Source of the DNA: Bythopirellula goksoeyrii
GTDB lineage: Bacteria > Planctomycetota > Planctomycetia > Pirellulales > Lacipirellulaceae
Reading direction: 5' to 3'
NCBI RefSeq assembly: GCF_008065115.1
Contig: NZ_CP042913.1
Span: 5,405,257-5,469,256, forward strand
Length of the DNA stretch: 64,000 nucleotides
Under the pieces are notes generated by a model. The model made no database searches. It was not told the DNA's origin and saw nothing but the letters and a program-made list of their open reading frames with translations. Of the stretch, positions 1 through 64,000 are shown piece by piece; within the stretch, counting starts at the first letter, position 1; every line of letters starts with the position of its first letter. The translations under genes and the position numbers were made by a program.

Positions 1-21
1 GCTGCAATCGGTAGTTTTTTC

Positions 22-633
22 TTACGGATGCTCATGAGGGTCGACCAATTCCTGCTGACATTTTTCTCGAATCAGGTTCAGACGACGTTCTATCGTCCGT
101 TCAGAGCATCCCAAACGCTGTGCGATTTCCGCGTTGGTATACCCCTCTAACTTAGCAACCGCTAAATCCCGAATCTGCCCGACACCTAAATGAGAAAAAA
201 GTTGTTCCACAGATTCCTGCATCATGAGCACCATTTCCGGAGACGGCTCGTCGCCGATGGCTTCGATGACTTGCTTATCCTCACCAGCGTGGTCCAAAGA
301 ATGGAGCTGTACGTTACCGCCACGTCTCTGCCGCCGATCATGTCTTCGTTTGTCGACTACTTTCCTGGCTGCCATTCGAAGTAACAGCCGCCACAGATCG
401 TCTCGATCGGTCAAGTTGGGAAAACGCCCGTTTTCAGCCGCGTTGTAAAAGCTGTCGAACACGCTCACCACGATATCGTCCTCATCCGAGATGGCGAGAT
501 TCTGCCCTTGCAACCGGGCTCGTACGCTGCGCACAAGACGATCAAAGTAGTGCTGCCAGATGCGATTCGCGGCGGCCGAATCACCGGCCTTCACGAGTTC
601 AATCCAGTGGCTGACATTCGTGCTTTTGGACAT
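22..633 (-). CDS. ECF-type RNA polymerase sigma factor (planctomycete type)
   Basis: Predicted extracytoplasmic-function sigma factor of about 203 aa that would direct RNA polymerase to a specific promoter set. The N-terminal half (IWQHYFDRLVRSVRARL) looks like sigma region 2. The C-terminal part (YTNAEIAQRLGCSERTIERR) is a clear region 4 helix-turn-helix. A basic linker (DKRRHDRRQRRGG) separates them. An upstream in-frame start at 711 would add 26 residues, but the extension has no sigma character, so the ATG at 633 is preferred; no strong ribosome site is visible for either. No anti-sigma factor or paired kinase lies beside it in the window. The sigma assignment is firm; the regulon is unknown. 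Confidence 0.85.
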   Translation of the reverse strand: MSKSTNVSHWIELVKAGDSAAANRIWQHYFDRLVRSVRARLQGQNLAISDEDDIVVSVFDSFYNAAENGRFPNLTDRDDLWRLLLRMAARKVVDKRRHDRRQRRGGNVQLHSLDHAGEDKQVIEAIGDEPSPEMVLMMQESVEQLFSHLGVGQIRDLAVAKLEGYTNAEIAQRLGCSERTIERRLNLIREKCQQELVDPHEHP

Positions 634-711
634 ACGCAAAGATCGACAGAGGCAGAATGGACGGGGAATAGCGGTACGAACCTTCAATAGTACCACATCG
701 TTCGTCGACAT

Positions 712-1095
712 CGAACGCGAATGTCGCCTTGCCAGATGGAGTTGCTAAACGATCCGCCCAAGAACTACCTTTGATTCGAGGTCTCCTGCCCTCCAATCGG
801 GAACGATATTGGTGGATGAGGTTGCCTCCGTCGGGTGATAGAACGCCTCCACAGAATTGCGTCAGTGGAGAAACCTCCTGCATGATCGGTAATTGGCTAT
901 CTGAGGGTGTCCGGGAATTTGTTTTCTGTCATTTCGAGGTACTGGTGAGAAACCTGGCTAGATCCCTCGGAGTACCTCGGGATGACAATTCGCTTTGTCC
1001 TTGAATATAGCGGGTGCAATTCCCGGACACTCTCGGCTATCGACGTAAGGTTTAGAACCACCGCCGACTTTAACTGCACTTGATAGAAGTCATGC
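712..1095. other. intergenic region, no gene, carries repeat R1 copy 1
   Basis: No convincing coding frame is seen. Most of the right half is an R1 palindromic element; the rest shows nothing recognisable. Confidence 0.6.
907..1030 (+). repeat. R1 palindromic element, copy 1 (complete, with outer inverted repeats)
   Basis: Outer 13-bp inverted repeats (GTGTCCGGGAATT at 907-919 and its complement at 1018-1030) enclose a core at 927-987. The core starts TGTCATTTCGAGGTACT and ends AGTACCTCGGGATGACA, so its two arms are almost complementary. The same core occurs at 10955, 20995, 23070 and 37841. The structure resembles a miniature inverted-repeat element; no transposase is linked to it. Confidence 0.85.
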
Positions 1096-2403
1096 TCAGT
1101 TCGAAGAGAAACGTTTGACCGCTAGGTACACCACTATCCCCGACAGCAAAGTGACTGCAGTCGCGATTGCTTCATACGGACGATGATAGGCAGCCAACGC
1201 AGCCAGTATCAAGGTTGAACTTACAAAGATACCTGGCGCAAGAAGACCTTCAGTTTTTGGCACATCGCCATGGGATTCGTTCGATAGAATGAATAATGTC
1301 GAAACGGTAAGAGCCGCAAACAGCGAGAGGGTGAGCCCTAAATAGGAAAGCAGGGATTGGAGCCCAGAAAAGTAAATCACGAGCAAAACTCCAGTCCCTT
1401 GCAGAAGTACCGCATTCGTCGGGGGCGAATCTTTGGTCGCCAACTGGCTGGGAAGCAAGCGATCGGCGGCCATTTTGGCATAGACCCGCGGGCCTGCTAC
1501 CAATGCCGATGACACGCTGCTGGCTAATCCCAGGCAGATCATTGCCCGCGTGAGCCAAGCGAACCATTCCCCGGCCAACGCCTGCGCAGTGATGGCAGCA
1601 ACATCGCTTTTACCTGCGATGGCCTGCACTCCCGGCGCAAACAGAAACGCCGCATTCAGCAGCAAGTAAAAAAACGTGACTACGACAGTCCCGTAAATCA
1701 TTGCTCGAGCAATCGTTGCAGAACCACCCCGCGCTTCCTCTGTAACATACACGGCAGCATTGAAACCGCTATAGCTCAATGAGATCCACATTACCGAGCT
1801 AGCGAAGTCTAAGAGGACATTGGGAGGCGGTGAATCCAACGGTCGGCTGAGCGCTGCTCCTCCCTGCCAATTTCCAAACAGGGAGTATGCAACCAACAGG
1901 AAGGCGACCAAAAGCACCAACTTGAATCCCACCAATAAGTTCTGACCAATTGCTCCTGATTTGGTGTGGAAGGCGTGGAATACTGTAACCACCAGTACAA
2001 GTAGCATTGCCAGGGACTTTGCAGGAAGCCACGCCGGACGACTGTCAGCAGGCCAGGCATAAAGATCGAAGGTAACGGCTGCGAACGCAGCAGCTCCGGT
2101 AAAACCTGCCAGAAGGGAAACCCAGCCCCCCAGGAATCCGGCAGCTGGATGAAGAAAGCGAGAGAGAAATACATATTCCCCGCCACTCTCGGCCAAACGG
2201 TGGGCGAGTTTGCCATAGCTTAGCGCACCACACAGGGCGATCGCGCCTCCCACTGCCCAGGCCACCATGACTAGCCACGGCGAGCGGAGAGTCGCGACCG
2301 AGAATCCACTGGTCGTAAAAACCCCAGCCCCAATCATACTGGCCACCACCAGGGCAGTCAGCGACAGAATGCCCAGGGGCCTCTTTACTTCTTCGCGACT
2401 CAT
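1096..2403 (-). CDS. APC-superfamily amino acid permease
   Basis: Integral membrane transporter of 435 aa with about twelve hydrophobic segments. It is predicted to move amino acids or polyamines across the inner membrane. The N-terminal segment (VVASMIGAGVFTTSG) carries the family GAGVF-type substrate-backbone motif of APC transporters, and EEARG-type loop sequence (YVTEEARGGS) follows the fifth segment as in cationic/neutral amino acid permeases. The start codon overlaps the stop of the upstream methyltransferase gene by 4 bp (ATGA), so the two are likely translationally coupled. Substrate cannot be read from the sequence; family membership is confident. Confidence 0.85.
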   Translation of the reverse strand: MSREEVKRPLGILSLTALVVASMIGAGVFTTSGFSVATLRSPWLVMVAWAVGGAIALCGALSYGKLAHRLAESGGEYVFLSRFLHPAAGFLGGWVSLLAGFTGAAAFAAVTFDLYAWPADSRPAWLPAKSLAMLLVLVVTVFHAFHTKSGAIGQNLLVGFKLVLLVAFLLVAYSLFGNWQGGAALSRPLDSPPPNVLLDFASSVMWISLSYSGFNAAVYVTEEARGGSATIARAMIYGTVVVTFFYLLLNAAFLFAPGVQAIAGKSDVAAITAQALAGEWFAWLTRAMICLGLASSVSSALVAGPRVYAKMAADRLLPSQLATKDSPPTNAVLLQGTGVLLVIYFSGLQSLLSYLGLTLSLFAALTVSTLFILSNESHGDVPKTEGLLAPGIFVSSTLILAALAAYHRPYEAIATAVTLLSGIVVYLAVKRFSSN

Positions 2404-3128
2404 GGTTTGCGAAAGCGCAGGAAGTAGTTCTCTTCAAACTGCTCGATCGGTATTTCCTCGACAAACTCAAAGCCAGCTTGCTCGATCTCTCGGCGAAAGA
2501 CACCCTTCCCGTCCCTCACGTGATCGAGAGTCCACTCGCGTGAAACTCCCGGAATGCGTTCGAAATCAATCACCACCAACTCCCCTCCGTGCTTGAGCGC
2601 GCGCTGGATCGATGCCAACGAGTCGCGCGGATGTTCGAAGTGATGATACGTGTCACAAATGAGGGCCTTATCGATGCTCTCGGGAGGCAACCGCACGTTG
2701 TCCTGCCCGCCCAACACTGGCGTAACATTCAACAGTCCGTTCGCCTCGGCAATCTGATTGATTCGCTCAATAAACGCCGGGGCGATATCAATGGCTAGAA
2801 CTTGCCCCGTCGGGCCCACTGCCTTGGCAAAAGGTTCGACGAACAGGCCCGTGCCAGCGCCGATGTCTGCGATACGATCGCCAGCAGTCAGATTCAGCAG
2901 GGTGACGATTTTATCGCGAGCCCGGAAGATTTCGCGACTCTCCACTTCAAAGCGAGCTACCCACTCGTCGACGTCCAATTCTGGATCCAAGAAAGCGTCG
3001 TTAATTCCGGGTTTTACGCTGGAAGACTCCGCGGGTGGTGCGACCGCTTGGCACGAGCCTTTGCTTGCACAAATGGTGAGCAAAGTCAACGCAAAAGCGA
3101 ATCGCAGAGCCAATCGGTGGGCAATCAT
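2400..3128 (-). CDS. exported class I SAM-dependent methyltransferase
   Basis: A 242-aa UbiE/Methyltransf_11-like protein. Motif I (IADIGAGTGLF) binds S-adenosylmethionine, the acidic post-I residue lies in VLAIDIAPAF, and the later motif DTYHHFEHPRDSL resembles small-molecule methyltransferases. The N-terminus (ALRFAFALTLLTICASKGSC) looks like a signal peptide, possibly a lipobox ending at Cys. The ATG at 3128 has GGAG 10 nt upstream and is preferred over the TTG at 3137. It is coupled to the downstream permease by a 4-bp overlap. A methyltransferase placed outside the cytoplasm would lack SAM, so the localisation is odd; the hydrophobic segment might instead be a membrane anchor. Substrate unknown. 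Confidence 0.75.
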   Translation of the reverse strand: MIAHRLALRFAFALTLLTICASKGSCQAVAPPAESSSVKPGINDAFLDPELDVDEWVARFEVESREIFRARDKIVTLLNLTAGDRIADIGAGTGLFVEPFAKAVGPTGQVLAIDIAPAFIERINQIAEANGLLNVTPVLGGQDNVRLPPESIDKALICDTYHHFEHPRDSLASIQRALKHGGELVVIDFERIPGVSREWTLDHVRDGKGVFRREIEQAGFEFVEEIPIEQFEENYFLRFRKP

Positions 3129-3245
3129 CGCTGTCAATCTCCTTAATCGTGATCCGATGTTCGAACCACTGAAGAATACCCTTGGATCTGTCTGGCAACA
3201 ACTCTCAATCGGCTCGCAATTGGGATAGAATGATGTCGCCGAGTG

Positions 3246-3369
3246 CCACTGCTGCCTTGCTCAGCTGTCTCTTCTCGGCATGGTTGCTCGGCTGAAGGAA
3301 ACCAATAGGGGCATACCAGGGGGTCGGGGGTCATTCAAAACCAAAGAAACCCGACCCCGTTTCTCTGCC
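3246..3369. repeat. 124-bp direct repeat, left copy (flanks sulfatase)
   Basis: This stretch aligns over its whole length, at very roughly 75-80% by eye, with 5458-5580 on the other side of the sulfatase gene. Both contain the blocks CAGTCTCTTCTCGG-like, GCTGAAGGAA, TACCAGGGGGTCGG and TTTCTCTGCC. It ends in an R2 hairpin at 3320-3358. Confidence 0.75.
3320..3358. repeat. R2 hairpin, copy a
   Basis: Inverted repeat with arms GGGGTCGGG and CCCGACCCC around an A-rich loop (TCATTCAAAACCAAAGAAA). Related copies lie at 5531, 6732, 7771, 7911 and, degenerate, near 9604. Confidence 0.75.
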
Positions 3370-3600
3370 GCGGTTATGCACTTCTCCGCACGATAGCTGA
3401 TGTCCAGTTCGACTTTGGATTGGGAGCAGACAAAGGGTCAAGTGGCCGAAAGACCAGTTACACCAATGGCTCCCGAGCACTTTGAATCAGCGTCTCGAAA
3501 TCGTGATATTCTATGTATATTGGTGCTTGTTCTCATTTGCTACCTCGTCCAGAGTAACGGCATGCTCAACATTGTCCCGTCGCAGAATCATCTCGTCGAA

Positions 3601-5442
3601 ATGACTCGAACCAATTTCAAAAAGCTCAGGAGAGAGAGCTCTCTGGCTGGCTCCCGCTTGGCAAGTCTTGTTATCACACAAGCGTGCAGCGCTCGCATCT
3701 TATTTGCACTTTGCTTTCTACTTGTCGCGACGGTTACCTGGGCTGCTGATCAAAGGCCCAACGTCGTTGTGATTCTGTCAGACGATCAGGGCTGGGGAGA
3801 TCTCAGCCTCAACGGCAACGTCAATCTCAGCACATCGAATGTTGACTCCCTGGCTCATGACGGCGCCAGCTTCGACCGCTTTTATGTCTGCCCCGTCTGT
3901 TCGCCAACTCGAGCCGAGTTCTTGACCGGTCGCTACCACCCCCGGGGTGGCGTTCATGGCGTATCGATGGGCGCCGAACGACTCAATCTCGACGAGAACA
4001 CCATCGCCGACACGTTTCGCGCAGGCGGCTATGCGACCGGAGCGTTCGGCAAATGGCACAACGGAATGCAGTACCCCTATCATCCGAACGGACGCGGCTT
4101 TGATGAGTTCTACGGATTCTGCTCCGGCCACTGGGGTCACTACTTCGCACCGATGCTGGAGCGAAACGGAAAGCTGGTCCGCGGAAACGGCTTCTGCATT
4201 GACGACTTCACCAATCAAGCGCTGGCATTTATCGAAGAGAGCGTCAAGCAGAACAAGCCATTCTTTGCCTACCTGCCGTACAACACGCCCCATTCTCCGA
4301 TGCAGGTTCCCGATCGCTTCTGGAAAAAGTTCGACGGCGCAGATCTGGAGCTGCGCGCTCGCGATACCGAAATGGAAAACCTGCAGCACACGCGAGCGGC
4401 TCTGGCGATGTGCGAGAATATCGACTGGAATGTCGGACGACTACTCAAGAAGCTCGATGACCTGAAGGTCGCTGAAAACACAATCGTCGTCTACTTTAGC
4501 GACAACGGCCCTAATGGCCATCGCTGGAATGGCGACATGAAGGGGCGCAAGAGTTCGACCGACGAAGGTGGAGTCCGATCGCCTCTGCTGATCCGCTGGC
4601 CTGGCAGGATTCCTGCCGGGAGACAAATCGCGGAGAACGGCGCGGCGATTGATCTCTTGCCCACACTTGCTGATCTGGCCGGCGTAGAAGTCGTCAGCAA
4701 ACAGCCGCTCGACGGAGTCAGTCTGAAGTCCCTACTGACTAGCGACGATTACATGTGGGAAGACCGCATGATCTTCTCTCACTGGCAAGACAAGGTCGCC
4801 GCGCGAACCGAGAGATTCCTGCTCGACAATGAAGGACTGCTGCACGAGCTCGACAAGGATCCTGGACAACGCCACGACGTCTCCGAACAGCATCCCGACA
4901 TCACTCGTCGCCTGAGGAAAGCCGTTCGATCATGGCGGAAGGAATTATTGACTGGCCTGCGAGACGATCAACGCCCACTCATCATGGGGCACCCGGACTA
5001 TCGCTTCACGCAGATTCCCGCTCGTGACGGCGTTGCCCATGGAAAGATCAAACGATCCTCCAAGCATCCCAACTGCTCGTACTTCACCAACTGGACAAGC
5101 ACGACCGACGCGATCTCCTGGGAGGTCGAGGCGCCTGACGATGGAGTCTTTGACGTCGAAATCTACTACACGTGCCCAGAAGCTGATGTCGGCTCGACGA
5201 TCGAACTCAGCTGCGGAGACTCCCGACTGACCGGAAAAATCACCGAAGCGCATGATCCGCCAGCTCTCGGTGCAGAACAAGACCGCTGCCAACGGGACGA
5301 ATCGTACTACAAGGAATTCCGCCCTATGAAGCTCGGCACGCTGCACGTGAAGAAAGGCAAAGGCACGTTGATGCTCCGAGCTCTCGACATACCCGGCTCA
5401 CAGGTCATGGAGTTTCGCCTGCTTATGCTCTCGCGGCATTAG
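3601..5442 (+). CDS. exported sulfatase (arylsulfatase A type) with C-terminal accessory domain
   Basis: Predicted sulfate-ester hydrolase, about 613 aa from the ATG at 3601; the open frame extends to 3400, so the start is uncertain. A hydrophobic export signal ([17 protein letters not shown]) precedes the mature N-terminus. The metal-binding start [15 protein letters not shown] (Asp61, Asp62) is followed by the sulfatase signature CSPTR, in which Cys100 would be converted to formylglycine, and by GKWH and the second metal site YFSDNGPNG. The last 140 residues (after GHPDYRFTQ) form a beta-rich domain of the kind seen at the end of many planctomycete sulfatases and may bind carbohydrate. No sulfatase-maturing enzyme is nearby. 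The gene stands alone between two direct repeats. Confidence 0.9.
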
Positions 5443-5457
5443 GCACGGCGCCGGGTA

Positions 5458-5580
5458 CCATTGCTGGCTTGCCAGCAGTCTCTTCTCGGGACCGGTGCAC
5501 AGCTGAAGGAAGCTAAAAGGGACCTACCAGGGGGTCGGTGGTCATTCTAAATCAAAGACACACGACCTGCTTTCTCTGCC
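5458..5580. repeat. 124-bp direct repeat, right copy (flanks sulfatase), includes R2 copy b
   Basis: Right-hand partner of 3246-3369 in the same orientation. The R2 hairpin part (5531-5568) is degraded: GGGGTCGG pairs only partly with CACGACCT. Confidence 0.75.
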
Positions 5581-5698
5581 ATTTTGACCTTTCTTACACT
5601 GTTTTCTCTGCTCACTTTCAAGAGCTCTACGTTATGCTAAAATCAGGGTGTGACTAGCGGTTTTTTGGGCGGCGCTAAACTTGCTGAAGTTTCAATTC

Positions 5699-6694
5699 AT
5701 GAGCCATTTCTATTCCAAACTTGCAGCGCTGTTTCATCGTCGCATGATTTTCATGCTGGGAGTGGCTCTTGTCACGCAGACACCTCTAGCAGCGCAGTTC
5801 ATCCAAGGGATCGATGTCTCCCATTGGCAGGGGAATATCAATTGGGCGTCGGTAAAGAATGCTGGAGTTGAGTTTGCATTTACCAAGGCCACCGAAGGCG
5901 TGGACTTCATTGACGTTCGATATTCTCAAAACATGGCCGGAGCTAGTGCGGCAGGCGTCATGATCGGTCCCTACCATTTTGCCCGCCCAGATAGTTTTGA
6001 GAACGATCCGCTTGATGCTGCCAACGAGGCGAATGACTTTGTGGATGCGATCCAAGCATACTATCAAAGCCCCGGGCTTTTCTTACGCCCCGTGCTGGAT
6101 GTTGAGCGGCTGCCTGATGCCCATCAGATTCCGATTGGAACGACGCAAAAGTCATTCCTCTCCCAGTGGATACGCAATTTTAATGCGGTGGTTGAGACTC
6201 GCCTAGGGTTCACGGCGATGATTTATTCAAACAGCAATTACGCGATCAATTATTTTGAGTCGGACATTGCCCAATATGATTTCTGGTTGGCGAATTGGAA
6301 TTACACCCCGCCGTCGACTCCACCTTCCTCTTTATCGGGCGTTTGGAACGACTGGGACTTTTGGCAATGGACGGACAGTTGGAGTGTGCCGGGAATCGCC
6401 GGGCCTGTGGACGGCGACGTCTTTGAGGGATCTATGGCAGATTTGATGCAGTTTCTGGCCGTTCCTGCTTCGGCTGATTTCGACGGAGACGGGGACGTGG
6501 ACGGCCACGACTTTCTTGAATGGCAACGAGGTGAAACAACCGAAAGTGGAAGCGCGGGGGAGTTGGCTTTATGGCAAGAACAGTATGGAGGCTCTTCACC
6601 GCTGATTGCCACTAAGAGCGTACCCGAAGCACCATCGATCTTGTTGGTATCAATTGCCTGGGTGCTTTATGGCTATAAACGAAATCGAGCGTAG
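5699..6694 (+). CDS. exported GH25 lysozyme with dockerin-like motif and sorting tail
   Basis: Predicted peptidoglycan muramidase of about 331 aa. The glycoside hydrolase 25 pattern is clear: GIDVSHWQG, FAFTKATEG, GPYHFARP, the catalytic PVLDVE and DFWLANW. A signal peptide (MIFMLGVALVTQTPLAAQ) precedes it. After the enzyme come a calcium-loop motif ADFDGDGDVDGHDFLEWQ and a tail VPEAPS, hydrophobic stretch and basic end (YKRNRA). That arrangement is typical of planctomycete proteins with a PEP-CTERM-like anchor. The start could be ATG 5699 or ATG 5744; neither has a good ribosome site. It probably acts at the cell envelope or on other bacteria; which of these cannot be told. Confidence 0.85.
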   Translation: MSHFYSKLAALFHRRMIFMLGVALVTQTPLAAQFIQGIDVSHWQGNINWASVKNAGVEFAFTKATEGVDFIDVRYSQNMAGASAAGVMIGPYHFARPDSFENDPLDAANEANDFVDAIQAYYQSPGLFLRPVLDVERLPDAHQIPIGTTQKSFLSQWIRNFNAVVETRLGFTAMIYSNSNYAINYFESDIAQYDFWLANWNYTPPSTPPSSLSGVWNDWDFWQWTDSWSVPGIAGPVDGDVFEGSMADLMQFLAVPASADFDGDGDVDGHDFLEWQRGETTESGSAGELALWQEQYGGSSPLIATKSVPEAPSILLVSIAWVLYGYKRNRA

Positions 6695-7076
6695 GTGCGG
6701 GAGTACTCACAGCTTGGAAATTCCAAAGCGGCGGGATTCATTTTCAATCAAAGAAACCCGATCCCTATGCTCTCACGAAAGCGGAATGACTATACATCGA
6801 CCCATAAATGCCTAAGACCCGAGAAATGAACAGGCACGATTCGAGACTGCGTCAATCTCCGACCTGTTCTCGTCGCAAATGATTACAAGATAGCAGGTTC
6901 AATTCTCACTTGGTGCTTGGCTCCGAACATAAAATGGCATCTCCTTTTGCCGCTGACAGTTGACCGGCGATGACCATGGCGGATAATTGAGCTATCCGGT
7001 AGGCATCTACTTCCGCCGGCGTTTGGCAATGTCGAAGTATCAAACTGCGAAGTTCTTTATTTGAAAGAGCAGAATT
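6695..7076. other. intergenic region with R2 copy c and a possible decayed minus-strand gene end
   Basis: An R2-like hairpin lies at 6732-6765 (GGGATTC to GAAACCCGATCCC). On the minus strand, 6906-7060 reads as a smooth protein-like tail (AEVDAYRIAQLSAMVIAGQL), perhaps the remnant of a gene whose front is gone. Nothing else is recognised. Confidence 0.4.
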
Positions 7077-7286
7077 ATGGCTCAGGCAAGCATACCACCC
7101 GAAATGCTCAAGCAGGCGATGAAAGAAGCACTCGTCGAGACGTTCAGCGAGCAACGTGATCTTCTGCGCGAAGTGTTCGCCGATGTCCTCGAAGAGATCT
7201 CCCTGGTTGCAGCGATTGAAGAAGGCCGGGAAACAGACATGATTAATCGCGATCAGGTCTTTGACCTGCTGGACGGTGGGTCGTGA
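7077..7286 (+). CDS. RelB/ParD-like antitoxin of a type II toxin-antitoxin pair
   Basis: Small 69-aa protein whose sequence (LKQAMKEALVETFSEQRDLL, VAAIEEGRETDMINRDQVF) matches the short antitoxins that precede RelE/ParE-type toxins in many bacteria. It would bind and neutralise the toxin encoded directly downstream and repress its own promoter. The stop codon overlaps the toxin's GTG start by 4 bp (GTGA), the usual coupling in such pairs. Because the downstream toxin is truncated, the antitoxin may be an orphan or may still act on related toxins elsewhere. Confidence 0.7.
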   Translation: MAQASIPPEMLKQAMKEALVETFSEQRDLLREVFADVLEEISLVAAIEEGRETDMINRDQVFDLLDGGS

Positions 7287-7555
7287 AAACGGCATTCCGC
7301 AGAAGCTTTGAGCGCGACCTGAAGAAGCTGCAGAGAAATCGTCAGATGCTTGCTCGTGTCCGCGAGGCAATCGAAGAAGTAGAGGGAGCAGTTGAGTTGG
7401 GAGAAATCACGAGTATGAAGAAGCTCAGCGGCGGCAGTGGGGACTACTATCGCATTCGTATTGGCGACTACCGGATTGGTCTTTAATTGGAAGGCGAGAT
7501 GGCAGTGTTTGTGCGTTGTCTTCACCGACGCGAAATCTACCGTTTCTTTCCCTGA
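7283..7555 (+). pseudogene. RelE/ParE-family toxin interrupted by an in-frame stop
   Basis: The reading frame starts at GTG 7283 and gives a typical RelE-type body (FRRSFERDLKKLQRNRQ, MKKLSGGSGDYYRIRIGDYR). It stops at TAA 7484-7486 directly after IGL. The same frame continues past the stop with LEGEMAVFVRCLHRREIYRF and FP, then ends at 7553-7555. That is exactly the expected C-terminal strand and helix of the family. A single base change therefore explains the loss. The shortened 67-aa product lacks the C-terminal residues that normally include catalytic Arg/Tyr, so it is probably inactive; stop-codon readthrough or a sequencing error are alternatives. Confidence 0.75.
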
Positions 7556-7589
7556 ATAGAGCATGTGCATGGTTGGGTGTCCCCATTGC

Positions 7590-7767
7590 TCACATGGCGG
7601 TAATCGTTGCCACAGGCATTAAACACAAGGCATTGCCCCACTTCGTCGGCGTCCGGATACAGTACCCGCACGTCCACTAATCGAGACCAACGGGCCTTGC
7701 GTGCGGCTGCCCACCAGTCCTCGAGCCAGCTAGCCGCTTTTGGGTAACGTTGCTTGGCATTTTCAAT
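7590..7767 (-). pseudogene. HigB-family toxin fragment
   Basis: Minus-strand translation gives QRYPKAASWLEDWWAAARKA and then DVRVLYPDADEVGQCLVFNA and GNDYR. This matches the middle of HigB mRNA-interferase toxins, with the conserved HPxAxxxLxxWY-like, AxW, ADxVGN and VFNIxGNxYR blocks. The N-terminus is missing because an R2 hairpin (7771-7807) starts just upstream. The C-terminal third, normally containing the VRFVGTHxEYD block, is absent after YR. No HigA antitoxin is nearby. The remaining tail runs into the RelE remnant on the opposite strand. Confidence 0.65.
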
Positions 7768-7770
7768 GGA

Positions 7771-7807
7771 GGGGCGGGAGTCATTCAAAATCAAAGAAAC
7801 CCGACCC
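7771..7807. repeat. R2 hairpin, copy d
   Basis: Arms GGGGCGGGAGTC and GAAACCCGACCC with loop ATTCAAAATCAAA. It lies between the HigB fragment and a transposase remnant, and copy e (7911-7947) is its inverted partner. Confidence 0.75.
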
Positions 7808-7890
7808 TTTTTCTTTATCCTTGGTTTCCTTAGATAGCCGTAATGCTTCGGTCTCCGCTTGTGTAGCCGAGGTTCATAGCGGTCGGGAAA
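7808..7890 (-). pseudogene. C-terminal remnant of an IS4-like transposase
   Basis: The minus strand encodes YEPRLHKRRPKHYGYLRKPR followed by IKKK. From memory this matches the conserved C-terminus (EPRxxKRRPKxYxLLxxPR) of a group of IS4-family transposases. No catalytic DDE region is present in the window, so only the tail survives. It is bracketed by inverted R2 hairpins at 7771-7807 and 7911-7947, which could be related to the ends of the lost element. Confidence 0.5.
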
Positions 7891-7910
7891 TTCAAAAGGG
7901 AAATTCAAAA

Positions 7911-7947
7911 GGGTCGGGTGTCTTTTTCAAACAATGACTCCCGACCC
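7911..7947. repeat. R2 hairpin, copy e (inverted)
   Basis: Arms GGGTCGGGTGTC and GACTCCCGACCC. Its reverse complement aligns with copies a and d, so it lies in the opposite orientation to copy d. Confidence 0.75.
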
Positions 7948-7982
7948 ATTTGATTGATTCAACATGCCGAGCATTTTTTGAT

Positions 7983-8492
7983 CTAGAAAGTGATCTCATC
8001 GTGAGCTTGCCCGCCTTCCTCATCAAAATCAATGTCTTGATCGCAGTTCTCGGCAAGCTCATCAAGGTCTAGGAAAGGTAATTCACGTAGGCTTGCCAAG
8101 CTATCATCTAGGCGAGTCTCCAGTTCATCAAAATGTTTCTGCAATTCAGCATATAATTTGCCAAGATGCTCTGCTGCCAGCGCTTTCATGTCTAGGCTTA
8201 GTTGCGTGATTGGATCCGATCTTTCATTCCCTTCATCATCCTGCCAATCCATGAGTAAGCACCAATTACTACCAAACCGGCCAAAGCTCAAACTAGTGTT
8301 TTCACTATCCATAGGGACCGAAACTTCGATTTTGCCGGACAAATGCTGTAAGAACTCTTCTGCTTCGACTAAAGCATTTGAGAGCAAAGTCGCTTTGGTA
8401 GAATAGGATTGTGCTTTCGCGTTGAGCCGCTCTAGCAACTCCACCTTCCTAGATATGGGCGCATCTTTACTTTCCAGCCTCTTTTTGGCCAT
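7983..8492 (-). CDS. hypothetical acidic, helical protein
   Basis: I do not recognise this 169-aa protein. The ATG at 8492 is preceded by AAGGAGA five bases upstream, which fixes the start. The N-terminus (MAKKRLESKDAPISRKVELL) is basic and followed by a helical stretch; the middle contains LSFGRFGSNWCLLMDWQDDE, and the C-terminal third is strongly acidic and probably coiled-coil (AELQKHFDELETRLDDSL). There is no signal peptide or membrane segment. It sits in a low-GC accessory stretch with toxin and transposase remnants, so it may have been acquired. It could be a small structural or immunity-like protein; no function is assigned. Confidence 0.6.
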   Translation of the reverse strand: MAKKRLESKDAPISRKVELLERLNAKAQSYSTKATLLSNALVEAEEFLQHLSGKIEVSVPMDSENTSLSFGRFGSNWCLLMDWQDDEGNERSDPITQLSLDMKALAAEHLGKLYAELQKHFDELETRLDDSLASLRELPFLDLDELAENCDQDIDFDEEGGQAHDEITF

Positions 8493-8723
8493 GGTATCTC
8501 CTTCTGACCTTACGGTCTGCCACAAAGGCAATTACATTTTCAGATACGTCAAACCGACATGGTCACCCAAGCCGACTTGCAGCACAACAAAGTGCTGGAC
8601 GAATATCAAAAGCCGCTTGGTCCTTCACAGAACCTCACAGCAACTACAGTTAAGTATCTCCAATTTGAGCGGGCTGTCAAGTTTTTACCCTATCGGTAGT
8701 GGTTCACTTTGAATACAAGTATT

Positions 8724-9287
8724 TTATTCGTATTCCGTATAGTCTATTGGAGGTTCTTTCATCCAATCGTCATTTTCTGAGTCCGGTAAACCGAGGCAGA
8801 TATTCTGAGGGCGTGGGTCAAGGTAATAGATTCCGTAGGAACTCTTAAGCGTGAATAAGACAGCGTTCACTTGTGGCCACTGATCGCCAAATTCTGAGCG
8901 TCCTAGCGATTCAAAGCGGCGCTTGTCTTGCTCGTCACAGAGATAGCTTGGAGGATGATCTAGGGTGGCTTTTCCAAAGTCGAGTAAATATGGCGGCCTG
9001 ACAAACGTCATTTCGATTACACGCAGATAAACATCGTGGCCCTCAAGAACAGGCACTTCTAGCCCATGTATACGGTTTACTCCATGATCCTTTAGTCTCT
9101 GATAGCATTTGAGTTCAGTGTCAAAGTTTTCTTGCCGATAAAAGGCTTTAATTACCGAGTGACCTGAGGTTTTCCAAACGTGACCCTCCATTCCATGCCC
9201 TGGACTATCTTGACGTAAAATCGTTCGGTGTCTAAGCTTAGCGTAGATTTCAGCATTCCTAAATATTTCATCTTCATTACTTAACAT
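8724..9287 (-). CDS. kinase-fold-like hypothetical protein
   Basis: About 187 aa from ATG 9287; an alternative ATG at 9332 adds 15 residues. The pattern resembles a reduced protein-kinase/aminoglycoside-kinase fold: GHGMEGHVWK (glycine-loop-like), SVIKAFYR (lysine strand), and YYLDPRPQNICL in the place of the catalytic loop (HxDxxPxNI). An activation segment is not visible and the protein ends soon after, so it may be inactive. Its start codon lies within CATG shared with the divergent gene at 9286. GC content is lower than the surroundings, suggesting acquisition. Functional assignment is tentative. Confidence 0.5.
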   Translation of the reverse strand: MLSNEDEIFRNAEIYAKLRHRTILRQDSPGHGMEGHVWKTSGHSVIKAFYRQENFDTELKCYQRLKDHGVNRIHGLEVPVLEGHDVYLRVIEMTFVRPPYLLDFGKATLDHPPSYLCDEQDKRRFESLGRSEFGDQWPQVNAVLFTLKSSYGIYYLDPRPQNICLGLPDSENDDWMKEPPIDYTEYE

Positions 9288-9522
9288 GGCAATACAAACC
9301 CGAGGACATTCTGCGAAAGTAGGAATCGCCATAAAGGTGGGGACTCGCCGAATTCCTGTTGCCCAAATCGGTAATAGCGGGCTTCTTGTGAGAAATCTTG
9401 ATGAGCCTGTACCACCTGGGGAGGCCGTCTTGTTGGTCAGGATAGATGATTCGAGAAAAAAGTATCGAATCGTACTTCCCCACGGAATTCAAGAAGCAAA
9501 TCATTTTGCAAAGTTCTTCTAA
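9286..9522 (+). CDS. small conserved hypothetical protein
   Basis: A 78-aa protein with no signal or membrane segment. It reads as one compact beta-rich domain: KVGIAIKVGTRRIPVAQIGN then VPPGEAVLLVRIDDSRKKYR and IVLPHGI. Small planctomycete proteins ending in a similar LPxGI phrase are familiar, but I cannot name the family or function. The ATG overlaps head-to-head with the start of the minus-strand gene. Downstream is a degenerate R2 repeat (about 9604-9640) and then a convergent phosphotransferase gene. Confidence 0.55.
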   Translation: MAIQTRGHSAKVGIAIKVGTRRIPVAQIGNSGLLVRNLDEPVPPGEAVLLVRIDDSRKKYRIVLPHGIQEANHFAKFF

Positions 9523-9649
9523 TAGACTCAGCTATTCTTTTGTGCTTGATGGCAAATAATCCGTCAGCCTCTCCCCCAGCTTCTTTTCCTCAGGGAATTC
9601 AAAGGGATCGGGAGTCTTTTTTAACAACACTCTCGCACTCTTTTCTCTG

Positions 9650-10636
9650 CTACTGTGATCGCAAAAGTTTTCCCAGTTCTTCATTGATCACTGATAATCT
9701 TTTTCTGGGTGCTTCAGCGGATTCTTGAAAACGAACGGCCTCCAGAATATTCAGAATGAAATACATGCCTTTATAAATTGCGATGCGAGCAGGGTCACTA
9801 GTTTTCACTAAGTTCTCGCCGTAGCCTTGCCAAAAAGTCTCTGGCACACCGTAAAGAATCAAGACCCAATCACTAGCCGGGTCGCCCCAAAAAGCCCGCT
9901 CCGCATCGAAGACTGCCTTGATGTGAATATCCGCACCTGCTCCGTCAATAATGACATTTCTTGGCCAGAGATCGCCGTGGAGCAGTTTTGCCGTTTTGAC
10001 CTGGTCCAATGTCTGAAAAAAATACGGCAAGTAGCTGCGATAAACCTCGACCTCTTCACAGAAGACACCGACTCGCCGGCAATCTTCGATCATGCCTTCC
10101 ACATTGTCAGCAATAAACTGAGACCAGCGACTAAAACCTTGCAAAGGGGCAGGATAACCAAACTGCTCTCCGCAGCAATTGTGCAATACTCTGGCAAACG
10201 CCCCCAGTTGCTTCCACAGCTCGGCGTTCTCTGCTTCAGAGAGTGAGGAGATCACCTCATGCCAGAGCCTGCCCTGAATCCAACGCTGCAAAAAGGCATC
10301 CCGGCCGTCTATTTTGAAAAACGACAGATACTCAGGAATCAACGGACTGAGCGATTGCAATTGCAGGCAGATCGATTGCTCCCGCTGCATCAAAGAACGT
10401 TCACAATAAAAGACATCGGCACTCCCTGTAGGTGCCACCTTTAAGATGTAGGCATTTTGTGATGTGTCAACGCGGTAAGTATTATTGAACAGGCCAGCGT
10501 TCAGTTCCGTCACCTTAGTAATCTTTTCGTGCGCTAGCACATCGTTGAGCTGCAACAAGAGTTCCTGCTGATTGACAGGCTGTTGAAAGGCTGCCCCATC
10601 CCGTGCTATTTGATGTATTTCCACAGTCCGGCCCAT
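9650..10636 (-). CDS. APH/choline-kinase family phosphotransferase
   Basis: Predicted small-molecule kinase of 328 aa from the aminoglycoside phosphotransferase fold. The N-lobe has a glycine-rich strand (LNAGLFNNTYRV) and an ATP-binding lysine (AYILKVAP). The catalytic Brenner motif is LLHGDLWPRNVII and the metal-binding segment is VFDAERAFWGDPASDW. These sites look intact, so activity is likely. Homologues of this type commonly act on fructosamines, choline or amino sugars, and resistance enzymes are only one branch; the substrate here is unknown. It is a single gene between repeat-rich spacers, convergent with the small gene at 9286. Confidence 0.8.
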   Translation of the reverse strand: MGRTVEIHQIARDGAAFQQPVNQQELLLQLNDVLAHEKITKVTELNAGLFNNTYRVDTSQNAYILKVAPTGSADVFYCERSLMQREQSICLQLQSLSPLIPEYLSFFKIDGRDAFLQRWIQGRLWHEVISSLSEAENAELWKQLGAFARVLHNCCGEQFGYPAPLQGFSRWSQFIADNVEGMIEDCRRVGVFCEEVEVYRSYLPYFFQTLDQVKTAKLLHGDLWPRNVIIDGAGADIHIKAVFDAERAFWGDPASDWVLILYGVPETFWQGYGENLVKTSDPARIAIYKGMYFILNILEAVRFQESAEAPRKRLSVINEELGKLLRSQ

Positions 10637-11359
10637 TGGATCTTTCTATCAAGGGTTCGATCGGAGACCAATCGAAATGTGTCGTTTTTATTGAATGGCT
10701 CTAGTTTAACCTGCTTCGGCGGGTCGCGGCATAAGGCACGAGTTAGAGTTTCTCCTCGTTTTTGGCCACCCGATCTGCTATACTGAACCTGCGTACACAT
10801 ACTATTCGCAGGCAGTCAAAAAGCGGCTTTCGGCCTCCATTACTGGAGTACCGCTTGCTGATGACTGATCGCCAACCACCACTAACAGGAGTCATTGCCG
10901 TGATATTGAGGGTATCCGGAATTTTCACTTACTGCATTCAGCGGCAAAGTGAACTGTCATCCCGAGGTACTCCGAGGGATCTGACCAGATTTCTCGGGGT
11001 ACCTCGAAATGACAAGTATCGAGTACCCAGATCCCCTCATATGACATTAGCAATGCGCCCACAACTGGTTGCCAACGCACGCAAGCGAAGAGCAATCTGC
11101 TCGCCGAGAGGGCTCAGCACAGAGTACGATGAGGCTACTCAGACGGGGAGTTTTTTTGTAAAAACTCCAAAAATGCCGAGGCAGACAAATCCTCCTAAGC
11201 CTTTGCTTGCCAACGTGTTGGAGCGTGGCCGGGTGCCGAAATGAGGGTTAATTTTTTTTTGTAGAATTGGTTTTTCACAAAAAGCAGCGTTCCGCGGGTG
11301 TCATCTGAACTACCCCAAGGTCGCCATTGCGCCGAGGAAATAGGAGCCTAGGAAACAGG
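10637..11359. other. intergenic region with R1 copy 2 and an A/T hairpin
   Basis: No real gene is seen; the open frame across 10762-11244 runs through a repeat. R1 copy 2 occupies 10955-11014. A perfect short hairpin (GGAGTTTTT / AAAAACTCC) is at 11147-11168. A long T-run (about 11254-11263) lies upstream of anmK and could be part of its promoter region. Confidence 0.55.
10955..11014 (-). repeat. R1 palindromic element core, copy 2 (inverted)
   Basis: Core from TGTCATCCCGAGGTACTCC to GGTACCTCGAAATGACA, inverted relative to copy 1. A degenerate left outer repeat (GGTATCCGGAATTT) is present at 10911; the right one is not evident. Confidence 0.8.
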
Positions 11360-12433
11360 ATGAGCACGATTGCAGCCGGATTTATGAGTGGAACTTCCTG
11401 CGATGGCGTGGATGTTGCCGTGCTTGATACGGACGGCATGAACAAGGTCGCAGTGCGCGCTGGGTTGACCCACCCCTACGACGCGGCACTTCGCGCTCGA
11501 CTGTTGCAAGCTTCACAGCAAGAAATACCCTTGGCAGACCTGCTCCGCTTGGAGCGGGATATTTCGTTGCATCATGTTCGAGCCTTCCAACTTCTCGCGG
11601 ATGCCGATCCTTCGCTACGCTCCGAGGTTGAGATTCTGGGATTTCACGGACATACCGTGCGACATATTCCTGAAGAAGCGCTTACCTTGCAGATCGGTAA
11701 TCCATGGATATTGGCCGAGGAGCTTGGCATTGCTGTGGTTGCCGATTTTCGGCGTTGTGACTTGGCGGCGGGTGGAGAGGGAGCTCCCTTGGTTCCCCTC
11801 TATCATCAAGCACTGTTTGCCAACGAAGAATTGCCGACGATGGTGTTGAATCTAGGTGGCGTAGCGAACGTCACCTGGCTGGGTGATTGTGGACAAATTA
11901 TTGCTGGTGACACGGGTCCTGGTTGCGGGCTCATTGATGCCTGGGTTCAGAAGATGGTCCAACTTCCCTTTGACCGCGATGGCAAACTCGCCTTGTCTGG
12001 TACGGTGAACAACGAAGTACTCGAGGCTGCACTTGCTGCGGACTTCTTTTCTCGCTCGCTCCCCAAATCAGCCGACCGCTATGACTTTGATCACGTCGAT
12101 GTCTCGGGATTGAGCGTAGCAAATGGTGCGGCAACCCTCTGTGCGATTACCGCTGAAGCTGTTTATCGTGCAGCGCAGAAACTACCGAGCATGCCCAAGC
12201 AGCTTTTGGTCACAGGCGGAGGAGTCCATCACCCGCTGATCATGCGGTTTCTGCAAGAGCGATTCGGAGAAGTCCGAAGTGTAAGCGAACGAGGAGTCGA
12301 TCCCGACTCGCTCGAAGCGCAATGCTTTGCCTGGCTAGCCGTCCGGCACATGAAAAAGCTACCGCTGACGATTCCCGAAACAACGGGCTGCGCGAGACCG
12401 CTCGTCGGCGGTGTGACCGTGCATGCCAAGTGA
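11360..12433 (+). CDS. anmK: anhydro-N-acetylmuramic acid kinase
   Basis: Phosphorylates 1,6-anhydro-MurNAc, with hydrolysis of the anhydro ring, to MurNAc-6-phosphate in peptidoglycan recycling. The 357-aa protein has the family signature GFMSGTSCDGVDVAVL at the N-terminus, GFHGHTVRHIP, the sugar-kinase phosphate block LNLGGVANVTWL, DTGPGCGLIDAW with the Asp expected to act as base, and VTGGGVHHP near the end. The ATG at 11360 follows AGGAAACAGG and begins right at the ATP-binding motif, so it is preferred over the upstream ATT/ATG-like starts. It converges with murK (15-bp gap). It belongs to the surrounding MurNAc island, and a divergent paralogue lies at 19868. Confidence 0.93.
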   Translation: MSTIAAGFMSGTSCDGVDVAVLDTDGMNKVAVRAGLTHPYDAALRARLLQASQQEIPLADLLRLERDISLHHVRAFQLLADADPSLRSEVEILGFHGHTVRHIPEEALTLQIGNPWILAEELGIAVVADFRRCDLAAGGEGAPLVPLYHQALFANEELPTMVLNLGGVANVTWLGDCGQIIAGDTGPGCGLIDAWVQKMVQLPFDRDGKLALSGTVNNEVLEAALAADFFSRSLPKSADRYDFDHVDVSGLSVANGAATLCAITAEAVYRAAQKLPSMPKQLLVTGGGVHHPLIMRFLQERFGEVRSVSERGVDPDSLEAQCFAWLAVRHMKKLPLTIPETTGCARPLVGGVTVHAK

Positions 12434-12448
12434 AGTTCAACTACTCGG

Positions 12449-13405
12449 TCAGGCGCTCGACTGACTAGTGATTTCGCACATCGCTACTTTGAGGCAACCA
12501 TTGACAGGATCAGTAACCAATTGCACTGAATCAGGAGACACCCCGCGTGCAGCCAACTCACCGAGCAACGCTTCTCGAATCAATTGGCTCCCACTCAGCA
12601 CCCCCCCGGCGAGCGCCAGAGGAAATCGCATTCCGAGCTCGAGCTGTTTCGCTGCAGCGACGACGAGCGCGGCTAGATGACCTGCAGCCTGGGAGACGAT
12701 CTCAAGCGCAGCGGTATCTTGTTGGTCTGCAGCGATGCTTACCAGGTCGGCCAGTCCCGCAATTGCCGACCGTACGTCGCCACATCGTGCAAGTGAGGTC
12801 AGCATCTCTCGCGGATCGGATATCGATAGCCGATCGAGGATTGCCTCCAATAGCTGAGTCGCAGGCGAGCGACCATCACTCGCCAGTGATGCAGCTCTCA
12901 AGGCAGCTTGCCCCAGCCAGAAAGCGCTCCCTTCATCGCCGAACCAATACCCCCAGCCACCCACAACAGCCGTCTTGCGATTGGAATCCGCGGCAAACGC
13001 TACAGACCCCGTCCCTGCGATCAACGCCACGCCGCTTCCATCAGGAGTGCCCGCTGCCAGTACCGGCAGAGCGTCATGCACAATCGAGAGCTTGTGTGCG
13101 ATGCGGTTCTCAGTGTTCCATTGTTGTAGAAGGGATTGCGCTTCTGGTCGGCCAGCACCGGAGAGCCCCAAGACGGCGAGCGACACAGATTCCGGTGCCA
13201 CCTGGGCATCGGACCACGCTTGATCGAGAGCCTCAGCAAGATTCTCCAGGGCCTTTTCAGGCCCAACGGCTTTTAGATTGGAACTACCCGACTGTCCTCG
13301 CCCGACGACATGAAAAGAACCATCAGGAACGACTTGCGCCAGGCAGGCAACGGTCTTGGTCCCCCCACCATCTATTCCAAGGATTAGATTGTGATTTTCA
13401 GACAT
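12449..13405 (-). CDS. murK: N-acetylmuramic acid / N-acetylglucosamine kinase (BadF/BcrA ATPase family)
   Basis: Cytoplasmic amino-sugar kinase of 318 aa, expected to make MurNAc-6-P and/or GlcNAc-6-P. The actin-like fold motifs are present: LILGIDGGGTKTVACLA (phosphate 1), LGLSGAGRPEAQ, GVALIAGTGSVAF (phosphate 2), and VVGGWGYWFGDEGSAFWLG, which is typical of GlcNAc/MurNAc kinases. It is the second gene of an operon with murQ (24 bp apart, same strand), matching the murK-murQ pairing known from Clostridium and Tannerella. Context therefore favours MurNAc as a substrate, although sequence alone cannot separate MurK from plain GlcNAc kinase. Confidence 0.85.
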   Translation of the reverse strand: MSENHNLILGIDGGGTKTVACLAQVVPDGSFHVVGRGQSGSSNLKAVGPEKALENLAEALDQAWSDAQVAPESVSLAVLGLSGAGRPEAQSLLQQWNTENRIAHKLSIVHDALPVLAAGTPDGSGVALIAGTGSVAFAADSNRKTAVVGGWGYWFGDEGSAFWLGQAALRAASLASDGRSPATQLLEAILDRLSISDPREMLTSLARCGDVRSAIAGLADLVSIAADQQDTAALEIVSQAAGHLAALVVAAAKQLELGMRFPLALAGGVLSGSQLIREALLGELAARGVSPDSVQLVTDPVNGCLKVAMCEITSQSSA

Positions 13406-13429
13406 GACCCCTTGCTCCCAATTGTTATC

Positions 13430-14338
13430 TCAATCGGGATCGTTTTCCAAGGCTTGGCGCAAGTGGCCTCCATTGGCTTGCAACCGCTGGCGGGCCTCGT
13501 CCGGCGAGAGGTTCAATCGTTGAGAAACGATCGCGACTTTGAGTTCTCCACCACACTGATGAAGCTGGATCGCCGCATCTTCTGGAGAGATCATTGCCAG
13601 TTTAGCAAGAATGCGTCTACTTCGTTCGGTGAGTTTGGTATTCGTGGCCTGCAAGTCAACCATGAGATTCCCATAGGTTTTTCCGAGCCTCACCATGGCA
13701 CCGGTAGAAAGCATGTTGAGCACCATCTTGGTAGCCGTGCCTGCTTTCATCCTTGTCGAACCGCTCAGGATCTCAGGTCCCACGACTGGAGAAATCGTAA
13801 GATCGGATCGGGTGTTGATCGTCGCATTATGATTGCAACTGAGCCCAATTGCGTACGCACCCTGACTGCGTGCATACTCCAACGCACCAGCGACGTAGGG
13901 AGTACGGCCACTCGTAGCGATCCCAACAACAACGTCGTTGCTACAGAGTTCAATGTTTTTCAAGTCTTGTTTGGCAAGTTCTGGTGAGTCTTCAGCCCCT
14001 TCGACAGCTCGCAGGACCGCAGTTGGGCCGCCCGCGATAATCCCGACGACTTGAGAAGGGTCAGAATTGAAAGTGGGAGGACACTCTGCAGCATCCAAAA
14101 TACCCAGCCGACCCGAAGTACCCGCACCAATGTAGATGAGTCTTCCACCGTGACGGAGGCGATGCGCGATGACCTCGATAGCTTTAGCAATCTGCTCTGA
14201 CTGCTGAGCGACGGCATCGGCGATCCCTGCGTCCTCAGAATTAATGAGCGCAACGATCTCGCGAGGGCTCAGGCTATCTAGGGCTTCGGAAGCAGGATTG
14301 CTTAGCTCGGTAGTAAGATGTTCCAACATAATTCTCAT
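13430..14338 (-). CDS. murQ: N-acetylmuramic acid 6-phosphate etherase
   Basis: Cleaves the lactyl ether of MurNAc-6-P to GlcNAc-6-P and D-lactate in the cytoplasm. At 302 aa it has normal family length. The SIS-domain signature IYIGAGTSGRLGILDAAECP is intact, followed by GPTAVLRAVEGAED with the catalytic Glu, GIATSGRTPYV, and GPEILSGSTRMKAGTATKMV with the conserved Lys. The C-terminus carries the UBA-like helical tail (LNLSPDEARQRLQANGGHLR). It heads the murQ-murK operon and is transcribed divergently from the SSS transporter across a 197-bp spacer. An alternative ATG is three codons in at 14329. Confidence 0.95.
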   Translation of the reverse strand: MRIMLEHLTTELSNPASEALDSLSPREIVALINSEDAGIADAVAQQSEQIAKAIEVIAHRLRHGGRLIYIGAGTSGRLGILDAAECPPTFNSDPSQVVGIIAGGPTAVLRAVEGAEDSPELAKQDLKNIELCSNDVVVGIATSGRTPYVAGALEYARSQGAYAIGLSCNHNATINTRSDLTISPVVGPEILSGSTRMKAGTATKMVLNMLSTGAMVRLGKTYGNLMVDLQATNTKLTERSRRILAKLAMISPEDAAIQLHQCGGELKVAIVSQRLNLSPDEARQRLQANGGHLRQALENDPD

Positions 14339-14401
14339 TGTAATCTACGACTGTAAAGATAAGTAGCTATCGTGCGCTAAAACGAGAAAGAGTTGCGCAT
14401 T

Positions 14402-14420
14402 GTGATGTTGGTAGCATCAC
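14402..14420. promoter_or_regulatory. candidate operator in the murQ / symporter divergent spacer
   Basis: A short perfect inverted repeat, GTGATG and CATCAC separated by 7 bp, lies between the two divergent units of the MurNAc island. It could bind the XylR-like regulator, but this is a guess from position. Confidence 0.3.
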
Positions 14421-14535
14421 GCTTTGTTTCATAATCCACCTTGGTACTATAGACTTATCAGCGGCAGCAGCCAGCGAACTGGGGTGGTAGTTCTACCCAG
14501 ACTTCACTAACTCCTACAATCGCCGAAATACCCCT

Positions 14536-16032
14536 GTGCAACTCCTGATTCCTCCTCTCGATGCGGCGATCGTCGTAGGCTATCTCGCCTTCTCCATCAT
14601 GCTAGGACTATGGGTGGGCCGGGGCCAGAAAAGCACCTTAGATTACTTCCTGGGCAATCGGTCCCTTCCAACTTGGACAGTCTTGCTATCGATAGTCGCC
14701 ACGGAAACTAGCACGGTCACTTTTCTCAGCATCCCCGGCTTTACATTTGCCCAAGATGGAGACATGCGCTTTTTGCAGATCACCTTCGGCTATATTGTTG
14801 GAAGATTTCTCGTTATCTGGATACTGCTTCCTCGATATTTTGAAGGTCAGATCTTCACGGCTTACGAGGTCCTCCAGCAAAGATTCGGGATCGTTTCCCG
14901 CCGCGTGACGTCAGCACTCTTCCTGGTCACGCGCAACTTGAGCGATGCATTGCGGTTGTATTTGACGGCCTTGGCGTTGCAACAAGTCGTGGGACTTGAG
15001 CTAACTCACTGTATTGTCTTGCTGGGAGTCGTGACGATCGTCTACACCTTCTTGGGTGGAGTCAAATCGGTCGTATGGAACGACTGCCTCCAGTTTTTCA
15101 TTTATATTGTCGGCGCGCTGGTCGCTCTCTGGCTGATGATCACACGCCTGCCCGGCGGATGGGAGCAACTCACTCAATTTGGCGAGGCCACTGACAGACT
15201 TCGCATCTTCGATTTTGATTTGAGCCTGACCAAACCTACGATGACGTTTTGGTCGGGACTGATCGGTGGTATCTTCCTCACGGCAGCGACTCATGGCACG
15301 GACCAACTCATGGTGCAACGCTATTTGAGCTCTCGTAGTCAGCGGTCGGCAAGTTGGGCTTTGGGTCTGAGCGGTTTCATTGTTTGTCTTCAGTTTGCCT
15401 TGTTTCTCTTTATCGGTGTCGCTCTCGCGTGTTTTTATCGAGAGCACCCTCCAGAAGTGCAGTTCGGGGCTGGTGACGGAGATAAAGTATTTGCCCATTT
15501 TATCGTGAACTACTTGGGGACCGGCCTGGTTGGACTCACCCTCTCAGCCGTGTTTGCCGCGGCGATGTCCACACTTTCTAGCTCCCTCAACTCGTCGGCG
15601 ACTGTGCTGGTTCAAGATATCTTTCTGCCGCTCACCAAGACGGAACTTGCACCGACACAGCAGTTGTGGATCAGTCGAATAGCAACCGCGGGATTCGGGA
15701 TTCTCCAGATCGGCATCGCTATTGCTTCCTATCAAATCGGTGCCACTGAGAGTACCGTCAGCAGCGTTCTCAGCATTGCTAGTTTTGCCCTGGGACCGCT
15801 CCTCGGGTTGTATTTGTTGGCTGTGTTTACGAATCGCGTCCACCAACGTGCCGCTCTGACTGGGTTTTGTGTCGGCGTGATCTCGATTTCAGCCATCGCA
15901 TTTACCACAAACCTCTACTGGGCATGGTACGCAGGTGTAGGTGCCTTGATTACTCTATCGTCTGGATATCTTGCAAGCTTCTGCATCGCCGAGACACCTC
16001 TCAGTGATGCCTATTCGGAGAATTCACAATGA
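14536..16032 (+). CDS. sodium:solute symporter (SSS family), probable MurNAc uptake
   Basis: Inner-membrane transporter of 498 aa with about thirteen hydrophobic segments. SSS-family features include YFLGNRSLPTWTVLLSIVAT, VYTFLGGVKSVVWNDCLQ and the later FAAAMSTLSSSLNSSAT segment, which carries the Ser/Thr-rich sodium-site helix. Translation appears to start at GTG 14536. Its stop overlaps the start of the AmpC-NamZ gene by 4 bp (ATGA), so the two form a coupled unit. The gene order suggests it imports MurNAc or a MurNAc-containing sugar released by NamZ. As I recall, Tannerella forsythia uses a non-PTS transporter (MurT) beside murK-murQ for this purpose. The substrate remains an inference. 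Confidence 0.85.
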   Translation: MQLLIPPLDAAIVVGYLAFSIMLGLWVGRGQKSTLDYFLGNRSLPTWTVLLSIVATETSTVTFLSIPGFTFAQDGDMRFLQITFGYIVGRFLVIWILLPRYFEGQIFTAYEVLQQRFGIVSRRVTSALFLVTRNLSDALRLYLTALALQQVVGLELTHCIVLLGVVTIVYTFLGGVKSVVWNDCLQFFIYIVGALVALWLMITRLPGGWEQLTQFGEATDRLRIFDFDLSLTKPTMTFWSGLIGGIFLTAATHGTDQLMVQRYLSSRSQRSASWALGLSGFIVCLQFALFLFIGVALACFYREHPPEVQFGAGDGDKVFAHFIVNYLGTGLVGLTLSAVFAAAMSTLSSSLNSSATVLVQDIFLPLTKTELAPTQQLWISRIATAGFGILQIGIAIASYQIGATESTVSSVLSIASFALGPLLGLYLLAVFTNRVHQRAALTGFCVGVISISAIAFTTNLYWAWYAGVGALITLSSGYLASFCIAETPLSDAYSENSQ

Positions 16033-18413
16033 ACATCGTATGCTTTCGATTCCTTACCTTTAGTCTGCTGGCAAGCTGTGCACTCCTTACCGATGCCTTG
16101 CCAAGAAGCCTTGCCTTCGCCGAAACCGCTGAGTTACCGAGAAAGTCACCTGCGGAACTCGGTCTCCAGGCCGATCAGCTCGACCGGATCGATGAACTGG
16201 TGGCAGCTGAAATCGAGAAGGGAAACTTACCCGGTTGTGTCGTGATGATAGGACGCCGCGGAGGGATCGGATTTGCGCGGGCCTACGGCCATCGCCAACT
16301 CGAGCCTACGAGCGAAGAGATGACGCTCGACACGGTGTTTGACCTTGCTTCGCTTACCAAGCCCCTGGCCACGGCAACAAGTATCATGAAACTAGTGGAA
16401 CGTGGACAGGTGAGACTGCGGGAACCCGTGGCGACTTACATCCCTGAGTTCGCCCAAAACGGTAAGAACTCGATCACCATCGAACACCTCCTTACCCATC
16501 AAGGAGGGCTCATTCCCGATAACCCGTTGGCGGATTATGAACATGGGTCCGAAGAAGCATGGAAAAACATCTGGGAGTTGGCTCCCAGGAATCCCGTCGG
16601 GACGAAGTTTGCCTACACTGACGTAGGATTCCTGGTTCTTGGTCAAGTGATCGAGCGCGTGACAGGCAAGGACGTTGCTACCTTTGCGCGTGAGAATATC
16701 TTTGAGCCGCTTGGCATGTCCGAGACAGGGTATCTACCGGAGGAGGAACTGCGAGCTCGCGCAGCCACCACCGAAAAACGAGATGACGAGTGGCTGCGCG
16801 GCGAAGTGCATGATCCTCGCGCCGCACTACTCGGAGGAGTCGCAGGGCATGCAGGCCTGTTCTCCACGGCTGGCGACATTGCCAAGTATGCACAAATGAT
16901 CTTGGACGCCGGCAAGGTCAACGGTTCGCAATTGTTCAGCCCGCTGACGATTGCCGAGATGGGTCGGCGGAGAAATGTTGACGGAAACGAGCGTGCCCTG
17001 GGTTGGGATAGTTTGAGCAAATACTCCAGCAATCGGGGAGAATTGTTCAGCGACAAAGCCATTGGACACGGCGGCTTCACTGGGACTGCCCTCTGGATCG
17101 ATCCCGAGCTTGATCTCTTCGTGGTTTTCTTGTCCAGCCGATTACATCCCGATGGCGAAGGAAGTGTTAATCCGCTTGCAGGACGAATCGGCACGATTGC
17201 CGCCGCTTCAATTGATGCAAAGGAGTCGGAAGCGAATGACACTGTTGTTTCCTCTTCATCCTCCCCGGCGGACGACACCAAGAATACGCTGCTGGGAATC
17301 GATGTATTGGAGAGAGATCAGTTCGCTCTGCTCAAAGGTCGCAGAGTGGGTCTGATCACCAACCATACGGGACTCAACAGCGCAGGAGAACGCACGATTG
17401 ATTTGTTGCATGCAGCACCGAATGTAGAATTGATCTCCATTTTCAGTCCCGAGCATGGATTGCAGGGAAAGCTCGACGAGCCCAATATATCTGATACCCG
17501 CGACGAAGCGACGGGGCTTCCTGTTCACAGCCTCTATGGAGAATCTCGGAAACCAGATGCCAAGCAATTAGAAGGTATTGATACCCTCGTGTTCGACATC
17601 CAGGATATTGGAACCCGCTTCTACACCTATATTTCAACGATGGGCTTAGCCCTCGAAGCCGCAGGGGAACATGACTTAAAGTTTGTGGTGTTGGATCGTC
17701 CCAATCCACTCGGCGGTGTGCTCGTCGAAGGCCCTGTTCTCGACTTGGACAATAAATCGTTCGTTGGCTTTCACGAAATTTCAGTGCGTCATGGCATGAC
17801 CATGGGTGAACTGGCGCAAATGTTCCAAGCGGAAGACAAACTCGATGTCGATCTCCAAGTTGTGAACATGGAACATTGGTCTCGCGATCAGCATTGGGAT
17901 CAGACAGGTTTGGTTTGGACGAATCCGTCTCCGAATATGCGAAGTCTTACTCAGGCTCTGCTGTATCCTGGAATCGGACTGCTGGAAACCACCAATCTCT
18001 CTGTGGGGCGAGGAACCGATACGCCGTTCGAAGTCATCGGTGCGCCGTGGATCGACGCAACGAAGCTAGCTCAGTTTCTCAATCAGCAAAACATGCCAGG
18101 CGTAACCTTTGTGCCGATTCGCTTTACTCCTCGTGAAAGCAAGTTCGCGAAGGAAGCTTGCGAGGGGATCAATGTCATCGTCGTAGATCGCCAAGCGTTT
18201 GAGCCGGTACGTACTGGGTTGGTCATTGCGTTGGCATTGAGAGAACTCTTCCCACAAGACTGGGATATGGCCCGCTACAATCGACTTTTGGCAAATGATC
18301 AGGTCTACTCGGCGATTTCCGAGGGTACGACGATTGAGCAACTCAATGAACTCATTGCCCCCGCCCTGGAGGATTTCAAATCGCGCCGACGAGAGTTCTT
18401 GATCTATCGCTAG
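16029..18413 (+). CDS. namZ: exported fusion of AmpC-type serine hydrolase and NamZ exo-beta-N-acetylmuramidase
   Basis: A 794-aa secreted protein with a signal peptide (LTFSLLASCALLTDALPRSL). Residues about 45-390 are a class C beta-lactamase/AmpC-like domain with Ser108-x-x-Lys111 (SLTK), Tyr196 (YTD) and HGGFTG in the place of KTG. Such domains act as esterases or amidases on muropeptides. After a Ser-rich linker (VVSSSSSPADD), residues about 415-794 form a DUF1343/NamZ (GH171) domain with LITNHTGLNSAGERT, FSPEHGLQG and VFDIQDIGTRFYTYIST. Bacillus subtilis encodes the two parts as separate neighbours (ybbE and ybbC). NamZ removes terminal MurNAc from glycan ends. Here the fusion is coupled to the SSS transporter. 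No NagZ homologue was seen in the window. Confidence 0.9.
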   Translation: MNIVCFRFLTFSLLASCALLTDALPRSLAFAETAELPRKSPAELGLQADQLDRIDELVAAEIEKGNLPGCVVMIGRRGGIGFARAYGHRQLEPTSEEMTLDTVFDLASLTKPLATATSIMKLVERGQVRLREPVATYIPEFAQNGKNSITIEHLLTHQGGLIPDNPLADYEHGSEEAWKNIWELAPRNPVGTKFAYTDVGFLVLGQVIERVTGKDVATFARENIFEPLGMSETGYLPEEELRARAATTEKRDDEWLRGEVHDPRAALLGGVAGHAGLFSTAGDIAKYAQMILDAGKVNGSQLFSPLTIAEMGRRRNVDGNERALGWDSLSKYSSNRGELFSDKAIGHGGFTGTALWIDPELDLFVVFLSSRLHPDGEGSVNPLAGRIGTIAAASIDAKESEANDTVVSSSSSPADDTKNTLLGIDVLERDQFALLKGRRVGLITNHTGLNSAGERTIDLLHAAPNVELISIFSPEHGLQGKLDEPNISDTRDEATGLPVHSLYGESRKPDAKQLEGIDTLVFDIQDIGTRFYTYISTMGLALEAAGEHDLKFVVLDRPNPLGGVLVEGPVLDLDNKSFVGFHEISVRHGMTMGELAQMFQAEDKLDVDLQVVNMEHWSRDQHWDQTGLVWTNPSPNMRSLTQALLYPGIGLLETTNLSVGRGTDTPFEVIGAPWIDATKLAQFLNQQNMPGVTFVPIRFTPRESKFAKEACEGINVIVVDRQAFEPVRTGLVIALALRELFPQDWDMARYNRLLANDQVYSAISEGTTIEQLNELIAPALEDFKSRRREFLIYR

Positions 18414-18439
18414 CACGGTTTCCGCTGCGTCTTGTCTTT

Positions 18440-19612
18440 CTATCGCCCATGCATTTGCTTGCGAAACGCAAGTGGCGTTTGACCGAAACGCTTGCGAAAG
18501 GCGACGCCGAACTGGGTCGTCCCTGCATAGCCACAAGCGTCCGCAATCGCCTCGACCGAGAGATCCGATTGCGAAAGCAACTCTTTGCCTCGTTCGAGCC
18601 GCAGACGGCGAATTTCCTCGGCTGGCAAACGACCGAAATACTTCTTGAACTGCAATTCCAGAAAACGCCTCGAGACGGGCACCTCGCGCAGGACATCCTC
18701 GACGACGATTCCCTTGTAGGCATGGGCCTGAATAAAACGCATCGCCTTGGTGATCATCACATCGTCAATCGCTAAGGCATCGGTTGATTGTTTGCCGATC
18801 ACACAGGTGGGGGAGATCAGTCGCGGCTGGGCAGGTGGGGATTCGCCTTTCAGCATGGCGTCTAGCATAGCGGCAGCTTCGTAGCCAATTCGCTGGCTTG
18901 CTACCAAGACGCTCGACAGCGGCGGAGTACTGAGCCCGCAAATAAGCTCATCCGTCTCGGCGGCTAAGATTGCGACCTCATCAGGAACAGAGATCCCTTC
19001 CATGCTGCATATCTCCGTGAGCTCTCGGCCACGACGGGCATCGACAGTAAAAATCGCCACCGGGCGCGGGAGGTGACTGAGCCACCGATGCACGCGAGTA
19101 TGCTGTTCATCGCGCCCGATGCGGCGAGTCACTCGATAGCCGGGCTTGTACACATGGCAGGTGAGATTCTGCTCATTCAATTCCGCGACAAATGCTTTCT
19201 CACATTCCTTGGAATACTCATTGCTCGGTGGTGCGTAATAGGCAAAGTGTTTCAGGCCGCGTCCTTGAAAGTGGCTTAGCGCCATCTTGGCCCTTTCCGC
19301 TTCATTGGTGCGAATTTGACCCATCCCCGGAAGTTCTGGGTAAACATCATCAACATTGACTGTCGGCAGGCCCGTTTCAGAGATCTCCTCAAGTTGCAGT
19401 GGCGTACTGATGCGAGCGATGATACCGTCGCCACGCCAGCGGTCCGGTAACGACCAACGTCGACTGTAATCACGTGGGTCGGTGAGCAAATTCCAAGGAC
19501 CGAATTTGCTGCTATAGTCGGCGATGCCTTGGACTACGCTTCGTCCCCAGCTGTAATCCGTTTCGACGAGGACGGCGACTTCGAGCACGCGTATCTTGGT
19601 TGATTTGGGCAT
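18440..19612 (-). CDS. XylR-type transcriptional regulator (sugar-binding sensor plus AraC DNA-binding domain)
   Basis: About 390 aa from ATG 19612; a TTG at 19642 would add ten residues without a ribosome site. The N-terminal two thirds resemble a LacI/periplasmic-binding sensor fold (VAVLVETDYSWGRSVVQGIA, FAYYAPPSNEYS, LSSVLVASQRIGYEAAAML). The last 100 residues are an AraC-family double helix-turn-helix (EDVLREVPVSRRFLELQFKK, IADACGYAGTTQFGVAFRKR). Planctomycetes use many such regulators for sugar genes. It lies convergent to namZ and divergent to the anmK-like gene at 19868. A MurNAc-type sugar is the likely effector from context; that is an inference. Confidence 0.85.
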   Translation of the reverse strand: MPKSTKIRVLEVAVLVETDYSWGRSVVQGIADYSSKFGPWNLLTDPRDYSRRWSLPDRWRGDGIIARISTPLQLEEISETGLPTVNVDDVYPELPGMGQIRTNEAERAKMALSHFQGRGLKHFAYYAPPSNEYSKECEKAFVAELNEQNLTCHVYKPGYRVTRRIGRDEQHTRVHRWLSHLPRPVAIFTVDARRGRELTEICSMEGISVPDEVAILAAETDELICGLSTPPLSSVLVASQRIGYEAAAMLDAMLKGESPPAQPRLISPTCVIGKQSTDALAIDDVMITKAMRFIQAHAYKGIVVEDVLREVPVSRRFLELQFKKYFGRLPAEEIRRLRLERGKELLSQSDLSVEAIADACGYAGTTQFGVAFRKRFGQTPLAFRKQMHGR

Positions 19613-19760
19613 GGGTAGTATTTCGGTTTGGTGATGTCGCAACTATCGTTGGAGACAACTATTAAGTACAGTCGCTGTTCTATTGGCACGACACTTTCCA
19701 GTAACATCTCCTAGGGATCAGAATCCCCGGGAACTTAAATCTACGCTATTATACCACAAC

Positions 19761-19787
19761 ATGCGCAAAATGTCGAAATTTATGCGC
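19761..19787. promoter_or_regulatory. candidate operator between the XylR-like regulator and anmK2
   Basis: Imperfect inverted repeat GCGCAAAAT / ATTTATGCGC around GTCGA in the AT-rich divergent spacer (19613-19867). Position and symmetry suggest a binding site for the adjacent regulator. TGCGCA also occurs at 14395-14400 in the murQ spacer, which is weak support for a shared site. Confidence 0.35.
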
Positions 19788-19867
19788 TGTTTATCGGGCA
19801 TCGCATAGCCACTAATGGTAGACTTACAGATTAGGGTTCTGTCGATTCTCCCCACCAAAGGTGGTAA

Positions 19868-20953
19868 GTGCCTCGCTCCTCATTTACACGGTCCGTCGGT
19901 TTGACGAGCTCGTCTTCGGGCGACGGGGTGGAAGCTGCCATTATTGAGACCGACGGGCGGGACGAAATCCAGCCGCTCGGTGGAATTTCTTTGCCCTACG
20001 ATAGCCAACTTCGCTGGCGAATCCTGGAGGCGACCCAAAACGATTTGCCGACGACAGAGATCTTACGTCTCGAGAAGAAACTAACTCAGCACCATCTCAG
20101 CGCCTTCGAGTTATTAAAAGACACCTACCCGAAAGAAGTGGCTCAGGCAACCATTTTGGGATATCAAGGTCATACGCTTCGACATATTCCAAGTGAAGGT
20201 CTGAGCCTGCAGATCGGCAACGCCTGGCAACTTGCTGAAGGGACCGGACTCCCCGTGGTGAGTGACTTCCGCCGGCACGACATGGCAATTGGTGGCCAAG
20301 GTGGTCCGTTGGGGGCCATGTTTCACTGGGCTCTAATGGCTCGCGAGCCACGTCCAGCCATGATGCTTAGCTTAGGATCAGTAGCAACGGTGACATGGCT
20401 GAGCAAAGATGATGAAGTCATTGCAGGTGACACCGGCCCCGGTGTGGCCTTGCTGAATGAGTGGGTGCAAGAAATGGCCGAGTTGCCCTACGATCGTGAA
20501 GGTCGGATAGCAAGCGAAGGGACTGTCGATACGAAACTCGTTCAAGAAGCTTTAAAGTCACCGTTTTTCTCACGCAAATTGCCGAAGTCCGCCTCTCGCT
20601 ATGAATTCGACCACATCGATGTAGCCGGGCTGAGTGTCCCTGATGGGGCAGCCACTCTTTGTCAGATCACAGTCGAGTCCTTTGTACGAGCGGTCAAACA
20701 ACTTCCTGAACTGCCCGAAGAACTCTGGGTCACTGGCCGTGGGAGCGAACACCCCGTAATCAATCAAATGCTCGCCAAACATTTCAAGTCCGTGAAAAAC
20801 GTAAGCGAACGTGGGCTCAATCCACTCACCATGGCTGCCGAGTGTTTCGCTTGGTTAGCAGTCCGCCACATCAAAGGGCTGTCCATTACCACCCCAGAAA
20901 CTACAGGTTGCCCCAGTGCGGATTGCGCCGGTTTCATGACTTCGCCCCAGTAA
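19868..20953 (+). CDS. divergent AnmK paralogue, possible pseudoenzyme
   Basis: A 361-aa homologue of the anmK product at 11360, similar along its whole length (QIGNAWQLAEGTGLPVVSDF, KSASRYEFDHIDVAGLSVPD, NVSERGLNP). Several active-site signatures are altered. GFMSGTSCDGVD becomes VGLTSSSSGDGVE. The His of GFHGHT becomes Gln (GYQGHT). LNLGGVANVTWL becomes LSLGSVATVTWL, losing both Asn. GGGVHHP becomes GRGSEHP. The DTGPG motif with the presumed base remains. Either specificity has shifted or kinase activity is lost and the protein acts as a sugar sensor. Translation starts at GTG 19868. The regulator gene is divergent across 255 bp. An R1 element follows the gene. Confidence 0.8.
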   Translation: MPRSSFTRSVGLTSSSSGDGVEAAIIETDGRDEIQPLGGISLPYDSQLRWRILEATQNDLPTTEILRLEKKLTQHHLSAFELLKDTYPKEVAQATILGYQGHTLRHIPSEGLSLQIGNAWQLAEGTGLPVVSDFRRHDMAIGGQGGPLGAMFHWALMAREPRPAMMLSLGSVATVTWLSKDDEVIAGDTGPGVALLNEWVQEMAELPYDREGRIASEGTVDTKLVQEALKSPFFSRKLPKSASRYEFDHIDVAGLSVPDGAATLCQITVESFVRAVKQLPELPEELWVTGRGSEHPVINQMLAKHFKSVKNVSERGLNPLTMAAECFAWLAVRHIKGLSITTPETTGCPSADCAGFMTSPQ

Positions 20954-20994
20954 TGGTAATTGGACAACTGAGGATGTCTGGGAATTCTCTTTGC

Positions 20995-21055
20995 TGTCAT
21001 TTCGAGGTACTGGAAAGAAATCTGTCCAGATCCCTCGGAATACCTCGGGATGACA
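20995..21055 (+). repeat. R1 palindromic element core, copy 3
   Basis: Core TGTCATTTCGAGGTACT to ATACCTCGGGATGACA in the orientation of copy 1. A left outer repeat variant (GATGTCTGGGAATT, 20973-20986) is present; no right outer repeat is obvious. Confidence 0.8.
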
Positions 21056-21113
21056 GATCGCTTCACTGCTCCGTGATTCTTACGATTCACATCTTCTCAG
21101 CAGGAATCAAAGA

Positions 21114-21236
21114 GGGGAAATTAGACGCGGACAAACGCGGATTTAGCGGATTACCGCGGATCATTCGTGAGATGAATTCTTTTGTAATCTGCGTCGATCC
21201 GTCCGATCAGCGATCATCCGCGTCTAATTTCTTCCT
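21114..21236. repeat. R3-type long hairpin (GCGGA family)
   Basis: Left arm starts GGGGAAATTAGACGCGGA and right arm ends TCCGCGTCTAATTTCTTCC, with further internal pairing of CGCGGAT / ATCCGCG-like units. Similar units occur at 46583 and 60145. Confidence 0.75.
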
Positions 21237-21349
21237 TTGTGGCTACCGTGCTCCAACCTGAGCGCATGCAGGGGACTTACGTCCCCCGACGCGCCATGCG
21301 GGGAGGAAGTTCCAATCAATGGTTGAGTTGTCAAAGAACGTAAGTAGAG

Positions 21350-21412
21350 GTCAGAGGTCAGAGGTTAGAAGTTAGAGGTTAGTGATTGGTCATTGGGCAT
21401 TGGAAATTGGTC
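21350..21412. repeat. R5 imperfect short tandem repeat
   Basis: Units AGAGGTCAG/AGAGGTTAG, then GTGATTGGTCATTGGGCATT and AAATTGGTCATTCC. A related ATTGGTCATTGG block occurs at 53405-53462. Confidence 0.6.
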
Positions 21413-21845
21413 ATTCCTTTGTTGTGTGGATGGTGTAAAGTTCACGAATCTTTTTCACTCCTACGCACCAAGCGGGAGTTTTGTCCCGGCACATTTTTGG
21501 CGAAAACTCTCTCTACAAAACAAAATCCCCTCTCATTGCGTCATTCTGTTGGGCTTCAACTCGTTGGCCGATCAGGACTTACAAGAATCTCGTTGCTTGC
21601 CGCGCGGTGGGGTTTTGAAAACAGAACTCCACCAAACTGGCGGCTACTTGCTTGTCTAAACCGTCAAACTCTTTCAGCGCGCAAACCTAGCGCGAGCAAA
21701 CCCGTAAGACCTTACGGGCGGTGGTGTGTTCCTATGACATACCGCATGCTCCATTATCAAGATGCTGGGGTGAAGTTCCACAACTTTTTTTGGGCCAATC
21801 GAAGAACAGCCGCGAACATGAGTGACCGGACAGAGACGGATAGAA

Positions 21846-21891
21846 AAGGGGGACTTTCTGGATACTCGATTAAGGTAGAATGTCCCCTTAG
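21846..21891. repeat. R7 hairpin, left copy (3' side of pseudokinase gene)
   Basis: Arms AAGGGGGACTTTCT and AGAATGTCCCCTT enclose an AT-rich loop. The partner is at 22731-22776 on the other side of the gene. It could double as a terminator. Confidence 0.65.
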
Positions 21892-21895
21892 TTTA

Positions 21896-22594
21896 CTACG
21901 GACCTTCCGCCTTCCAAGACTTTATTGCCAAAATCACGTCTTCAGCGGATTGATACCGATTCTCCGCTTTCTTTGCTAACATCCTATCGCAGATGGCCGC
22001 CAGACCAGCTGGAACCCCTTCCCGAATAGATCCTAAAGGTGTCGGTTCTTCGATCTGGTGCTTAAGCAGCCTCTCAGATATAGAGCCAGTTGCGAATGGT
22101 GCCCTGCCGTCAAGCATGAAGTAAAGCACGCATCCTAAACTGTAAACATCTGCTCGATGGTCAGTACGTGACGCACTCAATGCTTGTTCTGGTGCCAGAT
22201 AGTCAGCAATTCCAGTCACACCTGAGGTAGTTTCTGGGAGGTCGTCAGATTCAGAAGCAATGGATGGACCGCGAAGTATTATTTTTCCGTCCTGAAGTCC
22301 AATGTTACTAGGAGATAGCCAGCCATACATCGTAGTTGTCTTGTGTAGCCTCGCAAGTTCATGAGCAATCGCCTCCAACAGTCCGACGGCTTCTTCAATT
22401 GAAAGTACACCGTCAGTTCGTACATGATCTTCGAGAGTATGCGCAAGTTGTCTATCGCCAGAATCAATGGGGTGTGCACTGAGATCATCGTCAGCTGGCA
22501 GCCGCTCTACTTTGCCTTCTATGATGAAGCAACCACACCAAGGACAAGTGCCAGCATGCAATTTCGCGTGTGCAGTTTTACAACGTTCGTCCAT
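21896..22594 (-). CDS. zinc-ribbon protein with truncated Ser/Thr pseudokinase domain
   Basis: About 232 aa from ATG 22594 (TTG 22621 is the alternative). The N-terminus has an apparent zinc knuckle (CKTAHAKLHAGTCPWCG). The rest matches only the C-lobe of a bacterial Hanks-type kinase. It has the helix before the catalytic loop (VGLLEAIAHELARLHK), an APE segment (GIADYLAPEQAL), DHRADVYSLGCVLYFMLDGR and the final helices. The glycine loop and ATP-binding lysine lobe are missing. The catalytic HRDLKPSN is replaced by YGWLSPSN and DFG by LRGPS, so it should not transfer phosphate. A scaffold or binding role is likely. R7 hairpins flank the gene on both sides. Confidence 0.75.
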   Translation of the reverse strand: MDERCKTAHAKLHAGTCPWCGCFIIEGKVERLPADDDLSAHPIDSGDRQLAHTLEDHVRTDGVLSIEEAVGLLEAIAHELARLHKTTTMYGWLSPSNIGLQDGKIILRGPSIASESDDLPETTSGVTGIADYLAPEQALSASRTDHRADVYSLGCVLYFMLDGRAPFATGSISERLLKHQIEEPTPLGSIREGVPAGLAAICDRMLAKKAENRYQSAEDVILAIKSWKAEGP

Positions 22595-22730
22595 CTCAGA
22601 GCCATCTGGTTGATTAGACAAGCAAGACTATTCGGATTGTACTCTCGTTCCGAATCCTAGTAAAATAGCCGCTCGGCTATCGGGTAACCGCGGCTACAAG
22701 GGATGGCTAGACATCCGGCGCTGGAAGAGA

Positions 22731-22776
22731 AAAGAGAGACATTCTGGTTTTTCAATTCAAGTAGAATGTCCTCGTG
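22731..22776. repeat. R7 hairpin, right copy (5' side of pseudokinase gene)
   Basis: Arms GACATTCT and AGAATGTC with loop GGTTTTTCAATTCAAGT. It matches the left copy at 21846, and a half copy (GGGGGCATTCTCCC) is at 23635. Confidence 0.65.
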
Positions 22777-23034
22777 TTTCAGCAGATCCCAGCGGCTGAC
22801 TTCTTGCGAATTCAGCTGCGGGGTGAGGACCATTCCAAGGGCGTGGGAGACGAGTTCATTTCGTCCTCGGCAATATTATCGCGGTACACGAAGTCAACTC
22901 CTCGGACGACGTTCGATTTGGTATCGTGACCCCGGGTGGCGAGAACTCTCGCTGTCGCTCAGCTTTTCTTACCCGGGGCTATTGGCTGTAATCCCTTCGG
23001 GATAGGATGATAACGGAAAGAAATTAGATCCGGA

Positions 23035-23150
23035 GTGTCCGGGAATAGAACTCGTGAAAACCAGCGATCTGTCATCCCGAGGTACTCCTAGGGATCTGGT
23101 CAGATTTCTCGGAGTACCTCGAAATGACAGCAAAGTGAATTCCCGGACAC
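23035..23150 (-). repeat. R1 palindromic element, copy 4 (complete, inverted)
   Basis: Outer repeats GTGTCCGGGAAT (23035-23046) and ATTCCCGGACAC (23139-23150) enclose a core at 23070-23129 inverted relative to copy 1. Together with copy 1 it defines the full element of about 116-124 bp. Confidence 0.85.
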
Positions 23151-23194
23151 CTTCAATTAGTTCTAACAAGTCATTCTTCGCAGGGAGCATTGGC

Positions 23195-23551
23195 ATGGCG
23201 CAAAATTCGATTACGATTATCAAACCCTACAAGTGGGAAGGCCAATGGGTCTTCGATGACGAACGTGTCGATCTGGTGAAGGAACCTTTCGTGGCGGGTG
23301 CCGATACGCTGATCGATGTTGCTGTGGAGCGTAAAGAGATTGCCAATGCGGAGCAGGGATTCCTGCTGCTATTCTCTGCTTCTGCTTTTCCGAGTGCGGA
23401 CTTGCGACTGGAATGGGTTCGGGAGGAAGCAAGTGGCAATGTCTACAAGTGGGCCGACGAAGGGATGGAAGGTTGGCTATGCCCTGCTCTGCTCAAGTAT
23501 TTTGAGAGCCCGCCTGCGGAACTCTATGTGCAGCTAAAGAACGCTGGTTAG
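23195..23551 (+). CDS. small conserved hypothetical protein
   Basis: A soluble 118-aa protein. ATG 23195 has GGGAG eight bases upstream; the longer open frame to 23054 runs through the R1 repeat and is rejected as coding. The sequence (ITIIKPYKWEGQWVFDDERV, LVKEPFVAGADTLIDVAVER, GFLLLFSASAFPSADLRLEW) resembles a short conserved family I have seen in planctomycetes and cyanobacteria, possibly DUF6717, but I am not sure. There is no known motif for catalysis. It is separated from the moxR operon by 370 bp. Confidence 0.6.
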   Translation: MAQNSITIIKPYKWEGQWVFDDERVDLVKEPFVAGADTLIDVAVERKEIANAEQGFLLLFSASAFPSADLRLEWVREEASGNVYKWADEGMEGWLCPALLKYFESPPAELYVQLKNAG

Positions 23552-23921
23552 AGTTGCGGAGTAGCAGTTGGCTGTTTTGGAAGTTGCGCGCTTTGCTGCG
23601 CTGGGGCTCCGCAGCGCGGCTAACAGCGGAAAAAAGGGGGCATTCTCCCCTGTTGTGGTCTGCTACTTACGTCACACAGAATCTCTGGTATTGCGACGCC
23701 TTAGAAAAAAGTTTGGGCGGATTACAGAACCCTTGCGGGCTCTGTCTCGTAAGCAATTAGAGGGTTCAAGAAGTGATATTGAACCAAGATGTAGCCTGTA
23801 AAATAAAGCCATTCTGCACCAGCTCCAAATTGTCCTTCCTGCTGGGCATGCAACCGACGAAACACCAAACTTCCGATTCTCCCGAATTTAGGGATTCGCC
23901 TTACCGAGGAATATCAGAAAC
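23552..23921. other. intergenic region upstream of moxR
   Basis: A GC-rich inverted repeat (GCTGCGCTGG / CCGCAGCGC, 23591-23625) and a half R7 unit (23632-23650) are seen; otherwise nothing. The moxR promoter should lie here but no clear boxes are visible. Confidence 0.5.
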
Positions 23922-24932
23922 ATGACTATGACAACCTCCATGACGCACGAACAGATTGAAGCCCTTTCTGAGGAAATCAAGGACTCTAGCAAACCATTCC
24001 GCCAACTGATTGCCGAGGTCGGCAATACGATCGTTGGCCAGGAAGAACTGATTCATCGTATGCTCGTTGGCCTGCTTGCCAACGGCCATTTGCTGATTGA
24101 AGGTGTTCCCGGCCTGGCGAAGACGACGGCAGTTTCTTGTCTGGCGAAAGGTATCCAGACTGGTTTCCAGCGACTGCAGTTTACTCCCGACTTGCTGCCT
24201 GCCGACTTGATCGGCACGTTGATCTACCGTCCGCAAGACCAAGAGTTTGTCGTTCAGAAGGGGCCGATTTTCTCGAATATCATTCTTGCCGATGAAATCA
24301 ACCGGGCTCCTGCGAAGGTACAAAGCGCACTTTTAGAAGCGATGCAAGAACGACAGGTCACGATAGGCAGCCACACGTACCCGCTCGACGAACCGTTCCT
24401 TGTGATGGCTACCCAGAATCCGGTGGAGCAGGAAGGGACCTATCCCCTGCCAGAAGCACAGATGGATCGGTTTATGCTCAAAGTGGTGGTCGATTATCCG
24501 AATCGCGATCAAGAGCTGGAGATCCTCCAGCGGATGTCCTCGACCAAACCTCAGATTGCAACCGAGGCCGTTACCAGTCCCGATGAAATCTTAGCAGCCC
24601 GCTCGCTCGTCGACCGAATCTATGTCGACCGAAAGGTCCAGGAGTATATTGTCGATCTGGTGATTGCTACTCGTAATCCCAAGGCCTATGGATTGGCGAT
24701 CGATGAGTTTATTCACTATGGTGCCTCGCCGCGTGCAACCATCAATCTGACTTTGGCTGCCAGGGCGAACGCCTTCTTGCAAGGCCGCGGCCACGTGCTT
24801 CCGACCGACGTCAAGGAAATCGCTCTCGATGTTCTCCGGCATCGCGTGATTCTCACTTACGAAGCCGAAGCGGAGGAGAAAACATCCGACGATATCGTTC
24901 GCACGATCATGGATGCGGTTCCAATACCGTAG
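23922..24932 (+). CDS. MoxR-family AAA+ ATPase
   Basis: Chaperone-like ATPase of 336 aa that heads the Bat operon. Walker A is LIEGVPGLAKTTAV, Walker B ILADEINRAPAKVQSALLEA, and the sensor region ATQNPVEQEGTYPLPEAQMDR is the MoxR hallmark. The lid domain carries SPRATINLTLAARANAFL. Members of this group act with VWA-domain partners to mature or remodel protein complexes, often in the envelope or in stress resistance. The next genes encode DUF58 and VWA proteins, in the usual order. ATG 23922 follows a GAGGAA site about 12 nt upstream. Confidence 0.93.
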   Translation: MTMTTSMTHEQIEALSEEIKDSSKPFRQLIAEVGNTIVGQEELIHRMLVGLLANGHLLIEGVPGLAKTTAVSCLAKGIQTGFQRLQFTPDLLPADLIGTLIYRPQDQEFVVQKGPIFSNIILADEINRAPAKVQSALLEAMQERQVTIGSHTYPLDEPFLVMATQNPVEQEGTYPLPEAQMDRFMLKVVVDYPNRDQELEILQRMSSTKPQIATEAVTSPDEILAARSLVDRIYVDRKVQEYIVDLVIATRNPKAYGLAIDEFIHYGASPRATINLTLAARANAFLQGRGHVLPTDVKEIALDVLRHRVILTYEAEAEEKTSDDIVRTIMDAVPIP

Positions 24933-24987
24933 GCTACGCGAATTGACCGACGTTTCATTCCCCTCCCATACTTTTGACTCAGATACC

Positions 24988-25863
24988 ATGCTTCCTCGCG
25001 AAATCATTAAGAAGATCCGCCGGATCCAGATTCATACGACGCGAATTGTCGATGAGCTGTTGGCTGGCCAATGGGACTCGGCGTTTCGCGGGAGCGGCAT
25101 CGAGTTCGAAGAGGTACGTCCTTATCAGTACGGCGACGACGTCCGCGCGATCGACTGGAATGTGACAGCACGTTCTGGTCGGCCCTACATTAAACTGTTC
25201 AAAGAAGAACGCGAAGTGGCGGTGATGCTGCTGGTGGATCAAAGCGCTTCGCAGGGTATGGGTTCCCACTGGCAGACCAAGCGTGAGCAGGTTACCGAAC
25301 TCGGCGCCACGCTGGCGTTCTCTGCCATCAAAGGCAACGATCGCGTGGGGCTAACGCTCTTCACCGACGGCATCGAGAAGTTTGTCCCGCCCCGCAAAGG
25401 GACGCGCCACGTGCTGCGCATCATCCGTGAATTGCTCTACTGCGAACCTGTGGGACGGGGCACGAACCTGACCAAGGCACTGGATCATTTGAACCGTACA
25501 GCGCGGCGGCGATCGATTGTGTTCTTGATTAGTGATTTTCAAGACTCCGGCTATGAAAAAGCGCTGAAAGTTGCTCGTCGCAAGCACGACATCATTCCTG
25601 TCGTAGTCGCCGACGAGCGAGAAGTGAAAATGCCCAACGTGGGTTTGGTGCGACTGCGCGATGCCGAAACGGGTCGGATGGTTACCTTCGACACCTTCAG
25701 CCGCGCCAATCGTCGAGCCTACGAAGAACATGCCCGGCAAAAGATGGAGCAACGCGACGCCCTGTTCCGCAGATTGAGCCTCGATCCGATTCACGTCTAC
25801 ACAGGGGAGGACTTCGTCGAATCTCTCCAGAAATTCTTCCACCGACGGGAGAAGCACCGATGA
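24988..25863 (+). CDS. DUF58 domain protein (MoxR partner)
   Basis: A 291-aa soluble VWA-like protein of the DUF58 family. The start is MLPREIIKKIRRIQIHTTR, a classic DUF58 N-terminus, rather than the upstream in-frame ATG at 24913 that overlaps moxR. The hallmark GIEFEEVRPYQYGDDVRAID leads into LLVDQSASQG, a MIDAS-like metal site (DxSxS), and VFLISDFQDSGY. DUF58 proteins are thought to present substrates to MoxR ATPases. The stop overlaps the following gene by 4 bp (ATGA), so the operon is tightly coupled. Confidence 0.9.
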   Translation: MLPREIIKKIRRIQIHTTRIVDELLAGQWDSAFRGSGIEFEEVRPYQYGDDVRAIDWNVTARSGRPYIKLFKEEREVAVMLLVDQSASQGMGSHWQTKREQVTELGATLAFSAIKGNDRVGLTLFTDGIEKFVPPRKGTRHVLRIIRELLYCEPVGRGTNLTKALDHLNRTARRRSIVFLISDFQDSGYEKALKVARRKHDIIPVVVADEREVKMPNVGLVRLRDAETGRMVTFDTFSRANRRAYEEHARQKMEQRDALFRRLSLDPIHVYTGEDFVESLQKFFHRREKHR

Positions 25864-26852
25864 TCACCAAAAGACTCATTGCGCCATTCGCCTTGATGGC
25901 CGTGTTGGTGTCGGCAACGACACTTGTAGCGAGCACCGATCCAGGCTTGGACTCTTCGGTGGTCAAGGAAGGTCCGGTAACTCTTCGTGCAAGCGTCAAC
26001 AAACAGGTGGCACAAGTGGCCGATCCCGTGCAGTACGTCCTCGAAGTGTTGGCCCCTCGGAAAACGCGTGTCGAGTTGCCCAAGCTTCCTGAAAAACTGG
26101 GCGATTTCGATATCAGTGATACCGAGATGCTCCGAGATATTCCGTCGGCCGAGAATCCTGATCAGCGCCAGTGGATATTGAGAGCCACTCTGGAAACGAT
26201 CAAGACGGGTAGCCTCGATATTCCCTCGCTCGATGTGCACTTTGCGGTAGACGAGAATTCAACAACGTTCGAGACCGTTCGTAGTGAGCCTCTCCAGATT
26301 CAAATCACTAGTGTACTAGAAGATCGGGCTGATCCGACTAAGTTCCGCGACATCAAAGACGCGGTCGACGTTGCCGTGCCCGAGGAAAGTTCCAGAGCCT
26401 GGGTCGCGTGGACCTTAGGCGGGACAGGCGCAGCAGCGGTCATTGCGTTGGCAACCGTGTTATTGGCCAGCCGCAAACGGGGCCCGACGCCCGCTGCCTG
26501 GGCGCTTGACGAGATCAACGATTTGCGACAACTGCTGTCCGACGATTCTGCCGATGTCGAGTTGACCTACAACGAGTTGGTAGATGTGGTGCGCGAATTC
26601 TTTGAACTCCAATGCAACGTGCCGACACTTACGCGAACGAGCCCTGAAGTACTCGCCGAGGCGGCAGAGCGAGTACGGCTGGGCGAGGCTCCTCGCCAGC
26701 GGCTTTCTTCGCTCATGTCAGTGGCCGACGAGATCAAGTTCGCCTGTTACGGAGTCGACAAGCAGCAGATGGAGCAAGCGTTTGATGACGCCAGGGACTT
26801 CGTGCTCGAATGTGAACAACACCGTGAAGCCTTGGAAAGGGAGAGTGCGTGA
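25860..26852 (+). CDS. Bat-operon membrane protein (BatD-like beta domain, one transmembrane segment)
   Basis: A 330-aa envelope protein with an N-terminal signal (IAPFALMAVLVSATTLVAS), a periplasmic beta-sandwich (PVTLRASVNKQVAQVADPVQ to about residue 165), one membrane helix (TLGGTGAAAVIALATVLLAS) and a cytoplasmic helical domain of about 120 residues (AAWALDEINDLRQLLSDDSA). The layout matches the DUF4381/BatD-like subunit usually found between DUF58 and BatA. Start and stop both overlap the neighbouring genes (ATGA upstream, TGATG downstream). No enzymatic motif is present; a docking role in the MoxR-VWA complex is inferred. Confidence 0.75.
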   Translation: MITKRLIAPFALMAVLVSATTLVASTDPGLDSSVVKEGPVTLRASVNKQVAQVADPVQYVLEVLAPRKTRVELPKLPEKLGDFDISDTEMLRDIPSAENPDQRQWILRATLETIKTGSLDIPSLDVHFAVDENSTTFETVRSEPLQIQITSVLEDRADPTKFRDIKDAVDVAVPEESSRAWVAWTLGGTGAAAVIALATVLLASRKRGPTPAAWALDEINDLRQLLSDDSADVELTYNELVDVVREFFELQCNVPTLTRTSPEVLAEAAERVRLGEAPRQRLSSLMSVADEIKFACYGVDKQQMEQAFDDARDFVLECEQHREALERESA

Positions 26853-27943
26853 TGTTCCATAGTCCCTGGGTACTCTTGCTGCTGTTGCTGCTTCCCGTGA
26901 TCGCCTGGCGATTGTGGACGGGGGCTCACAAGACTGCGGTCCCGTTTAGTTCCGTCGAGCCGATCGCTGAACTGCGTCCCACTTGGCGGCAGCGATTGAG
27001 CTGGCTGCCCGCCGCACTCACCCTGGCTGCCGTCGCAGTAGCTATTGTCGCACTCGCTAGACCTCGCGAGGGTCGCGAGCAAACCGTGATCGATGCCGAC
27101 GGGATCGCCATCGAAATGGTCGTCGATCGCTCGGGAAGTATGCGGGCACTCGATTTCCAGATCGATGGGAAACACGTCGATCGGTTGACTGCCATCAAGA
27201 ATGTCGCCGACCGATTTATCGAAGGTGATGACGAATCTGCGAAAGAACAAGACGGCCTGCAGGGCCGCGTGAGCGATCTGGTGGGGCTGGTTACGTTTGC
27301 CGGATATGCCGACGCAGTGACACCCCCGACACTGGATCATGCGTTCTTAATGGCGCAACTCAATCACCAAGACATCGTGGTCAAGCGATCCGAGGACGGC
27401 ACGGCCATTGGCGATGCCATCAGCCTGGCGGTGGAGAAGCTCAATTCGCTCGATGACCGACAAGAGAAAAAGGTAAAGAGCAAAGTACTCGTATTGCTCA
27501 CCGACGGTGAGAACAACGCCGGCGAAGTCGATCCGCAGCAGGCTGCCGAACTGGCAAAGCAGATGGATATCAAAATCTACACCATAGGCGTGGGGACTCG
27601 TGGGCGGGCACCCGTGCCGGTTATGAATCCCTTTACTGGTCGCGAGGAAATCGAGTGGGCCGAAGTAAACATCGACGAGGATACACTGCGAGAGATCGCC
27701 GCCACGACCGGAGGAAAGTATTTCCGCGCAACCGACACCGAATCTCTTACCGCCATCTACCGCGAAATTGACCAACTCGAAAAGACCAAGATCGAAGAAC
27801 AACATTTTGTCGACTATCGCGAACTGGCGATTCAATCGATACCCTTGGGCACCGTGAGTTTTCCGCCACTCGTGCTCGTGGCACTAGGACTGTTGTGTGC
27901 CCGAGTAGTCCTGGGAAACACTCTGCTTCGTGAACTTGCCTAG
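26852..27943 (+). CDS. batA: BatA-like VWA-domain membrane protein
   Basis: A 363-aa inner-membrane protein. Two N-terminal hydrophobic segments (VLLLLLLLPVIAWRLW and ALTLAAVAVAIVALA) are followed by a von Willebrand A domain and a C-terminal helix (PPLVLVALGLLCARVVL). The metal-ion-dependent adhesion site is complete: MVVDRSGSM (DxSxS), a Thr in DGTAIGDAIS, and LLTDGENNAG. The start ATG at 26852 overlaps the previous stop as TGATG; a GTG at 26849 is possible. BatA-type proteins pair with BatB at the membrane under MoxR control. Confidence 0.88.
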   Translation: MFHSPWVLLLLLLLPVIAWRLWTGAHKTAVPFSSVEPIAELRPTWRQRLSWLPAALTLAAVAVAIVALARPREGREQTVIDADGIAIEMVVDRSGSMRALDFQIDGKHVDRLTAIKNVADRFIEGDDESAKEQDGLQGRVSDLVGLVTFAGYADAVTPPTLDHAFLMAQLNHQDIVVKRSEDGTAIGDAISLAVEKLNSLDDRQEKKVKSKVLVLLTDGENNAGEVDPQQAAELAKQMDIKIYTIGVGTRGRAPVPVMNPFTGREEIEWAEVNIDEDTLREIAATTGGKYFRATDTESLTAIYREIDQLEKTKIEEQHFVDYRELAIQSIPLGTVSFPPLVLVALGLLCARVVLGNTLLRELA

Positions 27944-27966
27944 AAAGTTAACACCACGAATTCACT

Positions 27967-29073
27967 ATGGATATTCAATTTGGCAATGTGACTCAGTTAA
28001 ACTGGCTCTGGCTCGCTGGGCTGGCGCTTGCGGCGGTGGTGTTTGCCGCCGGTGCGCGTCGTCAGGCGAGAATGCGGTTTGCTACGGCTAACCTGATCCA
28101 CCGCGTGTTGCCCACGTCGGGCAAGTTCCGCACCGCACTGTGTGCGACCCTGGTGATCGCGGCGATGTCGTTGATGGTGCTGGCGCTAGTCGACGTGCGT
28201 TGGGGCAAAGTATCTCGAGAGGTTCCCCAGAAGGGAATCGAAGTGATGTTTGTCCTGGATGTGTCGCGATCCATGCTGGCCGAAGACGCGTCACCAAATC
28301 GACTCGAACGAGCGAAGCAGCAAATCAAAGACGTGGTCGACGAGATGGCAGGCGATCGTATTGGTCTGGTCGTGTTCGCTGGCGATGCCCGGCAGCAGAT
28401 TCCTCTGACGACGCACTACGACGATTTCAAACAAGCGCTCGATGAAGTTGGCCCTCATAACGTACGAAGAGGTGGATCACGTCTTGGAGATGCGCTGGAA
28501 GTGGCTTCCACATCTTTCTTGACAAAGTTGAATGCTCACAAAGCGATCGTCGTTTTTACCGACGGTGAAGACCAGGAAAGCGATCCCGTTGAAATCGCCA
28601 AACAAGTACACCAGGACAGCGGCGTACGCATCTTTACGGTCGGCCTTGGTGACATGGACAAAGGAGCGCGCATTCCGTTGGCTTCAGATAGAAGCAATGA
28701 ATACCTGCAGCACGACGGCGAGCAAGTCTGGTCGAAATTGCATGGTGAAATTCTCCGCCAAGTGGCAGTAGAGACCGACGGGGCCTATATTCCTGCCGGC
28801 ACCAAGCAGGTCAACATGGCAGACGTCTATCATGGCTACATCGCCGACGTCGAACAGATGGAATTCGAAACCGCGAAGATCAACCAATACGAAGCCCGCT
28901 TCCAGTGGTTTTTGGCGCCAGCGCTGCTACTCCTCTTGTGCGAGATAGCGGTCTCAACTTGGCCCGAGCGGCGAGTCGCCCGTGTTCGGTCGGCAACGAC
29001 ATTAGAGAAGCAGAGTCACGTACCCCAACCTAAACCATCCACCCTCACCCCTGAACATTCGACTGCAGCATGA
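27967..29073 (+). CDS. batB: BatB-like VWA-domain membrane protein
   Basis: A 368-aa paralogue of the preceding protein. It has two N-terminal membrane helices (LAGLALAAVVFAAGA, CATLVIAAMSLMVLALVDV), a VWA domain with MFVLDVSRSMLAEDASPNRL, a Thr in the MIDAS second loop region (LTTHYDDF) and VVFTDGEDQES, and a final helix (FLAPALLLLLCEIAVSTW). The phrase SRSMLAEDxxPNRLxRAK is characteristic of BatB. The stop overlaps the batC start (ATGA). Confidence 0.88.
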   Translation: MDIQFGNVTQLNWLWLAGLALAAVVFAAGARRQARMRFATANLIHRVLPTSGKFRTALCATLVIAAMSLMVLALVDVRWGKVSREVPQKGIEVMFVLDVSRSMLAEDASPNRLERAKQQIKDVVDEMAGDRIGLVVFAGDARQQIPLTTHYDDFKQALDEVGPHNVRRGGSRLGDALEVASTSFLTKLNAHKAIVVFTDGEDQESDPVEIAKQVHQDSGVRIFTVGLGDMDKGARIPLASDRSNEYLQHDGEQVWSKLHGEILRQVAVETDGAYIPAGTKQVNMADVYHGYIADVEQMEFETAKINQYEARFQWFLAPALLLLLCEIAVSTWPERRVARVRSATTLEKQSHVPQPKPSTLTPEHSTAA

Positions 29074-30293
29074 CGAACTTGCAGATGACAATATGTTCCA
29101 GTCTCGTGTTGCTGAGCCTCGCCAGCGCTGGCCCGCTCTGCGCCGCGGAAGCGGACCGCGATTTGGCCGTACAGATCAACACGGCGAATGGCCTGCTCCG
29201 TGAGGGCGACTTGGACGGGGCACTTGCCGCTTATCAGGAGGCGGAGCAACTGGGCCCTCCGTCGGCCGACCTCACCTACAATCGTGCAGTGGCGCAGTAC
29301 CGCAAGGGCGATGTTGCTGCCGCCGCACAACATTTCGAATCGGTCGCAGCTTCGGACGACGATGCCATCGCCGCCAAGGCGCGCTTCAATCTGGGCAACT
29401 GCGACTACGTTGCCGCCCTGCAACAAGCAGAAAAGGATCGCCCAGCAGCCATCGAAAGGTTGGAATCGGCAATCAAGAACTATCGTAGCTCCCTGGCCGT
29501 CGATGCTGACGACGCGGAAGCGCGTGCCAATATCGAATTGGCAGCTCAAATGATCGACAAGCTACGTGAAGAAGAGGAGCAAGAACAACAGCAACAGCAA
29601 CAACAAGATCAGCAACAGAACCAAGAGAATCAGTCTCAGCAGGATCAAGAACAGCAACAACAGGACCAGCAAGACCAACAGCAGGAATCTGGCGAGAAGC
29701 AGGACCAACAGCAATCGGGGCAACAGGACCAAGAGCAACAGCAAGACGAGCAGTCGCAGCAGCAACAGGATCAGTCTGATTCTAACAAAGAGGGCCAAGA
29801 GCAAGAGAACTCTGAGCAATCCACAGAATCACAACAACAAGGCGAACAAGCGCAGGACCAACAATCTCAAGAGGAGCAATCTGATAGCGAGCAGTCGGCC
29901 CAGGAAAACTCCGAGTCTGAGCCACAGCAGCAGGATTCTCAAGGCGAACAGCAGCAGGAGTCGGCGACGCAGCCTCAATCTAAACAGAATCAAAGCCAGC
30001 AGCAGTCCGCCGCGGATACCCAGACAGAGTCTCCTTTGCCAGAGGCGGACAATGCTCAGGGCGAGCAAGGCAAACAGCCCCCCAAGGGCGAACTCTCGGC
30101 GGCCGAGTCAACCGACCAGAAAGACGCGGCCGATCGTCAGGCAACTCCCGTGAAAGCCCTGGAAGAAGGCGAGATGACCGAACAGGAAGCCGAGAAAATG
30201 TTGCAAGCGATTCGTGATCGCGACATGATCCGTCGCCTCCGCCGTCAGGCCGCAGAACGCAATCAACACATTCCCGTCGACCGCGATTGGTAA
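29070..30293 (+). CDS. batC: BatC-like TPR protein with a long Gln-rich low-complexity tail
   Basis: A 407-aa exported or membrane-associated protein. A signal (ICSSLVLLSLASAGPLCAA) precedes about three TPR units (NGLLREGDLDGALAAYQEAE, ADLTYNRAVAQYRKGDVAAA, KARFNLGNCDYVAALQQAEK). Residues about 169-330 consist almost only of Gln, Glu, Ser, Asp and Asn, with no hydrophobics, and must be disordered. The C-terminus returns to ordered sequence (EEGEMTEQEAEKMLQAIRDR) and ends VDRDW, the usual BatC end. TPR proteins here link the VWA pair to BatD. The Gln-rich span is longer than I would expect for the family. Confidence 0.85.
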   Translation: MTNLQMTICSSLVLLSLASAGPLCAAEADRDLAVQINTANGLLREGDLDGALAAYQEAEQLGPPSADLTYNRAVAQYRKGDVAAAAQHFESVAASDDDAIAAKARFNLGNCDYVAALQQAEKDRPAAIERLESAIKNYRSSLAVDADDAEARANIELAAQMIDKLREEEEQEQQQQQQQDQQQNQENQSQQDQEQQQQDQQDQQQESGEKQDQQQSGQQDQEQQQDEQSQQQQDQSDSNKEGQEQENSEQSTESQQQGEQAQDQQSQEEQSDSEQSAQENSESEPQQQDSQGEQQQESATQPQSKQNQSQQQSAADTQTESPLPEADNAQGEQGKQPPKGELSAAESTDQKDAADRQATPVKALEEGEMTEQEAEKMLQAIRDRDMIRRLRRQAAERNQHIPVDRDW

Positions 30294-30322
30294 CCGCACA
30301 GCACCATACCCAACCAACAACC

Positions 30323-33157
30323 ATGCAACACTTCATCCAAAACTTATGGCGAGCCCTCTTGCTGATAGCAGCCCTTGTGGGCTCAGCGATCCAAGCTTCG
30401 GCTGGGGACGTGCGAATAGGAATCTCGTCCAAAGAAACCTACGTCGGCCTGCCGGTCGTTTTGCAGGTTCAGGTCAACAACGCAACGAGCGTCGAGCCGC
30501 CCGTGCTTCCTAAAGTGGAGGGACTAGAAATCCAATCTCGCGGTACGCCCTCGCAAAGTACGCAGATAATGACCGTCAACGGCAGAACCACTAGGAATAT
30601 GTCGCTAACCTATCTCTACGACGTCGTTCCCCAACGCACGGGCAGCTTTCGCATCCCACCCATCTCGATCGAGGTGGACGGCAAAGAGCAGCAGACCCCT
30701 CCATTTGAATTGGTCGCATCCGAGAGCGAAACCGGCGACTTGATGTTCGTGGAAGTGGCCGGCAAGCAGCAGGAGATCTATGTCGGCCAGGCACTCGACC
30801 TGACCCTCAAGATCTGGCTCCGTCCCTTCCGCGATGTTGAGAACAACATTGTTCTTTCGGACGGCAACATGTGGCAGATGATCTCACCAAGGTCGAACTG
30901 GGGCGTGTTTGCCGATCGGATCGAGCAAATGGCTGCAAATCGCCAACGACCCAAGGCGCAAGAAGTGCTTCGAAAAGACCGCGAAGGTGCCGAGCACAGC
31001 TACTATCTTTATGAAATCGATGCCACGATTTACCCCAAACACTCCGGTAAGATCGACGCCGACGACCTACGCCTGATCGTCGAATATCCGACCGCCCTCG
31101 GCAGGGCGCGCGATCCGTTTGCCTCCATGTTCGGCGACATGCCATTCCCCAGTGGGTTTGGCATGGACGAATTCCCCTCCCCTTTCGGACGGCAGCTTAC
31201 GGTCCAATCCGTGCGGCCCATCGTGGCTGATGCCACAGTCGAGTCGATCGATGTGCGCTCGATTCTCACCGCCGACCGACCGGCCGACTATCGCGGAGCT
31301 GTAGGCGACTACCACATCGTCACCGAAGCTCAAACTCTTTCCGTGAAAGCTGGCGATCCGATCGAACTACTCATCGGCATCGTGGGGACCGGCCCCATGG
31401 AACTAGTGCAAGCCCCACCGCTGGCAGAACTCCCGAAACTGACGGCCGACTTCAAAGTCCCCAGCGAACCGCTGGCCGGTTTCGTGCAGGACGATCGCAA
31501 AGTTTTCTCCACTACAATCCGCCCCCGCAAGGAGGGCATCACCGAGATCCCTGCCATTCCCTTCACCTTCTTCGATCCGCAGCAGGAGAAGTTCGTCACT
31601 GTACATAGCAAACCGATCTCAATCCACGTCGACCCAGCCGACACCTTGGCACTCGACGCCATCGTCGGCAGCCGCGCCGCGGTCGGCCATCGCACAAATC
31701 AAGACGACGCAGCATCGAGCGGGTTGTCTTCGTCGTTTCAAAACGACACGGACTCCAGCCTCTTGAACAGCGAGGCGCCGCGACATCTCAGCCCGGCTGC
31801 ACTCCTGTTCTTGTTTGCACTACCCCCGTTGGTCGTGTGCGGAATTGGAATCGCACGCAACCGCAATAGTCTTTCACTGCTTCTCAGCCGCCTCGGTTGG
31901 GGAAGCAGCCGCGCGCAGACTCAAATCCTCGAAGCGGATTCTGCTGATAGTGTGAGTCGCGCCCTGCAAGCCTACTTGGTCCACCGGTTGGGACTTAAGA
32001 CCGATCCCCATGATACGGCAGCCACGCTCGGTTCCTTGCGCGCCGCCGGACACCACAAGTTGGCAGTCCGCTGTGAGAGAGTATTCCTTGCAGCCCATCA
32101 GTCGCAAGTCAGCGGAGTTGGTCGTCCCCTATCACTGGAAGAAATGAAACACGAAGCTCTCGAACTGATTTCGGAACTGCGAACACAACACGAACAAAAA
32201 CACGCTAAGCCAACGCGATGGAAACACTCGCCAGAAGATTTCAAGCGCACGCTGGGCAAAGGCTCCCAAATTGCAAGCCTGCTGGTCCTCACTGCCACGA
32301 TTGCGTTTACCAGTCAAGCGGCAACTGCCGCCACCTTGCAGACCACGCCCAATTCAACGGGTTTGGAGGAGTATCACTCCCAATCCGTCAACGCAGCATC
32401 GACACTGACGGTCGAACAGCAACAAGCGGTCTTGGCAGAGGCCAGCCACTTGTACGAAAGCGCGATGGATAGGTCCAGCGAAGACTCGGCCGACGCAAAG
32501 CAAGCGTTTGCCAATGCTGCAGAGAAGTATCAAATGCTTGTCGATTCAGGCATTGCCAACAGTCGCTTGTATGTAAACTTGGCAAACGCCTATCTGCAAA
32601 GCGGCCAACAAGGCCAAGCGATTGCGAACTACAAGCGTGCCCTGGCGATCGATCCAGCAAACAGCATGGCCCGCACCAATCTGGAACGCGCAACAGAAGT
32701 CATCTCCCAGGCTGACAACAGGGCGGGTGAAGTCGACAGTGATTTCACCGCCTTGGTGTCGGCTGGTAGCGGATGGTTGGCTCGATCGCTCGGTTCGTAT
32801 TTCTTGGGTGTGACGGCACTCGCCGCCTGGTTGGTTCTTTGGCTGGTCATCGGCCTGAAAGTATCCGGCTTCAGCTTCCCATGGAAGTCAGCGGCAGTAC
32901 TGGCAGCCATCGTGGCCATCGTTTCAGCAGTTCTCTACGCGAATAACCATGCGACATCTGGCCAAACATTCGCCATCATCACTTCGCCCTCAGTCACGCT
33001 GCGAGAGGGCGATGGCCAAAACTTTCCCGCCACCGACCAACCATTACGCGAAGGGCAAGAGGTGGAACTGGTGAAACATCGAGGCGCTTGGCTCAAAGTT
33101 CGTTCCGAGTCGGGGCAAATTGGATGGGTGCCCGCTGAAAATGCCGAAGTGATCTAG
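30323..33157 (+). CDS. BatD-BatE fusion: membrane beta-domain protein with TPR and SH3b domains
   Basis: About 944 aa from ATG 30323. A signal peptide (ALLLIAALVGSAIQASA) is followed by BatD-type repeated beta domains (VRIGISSKETYVGLPVVLQV, QEIYVGQALDLTLKIWL) to about residue 480 and a membrane helix (AALLFLFALPPLVVCGIGIA). A cytoplasmic stretch contains SRALQAYLVHRLG. At about residue 650 a second signal-like segment appears (ASLLVLTATIAFTSQAATAA). It is followed by TPR units (NLANAYLQSGQQGQAIANYK), two more helices and an SH3b domain (ITSPSVTLREGDGQNF to the end). Separate batD and batE genes in Bacteroidetes have these parts. The internal signal-like segment marks the likely fusion point. 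Confidence 0.85.
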   Translation: MQHFIQNLWRALLLIAALVGSAIQASAGDVRIGISSKETYVGLPVVLQVQVNNATSVEPPVLPKVEGLEIQSRGTPSQSTQIMTVNGRTTRNMSLTYLYDVVPQRTGSFRIPPISIEVDGKEQQTPPFELVASESETGDLMFVEVAGKQQEIYVGQALDLTLKIWLRPFRDVENNIVLSDGNMWQMISPRSNWGVFADRIEQMAANRQRPKAQEVLRKDREGAEHSYYLYEIDATIYPKHSGKIDADDLRLIVEYPTALGRARDPFASMFGDMPFPSGFGMDEFPSPFGRQLTVQSVRPIVADATVESIDVRSILTADRPADYRGAVGDYHIVTEAQTLSVKAGDPIELLIGIVGTGPMELVQAPPLAELPKLTADFKVPSEPLAGFVQDDRKVFSTTIRPRKEGITEIPAIPFTFFDPQQEKFVTVHSKPISIHVDPADTLALDAIVGSRAAVGHRTNQDDAASSGLSSSFQNDTDSSLLNSEAPRHLSPAALLFLFALPPLVVCGIGIARNRNSLSLLLSRLGWGSSRAQTQILEADSADSVSRALQAYLVHRLGLKTDPHDTAATLGSLRAAGHHKLAVRCERVFLAAHQSQVSGVGRPLSLEEMKHEALELISELRTQHEQKHAKPTRWKHSPEDFKRTLGKGSQIASLLVLTATIAFTSQAATAATLQTTPNSTGLEEYHSQSVNAASTLTVEQQQAVLAEASHLYESAMDRSSEDSADAKQAFANAAEKYQMLVDSGIANSRLYVNLANAYLQSGQQGQAIANYKRALAIDPANSMARTNLERATEVISQADNRAGEVDSDFTALVSAGSGWLARSLGSYFLGVTALAAWLVLWLVIGLKVSGFSFPWKSAAVLAAIVAIVSAVLYANNHATSGQTFAIITSPSVTLREGDGQNFPATDQPLREGQEVELVKHRGAWLKVRSESGQIGWVPAENAEVI

Positions 33158-33335
33158 TCGGCAATTTGAAGATCTGATCTTTCGATTGCGCGAATCTCAG
33201 CCAACCTGCGTCTACTATCAAACCCAACCAGCGGAGTAGCATGGCATGTTGACAAGGGCTTTCGGCCCATCGACGAAGCACAGTAACCCGTTATACTGAT
33301 TCTTCTCATTTCATACCGACCCGTCAGGAGCTTGC

Positions 33336-34061
33336 ATGATGCCCGTCCCCGCTGCCAAAGTCAAAGAAGTTTGTTCGACCCAGGAAGCTAAACTGGTCCG
33401 CTCCAGCCGCAGACCGGAGCTTGGCAAGTTGACCCCGTCTCAAGTGAAGCAGCATGCTGCGCGGGCACGCAAGCTCTACGAAAAATGGCTGGCCCTAAGC
33501 CGAGAGCAATCGCGGGCCAAAAGCAAGAAGACTGGGTTTGGTGACTCCCAAGCCAACACGAAGCTCAAGGTGGAAATCTTTGGTGATGCCCTCAAGAGCT
33601 TTGAGGCCGAGCTGGCAAAAATTGATCCTCAGTCCACTCCGAAAAAGAAAGCGAAGACTAAGAAAGCACGCAGCGCAGGCCATCGCGCTGCACGCGCCGA
33701 AGTCCGTGCTAAGCTCCGTGCCGAGGTGGATTCGGAAAAAGAATCCTCCAAAGCTTCTGTGAAGAAGAAAGCTAAGAAGAAGGCGGCCAAGGAGTCTACT
33801 ACGAAGGAGCTCGAAAAAACCGCTAAGAAGAAATCGGCTTCCTCGAAGAAAAAGGTCTCCAAGAAATCGACGAAGAAGATTTCCCCCGCAAGTAATCCGA
33901 CAAGCAATCCGGGACTTACTGTCAATAAGAAGAAGAGCCGCAAAGCCACCACGGCAGCAAAGAAGGCGCGAATTTCGCGGAGCGGGCTGACCTCGCGCGT
34001 GGCGGGGCATGTGTCGGCACGCGGCAAGCGAGCGCAGGCTGCCCGAGATTCAAGAAACTGA
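33336..34061 (+). CDS. lysine-rich histone H1-like protein
   Basis: A 241-aa protein with an ordered N-terminal third (LTPSQVKQHAARARKLYEKW, then a helix FGDALKSFEAELAKID). Its tail from about residue 100 is dominated by Lys, Ala, Ser and Thr (KKKAKKKAAKESTTKELEK) and resembles the H1 tail repeats found in bacterial histone-like proteins. It is expected to bind DNA or RNA and perhaps compact the nucleoid, which is notably condensed in planctomycetes. It is a single gene, convergent with the TVP38 gene 26 bp away. The Cys at residue 12 and the helical N-domain have no assigned role. Confidence 0.7.
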   Translation: MMPVPAAKVKEVCSTQEAKLVRSSRRPELGKLTPSQVKQHAARARKLYEKWLALSREQSRAKSKKTGFGDSQANTKLKVEIFGDALKSFEAELAKIDPQSTPKKKAKTKKARSAGHRAARAEVRAKLRAEVDSEKESSKASVKKKAKKKAAKESTTKELEKTAKKKSASSKKKVSKKSTKKISPASNPTSNPGLTVNKKKSRKATTAAKKARISRSGLTSRVAGHVSARGKRAQAARDSRN

Positions 34062-34087
34062 TGGAATGAAAAGTGTGACGGGGTTAG

Positions 34088-34804
34088 TCAGGGTTCCGTT
34101 TCCGCTTCAACGATCGCTGCTTGCGCCACGCGCGTCACCACCACCATCAGCAGCAGGCACACGACTAGTCCCCCTGCCACTAGCATGGTGTGAATGGTTG
34201 CATGCTCCCCAGGTGCCCCGGCTGCTTTGATCATGTGCTTAGCAGCGTAACCCGTGTAAACCTGGACAAACAACCCCGGGATCAAACCGAGACAAGCCAC
34301 CAAGAAAACACCGAAGCGGGTTCCTGTGGTGGCAAGAACGTGGCTAACCATGACTGGATTCAGCGGCATAAGTCGCAACAAGAACTGGAGCCGGAATCCC
34401 TTCCGATTTGCCGCCCGTTGGATGGCAACCAGTTTCGGACGCTTGTCAATCGCTTGCTGTACTCTCTGCTGAAAATAATGGCGCGAGATACCAAAGACCA
34501 GACACTGCACTACGATTGCCCCGAATAGCACAACAGCGAATCCAAGCCACAGTCCAAACAATGCCCCGGCAGTCGCACCGAGTACGGAATCTGGGAAGAA
34601 GACGAAGGTCAAAATGATGAACAGCCCCAGAAACGCCACGGGCCCCCAGAATCCCAATCCCGCGATCCAATTCTCAATCCCGACGAGGTAGCTATGCAAT
34701 TGGGCGCTGTCGTAGACGCCCAGCGCAATTATCACCACGAGAAGCAGAATGCCAGCAGAGAGATTTCTCCAAATCATACTGTTCTCTTCGGCGCACACAT
34801 TCAT
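34088..34804 (-). CDS. TVP38/TMEM64-family (DedA-like) membrane protein
   Basis: A 238-aa inner-membrane protein with about five or six hydrophobic segments. The SNARE-associated/VTT core is visible: PVAFLGLFIILTFVFFPDSV, LGATAGALFGLWLGFAVVL and the re-entrant LLRLMPLNPVMVSHVLATTG. Such proteins are linked to lipid scrambling or export. The ATG at 34804 overlaps the stop of the acyl-CoA synthetase gene by 4 bp; an internal ATG at 34777 is an alternative. Coupling with an adenylate-forming enzyme suggests a lipid-related role; this is an inference. Confidence 0.8.
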   Translation of the reverse strand: MNVCAEENSMIWRNLSAGILLLVVIIALGVYDSAQLHSYLVGIENWIAGLGFWGPVAFLGLFIILTFVFFPDSVLGATAGALFGLWLGFAVVLFGAIVVQCLVFGISRHYFQQRVQQAIDKRPKLVAIQRAANRKGFRLQFLLRLMPLNPVMVSHVLATTGTRFGVFLVACLGLIPGLFVQVYTGYAAKHMIKAAGAPGEHATIHTMLVAGGLVVCLLLMVVVTRVAQAAIVEAETEP

Positions 34805-36354
34805 TGATCAGGGCAATACGATTCGGCCATTTGCTTGAGCGTCACACGGTCGATTTTTCCCGTTGCGTTGAGCGGCATTTCATCGAGGATCACAATTTCT
34901 TCTGGAGCCTTGTACCCCACTCGCTCGCGAGAGAATTTGATCAGTTCCGCAACACTCGGACGGTCTGCTGCTGGTTTTAGTGTGATGTAAGCACGCACGT
35001 TTTCACCATGAACCAGATCGTGGATCCCGACAACACCCACTTCGTCAACGGCCGGATGCTCTCCGAGCGACTCTTCGACCTCCTGAGGGCAGATATTCGA
35101 ACCATCGTGCACGATTATCTGTTTCTTGCGGCCTGCAAACCAGAGATAGCCATCTCCGTCGGAACGGACGAGGTCGCCCGTGTCGAGCCAGCCGTCGACC
35201 ATCGTCTCGGCCGTCGCATCGGGCCTGTTCCAATAGCCGACCATATTGGCGGGTGACTTAATCCACATCCGCCCCTCCGAGCCGATTGCCACTTCTTGCC
35301 CCTTGTCATCGCAAATCGAAGCTTGATAGCCAGCTGCCAGTCGGCCTATGGAGCCTAGCTTATTCAACCCTGACGGAGGATTGACCGTGGTCAGACCGAT
35401 TTCCGACATGCCATAAGATTCATCGATCTCAAGGCCAACCAAGTCCACAAACTCGCGTTCCAACTCAGCCGAGACTTTATCTCCTCCACAATAACACGCT
35501 CGCAGCGAGCGAAAATGTTCGCGAGTGGCGTTATGATCACGAACCACATTGAACAAAGCCGATGGCAGCATGCACAACATCGTTGGCCGCGTTTGCTCTA
35601 GGAGCGGCAAGAGTTCATCACCGTCGAACCTGCGGGCCACATCGATCCGAATTCCAGCAGCCAATCCTGCCAAGGAAAACAGTGTGCCACCAATATGCGA
35701 AATTGACGACCCGGGAAGGAAAGTGTCGTCGGGTTGAAGTTCGAAGCTGGCGATCGTACTCGCCAGCATCCAACCAAAAGTTTCATGCGTGTGTGTGACC
35801 CCCTTGGGTTTGCCGGTGCTGCCGGAGGTAAAAAAGATGAACAGGGGTGCGTCGAGTGCCGGTGTAGGCAAGTCGAGTGACACGGGTACCTTTTGCATCA
35901 AGTCGTCGAAACTGGGGCTCCGATTGTCGTCTGCTCCATAGGCAATGCGTCCCAGCGGAAGTTTGCCGGCCAGATCGCTTTTTTCGAGATCGCTGTCACG
36001 TTCGACGTGTGCGAGCAGAATCGCAGCTTGACTTACTTCCAGGGCGTGATCGATCTCGGGAGCTTGGTAGCGGTAGTTGAGCGGCGTGGCAACCAAACCT
36101 GCCTTGATACATGCCAGATAGAAAATCACGAGTGCCGTGCGATTGGGCATGAGCGTGGCGACCCGGTCTCCTGGTTGCAAACCCAATCCACGTAGATTCA
36201 CGGCGACACGAGTACTGACTAAATCGAGTTCGCGCCACGTCCAGCCGAATTCAGCGGAGGCCAGTGCCACCTCGTCGGGATGGGCTTGTAATCCTTTTTG
36301 CAAGAGCTGGGATAGGGAAACAGGTTTCTCAAGCGTCGGCCCGGTCATTGGCAT
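34801..36354 (-). CDS. AMP-dependent acyl-CoA synthetase/ligase
   Basis: Adenylate-forming enzyme of 517 aa that would activate a carboxylic acid with ATP and transfer it to CoA. Motifs: FIFFTSGSTGKPKGVTHTH (P-loop), YGMSEIG, GWLDTGDLVRSDGDGYLWF with the conserved Asp, GRKKQII, and the C-terminal catalytic Lys in LNATGKIDR. Family variation within this superfamily prevents a substrate call; fatty or aromatic acids are both possible. It starts at ATG 36354 and is coupled by a 4-bp overlap to the TVP38-family gene. Confidence 0.88.
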   Translation of the reverse strand: MPMTGPTLEKPVSLSQLLQKGLQAHPDEVALASAEFGWTWRELDLVSTRVAVNLRGLGLQPGDRVATLMPNRTALVIFYLACIKAGLVATPLNYRYQAPEIDHALEVSQAAILLAHVERDSDLEKSDLAGKLPLGRIAYGADDNRSPSFDDLMQKVPVSLDLPTPALDAPLFIFFTSGSTGKPKGVTHTHETFGWMLASTIASFELQPDDTFLPGSSISHIGGTLFSLAGLAAGIRIDVARRFDGDELLPLLEQTRPTMLCMLPSALFNVVRDHNATREHFRSLRACYCGGDKVSAELEREFVDLVGLEIDESYGMSEIGLTTVNPPSGLNKLGSIGRLAAGYQASICDDKGQEVAIGSEGRMWIKSPANMVGYWNRPDATAETMVDGWLDTGDLVRSDGDGYLWFAGRKKQIIVHDGSNICPQEVEESLGEHPAVDEVGVVGIHDLVHGENVRAYITLKPAADRPSVAELIKFSRERVGYKAPEEIVILDEMPLNATGKIDRVTLKQMAESYCPDQ

Positions 36355-36449
36355 CGATTGGAATCCTTGGGGGTGGTGAGTGGTGAGGGAAGGCCGAAAA
36401 ACTACTTCCCTATATTCGATTCGTTAGTTGCCAGGTCAGCGCGCGAGTA

Positions 36450-36824
36450 TCAGACGACTACTCGCTTCCACTTCAACTCTGCATGTTTGAAATTCAGCAG
36501 GATCGCCAGTCGTAGGTTCGTAATTGCCAGGTAGCCGAGCATCTGGGCCATGTGGGTATCATGGAACGCCGATACCACTTTCGGATCCACGATGACCAAA
36601 TCATCGACAATCAAATCCGGTATGAGCGTGCCGATGAGCTCCTCATCGTAGTGTACGGGAAATTCCTTTTGCTGCTCGACGCGATGCCCCCTTTTCTTCA
36701 GCTCGATCGCCATGGCCCGTTCGTAGAGCTTCTCGTCGAGCCCTGGTTTCAACGTGTTGAGCACTTTCATCGAAGCACCGAGGATCGATTCGCTCAGCTC
36801 TCGGTGGATCAGTTCTGTCTTCAT
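36450..36824 (-). CDS. GxxExxY protein (PD-(D/E)XK nuclease-like)
   Basis: A 124-aa protein from ATG 36824, which has AGGAGAA ten bases upstream; the longer frame to 36869 reads through an R3 repeat. The family pattern is present in slightly altered form: ILGASMKVLNTLKPGLDEKL then YERAMAIELKKRG, and QKEFPVHYDEELIGTLIPDL. Next comes VDDLVIVDPKVV, where the usual (D)…E-x-K core appears as D…D-P-K. The fold is predicted to be nuclease-like but the function of the family is unknown, and the altered acidic residue may weaken activity. In my experience such genes often sit beside CACGGAT-type repeats, as here. Confidence 0.8.
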   Translation of the reverse strand: MKTELIHRELSESILGASMKVLNTLKPGLDEKLYERAMAIELKKRGHRVEQQKEFPVHYDEELIGTLIPDLIVDDLVIVDPKVVSAFHDTHMAQMLGYLAITNLRLAILLNFKHAELKWKRVVV

Positions 36825-36845
36825 AGAGAAGTTCTCCTCTTGTTT

Positions 36846-37013
36846 ACCACGGATGACACGGATGGGCACGGATAAGATAGCGCGGGCCGAGAATCTACTT
36901 GAGCGATTCCCTGGAGCTTACGCTGACAGTCTACCCATTTTACTGTCGACGCTTCCAGCAACCACTCGTAGGGTCTTATCTGTGATATCCGTGCTATCTG
37001 TGTTATCCGTGGT
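36846..37013. repeat. R3 long inverted repeat (CACGGAT family) beside the GxxExxY gene
   Basis: Left arm ACCACGGATGACACGGATG, continuing to GATAAGA at 36877. Right arm TCTTATC at 36974 through to ATCCGTGGT at 37013. The arms pair imperfectly around about 96 bp of unrelated sequence. Confidence 0.75.
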
Positions 37014-37557
37014 CACCAAACCGGGAGGTTATTTCCCGGCCGCCGCTTAGTGGTGAGTGAAGCGGTTTGTTTGGGCGCAGGTTGAGCGTGGGAAGAAGAT
37101 GCTGATTCTGCTAGTTTTTGCAAACGCGTTTTTTTATTAAATAATTCCCTCTTTCGTCGCCGGGCTGAATCGCTTCAACTTGTTGGCGGGACTTGAGTTG
37201 CGACGCAGCCGACATGGTCTCGCTGGCGGAGTTTTGTAGAACAAAACTCTCCGCTTTGCCGCCCGGCCGAGCTGATACTGCTTGAGACCACCACTAAAGA
37301 ATTCTCTCGTGGAGGCACAGAGACGCAGAGAACTGCCTGGAATTCTGTACCAACTTTGGGGGAATTCCTGTTGTGTGGATCAGCCTGTACGCTGGTGTGG
37401 ATCAGTGGATTCAATGGAGGACTCCTGGATTAGTTGCAGGATAGCTACACGCTCGCCCAGTTTACCAGAGTAGGTGGCCAGATTCAGTAAGGATTTTTGA
37501 GCCACGGATTGTCATGGAAACACCCAGCGCGATCGGTGGCGGCGACCGAATATCAGT

Positions 37558-37640
37558 TAAACGCAGAGATCGCCGAGGCGCAGAGGAGGAATCATAAGAA
37601 TTCTCTGCGTACCTCCGCGACTCGGCGTCCTCTGCGTTTA
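37558..37640. repeat. R4 long hairpin (ACGCAGAG family), copy 1
   Basis: Left arm TAAACGCAGAG, CGCCGAG, CGCAGAG; right arm CTCTGCG, CTCGGCG, CTCTGCGTTTA. A GAATTC-containing loop joins them. Further copies at 39766 and 52022. Confidence 0.8.
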
Positions 37641-37840
37641 GATAATTGGGAGCACCGATGATGATTTTGGCATGGTGCAACTCTCATTTTTTCCGTGTTC
37701 TTTCTGTCAAACTCTGTGGCTACTATAATTGAGCACGCTGACTGAGTTTGAATCGCTTGTAACACGATAGCCGCCATCGAGTATTTTGACTATACTAGGG
37801 CCTCGTCTCAATTGTTGCGAGTGACTGGGTATTCGCTTGC

Positions 37841-37901
37841 TGTCAATTCTCGGTGCTAATGAGAAATCTGGCCAGATCCCTCGGAGTACCTCGGGATGAC
37901 A
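37841..37901 (+). repeat. R1 palindromic element core, copy 5
   Basis: Left arm degraded (TGTCAATTCTCGGTGCT), right arm intact (GGAGTACCTCGGGATGACA). Same orientation as copies 1 and 3; outer repeats not evident. Confidence 0.7.
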
Positions 37902-38012
37902 GTTTGTATCGCTTCTGTATTTGATGCATTGGAACTCCTGGATACACTCGAACTGTTTTTCAACTACGTACTCAGGCCAACGTAAGCTCAGCAAGAAAGC
38001 GGTCCCCTTATC

Positions 38013-39623
38013 ATGTATGCTGCGGCTCGTGTCGTTTGTTTTATTGTTTTTCTCTTGGCGCTCTTGTGTGTTGCGTTGGGAGTGTGGGTCTCGCCGTATT
38101 TTTATTGGGGGTTGGTGGTGTTTGCCCCTCTCTCCTTGCTGGCGGTTTGGGATATGGTGCAGAAGAAGCACAGCATTTGTCGCAACTATCCGCTGTTGGG
38201 TCGTTTGCGATTTCTGCAAGAGGCGATTCGCCCCGAATGGCATCAGTATTTCATTGAGAGCGATACCGATGGTCGCCCCTATAGTCGGGTCCAGCGGACG
38301 CTTATTTATAAGCGTGCCAAGAACATCGATGGTTTGCAGCCGTTCGGTACGGAACTCGATGTTTACGGTGACGAATACGAATGGCTTACCCATTCGATTG
38401 CTCCTCATGAGAAAAGCGAGGAACACTTTCGCACGAACGTCGGCGGCCCTGACTGCAAGAAGCCTTATTCCTGTTCGCTGATCAACATCTCGGCGATGAG
38501 CTACGGTGCGATCAGCCCCAATGCGATTCGGGCACTCAATAAAGGGGCCAAGCTGGGGGGCTTCTATCACACGACCGGCGAAGGGGGCTTGAGCTCTTAT
38601 CACAAAGAGAACGGCGGTGATCTCGTCTGGCAAATTGGCACGGGTTACTTTGGCTGCCGCAACGACGACGGCACCTTCAACTCCGACATGTTCGCCGAGC
38701 AGGCTGTGATTGACTCCGTGAAAATGATCGAGATCAAAGTCTCACAAGGGGCCAAGCCGGGGCATGGTGGTGTGCTTCCTGCCGCGAAAGTTACGCAAGA
38801 AATCTCGAACGTCCGCCGAGTCCCCATGGGACAGGATTGCATCTCGCCACCCGGCCACAGTGCCTTTCACACTCCCGTTGAAATGTGTCACTACATTCAA
38901 CAGCTGCGCGAGCTCTCCGGTGGCAAGCCCGTAGGGTTTAAGCTCTGTATCGGCCGACCCCATGAATTCATGGCCATCTGCAAGGCGATGCGTTCGACGG
39001 GGATCCTGGCCGACTTCATTACGGTCGATGGGGCCGAGGGAGGAACGGGCGCTGCACCACCCGAGTTTTCTGACAGCCTGGGGACTCCCTTGCGCGAAGG
39101 ATTGATTTTGGTACAAAACTGTCTCGTTGGCAGTGGCCTGCGCGACAAAATTCATATCGCGAGTTCCGGCAAGGTCGCCTCAGCGTTTCACGTTGCCCGC
39201 AATATGGGATTGGGAGCCGACTGGTGCAACATCGCCCGCGGGTTCATGATGGCCGTCGGCTGCATCCAGGCTCAGTCGTGTGACACCAATCGCTGCCCTG
39301 TGGGCGTCGCCACCCAAGACGCCAAACTCCAGCGAGCGCTGGATGTCGGCGACAAGAGTCAACGGGCATTCCATTTTCATCACAACATGATGGAATCCTT
39401 GTCCGACATCGTAGCGGCCGCCGGACTCGACCATCCCCAAGAATTCAAGCCGGCTCACTTCTGCAAACGAATGGGGCCAACGAAGCTCCGCACCTTTGAG
39501 CATGCCTACGATTTTCTGGAGAAAGACGAACTTCTCCAAGGAACCGACCATCCGCACTACAAACTCTGGTGGGAGGCAGCTTCAGCGGATACCTTTGCCG
39601 CGCAGGTGGATCTGATGAGCTAA
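38013..39623 (+). CDS. membrane-anchored FMN-binding glutamate synthase-like protein
   Basis: A 536-aa protein with the GltS central FMN/3Fe-4S domain but no amidotransferase domain. Two N-terminal hydrophobic segments (VVCFIVFLLALLCVALGVWV, YFYWGLVVFAPLSLLAVWD) anchor it to the membrane. The synthase core is clear: SAMSYGAISPNAIRALNKGA, GTGEGG-like HTTGEGGLSSYH, KPGHGGVLPAAKV, FITVDGAEGGTGAAP, and the cluster-binding CIQAQSCDTNRCPVGVAT. Glutamate formation from ammonia channelled by glutaminase is not possible with this protein alone. Its role in bacteria is not established. A single gene flanked by repeats. Confidence 0.85.
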   Translation: MYAAARVVCFIVFLLALLCVALGVWVSPYFYWGLVVFAPLSLLAVWDMVQKKHSICRNYPLLGRLRFLQEAIRPEWHQYFIESDTDGRPYSRVQRTLIYKRAKNIDGLQPFGTELDVYGDEYEWLTHSIAPHEKSEEHFRTNVGGPDCKKPYSCSLINISAMSYGAISPNAIRALNKGAKLGGFYHTTGEGGLSSYHKENGGDLVWQIGTGYFGCRNDDGTFNSDMFAEQAVIDSVKMIEIKVSQGAKPGHGGVLPAAKVTQEISNVRRVPMGQDCISPPGHSAFHTPVEMCHYIQQLRELSGGKPVGFKLCIGRPHEFMAICKAMRSTGILADFITVDGAEGGTGAAPPEFSDSLGTPLREGLILVQNCLVGSGLRDKIHIASSGKVASAFHVARNMGLGADWCNIARGFMMAVGCIQAQSCDTNRCPVGVATQDAKLQRALDVGDKSQRAFHFHHNMMESLSDIVAAAGLDHPQEFKPAHFCKRMGPTKLRTFEHAYDFLEKDELLQGTDHPHYKLWWEAASADTFAAQVDLMS

Positions 39624-40116
39624 TCTATGGGCTGCTTCTGGCTGCCACTCGAATCCATTATTCTCACCACGGATGCGCACTGATAAGCACGGATGAAATT
39701 CTTGATACTGTCCTGTCTGTGCTACTAACGATTGACGTTTTCGCAGCTTGCAAACAAATATTTTGAAAACGCAGAGTACGCGGAGGCGCAGAGGAAGAAA
39801 ACAATGGGAATTCTCTGCGAATCTCTGCGTCTTGGCGTCCTCTGCGTTTCAATGGTTTGTTTTGAACAGAAGAACGCAGCGGAAACGGAGGGCGTGAAAA
39901 TCGCACTCCACTCAACAATGTCCCTTCTTCTCTGTTTTCTTGGTTTCCTCCTGTTCCAATTATTGGTTGTGGCTAGTGGCCGCGCTGGGTTTCGTCCGTG
40001 CTAATAGTTCGATCTCAATTTGTCTAGTTGACCTCAGAGGACCTCCGGTTTATCCTCAGAAAGCATCAGCAGGCGTTTGCCCACATTCGACTACTCTTGA
40101 TAAATAGGATATTTCG
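39624..40116. other. repeat-rich intergenic region
   Basis: A half R3 unit (CCACGGATGCGCACTGATAA region, 39667-39705) and an R4 hairpin (39766-39850) fill most of it. No gene is visible; a weak AGGAT ribosome site precedes the next gene. Confidence 0.6.
39766..39850. repeat. R4 long hairpin, copy 2
   Basis: AAAACGCAGAGTACGCGGAG and CGCAGAGGAAGAAAAC on the left; GAATTCTCTGCG, CTTGGCGTCCTCTGCGTTTC on the right. Aligns with copies at 37558 and 52022. Confidence 0.8.
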
Positions 40117-41364
40117 ATGAGTTTCGATCTTCTCACTTACCAACATGTAGGCGACAAGAAAAACTCAGATTTCTTTGAAGAGTACCGCGTCAAGATTTAT
40201 GAACGACGCCTACAGAGCGGGCTCGATCAACTGCTGGGAAAAATGCGCGGCGTCGTGATTCAAGTAGAGACCGGCGATGCGATCTCCTATCTGGAAGAAC
40301 TCTATTTGATGTCGCCCTATCGGTTGGCGGCTGCTTACCGCAGCGACACGCATAATATCTATGTGATGGTGTCCGAAACGCGGTTTCCGCGGATCTTTGT
40401 CATCGAGCCTCTGGACAAGAACTTCGAAGACGACGTCAAGCGGCTCAACATGATTTACCCGCTGGCGAGGGCCAAGCCGAACGCACGCTACATAGGTGAA
40501 ATCTTCCACACGACGAGCGTACGCGAGACCTGCAAAGTGCTCGAGTCGCACAATGTGCGATTTGTCTATGATGGGGACGAAGAGAACCGCCTCTATACGA
40601 ACAAGCCGTTCGCATTCACCGAGCCATCGGACTTCACTTTCAACCGAGTCGGCTACACCGAAGCGGACCTGGAAGACTACGACGAACTCAATTTGGGCAC
40701 TCGCTTCGAGTTGACGCAAGATCAACTGGCGGAACTTGAGAAACAAGCCGAATTGGGCAAAGAAGCTGGCATTCATGAGTTGCTCCGAGGGATCGACCAT
40801 ATGGCGACGCGGATTCTGGCGGGTGAGCGCGAAGATGCCATCCTCGAGTTTCTCACGATGTCGAACTACTATTTCTGGGGCGCCTACAACATCCACGAGA
40901 TGAATTCTTCGACCAATGTGAATCGCAATTCCCACGTCGAGGACGACAAAGAATCGCCGGCCAAGGTGTTCACCGCCAACAACACCCCTTCGTTTATCAA
41001 TTCGTTTGAGAATCTCCCCATGCCGACTGAGGACTTTGTGAGAAACTTCGGTCGCCGGATGCACCACATTGCCTACGAGGTCGTGGACGGAGATCATCCG
41101 AGCGGCGTTAAGAACGTTGACTACGTCGTGGGAAAACTGGGAACACTCGGCGTCCCGTTTCTGGCCCACGTTGTTGGTGAATGCAAAGACTCGCCTGATT
41201 TGAAGCAGATCTTCTCGAAGCATTCCAAGTATTCGATTCTTATCACCGAATACGTCGAGCGGTGCCACAAATTCAAAGGCTTTTTCACAAAACAAAACGT
41301 GGCTTCGCTTACAGAAGCCGCTGGCAAAGATGAACGTTACACGCACGGCCATGTGTTTGATTAG
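40117..41364 (+). CDS. VOC-superfamily protein resembling 4-hydroxyphenylpyruvate dioxygenase
   Basis: A 415-aa soluble protein. The C-terminal half follows the HPPD pattern: GIDHMATRI (His228), MHHIAYEVV (His317), LGTLGVPFLAHV, ITEYVERC (Glu378), then GFFTKQNVASLTEAAG in the place of the closing GFGxGNFxALFE helix. The H-H-E set would bind iron. The first 220 residues (TYQHVGDKKNSDFFEEYRVK) are less familiar and could be the degenerate first domain of the pair. Tyrosine breakdown is the standard HPPD role, but no homogentisate genes are nearby, so this may be a different oxygenase. ATG 40117 has AGGAT upstream. Confidence 0.6.
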   Translation: MSFDLLTYQHVGDKKNSDFFEEYRVKIYERRLQSGLDQLLGKMRGVVIQVETGDAISYLEELYLMSPYRLAAAYRSDTHNIYVMVSETRFPRIFVIEPLDKNFEDDVKRLNMIYPLARAKPNARYIGEIFHTTSVRETCKVLESHNVRFVYDGDEENRLYTNKPFAFTEPSDFTFNRVGYTEADLEDYDELNLGTRFELTQDQLAELEKQAELGKEAGIHELLRGIDHMATRILAGEREDAILEFLTMSNYYFWGAYNIHEMNSSTNVNRNSHVEDDKESPAKVFTANNTPSFINSFENLPMPTEDFVRNFGRRMHHIAYEVVDGDHPSGVKNVDYVVGKLGTLGVPFLAHVVGECKDSPDLKQIFSKHSKYSILITEYVERCHKFKGFFTKQNVASLTEAAGKDERYTHGHVFD

Positions 41365-41452
41365 TGGCGGATGAGTTTTGGAGCAGGAGAAAACAGAGAG
41401 AACGGAAAAGATTTGAGCAGGAATCCTTGGAGCACGATCATCATCATTTTTT

Positions 41453-41534
41453 AGCCACGGATTGACACGGATGAAACACGGAGAAGAAGAATGTCTGAAC
41501 CACATCCGTGTTTCATCCGTGTCAATCCGTGGCT
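41453..41534. repeat. R3 perfect long hairpin (29-bp arms)
   Basis: Arms at 41453-41481 and 41506-41534 are exact reverse complements over 29 bp, built from CCACGGATTGACACGGATG and AAACACGG. The loop is 24 nt. It could form a strong RNA hairpin between the VOC gene and the small membrane gene. Confidence 0.9.
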
Positions 41535-41565
41535 TATTGTTTTTGCAAGCCGAGAGATCGATATC

Positions 41566-41718
41566 ATGAACAAAAGCCTTTTCACTCAACTCGCTGTGTT
41601 TGTCCTGGTGCTCATTGGGCTGAATTTCTTTTTTCATCTCCACATCTCGATCATCGGGAGTTTGCTCCTTACGTTGGGGCTCTCATTTGTTATGCGGCTC
41701 TTGCAATCGAATACGTAA
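41566..41718 (+). CDS. small two-helix membrane protein
   Basis: A 50-aa hydrophobic protein (FTQLAVFVLVLIGLNFFF and ISIIGSLLLTLGLSFVMRLL) with a short charged N-terminus. The longer frame to 41491 includes the right arm of an R3 hairpin and is not believed. It lies 63 bp upstream of the oxidase operon and might be an accessory peptide, but no family is recognised. Confidence 0.5.
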   Translation: MNKSLFTQLAVFVLVLIGLNFFFHLHISIIGSLLLTLGLSFVMRLLQSNT

Positions 41719-41781
41719 CCGAATAGGGTGTTTATTTCACTGGTCGTACTTGCAAGGGTTTAGAACTGAAAGACAGACGCT

Positions 41782-42729
41782 ATGTTTCCTGTATTTCAGC
41801 CAGAATCTCCGGAAGCGCAAGCGATATACGATCTCTTTCTGTTAGTGCTCGCCATTAGCGCCGTCATCTTCATCATTGTGGCGGGGTTGATCGCCGTCGC
41901 GATTTGGCGGGGCCGCTCCCGAGCAACAATGCCCAAACAAGATTTTGGGAGCGAGAAAAGGGAAATCTACTGGATGGTTGGGCCCATCCTGGTCGTGTTC
42001 TGGATCACAGCCATCAGTGCCAAGCTCATTCTCACGGTGAACGCTTTCCCCAAGTTTCACCCTCAGGGACTTGACTCCTCTGAGGTCGAGGCTGACTTGA
42101 CCGTTACGGGTCACCAATGGTGGTGGGAGGTCGAACACAACGACAGCGGCATCATCGAAGCCAACGAGATCTATATTCCCACGGGGAAGAAGCTACGGGT
42201 CAAACTGCAGTCGGCTGACGTGATCCATTGCTTCTGGGTTCCGCAACTTGCCCGCAAGATGGACGTCATCCCGGGGCGCGAAAACTATATTTGGCTCGAA
42301 GCTACAAAACCAGGCACCTACCAAGGTCGCTGCGCCGAATATTGTGGCAATCAACACGCCTGGATGGGTTTCAAGGTCTATGCCCTCGAACCTGAAGAAT
42401 TCACCAAGTGGGAAGCGGGTGAAAAGGTTGCCCCCGGCACATCAACCGAGTCGGATGCGGTGAAGGGTGAAAAACTTTTCTTCGCCCACACCTGCTCGAA
42501 TTGTCATACCGTCGAGGGGACCGTCGCCCAAGCGACTATTGGCCCCAATCTCACACGAATCGCATCCCGCAAGGAGATCGGCGCTGGCGTGCTCAAGAAC
42601 TCGACTGAGAACCTCACTCTGTGGTTGAAGAATCCCCAGGCAATCAAACCGGGATGCAAAATGCCAGACTTCAAACTCACCGAAGACGAGGCGAGCCAAA
42701 TCGCCGCATATCTGGAGTCTTTAGATTGA
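41782..42729 (+). CDS. coxB: cytochrome c oxidase subunit II with fused cytochrome c (caa3 type)
   Basis: A 315-aa electron-entry subunit of haem-copper oxidase. Two N-terminal helices (FLLVLAISAVIFIIVAGLIA, WMVGPILVVFWITAISAKLI) are followed by the CuA cupredoxin domain. Trp-rich VTGHQWWWEVEH, the ligand His in VIHCFWVPQLARK, and CAEYCGNQHAWM give the full C-E-C-H-M ligand set. The last 85 residues form a class I cytochrome c with haem site CSNCH and axial Met in CKMPDF. First gene of the respiratory operon; its stop overlaps the next start (TTGA). Confidence 0.95.
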   Translation: MFPVFQPESPEAQAIYDLFLLVLAISAVIFIIVAGLIAVAIWRGRSRATMPKQDFGSEKREIYWMVGPILVVFWITAISAKLILTVNAFPKFHPQGLDSSEVEADLTVTGHQWWWEVEHNDSGIIEANEIYIPTGKKLRVKLQSADVIHCFWVPQLARKMDVIPGRENYIWLEATKPGTYQGRCAEYCGNQHAWMGFKVYALEPEEFTKWEAGEKVAPGTSTESDAVKGEKLFFAHTCSNCHTVEGTVAQATIGPNLTRIASRKEIGAGVLKNSTENLTLWLKNPQAIKPGCKMPDFKLTEDEASQIAAYLESLD

Positions 42730-44954
42730 GCACCGACGTCGCCACACCCTACGAACCCGTTGAAGTGGACTCCACCACGGGATTGCTCTCCTGGGTCTCC
42801 ACGGTGGACCACAAACGGGTGGGCATCCTCTACATTCTGCTGGCCGTCTTCTTTCTATTGGTGGGTGGCATCGAAGCGGTCTTAATTCGTACCCAGTTGG
42901 CGATACCCAACAACACGTTCCTGTCGCCCGAGGTGTTCAACCAACTGTTCACCATGCATGGCACGACCATGGTGTTCCTGGTGGGCATGCCGTTTTTCAC
43001 CGGATTTTCCAACTATCTGGTTCCCCTGATGATCGGTGCTAAGGACGTTGCCTTCCCCCGACTCAATGCGATGAGTTTCTGGATGTTGCCCTTTGGGGCG
43101 TTCCTCTTGTACTTCAGCTTCCTCACGGGCGCAGCACCGAATGCGGGCTGGTTTTCCTATGCACCTCTCTCCACCAAGCCTTACAGCTTGGGACCGGGAA
43201 TCGACTACTGGCTTGTCGGCCTCATTGTGATGGGTGTGGGATCGATCGCGGGCGCGATTAACATCGTGGCAACCGTATTGTGCATGCGCGCCCCCGGAAT
43301 GAGTTTGCAACGCGTGCCGTTGTTTGTGTGGATCATGCTGATGCAAGCGATGTTGATCGTGGTGACCATTCCGCCGCTCAACTCCGCGATGGCACTGCTG
43401 TGCGTCGATCGCTGGTTGGAAGCGGCATTCTTCGAGCCGGTGCGAGGTGGTTCGGCCCTGTTGTGGCAACATTTCTTCTGGATTTTTGGACACCCGGAGG
43501 TCTACGTCTTCGCTTTGCCGGCGTTTGCCATGGTCTCAGAAGTGATTCCCGTCTTTTCCCGTAAACCCATTTACGGCTATGCCTTCGTGGCGGGGTCTTC
43601 GACGGTCATTCTCCTGCTGAGCTACAGTGTGTGGGCCCACCACATGTTTGCTGTGGGGCTGGGAACGAGTGCTAATATCTTCTTCTCCGCGATGACGATG
43701 CTCATTGCCCTACCGACCGGCGTGAAGATCTTCAACTGGACCGCCACCATGTGGGGCGGCTCGATTCGGCTCACCACGTCGATGCTGTTCGCCATCGCGT
43801 TCCTGATCCAGTTCGTGATCGGTGGCCTGACGGGCGTCATGTTTGCTGCCGTGCCGATCGATTGGCAAATGACCGACACCTATTTCGTTGTTGCGCACTT
43901 CCACTATGTACTGATCGGCGGGGTGGTGTTTGCCATCTTCGCGGCAACTTACTATTGGTTCCCCAAGATGACCGGCCGCATGCTCGACGAGCGGCTGGGC
44001 AAATGGCAGTTCTGGCTCTGGCTGGTCGGCTTTAATGGCACGTTCATGGTCCAACATTTCTTGGGTGCCATGGGAATGCCTCGTCGCGTCTACACCTATG
44101 CCGACAATCCTGGCTGGGCCCTGCTCAACGGCATTTCTTCGTTTTCGGTGATCTTCATGGTGGCGGGGACGCTTGTGCTCATCTGGAATATTGCCAAGAG
44201 CCTGCTCCATGGCGAAAGGGCAGGCAACAATCCTTGGGACGCCTTCACTCTGGAATGGGCGACGACTTCCCCTCCGCCAGAAACCAACTTTGACACACTC
44301 CCCGAAATAAAAAGCCGTCGCCCCGTTTGGGACCAGCAGCATCCCGATCTTGCCGACTGGAAGTTTGCCAAGACCCCCGAAGACCGTGGCCGTCGCCCCG
44401 ATCGGGCGAAAGTCTGCGCCTGGGCTTTCGTGATTTCCGAAGCGGTGTTCTTTGTGCTGTTGTTGGTGACCTATGTCGTGTTTAACTCACAAGCCACCGG
44501 TGATGGGCCCACGGCAGAGAACTCGCTCGATGTGAATCGCACGGGTGTTTTCAGCTTGATCTTGATCGCCAGCAGCCTGACGTTCTGGATCTCGGAACGG
44601 TGCTTGCGAGTCGGACGTCGCGGGCCATTCTTGTTCTGGCTGGGGACAACTATCCTGCTAGGCATCACCTTTCTCATTGGCCAGGGCTGGGAATACTACG
44701 GTCTTATTGCTAACGACATCACGATCGACCGCAATCTGTTTGCCTCGACGTTTTTCACCGTCACGGGTTTTCATGGGCTACACGTTACCGCCGGCGTCAT
44801 TGCTCTGGCGATCATGTACACCCTGGGCCGACAGAACCATCTCACCCAAGAACACGCCAAACCCTATGAGGCGATTGGCGTCTATTGGCATTTCGTCGAC
44901 GTCGTATGGATCGTGGTTTTCTCGATCATTTATCTAGGAGTATTCCAGTCATGA
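42726..44954 (+). CDS. coxA: fused cytochrome c oxidase subunits I and III
   Basis: A 742-aa membrane protein starting at TTG 42726, which overlaps the coxB stop. Residues about 25-520 are subunit I: MHGTTMVFLVGMPFF, WQHFFWIFGHPEVYVF (CuB His, cross-linked Tyr, and the proton Glu of A1-type enzymes), WAHHMF, GVKIFNW (K-channel Lys) and VVAHFHYVLIGG (haem ligands). After a hydrophilic linker, residues about 555-742 are a five-helix subunit III (AWAFVISEAVFFVLLLVTYV, FFTVTGFHGLHVTAGV, YWHFVDVVWIVVF). Fusion of I and III is known in some oxidases. It reduces oxygen to water and pumps protons. Confidence 0.95.
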   Translation: MSTDVATPYEPVEVDSTTGLLSWVSTVDHKRVGILYILLAVFFLLVGGIEAVLIRTQLAIPNNTFLSPEVFNQLFTMHGTTMVFLVGMPFFTGFSNYLVPLMIGAKDVAFPRLNAMSFWMLPFGAFLLYFSFLTGAAPNAGWFSYAPLSTKPYSLGPGIDYWLVGLIVMGVGSIAGAINIVATVLCMRAPGMSLQRVPLFVWIMLMQAMLIVVTIPPLNSAMALLCVDRWLEAAFFEPVRGGSALLWQHFFWIFGHPEVYVFALPAFAMVSEVIPVFSRKPIYGYAFVAGSSTVILLLSYSVWAHHMFAVGLGTSANIFFSAMTMLIALPTGVKIFNWTATMWGGSIRLTTSMLFAIAFLIQFVIGGLTGVMFAAVPIDWQMTDTYFVVAHFHYVLIGGVVFAIFAATYYWFPKMTGRMLDERLGKWQFWLWLVGFNGTFMVQHFLGAMGMPRRVYTYADNPGWALLNGISSFSVIFMVAGTLVLIWNIAKSLLHGERAGNNPWDAFTLEWATTSPPPETNFDTLPEIKSRRPVWDQQHPDLADWKFAKTPEDRGRRPDRAKVCAWAFVISEAVFFVLLLVTYVVFNSQATGDGPTAENSLDVNRTGVFSLILIASSLTFWISERCLRVGRRGPFLFWLGTTILLGITFLIGQGWEYYGLIANDITIDRNLFASTFFTVTGFHGLHVTAGVIALAIMYTLGRQNHLTQEHAKPYEAIGVYWHFVDVVWIVVFSIIYLGVFQS

Positions 44955-45769
44955 TGAGCGAAAAATTATGGTACTGGACTTCGCCGGTGTGGCTCGTGGT
45001 AGTCATGCTGCTAGTTGGCTATTTAATTCTTGCGCGCGGTCGTAGCCGTACTCAACTGGCAATCTTTCTGCTGGGGCTCATTGCCTTAACCTTGGCATTC
45101 GTATCACCTGTGGGCGTGTTGTCCGACGGTTATCTCTTCAGTGCCCACATGGTGCAGCATCTCGTGCTGCTCTTGGTGGTTCCGCTGTGCATTTTGCTGA
45201 GTTTACCCAAGCAGCAAATGTCACAATGGTTCAACCGCCCAAAGTTCGACCGCTTCGGCAGACTGCTGGCGATTGCATCGATCGGCTGGATTTGTGGTGT
45301 GGGCGCAATGTGGTTCTGGCATGTCCCCACCCTGTGCAGCACCGCCGCCCAGCGGCCAGCGGTCGGACTCCTGCGTGACCTTTCGCTCGTCCTGGCAGGT
45401 CTGGCGTTCTGGTGGCCGATCTATGCACCTTGCGCTCGCTACCGACTCGACCCCTTGCGCGGCATCGCCTATTTGTTCTCCGCCTGCCTCGGCTGCACGC
45501 TGCTAGGCATTTATATCACCTTCGCTCCACTCTCGGTCTGCCCGGTTTTCGCCAGCCCCGTCGATCGTATTGGGATTCTGAACTCCCTTTACGATGCAGG
45601 CATCACGCCGGGGATCGATCAACACATCGGAGGGTTGATGATGTGGGTGCCACCTTGTGTACTTTATGTGGGAGCGATCATCAGCCTGCTTAGCCGTTGG
45701 TATTCAGACGTCGAGCCAGAATCACCATTTGTACCCGGCCGAGCCAAACCAAGTGGGGTAACGCTATGA
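44951..45769 (+). CDS. ctaG: CtaG-type cytochrome c oxidase assembly protein (caa3_CtaG)
   Basis: A 272-aa membrane protein with about seven hydrophobic segments. The family phrases SPVGVLSDGYLFSAHMVQHL, VVPLCILLSL and GIDQHIGGLMMWVP are present, with conserved His residues likely to bind copper for the CuB site. It starts at ATG 44951 (overlap ATGA with the previous gene; the next codon is also ATG). The downstream gene starts inside its stop. No Sco or haem-O synthase gene is in this window. Confidence 0.88.
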   Translation: MMSEKLWYWTSPVWLVVVMLLVGYLILARGRSRTQLAIFLLGLIALTLAFVSPVGVLSDGYLFSAHMVQHLVLLLVVPLCILLSLPKQQMSQWFNRPKFDRFGRLLAIASIGWICGVGAMWFWHVPTLCSTAAQRPAVGLLRDLSLVLAGLAFWWPIYAPCARYRLDPLRGIAYLFSACLGCTLLGIYITFAPLSVCPVFASPVDRIGILNSLYDAGITPGIDQHIGGLMMWVPPCVLYVGAIISLLSRWYSDVEPESPFVPGRAKPSGVTL

Positions 45770-45990
45770 ATGAATCGGAATCAACCATCAAAACCGATCA
45801 GGTTCCGCGTCCCACCTACGCACCTATCGCCATGGCGATGGGTACCGCGATGACTGTCTGGGGACTCATGGCACCAAGCCTCAACATCCACGCCATGTGG
45901 TACATGTCGATTGCTGGAGCAGGGCTTTCGACTTGGGCCATCAAGAGTTGGATTGGAGAAATCGTCCAGCAATGGGAAGCAAACCGATGA
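45766..45990 (+). CDS. small membrane protein of the respiratory operon
   Basis: A 74-aa protein with two hydrophobic segments (YAPIAMAMGTAMTVWGLMAP, AMWYMSIAGAGLSTWAIKSW) and charged ends. Both start and stop overlap neighbouring genes by 4 bp, so it is certainly part of the operon. Its size and place suggest a subunit IV-like stabilising peptide of the oxidase; the family is not recognised. Confidence 0.75.
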   Translation: MNESESTIKTDQVPRPTYAPIAMAMGTAMTVWGLMAPSLNIHAMWYMSIAGAGLSTWAIKSWIGEIVQQWEANR

Positions 45991-46526
45991 ATAAAGAGTC
46001 AAACGACCAAACCTGCTGCCAAGATCTGGACGACCGCCGCTCGTTCTATGCTCGGCTCTCGATGATCCTGTCGGGAGTCATTGGCGCCTTGATCGTTCTG
46101 CCGGGAATCGGCTTTGTGCTGGCCCCAATTTTCAAGAAGACTGAACAAAAGTGGCGCACCCTAGGCAAAGTGGATGCTTTCAAAGAAGGGGCCACGGTGC
46201 TGGTTAACTTTGAAGACCCATCGCCCGAGAAATGGGCGGGTGTTACCGCGAAGACTGCCGCCTGGCTGCGACGGGTGGACGATGCCAAGTTCATTGCGTT
46301 CTCGATCAACTGCCGCCATTTGGGCTGCCCCGTCCGCTGGGAGGAAGGACCAGAATTGTTTATGTGTCCCTGCCATGGTGGTGTTTACTACAAAGATGGC
46401 ACGGTCGCGGGTGGGCCACCACCAGAACCCCTCGACCGCTACCAGGTCCGCGTCCGCGATGGCAATGTAGAAATCCACACGGCTGCAGTCCCCCTGACTA
46501 CTACATTGACATTTGATAAGTCTTGA
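45987..46526 (+). CDS. qcrA: Rieske iron-sulfur protein of a cytochrome bc complex
   Basis: A 179-aa protein with one N-terminal membrane helix (MILSGVIGALIVLPGIGFVL) and a C-terminal Rieske domain. The [2Fe-2S] ligands are in CRHLGC and CPCHGGVY, with the proline loop in AGGPPPEPLDRY. It accepts an electron from quinol and passes it to the cytochrome c part of the complex. The start ATG 45987 overlaps the previous stop. The arm before the helix includes a CC pair (NDQTCCQDLDD) of unknown role. Confidence 0.93.
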   Translation: MNKESNDQTCCQDLDDRRSFYARLSMILSGVIGALIVLPGIGFVLAPIFKKTEQKWRTLGKVDAFKEGATVLVNFEDPSPEKWAGVTAKTAAWLRRVDDAKFIAFSINCRHLGCPVRWEEGPELFMCPCHGGVYYKDGTVAGGPPPEPLDRYQVRVRDGNVEIHTAAVPLTTTLTFDKS

Positions 46527-46582
46527 CTCAAGCATTTGCCCTAACCTGAAAAATAAAACCTGTTACCACAAGAACAAGAAAA

Positions 46583-46693
46583 GGAAGAAATAGAACACAG
46601 ATGAACGCTGATTGGGCTGATTTTCGCCGATCAGAAAAAATCAAATCTGCATCAATCCGCTGAATCCGTGTTCATCCGCGGTCTATTTCTTCC
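46583..46693. repeat. R3-type long hairpin between qcrA and qcrB
   Basis: Left arm GGAAGAAATAGAACACAGAT; right arm ends CCGCGGTCTATTTCTTCC. It occupies most of the 220-bp spacer inside the respiratory operon, where an RNA hairpin could change the relative output of the two genes. Confidence 0.75.
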
Positions 46694-46746
46694 CTAGATT
46701 ATCTGATTTTTCGAAATAGTTGCCAAGTCACTGAACCAATTCATCC

Positions 46747-48201
46747 ATGAAACAACAACTACAAGCCACATGGGACTGGATCGACAACCGCATCGGTTTT
46801 ACCGAATGCATGATGCCTTACATTGCGCATACGGTCCCCCGCGACGCGCGCTGGTGGTATGTTTTCGGCAGCGCCACATTAACGGCTTTTATCGTTCAAG
46901 TTGCCACCGGCATTTGTCTGGCGATGGCGTATGTGCCAGGGGGGGATGAGGCCTATGAGAGTCTGAAATACATCACCGACGAGGCCCAATTCGGCTCCTT
47001 GGTCCGCGGCATGCACGCCTATGGTGCCTCGGCGATGGTCACCCTGGTGGTGATTCATTTGGTGCAAGTCTATTTGCACGCGACCTACAAGTATCCGCGC
47101 GAGCTGAACTGGATGACGGGCGTCGTGCTGTTCTTTGTCGTATTGGGGATGGCCTTTACGGGGCAGCTATTGCGCTGGGACGCCAACGGCGTGTGGTCGG
47201 TTTTCGTCGCGACTGAAATGGCGTCCCGCACACCCTACATTGGTCCGATGATCTCCCACTTCTTGCTAGGTGGCGAGACCGTGGGGGGGTCCACGCTCAC
47301 GAGGTTCTTCGCCTACCACGTATTCATCATGCCGGGGATGATCTTCGCCGGGGTCGGTTTGCACTTGTTCCTGTTGTTTCGCCACGGCGTGTCGGAGATG
47401 CCCAACGTCGATCAGCCCGTCGATCCGGCGACCTACAAAGAAGAATACGAAGCGAGACTCAAGAAAACGGGAGTTCCGTTCTGGCCCAATGCCATGTGGC
47501 GCGACGTGGTCTTCTCGACCTTGGTCGTAGGAGTCATCGTCGCATGCGCGGCCATTCTTGGTCCCCCTGCCCTGGATGCATCCCCTGACCCGGCAAACAT
47601 CCATGCTGACCCGATGCCTGACTGGTACTTCTGGTGGTACTTCGCTGTGTTGTCGCTGCTACCCCCTTCCTATGAACTCTGGTTCATCCTTGGTGTGCCG
47701 GTCCTTGGTTTCCTGGTGCTCTTCTTCCTGCCTCTTTTTTCCAACAAGGGCCACCGCGCCCCGAGCAAGCGGCCCTGGGCAGTTGGCATCGTGATTGCAG
47801 CTTTTGCCAGCTTCGTCGTGCTTACGGTTTATGGATACCGTGAACCCTGGTCGCCAGATTTCGGAGTGGAGGAATTACCGACGAGTGTGATAGGTGCCGA
47901 ACAAGGCCCCGTCTTCGAAGGAGGAAAACTTGTCCATTCCAAAGGCTGTATGTATTGCCACGACATCAACGGCTACGGCGGTCATCGTGGACCCGACCTT
48001 TCGAACATTGGAGAGCAACTCACCCGCGACGATCTCATCATCCGCATCAACAACGGCGGCTACAACATGCCGTCGTTCGCCAGCAGCTTGAATTCCCAGG
48101 AACTCACCAAGATTGTCGACTTCTTGATGACGAGAGTCGAAGACAGGACTGAATCGAGTACCTCAGACAATGCAAAGGATCACGCGGATGATCGCGGATA
48201 A
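46747..48201 (+). CDS. qcrB: cytochrome b with fused C-terminal cytochrome c
   Basis: A 484-aa quinol-oxidising core protein containing both N- and C-terminal cytochrome b regions. Haem-b His pairs lie in RGMHAYGASAMVTLVVIHLV and FFAYHVFIMPGMIFAGVGLH. The quinol-site motif PEWY appears as PDWY (ADPMPDWYFWWY). After the last helix, about 100 residues form a cytochrome c domain with haem site CMYCH and a Met in YNMPSF. No separate c1 gene is present, so this domain should take that role. The final tail is acidic (DNAKDHADDRG). Confidence 0.93.
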   Translation: MKQQLQATWDWIDNRIGFTECMMPYIAHTVPRDARWWYVFGSATLTAFIVQVATGICLAMAYVPGGDEAYESLKYITDEAQFGSLVRGMHAYGASAMVTLVVIHLVQVYLHATYKYPRELNWMTGVVLFFVVLGMAFTGQLLRWDANGVWSVFVATEMASRTPYIGPMISHFLLGGETVGGSTLTRFFAYHVFIMPGMIFAGVGLHLFLLFRHGVSEMPNVDQPVDPATYKEEYEARLKKTGVPFWPNAMWRDVVFSTLVVGVIVACAAILGPPALDASPDPANIHADPMPDWYFWWYFAVLSLLPPSYELWFILGVPVLGFLVLFFLPLFSNKGHRAPSKRPWAVGIVIAAFASFVVLTVYGYREPWSPDFGVEELPTSVIGAEQGPVFEGGKLVHSKGCMYCHDINGYGGHRGPDLSNIGEQLTRDDLIIRINNGGYNMPSFASSLNSQELTKIVDFLMTRVEDRTESSTSDNAKDHADDRG

Positions 48202-48391
48202 GAAGAGTGGTAACAATAGAGCCGAATGGCGAGAAACCCCAACTGTAGCTGGATTCGCAAGAATTCAGACGAAAAAATGATAAGGAGATCTTCGAATTGT
48301 TGCGTATCCGACTACCATTTTGATTCGCGGGCAAATTCCTCCAATCCTCAAGAGATCTTGAAAAATACTCCATCTAAATGAGACCAAAACA

Positions 48392-50053
48392 ATGACTTCC
48401 CCTGTACTCAGCGATCCCGAAAAGACTGGCATCGACCGTATTGAGGACCCGTTGCTTAACAAGGGCACGGCGTTCACTCCCGAAGAACGACAGAAGTATC
48501 GGCTGCTCGGGCTGTTGCCGCCGCATATTGACTCTTTGGAAGAACAGGTCGTGCGGGCCTACGATGCCTTCAGTGCTGAAGAAACGGATCTTGACAAGCA
48601 TATTTTTCTGCGTGAATTGCAGGATGAGAACGAAACCCTATTTTACCGACTTCTGCTCGAACACGTCGCAGAAATGATGCCGATCGTCTACACCCCCATC
48701 GTCGGCAAGGCCTGCGAGGAGTTCAGCCACATCTACCGTCGCGCACGGGGTGTGTTCGTCTCGTATCCCGATCGCGAACTGATGGATGACATCCTCTCGC
48801 ACGTCGATCGAGAAATAGATGTGATTGTCGTCACCGATGGCGAACGGATTCTCGGGCTCGGCGACCAGGGTGCTGGGGGGATGGGGATACCTATTGGAAA
48901 ACTTTCGCTCTATTCTCTCTGCGGAGGAATCCATCCCGCACGGACTTTGCCGATGCTGCTCGATCTAGGCACAAACAACGCCGAGCGCATTGACGATCCC
49001 CGTTACATTGGCTGGCGGCACGAACGGATCAAGGGCGCAGAATACGACAACTTCATCGAGCAATTTGTCGAAGCCGTCATGAAGCGGTTCCCCAATGTGC
49101 TGCTGCAATGGGAAGACTTTGCCTCGGTCGACGCCGAGCGAATACTCAAGAAATATCGCGACCGCCTCTGCACGTTCAACGATGACATTCAAGGCACCGC
49201 CGCCGTCACCTCCGGCACGATCCTGGCTGCCATTCAGTCGGCTGGTGGGAAGCTCGCCGACCAACGTTTCGTCATGCTCGGTGCTGGCTCGGCAGGGGTC
49301 GGTATCACGGGCCAATTAGTCGGTTCGATTGTTGCCAGCGGCAAGAGCGAAGCGGAAGCGCGAGATATGTTCTACGTCATCGACCGCAACGGCTTGTTGC
49401 ACGATGGCCGCACAGATCTCGATGAGGTGCTAATGCCGCTTGCACAAAAGCAAGCCAACCTGGCAGGTTGGGACTGCGACACCAAAGGCTCGATCAGTTT
49501 TGCCGATGTGGTGCGTAATGCCAAGCCGACGGTCCTCGTCGGTGCCACCGGCCAGCAAGGGGCTTTCACTGAAGCCATCATCCGCGAGATGGCGAGTCAC
49601 ACGGAGAGGCCCGTCATTTTCCCCCTCTCGAATCCCACCTCCCATGCCGAAGCCATCCCGGCAGATCTTTTGAAATGGACTGATGGCAAGGCGCGAATCG
49701 CCACCGGCAGCCCGTTCGACCCAGTTGAGTACAACGGCAAGACGCACGTCATCTCGCAGTGCAACAACAGCTACATCTTCCCCGCCATGGGACTCGGTAT
49801 CCTGGCGGCGAAAGCCAACCGTGTCACCGACGGCATGTTCACGGCCGCCGCCGAAGCACTCAAAGAATGCTCCCCGGCCCTTGCCGATCCTACTGCTCCA
49901 CTCTTGCCGCCGCTAAGTAAGATTCGCGATTGCGCCCGGCACATCGGTATTGCAGTGGCCCGGCAAGCTCAACAAGACGGCGTTGCGCAAACAACCGTCG
50001 CCGAAGAGTTGGAGAAGCGAATCGATCAAACGATGTGGACGCCACAATACTGA
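48392..50053 (+). CDS. maeA: NAD-dependent malic enzyme
   Basis: Oxidative decarboxylation of malate to pyruvate in the cytoplasm. At 553 aa it has the long ME form. Signatures: MPIVYTPIVGKACEEFSHIY with the catalytic Tyr, VVTDGERILGLGDQGAGGMG, LQWEDFASVDAERILKKYRD, TFNDDIQGTAAVTSGTI (metal-binding Asp) and the NAD fold VMLGAGSAGVGI. IFPLSNPTSHAEAIPADLL follows. The next gene, 37 bp on, encodes pyruvate decarboxylase, so the product pyruvate may be channelled to acetaldehyde. Confidence 0.95.
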   Translation: MTSPVLSDPEKTGIDRIEDPLLNKGTAFTPEERQKYRLLGLLPPHIDSLEEQVVRAYDAFSAEETDLDKHIFLRELQDENETLFYRLLLEHVAEMMPIVYTPIVGKACEEFSHIYRRARGVFVSYPDRELMDDILSHVDREIDVIVVTDGERILGLGDQGAGGMGIPIGKLSLYSLCGGIHPARTLPMLLDLGTNNAERIDDPRYIGWRHERIKGAEYDNFIEQFVEAVMKRFPNVLLQWEDFASVDAERILKKYRDRLCTFNDDIQGTAAVTSGTILAAIQSAGGKLADQRFVMLGAGSAGVGITGQLVGSIVASGKSEAEARDMFYVIDRNGLLHDGRTDLDEVLMPLAQKQANLAGWDCDTKGSISFADVVRNAKPTVLVGATGQQGAFTEAIIREMASHTERPVIFPLSNPTSHAEAIPADLLKWTDGKARIATGSPFDPVEYNGKTHVISQCNNSYIFPAMGLGILAAKANRVTDGMFTAAAEALKECSPALADPTAPLLPPLSKIRDCARHIGIAVARQAQQDGVAQTTVAEELEKRIDQTMWTPQY

Positions 50054-50090
50054 TTGATTCCCCACCGTTCCCACAAGATAAGAGGCTGAC

Positions 50091-51782
50091 ATGTCAGAAA
50101 ATAACTGGACCGTAGGCAAATACCTCGCCGCTCGACTCGCTGAATTGGATGTCCTCCATTACTTTACCGTTCCCGGTGACTACAACCTAATCCTCCTGGA
50201 TGAGTTTCTCAAGATTGACCAACTAAAGATGGTCTCCTGCTGCAATGAACTCAACGCCGGCTACGCTGCAGACGGTTATGCTCGCGCAACTGGCGGATTG
50301 GCTGTTGCAATAGTCACTTACAGCGTGGGAGGACTCAGCTTGCTCAATGCCGTTGCCGGCGCCTATGCCGAAGACCTACCGCTCATCGCCATTTCCGGAG
50401 CACCCAATACAAACTCTACCTCTGAGTATGAAGTGTTGCACCACACTCTGGGAGAAGTCGAGTACGATTATGTTCGTGAGATATTCTCTCGTGTAACTGC
50501 TGATGCAGTCACGATTCAACATCCGGCAGAAGCACCTGCGCAAATCGATCGGGCTCTCGAATCGGCATTGCGAACTCGCAAGCCAGTCTATCTTGAAGTC
50601 GCTAGCAACATTGCCGCGGCTTCCGTATCAGCACCCAACCCGCGAGACTTTACCACTCGGCTCCCCAGCGACCAGCGGTCTCTCGATAGTGCAATTGAAC
50701 ACGCCGCGACGCTACTCAATGCGTCGAAAAAGCCTGTCCTCTTGGCAGGTGCCAAACTGCGAGCCGGCAAGGCAGAAGCAGAGTTCAGTGCGCTCGCCGA
50801 CGCCACGGAATATGCCGTTGCTATCCAGCCCAACGCCAAGAGTTTCTTCAGCGAACAGCACCCTGGCTATATGGGTGTTTATTGGGGGCCCGTCAGTACA
50901 CCTGGCTGCTGTTCCATCGTCGAGACGGCAGACTGTTGCCTGTTGGTTGGCACTGTCTTCACCGACTACACCACAACAGGGCACACGACGCAGATCAATC
51001 TGGGTAACTCGATCCAGGTCCACACCGACTGCGTGCAGATTGCCGACCAGACCTACAGCGACTTGGCGATGAGCGATTTTCTTCAAGGGCTCACGAGCAA
51101 GCTCCATCGCAACAACACATCACTCAAAGCTTTTCAGCGAATCAAAGAAGACCGTCCACCAAATAAGAGCGGTTCCTCCGAAGAGCCATTGAGCACGCGG
51201 CAACTTTTCACCCACATTCAGCAAATGTTGCTCCCCGAATCTTCGTTTATCGCCGAAACAGGTGACTCGTGGTTCAACGGTATCAATCTCGCCTTGCCGC
51301 AGGGGAGCCGCTTCGAGATTCAAATGCAGTATGGATCAATTGGCTGGTCCGTAGGGGCCACACTCGGCTATTGCCTCGGTTGTCCCGAACGAAATGTGAT
51401 CGCCTGCATCGGTGACGGTTCCTTCCAGCTCACCGCTCAGGAAGTCTCAACAATGCTCCGCTACAACGCGAAGCCGATCATTTTCTTGATCAACAACGGC
51501 GGCTACACCATCGAGGTCGAAATCCACGATGGACCGTACAACAACATCAACAATTGGAAATACTCCCAACTTATCGACGTCTTCAATGGCGAGGGAGGAA
51601 AAGGCTGGGGCTGCCAAGTTAAGACCGAGGCAGAACTCGCCGCGGCCCTCAGCAAAGCACTCACCCACGACGGCCTCTCGCTGATCGAAGTCCATGTTGA
51701 CCGCGACGATTGCAGCGAAAACTTGCTGGAATGGGGCGGCCACGTAGCCAAAAACAACGGTCGGCCGCCTCGGCATCTGTAG
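50091..51782 (+). CDS. pdc: thiamine-diphosphate pyruvate decarboxylase
   Basis: A 563-aa enzyme predicted to convert pyruvate to acetaldehyde and CO2. All catalytic residues known from Zymomonas Pdc are in place: Asp30 (FTVPGDYN), Glu53 (CCNELNAGYAADGYA), His117-His118 (EYEVLHHTLG) and Glu475 (GGYTIEVEIHDGPYNNINNW). The ThDP/Mg motif is GDGSFQLTAQEV to INNGG. The match to HDGPYNNIxNW argues for pyruvate rather than indolepyruvate or phenylpyruvate, though those relatives cannot be excluded. It is in probable operon with malic enzyme. No alcohol dehydrogenase is visible nearby. Bacterial Pdc is uncommon. Confidence 0.88.
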   Translation: MSENNWTVGKYLAARLAELDVLHYFTVPGDYNLILLDEFLKIDQLKMVSCCNELNAGYAADGYARATGGLAVAIVTYSVGGLSLLNAVAGAYAEDLPLIAISGAPNTNSTSEYEVLHHTLGEVEYDYVREIFSRVTADAVTIQHPAEAPAQIDRALESALRTRKPVYLEVASNIAAASVSAPNPRDFTTRLPSDQRSLDSAIEHAATLLNASKKPVLLAGAKLRAGKAEAEFSALADATEYAVAIQPNAKSFFSEQHPGYMGVYWGPVSTPGCCSIVETADCCLLVGTVFTDYTTTGHTTQINLGNSIQVHTDCVQIADQTYSDLAMSDFLQGLTSKLHRNNTSLKAFQRIKEDRPPNKSGSSEEPLSTRQLFTHIQQMLLPESSFIAETGDSWFNGINLALPQGSRFEIQMQYGSIGWSVGATLGYCLGCPERNVIACIGDGSFQLTAQEVSTMLRYNAKPIIFLINNGGYTIEVEIHDGPYNNINNWKYSQLIDVFNGEGGKGWGCQVKTEAELAAALSKALTHDGLSLIEVHVDRDDCSENLLEWGGHVAKNNGRPPRHL

Positions 51783-52121
51783 TGTCGCCCGGTCCCACCG
51801 TGCCGGTACAGGCACCGATACCTCCGGTCTATTCCGCTTTAGCATAAGCTGCATGCGCGGTGTTGTCTTCGTGCCGCACTCCGAACCAGCGGAACACCAA
51901 GCATATGTCAGGCTCCGACCCCGGCGAGAATATCGAGTAGATTTTCACAAACATTTTGGCTCATCTTGATTTCCTTGTGATTTTATTGCTTCAAAGTCCG
52001 CTCTATGGGTTAAGAAGATTTTTAAACGCAGAGTACGCTGAGGCGCAGAGGAAGGGAGAGAAGAGCTTGCGAATCTCTGCGCCTCTGTGTGCTCTGCGTT
52101 TAGTCTTTTCAGTGCCTCGCT
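51783..52121. other. intergenic region with R4 hairpin
   Basis: Contains R4 copy 3 at 52022-52102; otherwise no gene or clear terminator is recognised between the convergent pdc and NDH-2 genes. Confidence 0.6.
52022..52102. repeat. R4 long hairpin, copy 3
   Basis: TTAAACGCAGAGTACGCTGA and GGCGCAGAGG on the left pair with CTCTGCGCC, TGTGCTCTGCGTTTA on the right. Loop of about 25 bases. Confidence 0.8.
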
Positions 52122-53426
52122 TCAACTGTTACTCTCTTCATGGTCTTCATCGCTGAGAATGATTCGTTTGCCGCGTTTGTGGGTTAGCAGGTTCCAGCCC
52201 CAGTCAACAAACACGCTCGTTTTTTCTTCGGCGCTGCTCAGGAGATGCAGGTGGATGCCCAACCAGGCGAGCCAGGCGACACGGCCAGTCAATGTCCCCC
52301 CCTTCGGCAATTCGACAACTGCCGCTCCGCGACCGACTTGGGCCATGGTTCCCTTGTCATGGTACTTGAATGGCTTTACTTCTTTCCCTGCAATTATGTG
52401 TGTGATCGCCTTGCCGACATAGTGCCCCGCTTGCAATGCGACTGCGGCGAGTCCCGGCAGTGGTTTGCCTGACTCAGCTTCAGTAGTCGACGCGATGTCA
52501 CCAATGGCAAAGGCGCCGGGGTGATCCTTGATCTGTAAATCGGGGCCAACAGGCACATGCCCACCCGGGGCGAGTTCAATTCCCAGTGACGCAGCAATAG
52601 GATTCGCCTGCAAGCCCGCTGCCCAGACAAGAGTGTGTGTCTTCACTTTCTCACCACTGGCTAGTGTGATTTCCTTCGCTCCGACTTCTGCCACACCAGA
52701 TTCTGTCTGCACCTCTACGCCGCGCTCCTCCAAAGCCTTACGGGCATAGTCGCGCAGTTTCGGTTTGAAGGGAGCAAGGAGATGGGGCGAATGTTCGTAG
52801 ACAATCACCCGCGCCTCATCGATCGGCAGATTGGGGTAATCTGCTTTGAGTTCCGTGTGCAACAGGTCGGCCATTGCCCCTGCCAGCTCAGTTCCGGTGG
52901 GGCCACCGCCGATGATACAGAAACTGAGCGCCCCGTCATCGATCAATTTCGGTTCTTTGTCGACGGCCTCTAGCGTCTTGAGAATGTGGTCATGCAATCG
53001 AATCGCATCGTTCATCGTATAGAGCGGCAGCGCGTGTTCGGCGGCGCCTGGCGTGCCGTGATAATTGACAATTGCCCCGAGGGCCAGCACCAGATAGTCG
53101 TAATCCAGAGGTGACATACCGTCCACTACGACTTGCTTCTTGGCCAGATCGACGCTGTTTACTTCGCACTTGTGAAATACCACATTGTTGTGGCGATGCA
53201 GCAAATCACGAACTGGGTATCCGACTTCAGTCGGGTCGAGCTCCTGGGTAGCCACTTGATACAAAAGCGGCTGAAAGGTGTGATAGTCGTGCTTGTCGAG
53301 AATGGTAATCCGCACCGGCGCATCCCGCAACTCTAGCACGGCGCCTACGCCACCAAATCCAGCACCCAAGATCACGACATGGGGAGTTGAAGAGTCGTCA
53401 GTTGTAGATCGTTGGTCGTTAGTCAT
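52122..53426 (-). CDS. ndh: type II NADH dehydrogenase (NDH-2)
   Basis: A 434-aa FAD-dependent oxidoreductase that would pass electrons from NADH to quinone at the membrane without proton pumping. It has two Rossmann motifs, VVILGAGFGGVGAVLEL (FAD) and FCIIGGGPTGTELAGAMADL (NADH), the DYHTFQPLLYQVATQELDP region that is highly typical of NDH-2, and VWAAGLQANPIA and AFAIGDIAS for flavin contacts. A C-terminal hydrophobic stretch (RVAWLAWLGIHLHLLSS) attaches it to the membrane. The first dozen residues (MTNDQRSTTDDSS) derive from an R5 repeat. The downstream end of the DUF3124 gene is 17 bp upstream of its start. Confidence 0.92.
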   Translation of the reverse strand: MTNDQRSTTDDSSTPHVVILGAGFGGVGAVLELRDAPVRITILDKHDYHTFQPLLYQVATQELDPTEVGYPVRDLLHRHNNVVFHKCEVNSVDLAKKQVVVDGMSPLDYDYLVLALGAIVNYHGTPGAAEHALPLYTMNDAIRLHDHILKTLEAVDKEPKLIDDGALSFCIIGGGPTGTELAGAMADLLHTELKADYPNLPIDEARVIVYEHSPHLLAPFKPKLRDYARKALEERGVEVQTESGVAEVGAKEITLASGEKVKTHTLVWAAGLQANPIAASLGIELAPGGHVPVGPDLQIKDHPGAFAIGDIASTTEAESGKPLPGLAAVALQAGHYVGKAITHIIAGKEVKPFKYHDKGTMAQVGRGAAVVELPKGGTLTGRVAWLAWLGIHLHLLSSAEEKTSVFVDWGWNLLTHKRGKRIILSDEDHEESNS

Positions 53427-53462
53427 TGGTCATTGGACTTTGTTAATTGGTCATTGGGTTTT
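53405..53462. repeat. R5 short tandem repeat at the NDH-2 / DUF3124 junction
   Basis: Repeated GTTGGTCGTTAGTCATTGGT and ATTGGTCATTGG units. They encode the first residues of NDH-2 and the last residues (NENPMTN) of the DUF3124 protein, so the repeat has entered coding sequence on both sides. Confidence 0.65.
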
Positions 53463-54075
53463 CGTTTTCTGGCGACTTCTCCTTGATCACCTTTCCGCTT
53501 CGCGCAAAGGAAATTCCCTGTTGCGATCTGGTGTCGATCATCACAGCCTCGATGATTGGTTCGGTGACCGGCTCGTTGGAAACCCACTCCACCAGAAAAT
53601 TCGCGCCACTTCCCCCGGAGGTGTCATCGCGCTCGATGAGAAATTCTGTCGTCGCGAGTGGACCTAACGGCAGTGGTTTGTCGAGATAGGATTTTACTTC
53701 GTTACCCTTGGTATTATAGTATCGCACCGAGCTCACAATGATCGGCCGGTCGAGACTCGTATTTCGAACGCTCAACGTAATTGTCAGCAGATGCGGCTTG
53801 CCATCTTCGTGATAGACATGCGAATAAGCGGGGACGTAAACTGTTTGCCCCTGCACCGGATGCGCTGTCAGTAGTTCTAGTTTCTCATCTAGGAGCGACT
53901 CATCCATAGCCTGTGGAGCTTGAAATCGCAGGGCATCGGCCACCGTATCGAGTCGGCGTTCCATGTACCATGCGGCCAAGAAAATCGGCACGACAAGCAC
54001 CAGAAAACAGACCAAGAGTATCAACCAAAATCGACGCATGAACGCGTCGACATCCGAGTCTTCAATCTTCGCCAT
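53443..54075 (-). CDS. DUF3124 membrane-anchored protein
   Basis: A 210-aa protein with one N-terminal helix ([20 protein letters not shown]) and an external beta domain. The DUF3124 pattern is clear: [67 protein letters not shown] and [19 protein letters not shown]. Function of the family is not known. It is transcribed just ahead of NDH-2 on the same strand and probably with it. Confidence 0.82.
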
Positions 54076-54331
54076 GGCAATCCTCGTGCTGCGTGTCGGA
54101 AACTGACCTCACTGAGATGATAGCAGACCATAACTGAGTTGCCTGCATCCTGCAATCAAGAGTCGACACGAACCCGGAAATATCCTGAATAGAAGTGAAA
54201 AACGCGATCTAGTCTGTTGAGCGAAGCACTGGCTTTGCAGGAGTTCGCCAAATCAACTAAACTGGGAGTTTGGATCGTGTCGATTAGGTAAATTAGCCAC
54301 TTTATTCTTATCACTCTGGATTTTAACAGTG

Positions 54332-54790
54332 ATGTTTAATCGTTGCGACATCTCGAAGCGAGTCATTGCCCTGTTGGGGGTGGTGCTGGCATTGTCGTCC
54401 GGTTTCCAGAGCGTCCATTGGGTCTGTGCACTTGGTGGCTGTGAGATCGCCGCACTTGAGACTCATACTGCCGCAGAGACGCATGCTTGCTGTCACTCAC
54501 ACGACTGCCACGCAAGCAAGGTGGCTACCCCGGCGGAGAGTGATCCGAGTCACGATTGCCCCTGCCCTCCGGAATGTTGGTGCCATCAAGCACCGCAGCC
54601 ATTGGAACTTCCGCGCACGGCGCCGGAGCCAACTGAGTTGTTGCTCCAGGGTTTTGTCTGCAATCCTGCTTCAACGATCGTCATGGCGAACTGCGATTTT
54701 CTGTCATCGCAATCTGCAGCCGGTGCCATTGAGGATGCCGTTGAAACCTCAGCTGAGCGTTGCGCTCATCTTTGCCGCTTTCTGATCTGA
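54332..54790 (+). CDS. exported Cys/His-rich protein, probable metal binder
   Basis: A 152-aa protein with a signal peptide (RVIALLGVVLALSSGFQSVH). The mature part holds a dense Cys/His cluster (HACCHSHDCHASK, HDCPCPPECWCHQ) that should bind soft metals, and two further Cys near the end (CAHLCRF). No family is recognised. It opens a cluster of transport genes that includes a Zn/Cd-type P-ATPase, which supports a role in metal buffering outside the membrane. The start is ATG 54332; GTG 54329 is directly upstream. Confidence 0.65.
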   Translation: MFNRCDISKRVIALLGVVLALSSGFQSVHWVCALGGCEIAALETHTAAETHACCHSHDCHASKVATPAESDPSHDCPCPPECWCHQAPQPLELPRTAPEPTELLLQGFVCNPASTIVMANCDFLSSQSAAGAIEDAVETSAERCAHLCRFLI

Positions 54791-54937
54791 GACGGCGTTT
54801 TTCGTACTGCATGACACGCAGGGTATCTTTGCGCTTCAGGATTGCGCCCTAGCCGGACCAACACCTTGGTCCAGGAAGTCCCGGAGTCAAGTGTGACTCC
54901 GGCTAGGAAATGATCGTTCTCATTAAGGAATCTCGAT

Positions 54938-55465
54938 ATGAAATCGTTTTTTTTGTTAGCCTTACTAACTCTCCCCCTCGCGGTCGGCTGTGGTTCGGCA
55001 GGCGAATCCCCTGCCACTGCGGGCCACGCGAAAGCCGTGAGCTTTGACGGCAGCAAGTTCCTCTTAGCTGAGGAACCTGACGATGCCATAGGAGTCATCG
55101 AAGCTCGGGAAGAGGCCGAAGATGGCGAGCCGCTAGTCCTGGTGGGTCGCATTGGTGGTTCAACCAATCCGTGGATTGAAGGTCGTGCGGCGTTCATGTT
55201 GCTCGATGCTTCGATCTCGGTAATTGACGAAGGCGAAGAGTGTGAAGAAGGCGAAATCTGTACCGGCGATTGTTGTGCGACAGATCGAGCCAACTGCACG
55301 ACGCTGGTCAAAGTGTTGGATGCAAACGGACAGTTGGTGACAGTCGATTCTCGCGAATTGTTGGGCTTGAAAGAGTCCGACATGGTCGTCGTCGCTGGCA
55401 ATGCCAAAAAAGACGACAGCGGCAACTTCGTCATGCTCGCCAACGGTGTTTACATTCGTCGCTAG
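54938..55465 (+). CDS. putative lipoprotein with OB-like domain
   Basis: A 175-aa protein with a lipobox (LALLTLPLAVGCGS). The mature part is acidic and contains GEPLVLVGRIGGSTNPWIEG, a Cys-rich insertion (GEICTGDCCATDRANC) and KVLDANGQLVTVDSRELLGL, then a closing strand. Its order of strands suggests an OB-like fold of the kind found in periplasmic metal-handling proteins; that is a tentative reading. It stands 10 bp upstream of the first ABC permease and probably belongs to the transporter. Confidence 0.7.
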   Translation: MKSFFLLALLTLPLAVGCGSAGESPATAGHAKAVSFDGSKFLLAEEPDDAIGVIEAREEAEDGEPLVLVGRIGGSTNPWIEGRAAFMLLDASISVIDEGEECEEGEICTGDCCATDRANCTTLVKVLDANGQLVTVDSRELLGLKESDMVVVAGNAKKDDSGNFVMLANGVYIRR

Positions 55466-55475
55466 AGGACTCTCC

Positions 55476-56645
55476 ATGCTTGGACAACGACTACTCCCCT
55501 GGGACTACGGTGTGCGGAACTTGTTCCGCCGACCGACGCGAAGTGCGCTCACACTTGGTGGGCTCACGATCGTTGTCTTGTTGGTGCTGGTCGTCGTGGG
55601 ATTCATTCGTGGGCTGGAAAAATCTCTTTCGGCTACGGGCAATCCCAACGTGGTGCTGGTTTACTCGCTGTCGTCCGCAGCCGATATCGAAAACTCGTCG
55701 ATCCCCGGGCGGACCCCTGCCCTGCTCGCGGCAAGCGTCGACGGGGTCAGCCGCCAACAAGGAGTTGAATATGTATCACCCGAGTTGTATCTCGGAACAC
55801 GCATCAGCACGGCCAACATGTCTGAACCGGGAATGGGTCTGGTTCGTGGGGTGACAACCGCTGCACCGCTGGTACGCGACCAAGTCCAATTAGTTGAAGG
55901 CGCCTGGCCACATGCAGGCGAAGTGATGGTCGGACGACTGGTTCACTCCAAACTGGGTGCCAACAAGAAAGACCTCGCGATTGGCCAGCAGGTGACGTTC
56001 GACGGGCGCACTTGGACGATCAGCGGCCACTTCACCGCTGCGGGTTCTGCCTTCGAATCAGAAGTGTGGGCACCACTGGCCGAATTGCAAACGACACTCA
56101 AGCGACAAGACCTCAGCTTGGTAGCGGTCCGAATGGATTCGCCTGACAATGTGGCTGATGTCGATATATTCTGCCGCGAGCGGATCGACTTGGAACTCAA
56201 AGCGGTTTCAGAGAGTGTCTACTACGCGAGCCTGCAAAAGCATTACAAACCCGTGCGGATGTTAGGCTGGGTAGTGGTCGCATTGATTGCCGGCTCAGGG
56301 ATTTTTGCGGGGCTCAACACCATGTACGGCGCTGTCGTGGGTCGCATCCGAGAACTGGCCACGCTTCAAGCATTGGGTTTTCGACGCCGCGCAATTCTCC
56401 TGACGCTAGTCCAGGAGGCAACACTGCTCGCCTGTGCGGGAGCGCTCATCGCCTGCATCGTGGGGCTTTCACTGGTTGACGGCGCTGCAGTCCGCTTCAC
56501 CATGGGCGCCTTCATGCTCAAGGTCGACAGCGTGGGAATTGCCGTCGCCTGTGGCGTGGCGGCCTTGCTGGGTGTCGTCGGTGCGCTCCCTCCCGCTGTC
56601 AAGGCAATGCGACTGCCTGTGGTAGAGGCAATCAAATCAATCTAA
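55476..56645 (+). CDS. FtsX/MacB-like ABC transporter permease 1
   Basis: A 389-aa permease of the type VII (FtsX/MacB) ABC class. The N-terminal helix is preceded by the typical RNLFRRPTRSALTLGGLTI, a large periplasmic domain follows, and three C-terminal helices close the protein (GWVVVALIAGSGIFAGLNTM, LACAGALIACIVGLSL, GIAVACGVAALLGVVGALPP). ATG 55476 has GAGG eight bases upstream. Such permeases use ATP to drive extrusion across the envelope with an HlyD-like adaptor and an outer-membrane channel, all of which are encoded downstream. Confidence 0.88.
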   Translation: MLGQRLLPWDYGVRNLFRRPTRSALTLGGLTIVVLLVLVVVGFIRGLEKSLSATGNPNVVLVYSLSSAADIENSSIPGRTPALLAASVDGVSRQQGVEYVSPELYLGTRISTANMSEPGMGLVRGVTTAAPLVRDQVQLVEGAWPHAGEVMVGRLVHSKLGANKKDLAIGQQVTFDGRTWTISGHFTAAGSAFESEVWAPLAELQTTLKRQDLSLVAVRMDSPDNVADVDIFCRERIDLELKAVSESVYYASLQKHYKPVRMLGWVVVALIAGSGIFAGLNTMYGAVVGRIRELATLQALGFRRRAILLTLVQEATLLACAGALIACIVGLSLVDGAAVRFTMGAFMLKVDSVGIAVACGVAALLGVVGALPPAVKAMRLPVVEAIKSI

Positions 56646-56650
56646 GTATC

Positions 56651-58192
56651 ATGCCAAACAATACCTCTCAACTTGATCTGAGCCAACTGGCAGTCAACCG
56701 CGACAAGCCCACGGGCTCGTCGCTACGAATCAAGCGATCATGGTTGACGCGTTACGTGCTGCCTGGGGGAATCCTGCTTGGCTTTGTCTGCCTGTTCGCC
56801 TGGGCGACGCGCGACAGCTTTCTGCCGGCTCAGTCGATCACAGTCACTCCGGTGGTGGTCAGCCGTGCGGAGATTAAACAAGAAGGAACACCGTTGTTTC
56901 AAGCAGCCGGATGGATCGAACCTCGACCAACGCCGGTCGTGGCTTCGTCTCTCGCCGCGGGAGTGATCCAAGAGATGCTGGTCATCGAGGGGCAACACGT
57001 CAAGAAGGGCGAACCAGTCGCCACGTTAATTGATACCGATGCCAAACTGACACTTGGCCAAGCCGAAGCCCAACACACGTTGCAACAAGCGGAAGTCAGG
57101 CGGGCAGAGGCAGCCCTCGCTGCCGCAAAAACTAATTTTGCCAAACCGCTGAGTTTGCAGGCCGCGCTTGCCGATGCTGAGACGTTGCTGTCCAAAACCG
57201 AGCTCGAACTGAGCAATCTCCCCTACGCACTGGAGGCAGCCCAAACCCGCCAAGAACTCGCTACCGTCAATGTTCGTCGTAAGGAAAACGCAGGAGAGGC
57301 GATTCCGGGGCGCATTCTGCGCGAAGCAAAAGCCGAATTGGCGACTGCCAAAAACGCTGTCAGCGAACTCGTGGCCCGGGAGCCGCTGCTTCGCGCGCAA
57401 CTGAAATCGTTGACTCAGAAACGCGACGCTCTTGCCGAGAATCTTGAACTCTTGACGGAAGAAACTCGTGCCCTGGCAGAAGCGGAAGCGAATCTGGCCG
57501 TTGCCTCGGCGCGAGCCGAGCAAACCCGCCTGCGGGTCGAGACGGCCAAGCTACAATTAGATCGTATGATTGTCCGCTCGCCGATCGCCGGTTGCGTACT
57601 GAGTCTCGAAGCAAGACCTGGACAATGGCTCTCGGGAGTCGGCTCTTCGAAAAGCCAGGGCTCAAGCGCCGTTGTCGGCCTCTACGATCCGAAAAACTTG
57701 CAAGTCCGCGTCGATGTGCGACTCGAGGATGTGCCACAAGTAATCATAGGACAGCCTGCGTTAATCGAAACGGCAGTGCTTCCGTCCCCCATCGACGGCC
57801 AAGTCATTTCGGTCACCACGTTGGCCGACATCCAGAAAAACACTTTGCAAGTCAAAGTCGCCGTGAACGATCCTCCGGCAGTCATTAAACCAGAAATGCT
57901 CGGCAAAGTAACGTTCCTCGCTCCACCCTCGCCCATTTCTGAGGAAACGACGGGAGAATCACCGCTGAGACTGTTTGTTCCGCAGGATCTGATCACGGAG
58001 AGCGAAGGAGCAGCGAGTGTCTGGATAGCGGACCTTACAGGAAAAACAGCTCGACAAAAAACTGTGACACTCGGCCACGGCACAACCGAAGGGGGCTTGG
58101 TCGAAATCCTCGACGGCCTGCAACCGACCGACAAATTAATCGTCGCCGGCCGCGAGTCGGTCACCGAAGGAGCACGCATCCGCATCAAATAG
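56651..58192 (+). CDS. HlyD/MacA-type periplasmic adaptor
   Basis: A 513-aa membrane-fusion protein. One N-terminal helix (YVLPGGILLGFVCLFAWATR) is followed by a lipoyl half-motif (VVASSLAAGVIQEMLVIEGQ), a long alpha-helical hairpin (residues about 135-310, heptad-like LGQAEAQHTLQQAEVRRAEA) and the second half-motif (MIVRSPIAGCVLSLEARPGQ). Beta-barrel and membrane-proximal domains complete it (LVEILDGLQPTDKLIVAGRE). It would bridge the ABC permeases to the TolC-like lipoprotein. The helical hairpin is long and resembles DevB/MacA adaptors. Confidence 0.88.
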   Translation: MPNNTSQLDLSQLAVNRDKPTGSSLRIKRSWLTRYVLPGGILLGFVCLFAWATRDSFLPAQSITVTPVVVSRAEIKQEGTPLFQAAGWIEPRPTPVVASSLAAGVIQEMLVIEGQHVKKGEPVATLIDTDAKLTLGQAEAQHTLQQAEVRRAEAALAAAKTNFAKPLSLQAALADAETLLSKTELELSNLPYALEAAQTRQELATVNVRRKENAGEAIPGRILREAKAELATAKNAVSELVAREPLLRAQLKSLTQKRDALAENLELLTEETRALAEAEANLAVASARAEQTRLRVETAKLQLDRMIVRSPIAGCVLSLEARPGQWLSGVGSSKSQGSSAVVGLYDPKNLQVRVDVRLEDVPQVIIGQPALIETAVLPSPIDGQVISVTTLADIQKNTLQVKVAVNDPPAVIKPEMLGKVTFLAPPSPISEETTGESPLRLFVPQDLITESEGAASVWIADLTGKTARQKTVTLGHGTTEGGLVEILDGLQPTDKLIVAGRESVTEGARIRIK

Positions 58193-58264
58193 TTTAGTAG
58201 CGACCCGCTGTCGAGTCCTGCTCGACAAGGGCAGCGAGAAAGTTCGTCCAACAGGAAACCCATC

Positions 58265-58975
58265 ATGTCACTAGTCAACGTCACCAACGTCACCAAAGAA
58301 TACGCCAACGGCGAGGAAACGATCCGTCCCCTCGACGGGGTAAGCCTGTCGGTCGACGAAGGCGACTTCGTCTCGTTGATGGGGGCCAGCGGGTCGGGCA
58401 AGAGTACTCTCTTGAATCTCATCGCAGGAATCGACCAAGTCACCTCTGGCGAAATCGTCGTGGCGGGCACCGACATCACCAAACTCTCCCGCGGCAAACT
58501 AGCCGACTGGCGCGCCCGTCATATCGGCTACATCTTTCAGACGCACAACCTGATTCCCGTTCTTACGGCCTATGAAAACGTGGAACTACCGCTGTTGCTG
58601 CTCCCTATGTCGGGCGCAGAACGCCGCAAGCGAGTTGAAATTGCTCTCGAAGCGGTCGACCTCACCTCCCGAGCGACCCACTATCCCCGCCAAATGTCAG
58701 GTGGACAAGAACAGCGAGTTGGCATCGCACGGGCAATCGTTGCCAATCCTACCGTCGTCGTCGCTGACGAACCGACCGGTAGTCTCGACGATGAAACTAC
58801 CGAACAGATATTGCAACTCTTGGAGCGGGTCAATAACGAACTCGGGATGACGCTGCTCCTTGTTACTCACGAAGCCGATGTAGGAGCACGTGCCAAACGA
58901 CGGATCCGACTCGAACATGGCCGTCTGCTGGAAAACGGTAAGGAAACCAAGGCCACTCATCTAAGGACGGCATAA
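58265..58975 (+). CDS. MacB/LolD-type ABC transporter ATPase
   Basis: A 236-aa cytoplasmic ATP-binding subunit. Walker A is [19 protein letters not shown]-loop [20 protein letters not shown], the signature [15 protein letters not shown] (SGGQ), Walker [13 protein letters not shown] and the switch His in [10 protein letters not shown]. It fits the MacB/LolD/FtsE subfamily. It probably serves both the upstream and downstream FtsX-like permeases, since only one ATPase is present in the cluster. Confidence 0.92.
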
Positions 58976-58977
58976 CT

Positions 58978-60120
58978 GTGTTCAAATTTATCCCCTATGT
59001 CCTGAAAAGCCTCTGGCGACATCGCGCACGCACGCTGCTCACCGTGAGCGGCACGGCAGTCGCTCTGCTGGTGTTCTGCTTCATCGGAGCGGTGCAGCAA
59101 GGTTTGCTCGCACTCACTGCTGGAGAAGACGCAGGTCGCACGCTCATCGTGTTCCAGGAAAACCGATTCTGTCCGCAGAGTAGCCGACTGCCCCAAGACT
59201 ATGAACGTACGATCTCAAAAATGGCGGGCGTCCAAGACGTGGTGCCGATCAAGGTATTCACCAACAACTGCCGTGCGAGCCTCGACTCGATCGTCTTTCA
59301 GGGAATTCAGCCCGAGAAGATTAAGGCGTGGCGCGACTTCGACTTGCAGTCCGGTGACTTTTCCTCGTTCGCAGCTCAAGATGATGCGGCTCTGGTCGGA
59401 GCAGACGTGGCCACCCGGCGCGACCTGAACGTAGGAGACAAGTTCACGATCGGCGATGTGTCGGTCGTCATCCGTGGCGTGTATCAATCACCCGTAGCCG
59501 CTGAGAACAATCTCATCTTCACGCAACTCGAATTTCTCCAGCGTGCCCGGGGTGCCAACGAAGTCGGCACGGTCACCCAACTGGAAGTACATCTCAACGA
59601 CTCGGCCGATCCTGAGACACTTGCTAAACAAATCGATCAAGAATTCAAATCCGGCCCCGTGGCGACCACCACTCGTACAAAGGGGATGTTTCAAGCTGAC
59701 ACGCTCGCCGATCTGGCAGAACTGATCGGCTTTGTCCACTGGCTCGGCTACGCCTGTGTGGGACTGGTTCTGTCGCTCGTGGCCACCACCACAGTGATGG
59801 CCGTCCAAGACCGCATCAAGGAACACGCGGTCCTCCAGACATTGGGCTTGCGTCCGCTGCGCGTGTTCAGCTTGATCCTCACCGAGAGTCTACTCTTGAG
59901 TACGATAGGAGGCATCCTTGGAGTTGCCGGTAGTGCCTTGCTATTGTCGTCTTCCGGCATGTCAGTCGCTGCTGAAGGGGTAACGATCGCATTTGAACCA
60001 TCGCTTGCCCTCGCCATTCAAGGTATCGTAGTAGCCGTTGTGGTCGGTATCCTCGCAGGCATCACCCCTGGCTGGCAAGCTTCAAGAACAGAAATTGTAC
60101 CAGCTCTGAGGCACGCTTAA
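58978..60120 (+). CDS. FtsX/MacB-like ABC transporter permease 2
   Basis: A 380-aa permease starting at GTG 58978, only 2 bp after the ATPase stop. The layout matches permease 1: an N-terminal helix after [20 protein letters not shown], a periplasmic domain and three C-terminal helices ([60 protein letters not shown]). An [13 protein letters not shown] loop follows the first helix. The two permeases may form a heterodimer with the single ATPase. Confidence 0.88.
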
Positions 60121-60144
60121 TCACAATCGCACCGAATCAATTTA

Positions 60145-60236
60145 AGAATAGAACGCAGATGAACGCCGATTTAACTGAATTACGCGGATCTATTAAATCT
60201 GCGGTGATCGGCTAAATCCGCATTCTTCCGCGGACC
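60145..60236. repeat. R3-type long hairpin upstream of the P-type ATPase gene
   Basis: Left arm AGAATAGAACGCAGATGAAC with CGCCGATTTAACTGAATTACG; right arm GGTGATCGGCTAAATCCGCA and TTCTTCCGCGGA. It resembles the hairpins at 21114 and 46583. Confidence 0.7.
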
Positions 60237-60266
60237 CTTGCTTCACTCCGGTTCTTTCATTTTTCA

Positions 60267-62477
60267 ATGCTTAATTCATCAAACAACACACCAACTACCG
60301 ACTCCTCCGCAGACATTCGTCTGCGGATCACCGGCATGGATTGCGCCGAAGAGGTAACGCTTCTTAAACGCGAGTTGGGGCCTTTGGTTGGTGACACGGA
60401 TCGACTCCAGTTCGACATCTTCAATCGCAAGCTGACGATTCGTCAAGGAACCCCCACGGTTTCGCCAGATGCAATGATCGCGGCTGTCACCAAGACTGGC
60501 ATGAACGCCGAGACGTGGAATGATGAACCGACGGGAGCTGGTGATGGCCACGATCACGCCAGCCGGTCGCGCACTATTCTTACGGTTTTTTCGGGAGTAT
60601 TCGGCTTAGGCGGTCTGTTAACACACGCCTGGCTGGAGGGTGGGTTTACCAACGCCCTCGGCTCTGAAGGGATGGGACTTAACACGAGTGTTCCGCTGCC
60701 AGCTATTGCACTTTACGTGGCTGGAATCATAGCGGGGGTTTGGTATGTCGCCCCGCGCGCCCTGCATTCGGCCAAGCGGATGATGCCGGACATGAATCTG
60801 CTGATGTTCATCGCCGTCTGCGGGGCCGCCTTGATTGGGGAGTGGTTCGAAGCGGTAACCGTCTCGTTCCTCTTTTCGCTCTCGCTGCTCTTGGAATCAT
60901 GGAGCGTTGGCAGAGCACGGCGAGCGATTGCCGCCTTGATGGATCTCGCTCCGGTCCAGGCCCGCGTACGTAATGAACAAGGAAACGACATTGAAGTCAC
61001 CCCCAACGAAGTCGCCATTGGACAACTGTTCTATGTACGTCCCGGCGAAAAGATCCCGTTGGACGGCACTATCCAAGCCGGCTTTTCTGCGGTCAACCAG
61101 GCACCGATCACCGGCGAAAGTGCACCGCTGACCAAAGGGCCAGACGATCAAGTCTTTGCCGGCACGATCAACGGTGATGGCTCTCTGGAAGTTGCCTGCA
61201 CCAAACCAGCCAACGACACCACTCTGGCCCACATCATTCAGTTGGTCGAGGAAGCTCAATCGAATCGTGCCCCTTCCGAGCAATGGGTTGAGAAATTCGC
61301 CCGTTACTACACGCCAATCGTCATGCTAATGGCGGCGCTCGTCATGATTGTGCCGCCACTATTTTTTGGCGGTGAGTGGAGCGATTGGTTTTATCGCTCC
61401 CTAGTCCTCTTGGTCATTGCCTGCCCTTGTGCGTTGGTCATCTCAACGCCGGTGAGTATCGTATCTGCTTTGACCTCCGCTGCACGCAACGGTGTATTGG
61501 TCAAAGGGGGTGTCTTCATGGAGGCCCCCGCGCACCTCAAGGCCATCGCTATGGACAAGACGGGAACCTTGACCGAAGGAAAACCCACGGTCGTGGATAT
61601 CGTGCCACTGGGCGAACACGACGAGGAAGAACTCCTCATTCGAGCGGCTTCCTTGGAAACACAGAGTGACCACCCGCTGGCAAGGGCAATCGTCGAGGCC
61701 GCTAACGAACGAAATGTGCAACTGATGCCTGTTGCTGATTTTCAGATCATCCAGGGCAAAGGTGCCCAAGGAATTTTGAACCATAGGCAGTACTGGATTG
61801 GTTCGCATCGCTACTTGGAAGAACGCGATCAAGAGACGCCTGAAGTTCACGAACAACTCGAAGCAATGCAGCAAGCGGGGCGATCGGTCGTCGTCATCGG
61901 CAACGACAACCATGTTTGCGGATTCATCACTTTGGCAGACACACTGCGACCTTCAGTAAAGCAAACCCTAAAAGACTTGCACTCCACCGGCATTGAGCAC
62001 GTTGTAATGCTCACTGGCGACAACCACGGCACAGCCGAAGCAATTGCCTCGGAAGCCGGCATCGATGAAGTCCATGCTGAGCTTTTGCCCGAGGACAAAG
62101 TAGACCTCGTCGGCAAGTTAGTCGACAAATATGGCCACGTCGCGATGGTTGGTGACGGCGTGAACGACGCCCCGGCATTGGCCCGCGCGTCGCTTGGCAT
62201 CGCCATGGGCGCTGCCGGCAGCGACGCCGCCATTGAGACGGCCGACATCGCCCTCTTGGCCGACAACCTCACCAAACTCCCGTGGCTGATCAAGCACTCA
62301 AAAAAGACACTTGGAATTATTCACCAAAACATCGGTTGCTCACTCGCGGTCAAAGCGATCTTCATGATCCTCACGTTTGTTGGATTCGCTTCCCTGTGGG
62401 CCGCCATTGCTGCGGACATGGGTGCCTCACTTTTGGTGATAGCCAATGGACTCCGTTTGCTGAGAGATCACGATTAA
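60267..62477 (+). CDS. heavy-metal-translocating P-type ATPase (Zn/Cd/Pb type)
   Basis: A 736-aa metal efflux pump. An N-terminal HMA-like domain has GMDCAEEVTLLKREL, with a single Cys and Glu instead of CxxC, typical of Zn/Cd transporters. The transport-site motif CPC is in VIACPCALVISTPV and the phosphorylation site is DKTGTLTEGKP; other conserved blocks are SDHPLARAIVEAA, MLTGDN and MVGDGVNDAPALA. A His-rich linker (GDGHDHASRS) lies after the HMA domain. Export of Zn, Cd or Pb is likely; copper is less so because the GMTCxxC motif is absent. Confidence 0.92.
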   Translation: MLNSSNNTPTTDSSADIRLRITGMDCAEEVTLLKRELGPLVGDTDRLQFDIFNRKLTIRQGTPTVSPDAMIAAVTKTGMNAETWNDEPTGAGDGHDHASRSRTILTVFSGVFGLGGLLTHAWLEGGFTNALGSEGMGLNTSVPLPAIALYVAGIIAGVWYVAPRALHSAKRMMPDMNLLMFIAVCGAALIGEWFEAVTVSFLFSLSLLLESWSVGRARRAIAALMDLAPVQARVRNEQGNDIEVTPNEVAIGQLFYVRPGEKIPLDGTIQAGFSAVNQAPITGESAPLTKGPDDQVFAGTINGDGSLEVACTKPANDTTLAHIIQLVEEAQSNRAPSEQWVEKFARYYTPIVMLMAALVMIVPPLFFGGEWSDWFYRSLVLLVIACPCALVISTPVSIVSALTSAARNGVLVKGGVFMEAPAHLKAIAMDKTGTLTEGKPTVVDIVPLGEHDEEELLIRAASLETQSDHPLARAIVEAANERNVQLMPVADFQIIQGKGAQGILNHRQYWIGSHRYLEERDQETPEVHEQLEAMQQAGRSVVVIGNDNHVCGFITLADTLRPSVKQTLKDLHSTGIEHVVMLTGDNHGTAEAIASEAGIDEVHAELLPEDKVDLVGKLVDKYGHVAMVGDGVNDAPALARASLGIAMGAAGSDAAIETADIALLADNLTKLPWLIKHSKKTLGIIHQNIGCSLAVKAIFMILTFVGFASLWAAIAADMGASLLVIANGLRLLRDHD

Positions 62478-62530
62478 TGCATAGAAAGCACCCTACCTCA
62501 GCCGAAGATTAGAAAGAGGGGGAGTCAAGG

Positions 62531-63955
62531 ATGGCTCGAATCAACAGAAGTTCGATATGGTTGCTGGCACTGCTGGCTGGCTGCGCGTCTGCGCCCAGCG
62601 AACCGATTGTGCTACCCGCTGTTTCTACGCTCCCGACGGAAGCCACGCTGGCTGTTGAAGGGAGCCCTATCAAGCAGGTTGACTATACCGAGGACCAACC
62701 CGAGGTTCAGCAACCCACCGCGCTGCTGTCAGAGACGACCCCCGAATTACTAGCCACTCCTCTTGGGGAAGAGTTCAATCAAGACGGCTTGTCAGTTGAA
62801 GCAATCGAACAGCTAGCACTCGCCAACAATCCTGCGGTCGGCCTAGCGTCGGCCAAGGTCCGTGCCTTGCGAGGCAAGTATGTGCAGGCGGGGCTTCCTC
62901 CTAATCCCACTGTTGGGTATTCAGCCAGTGAAATCGGCCAAGATGGCCGTGCCGGCCAACAAGGTGGTTATGCAGGTCAGGAGTTCATTACTGCCGGGAA
63001 GCTCGACAAGAACCGCGCCATCGTGGCCGCAGAAATTGATAAAGCAGAGTCTGTATTGCGCGCTACTCGACGTCGAGTCCTTACCGATGTCCGGCGTAGT
63101 TACTACCGGGCACTGGTAGCCCAACAACGCATAGAGACCGCTGATACACTGCTCCATGCTACCGGCGAAGCTGTCAAGGCATCGCAGAACCTCTTAGACG
63201 CTGAGGAGATCCCACTTGCAGGGCTCCTGCAAACGGAAGTCGAGCAGCAAAATGCCCAGATCGTACACCGCATTGCCGAGAACGAACTCACTGCCGCCTG
63301 GCAACAACTTTCTGCCGTCGTTGGCGATCTGGATCTGCCCCCCCAAAAACTCGCCGGTGATCCCAAGGTCTTGCCGAGTGAAATTGAGTGGGATGAAACC
63401 CTCTCGCGCATCACGACTTTGAGCCCCGAAATGGCAGCCGCTTTCGCCGAACTCTCACGATCTCGACGGGCGCTCACGCGTGCCTATGTCGAACCGGTTC
63501 CTGATATCAACACGCAATTCACGGTCCAGTACGACAATAGCACCGACTACACCATCGCCGGCATTCAAACCACAATTCCTTTGCCTATCTGGAACAAGAA
63601 CCAAGGTGGCATTCGACAAGCCCAGGCGGAAATCAGTGTCGCCTCGCAAAACATCGACCGCGTAGCACTGGACCTAAAAAACCGCCTCGCAACAACTTTT
63701 CGTGAATACGCCAACGCCAGAGCCCAAGCGGAAACCTATGCCAACGAGATACTACCGCGAGCTAAGCAGACGTTTGATCTCGTACAACGTGGTTACTCCC
63801 TAGGAGAAGTCGGCTACCTCGATTCGCTCACTGCGCAGAAGACTCTCATGCAGACGAATCTCGCCTACCTCGACGCCCTCGGATCGCTCTGGCAAAGCTA
63901 CATGAAAATCGATGGGTTGCTTCTTGAAGGAAGCCTTGTGCAAACCCCAGAATAA
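62531..63955 (+). CDS. TolC/CzcC-like outer-membrane efflux lipoprotein
   Basis: A 474-aa outer-membrane channel protein. A lipobox (LLALLAGCAS) suggests lipid attachment. After a Pro/Thr-rich linker, two outer-membrane-efflux repeats follow. One covers AIEQLALANNPAVGLASAKV and LPPNPTVGYSASEIGQDG; the second covers LSRSRRALTRAYVEPVPDIN and IPLPIWNKNQGGIRQAQAEI. This is the CzcC/NodT type rather than classical TolC. It would complete the tripartite exporter made by the upstream adaptor, permeases and ATPase. It ends 45 bp before the window edge. Confidence 0.9.
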   Translation: MARINRSSIWLLALLAGCASAPSEPIVLPAVSTLPTEATLAVEGSPIKQVDYTEDQPEVQQPTALLSETTPELLATPLGEEFNQDGLSVEAIEQLALANNPAVGLASAKVRALRGKYVQAGLPPNPTVGYSASEIGQDGRAGQQGGYAGQEFITAGKLDKNRAIVAAEIDKAESVLRATRRRVLTDVRRSYYRALVAQQRIETADTLLHATGEAVKASQNLLDAEEIPLAGLLQTEVEQQNAQIVHRIAENELTAAWQQLSAVVGDLDLPPQKLAGDPKVLPSEIEWDETLSRITTLSPEMAAAFAELSRSRRALTRAYVEPVPDINTQFTVQYDNSTDYTIAGIQTTIPLPIWNKNQGGIRQAQAEISVASQNIDRVALDLKNRLATTFREYANARAQAETYANEILPRAKQTFDLVQRGYSLGEVGYLDSLTAQKTLMQTNLAYLDALGSLWQSYMKIDGLLLEGSLVQTPE

Positions 63956-64000
63956 TCCCTGCTCCCCTCCAGGCGATCGCAACTAAGTCGGGTAGACAAG

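Follow-up and report, generated by a model that had tools for sequence, protein, structure and literature searches.

Gene content and conservation of the island

Positions 11360–20953 of the window (the whole stretch of Bythopirellula goksoeyrii DNA that was analysed, 64,000 nucleotides) encode anmK, a murK-like gene, murQ, an SSS symporter, an AmpC-NamZ fusion, a regulator of the XylR/AraC type and, last, another anmK-like gene. Open reading frames and Pfam/NCBIfam matches confirmed every gene named in the earlier note on this DNA. The first, anmK1 (11360..12433, + strand), was annotated as a canonical anhydro-MurNAc kinase with an NCBIfam equivalog score of 403.8 bits (cut-off 352), and its motifs MSGTSCDG, NLGGVAN, DTGPG and TGGGVHHP are all intact. 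It is followed on the − strand by the gene for a murK-like sugar kinase of the BadF/BcrAD fold (12449..13405; PF01869, 144.7 bits) and by murQ, the MurNAc-6-phosphate etherase gene (13430..14338; TIGR00274, 386.9 bits, cut-off 302). Divergent from murQ lies the gene for an SSS-family symporter, a candidate Na+-coupled MurNAc importer (14536..16032, + strand; PF00474, 149.1 bits), whose stop overlaps the start of the AmpC-NamZ gene by 4 bp (ATGA at 16029–16032). The latter gene (16029..18413, + strand) encodes an AmpC-like hydrolase (PF00144, 236 bits) fused to a NamZ exo-beta-N-acetylmuramidase with both domains present, NamZ_N (PF07075, 279.8 bits) and NamZ_C (PF20732, 163 bits); the product is exported-looking, with a signal sequence judged by eye. 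The regulator gene (18440..19642, − strand) begins with a TTG codon, with an in-frame ATG 10 codons further, and is divergent from anmK2 (19868..20953, + strand; PF03702, 236.9 bits), which encodes an AnmK paralogue with altered ATP motifs.

No PTS_EIIC (PF02378) match was found across the whole genome, while a control gave matches in 7 of 14 genomes. Of 33 family loci, some of which end at contig ends, 18 have the whole core of anmK, murK, murQ, sss and bla-namZ, indicating that murQ and namZ travel together. With EIIC as the PTS family covered, the proposed PTS-free MurNAc route was supported, as was the conservation of the gene set in relatives. The description of the island as complete holds as far as GlcNAc-6-P and no further, the NagA-like match lying elsewhere in the genome and under its cut-off (164.4 vs 225.65 bits).

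A candidate operator common to the divergent regions

A direct repeat, TGCGCW-N15-TGCGCW, occurs without mismatch in each of the island’s two divergent regions, as TGCGCT-N15-TGCGCA between murQ and sss (14373..14399, + strand) and as TGCGCA-N15-TGCGCT between the regulator gene and anmK2 (19762..19788, + strand). With at most one mismatch it was found in 18 of 20 murQ-sss regions and 7 of 15 regulator-anmK2 regions, against 0.8–0.9 % in shuffles, and in only 5 of 28 regulator-anmK1 regions; these counts are partly circular, since the intergenic regions had already been inspected when the pattern was defined. The murQ-sss region of L086 (2354 bp) was excluded from the 20. A motif trained only on the 28 regulator-anmK1 regions scored a mean of 11.8 bits in the 20 murQ-sss regions, compared with a mean of −2.0 bits (sd 1.1) when these were shuffled. 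The second site overlaps the −35 element of a sigma70-like promoter (11/12) that lies on the strand of the regulator gene and comes from a scan that overall was not above chance (3 found vs 5.0 expected).

In the B. goksoeyrii genome the perfect repeat gave 13 strand matches, compared with 1 for the reversed control; the 13 correspond to 10 places, nine of which are intergenic. These nine comprise two regulator-anmK2 regions, the murQ-sss region, a place at the alanine dehydrogenase gene ald, one between the genes for a golvesin-domain protein and a gamma-glutamyltranspeptidase (GGT), and four beside exported-looking genes. The perfect repeat recurs in B. polymerisocia at the regulator-anmK2, golvesin-GGT and DUF1559 groups, and the murQ-sss and ald repeats there carry one mismatch; 7 of its 12 perfect places are intergenic and 5 lie inside predicted ORFs, two of those at ORF 5′ ends. 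All perfect places were examined in these two genomes and, in the other 18, chosen ones among the matches listed. Over the 20 genomes the perfect repeat was above the reversed control in 10, equal in 1 and below in 9, so that an operator standing out in every genome was ruled out. All nine genomes below the control belong to other genera, and the genome-wide signal outside Bythopirellula is mixed. Alanine dehydrogenase was rejected as a family-wide regulon member, having the repeat with at most one mismatch in only 4 of 30 upstream regions (30 genomes). A one-mismatch repeat upstream of GH25 falls inside a doubtful 141-aa ORF. Taken as a whole, the shared repeat suggests a peptidoglycan-utilisation regulon.

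The regulator

The regulator contains PBP1_XylR (PF22177), Peripla_BP_3 (PF13377) and HTH_18 (PF12833) domains, that is, a LacI-like sensor with an AraC-type helix-turn-helix. In a tree of 38 rows it groups with the pair-2 regulators; XylR rows shorter than 300 aa, including L052, L071 and L080, were excluded from this tree, as was the B. polymerisocia copy, which spans two stretches, and L004–L007 were excluded as duplicates of G127, G154, G218 and G158. The island regulator and anmK2 form a second paralogous pair, which in other members of the family is part of a different cluster. Regulator and site were found to covary: among pair-2 regulators, those whose helices are of the VPVSRR[FY]LE type are accompanied by the site in 7 of 9 regions, and none of the 6 regions of the diverged regulators has it (Fisher p 0.007). 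The XylR-type assignment made earlier was upheld, and the regulator is tied to the island genes through the candidate operator it has in common with murQ-sss; it is, however, of the pair-2 type and not the usual companion of anmK1.

The same architecture of LacI-like sensor and AraC helix-turn-helix is found in the Escherichia coli XylR type, from which the present system differs in its pairing with AnmK paralogues and in the TGCGCW-N15-TGCGCW repeat. One protein with a Pfam ‘xylose isomerase-like’ match was observed in B. polymerisocia, several kilobases from the regulator-anmK pair.

Scavenging and self-recycling

Both scavenging of other bacteria and self-recycling had been envisaged for the island, and each retains some support. 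If it served the organism’s own wall, NamZ and the symporter would recover released MurNAc and AnmK1 would take anhydro-MurNAc from an AmpG/NagZ route. This is plausible but less likely than not. The B. goksoeyrii genome has a row of GHL10, AmpG-like and GH3 genes at another place, and in G111 a row of GHL10, MFS/BT1 permease and GH3 genes lies downstream of a repeat and shares its contig with the MurNAc cluster; both suggest self-recycling too. No repeat was found in the B. goksoeyrii row, which was covered including about 75 bp upstream of its first ORF. Against the self-recycling reading, the sites by GGT, the golvesin-domain protein, exported-looking proteins and ald suggest nutrient use of wall material, and the presence of exported-looking peptidoglycan-related proteins by the operator favours scavenging. 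Homologues of the golvesin-domain protein bear an amidase; the B. goksoeyrii protein itself gave no Amidase_3 match. The two uses are compatible with each other.

AnmK2, a conserved paralogue with altered ATP motifs

That the second anmK-like gene is just a further kinase gene was not supported: the NCBIfam kinase score of AnmK2 is under the cut-off (311.4 vs 352 bits) and its ATP motifs are altered. For the AnmK tree 50 ORFs were extracted, of which 5 shorter than 300 aa were removed (G162, G190, two pieces of G142, and G222). The AnmK2 clade comprises 15 sequences from 14 genomes, with full-length ORFs in 6 genera. We take GTS, GGxxN and GGG to be the phosphate-1, phosphate-2 and adenosine motifs of AnmK. 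On this assignment, the Gly of phosphate-1, the Gly and Asn of phosphate-2 and a Gly in the adenosine motif have given way to other residues in all 15 members. The Asp of GDxGPG is kept in 15 of 15 and aligns with Asp182, the catalytic Asp of Pseudomonas aeruginosa AnmK, and much of the sugar site is also kept. The AnmK2 model has the AnmK fold (pLDDT 81.5), with AnmK structures as best PDB matches (TM up to 0.88). Compared with P. aeruginosa AnmK (3qbw, 3qbx, 4mo4, 4mo5), AnmK1 retains the motifs, whereas AnmK2 shares the fold and the Asp but has the glycines and the Asn of the nucleotide motifs replaced. The dN/dS of anmK2 was 0.03–0.06 vs 0.14 for anmK1, with anmK2 dS near saturation, and purifying selection seems to act on the clade. 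On these values, together with the 15 full-length ORFs, the idea of a second kinase that is spare or in decay was rejected.

In 15 of 15 cases anmK2 is divergent to a XylR paralogue; its other usual neighbours are a GFO/IDH/MocA oxidoreductase pair, a second SSS gene (SSS2) and GHL10. On these features, AnmK2 could act in sensing, as a hydrolase or as a kinase with altered properties. It is plausible, at somewhat below even odds, that it is still an active sugar kinase, using an altered nucleotide or phosphate donor or another anhydro-sugar in a pathway with the oxidoreductase pair and SSS2. The invariant Asp, the retained fold and the usual neighbours are consistent with this, but the replacement of the nucleotide-motif residues in every member argues against it. 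A tentative and on balance rather unlikely proposal is that AnmK2 is a former anhydro-MurNAc kinase that has become an ATP-independent partner of the divergent regulator, binding anhydro-MurNAc, or opening the 1,6-anhydro ring with no phosphorylation step, and in this way setting the signal for the regulon. The regulator-kinase pair would then have been duplicated as a unit, one copy being catalytic and the other a sensor. The glucokinase regulatory protein, which is related to the MurQ family, offers a parallel for an enzyme turned sensor.

Substrate of the kinase and the symporter

The murK-like kinase is probably a MurNAc (and GlcNAc) 6-kinase. A kinase gene is present as described, and among solved structures its best match is a MurNAc/GlcNAc kinase; the name murK itself rests on context, the sole NCBIfam sugar-kinase match being NagK at 122.1 bits, far under the cut-off of 370. 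The catalytic Asp and the GGWG motif are both present and are conserved in relatives. The residue preceding this Asp is His, compared with Thr94 in TfMurK, and PMC10465942 ties this position to MurNAc selectivity.

The nearest solved relative of the symporter is 5nv9, a ‘putative sodium:solute symporter’, and its role as MurNAc importer is an inference. It is unlikely that its substrate is a different one, be it GlcNAc, a disaccharide, a muropeptide or an acidic sugar like sialic acid, and that MurK is mainly a GlcNAc kinase. The weak NagK match would agree with this, and the MurK pocket residues decide neither way. However, the SSS gene is beside or near murQ in all 21 loci with a mapped orthologue, the two genes have a candidate operator in common, and the helix motif Arg-x3-Asp-x2-Arg is invariant in 21 of 21 orthologues, its two arginines fitting a carboxylated substrate.

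It is highly improbable that anmK2 is a duplicate in decay and the operator pattern a chance GC-rich word, the nine of 20 genomes with fewer perfect sites than the reversed control being outweighed by the full-length ORFs, the low dN/dS (dS near saturation) and the intergenic position of 9 of the 10 own-genome sites.

Comparison with known systems

We take ybbC to denote the NamZ family and amiE (ybbE) of Bacillus subtilis to be AmpC-like. One close counterpart is the murTKQ/ampG operon of Tannerella forsythia, which according to PMC5388701, PMC7670621 and PMC10465942 likewise combines PTS-free MurNAc import, MurK and MurQ in one operon and adjoins a gene named ybbC, as a NamZ part is also present here. 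By the same papers, its importer MurT represents a novel family conserved in Bacteroidetes, whereas the candidate here, set against MurT by description, is an SSS symporter; T. forsythia is without a predicted AnmK, whereas anmK1 is present here; and control is by the hybrid two-component protein GppX rather than a XylR/AraC regulator and a direct repeat. The murQ-murR-murP-amiE-nagZ-ybbC cluster of Bacillus subtilis, as given in PMC5061867, also places murQ with ybbC and amiE (formerly ybbE), but it has the PTS transporter MurP and the regulator MurR, its six genes do not include anmK, and the AmpC-like and NamZ parts are separate genes that are fused here. The single mention of planctomycetes in PMC5061867 is a reference title. 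A literature search on planctomycetes and MurNAc use returned no title describing such a cluster, as judged by titles, and searches on NamZ exo-N-acetylmuramidase and on AnmK Asp182 found nothing.

Proposed model and its significance

The island is best read, with a probability of roughly 0.68, as the sugar branch of a regulon for peptidoglycan utilisation, in Bythopirellula as well as in the planctomycete family to which it belongs. Under this model NamZ would act outside the inner membrane and release terminal MurNAc from muropeptides, the SSS protein would import it with Na+, MurK would convert it to MurNAc-6-P and MurQ would convert this to GlcNAc-6-P and D-lactate, with AnmK1 channelling anhydro-MurNAc into the same MurNAc-6-P pool. 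The XylR-type regulator would use its AraC-type domain to bind the direct repeat, and would sense a peptidoglycan sugar. AnmK2 is most likely something other than an ordinary ATP-dependent AnmK, and would most likely partner the regulator or act in the oxidoreductase/GHL10 cluster of its relatives.

If this is correct, planctomycetes would have a defined and regulated way of using bacterial cell walls, with a candidate MurNAc importer of the SSS family and a testable operator. It would also bring to light an enzyme clade that is conserved although its ATP motifs are altered, and that stands beside a regulator in each of the 15 cases observed, and would make peptidoglycan sensing by free-living bacteria testable through two DNA sites and two proteins.

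Content and conservation of the MurNAc island

The genes that the earlier note had listed for the island (11360-20953), namely anmK1, a murK-like gene, murQ, the SSS symporter gene, the AmpC-NamZ fusion gene (bla-namZ), the XylR-type regulator gene and anmK2, were each recovered in place by ORF and Pfam/NCBIfam analysis, and the 4-bp overlap described between the symporter and fusion genes was borne out at 16029-16032. A profile search of the whole genome, a single contig of 6,473,141 bp from the same genus as Bythopirellula polymerisocia, gave no match to PTS EIIC. Judging from protein families and gene context, the route would comprise NamZ activity, import of MurNAc and the steps catalysed by MurK and AnmK, together with sensing of a ligand. 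Two arginines of the SSS protein were invariant in 21/21 orthologues, in a helix that we take to be TM3, and a carboxylated sugar would fit this pair.

Among 246 genomes drawn from the order, 86 had an AnmK-family match and 82 had MurQ above the curated cut-off; within the family, AnmK was matched in 33 of 43 genomes. The AnmK neighbourhoods of these 33 were mapped in tblastn searches, the queries being proteins of the window and of B. polymerisocia, with one locus per genome (L062-L092, L049 of B. polymerisocia and the window), several being truncated at contig ends. The commonest order was a regulator divergent from anmK1, murK and murQ, followed by the divergent sss and bla-namZ. All five genes other than the regulator occurred together in 18 loci, 3 further loci missed the bla-namZ match alone, and 8 had anmK and regulator only. 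Since 18/33 loci carry the full set, homologous clusters without murQ and namZ together, which the earlier note had set against its own reading, are not the rule. In the assembly of G142 (L091), anmK1 is split into two ORFs.

An APH/fructosamine-kinase-like small-molecule kinase gene is located upstream of the island (9650-10636, minus strand). A palindromic repeat, some 67-100 bp long, lies directly outside both island ends and again 2 kb further on (10948-11014, 20966-21070 and 23063-23158). It had 49 strand matches genome-wide, many of which pair up as the two strands of a single place; within the window it occupies five places.

MurNAc use without a PTS is already known from the murTKQ genes of T. 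forsythia (PMC5388701, PMC7670621, PMC10465942). As far as the open-access literature searched shows, which is no proof of absence, the SSS-type arrangement in planctomycetes, the candidate operator with its regulon and the AnmK2 clade appear to be new.

Two regulator-anmK pairs

A XylR-type gene was divergent to canonical anmK (pair 1) in 27/31 loci (L062-L092). Pair 2, formed with the paralogue anmK2, occurred 15 times in 14 genomes of 6 genera and was divergent in all 15. The AnmK tree placed AnmK2 (15 rows, support 100/100) apart from canonical AnmK (30 rows, 100/100), and 25 pair-1 regulators formed one fully supported group separate from the pair-2 regulators. Usual pair-2 neighbours were two GFO/IDH/MocA oxidoreductases, a second SSS protein, an FAD oxidoreductase and GHL10 proteins, joined in both Bythopirellula genomes by a DUF5009-type protein. 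In the window no regulator lies 5' of anmK1, and a pair-2 copy occupies the opposite island end; the other copy of this genome lies in the usual cluster (C1:197679-200277). In B. polymerisocia (L049) the two clusters adjoin each other. The cluster around the second copy (L009, C1:188000-207900) has, besides AnmK2 and its regulator, all the neighbours listed above, with SSS2 as the second SSS protein, two GHL10 proteins and the DUF5009 protein, and is a putative, unassigned sugar pathway.

Canonical AnmK of the family has 126 invariant columns (conserved at 95% or more). The AnmK2 clade lost 12 of them, 6 being inside the three nucleotide motifs, which cover 20 of the 126 (Fisher p 0.004, a value dependent on motif boundaries that we chose ourselves). 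The Asp aligned with P. aeruginosa Asp182 was retained in 15/15 AnmK2, and invariant columns were kept at a mean of 94% in the QIGNPW..DFRR..GGxG stretch and 75% in the HGHTxRH stretch. Retention fell to 27% for one His of the latter stretch and likewise for the Asp of LIDAW, and to 13% for one C-terminal Glu, losses that count against a simple reading of AnmK2 as having kept the sugar site. The predicted AnmK2 structure (8-row alignment, pLDDT 81.5) reached a TM score of up to 0.88 against AnmK structures, and dN/dS was 0.03-0.06 for anmK2, with dS near saturation, versus 0.14 for anmK1.

Candidate operator

A motif trained solely on 28 regulator-anmK1 regions (27 from the family plus L008) scored a mean of 11.8 bits in 20 murQ-sss regions, versus -2.0 (sd 1.1) in shuffles. 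Inspection of both divergent window regions revealed a direct repeat, TGCGCW-N15-TGCGCW, with a 21-bp period (at 14373-14399 and 19762-19788). With at most one mismatch it was present in 18/20 murQ-sss, 7/15 regulator-anmK2 and 5/28 regulator-anmK1 regions, a level reached by 0.8 to 1.2% of shuffles. Because the pattern was fixed after these intergenic regions had been inspected, a genome-wide count offers a more independent test. It gave 13 strand hits at 10 places for the window's genome and 17 at 12 places for B. polymerisocia, versus 1 each for the reversed pattern. With ORFs called in a simple way (minimum 120 aa, longest first), 9/10 and 7/12 places respectively were intergenic. Over 20 genomes the pattern was above the control in 10, equal in 1 and below in 9, so that for other genera it is the loci themselves that carry the case. 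Sites were found in 7/9 regions of pair-2 regulators with a VPVSRR[FY]LE-type helix, versus 0/6 for those with diverged helices (groups g4 and g5; p 0.007).

Genes beside the candidate operator sites

Three of the places in the window's genome were the two regulator-anmK2 regions and murQ-sss. Another lay some 100 bp ahead of the alanine dehydrogenase gene, its start being 128 bp upstream, and one between genes for a 1119-aa golvesin-domain protein and a gamma-glutamyltranspeptidase (GGT). Four were beside genes for PEP-CTERM, DUF1559 or unassigned exported-looking proteins, and the last fell within an ORF. One group of the exported-looking-gene sites shares an 18-kb stretch with GH25 and GHL10 genes; a site with one mismatch begins 168 bp ahead of the GH25 ORF, though within a doubtful 141-aa ORF. 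The alanine dehydrogenase site was rejected as a family-wide feature (4/30). DUF1559-type, PEP-CTERM or other exported-looking proteins repeatedly adjoin the direct repeat (loci L125, L126, L130-L134, L136-L138), the DUF1559 type being one with pilin-like N-terminal methylation.

Amidase_3 had no match in the golvesin-domain protein of either Bythopirellula genome; its cut-off was passed by 4/6 homologues from five other genomes (L132, L133, L137 and L135:3745-6339), with 2/6 below. Away from the island, genes for GHL10, an AmpG-like permease (TIGR00901 192.7 bits, under the cut-off of 350) and GH3 stand in a row (L096, C1:1968006-1972193), likely an anhydromuropeptide recycling group; no candidate operator site was found in the examined part of this stretch. 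On the MurNAc-cluster contig of G111, a GHL10-MFS/BT1 permease-GH3 row, GH25, two golvesin-domain proteins and GGT occur with candidate operator sites among them.

In B. polymerisocia the regulator-anmK2 site and those beside DUF1559 groups recur, as does the golvesin-GGT palindrome with a diverged spacer; the alanine dehydrogenase and murQ-sss sites have one mismatch each, and five perfect sites fall inside predicted ORFs. These 5 of 12 sites and the weakness of the GH25 and amidase links slightly reduce our confidence in the best explanation as a whole, that the island belongs to a peptidoglycan-utilisation regulon, to which we give a probability of about 0.68.
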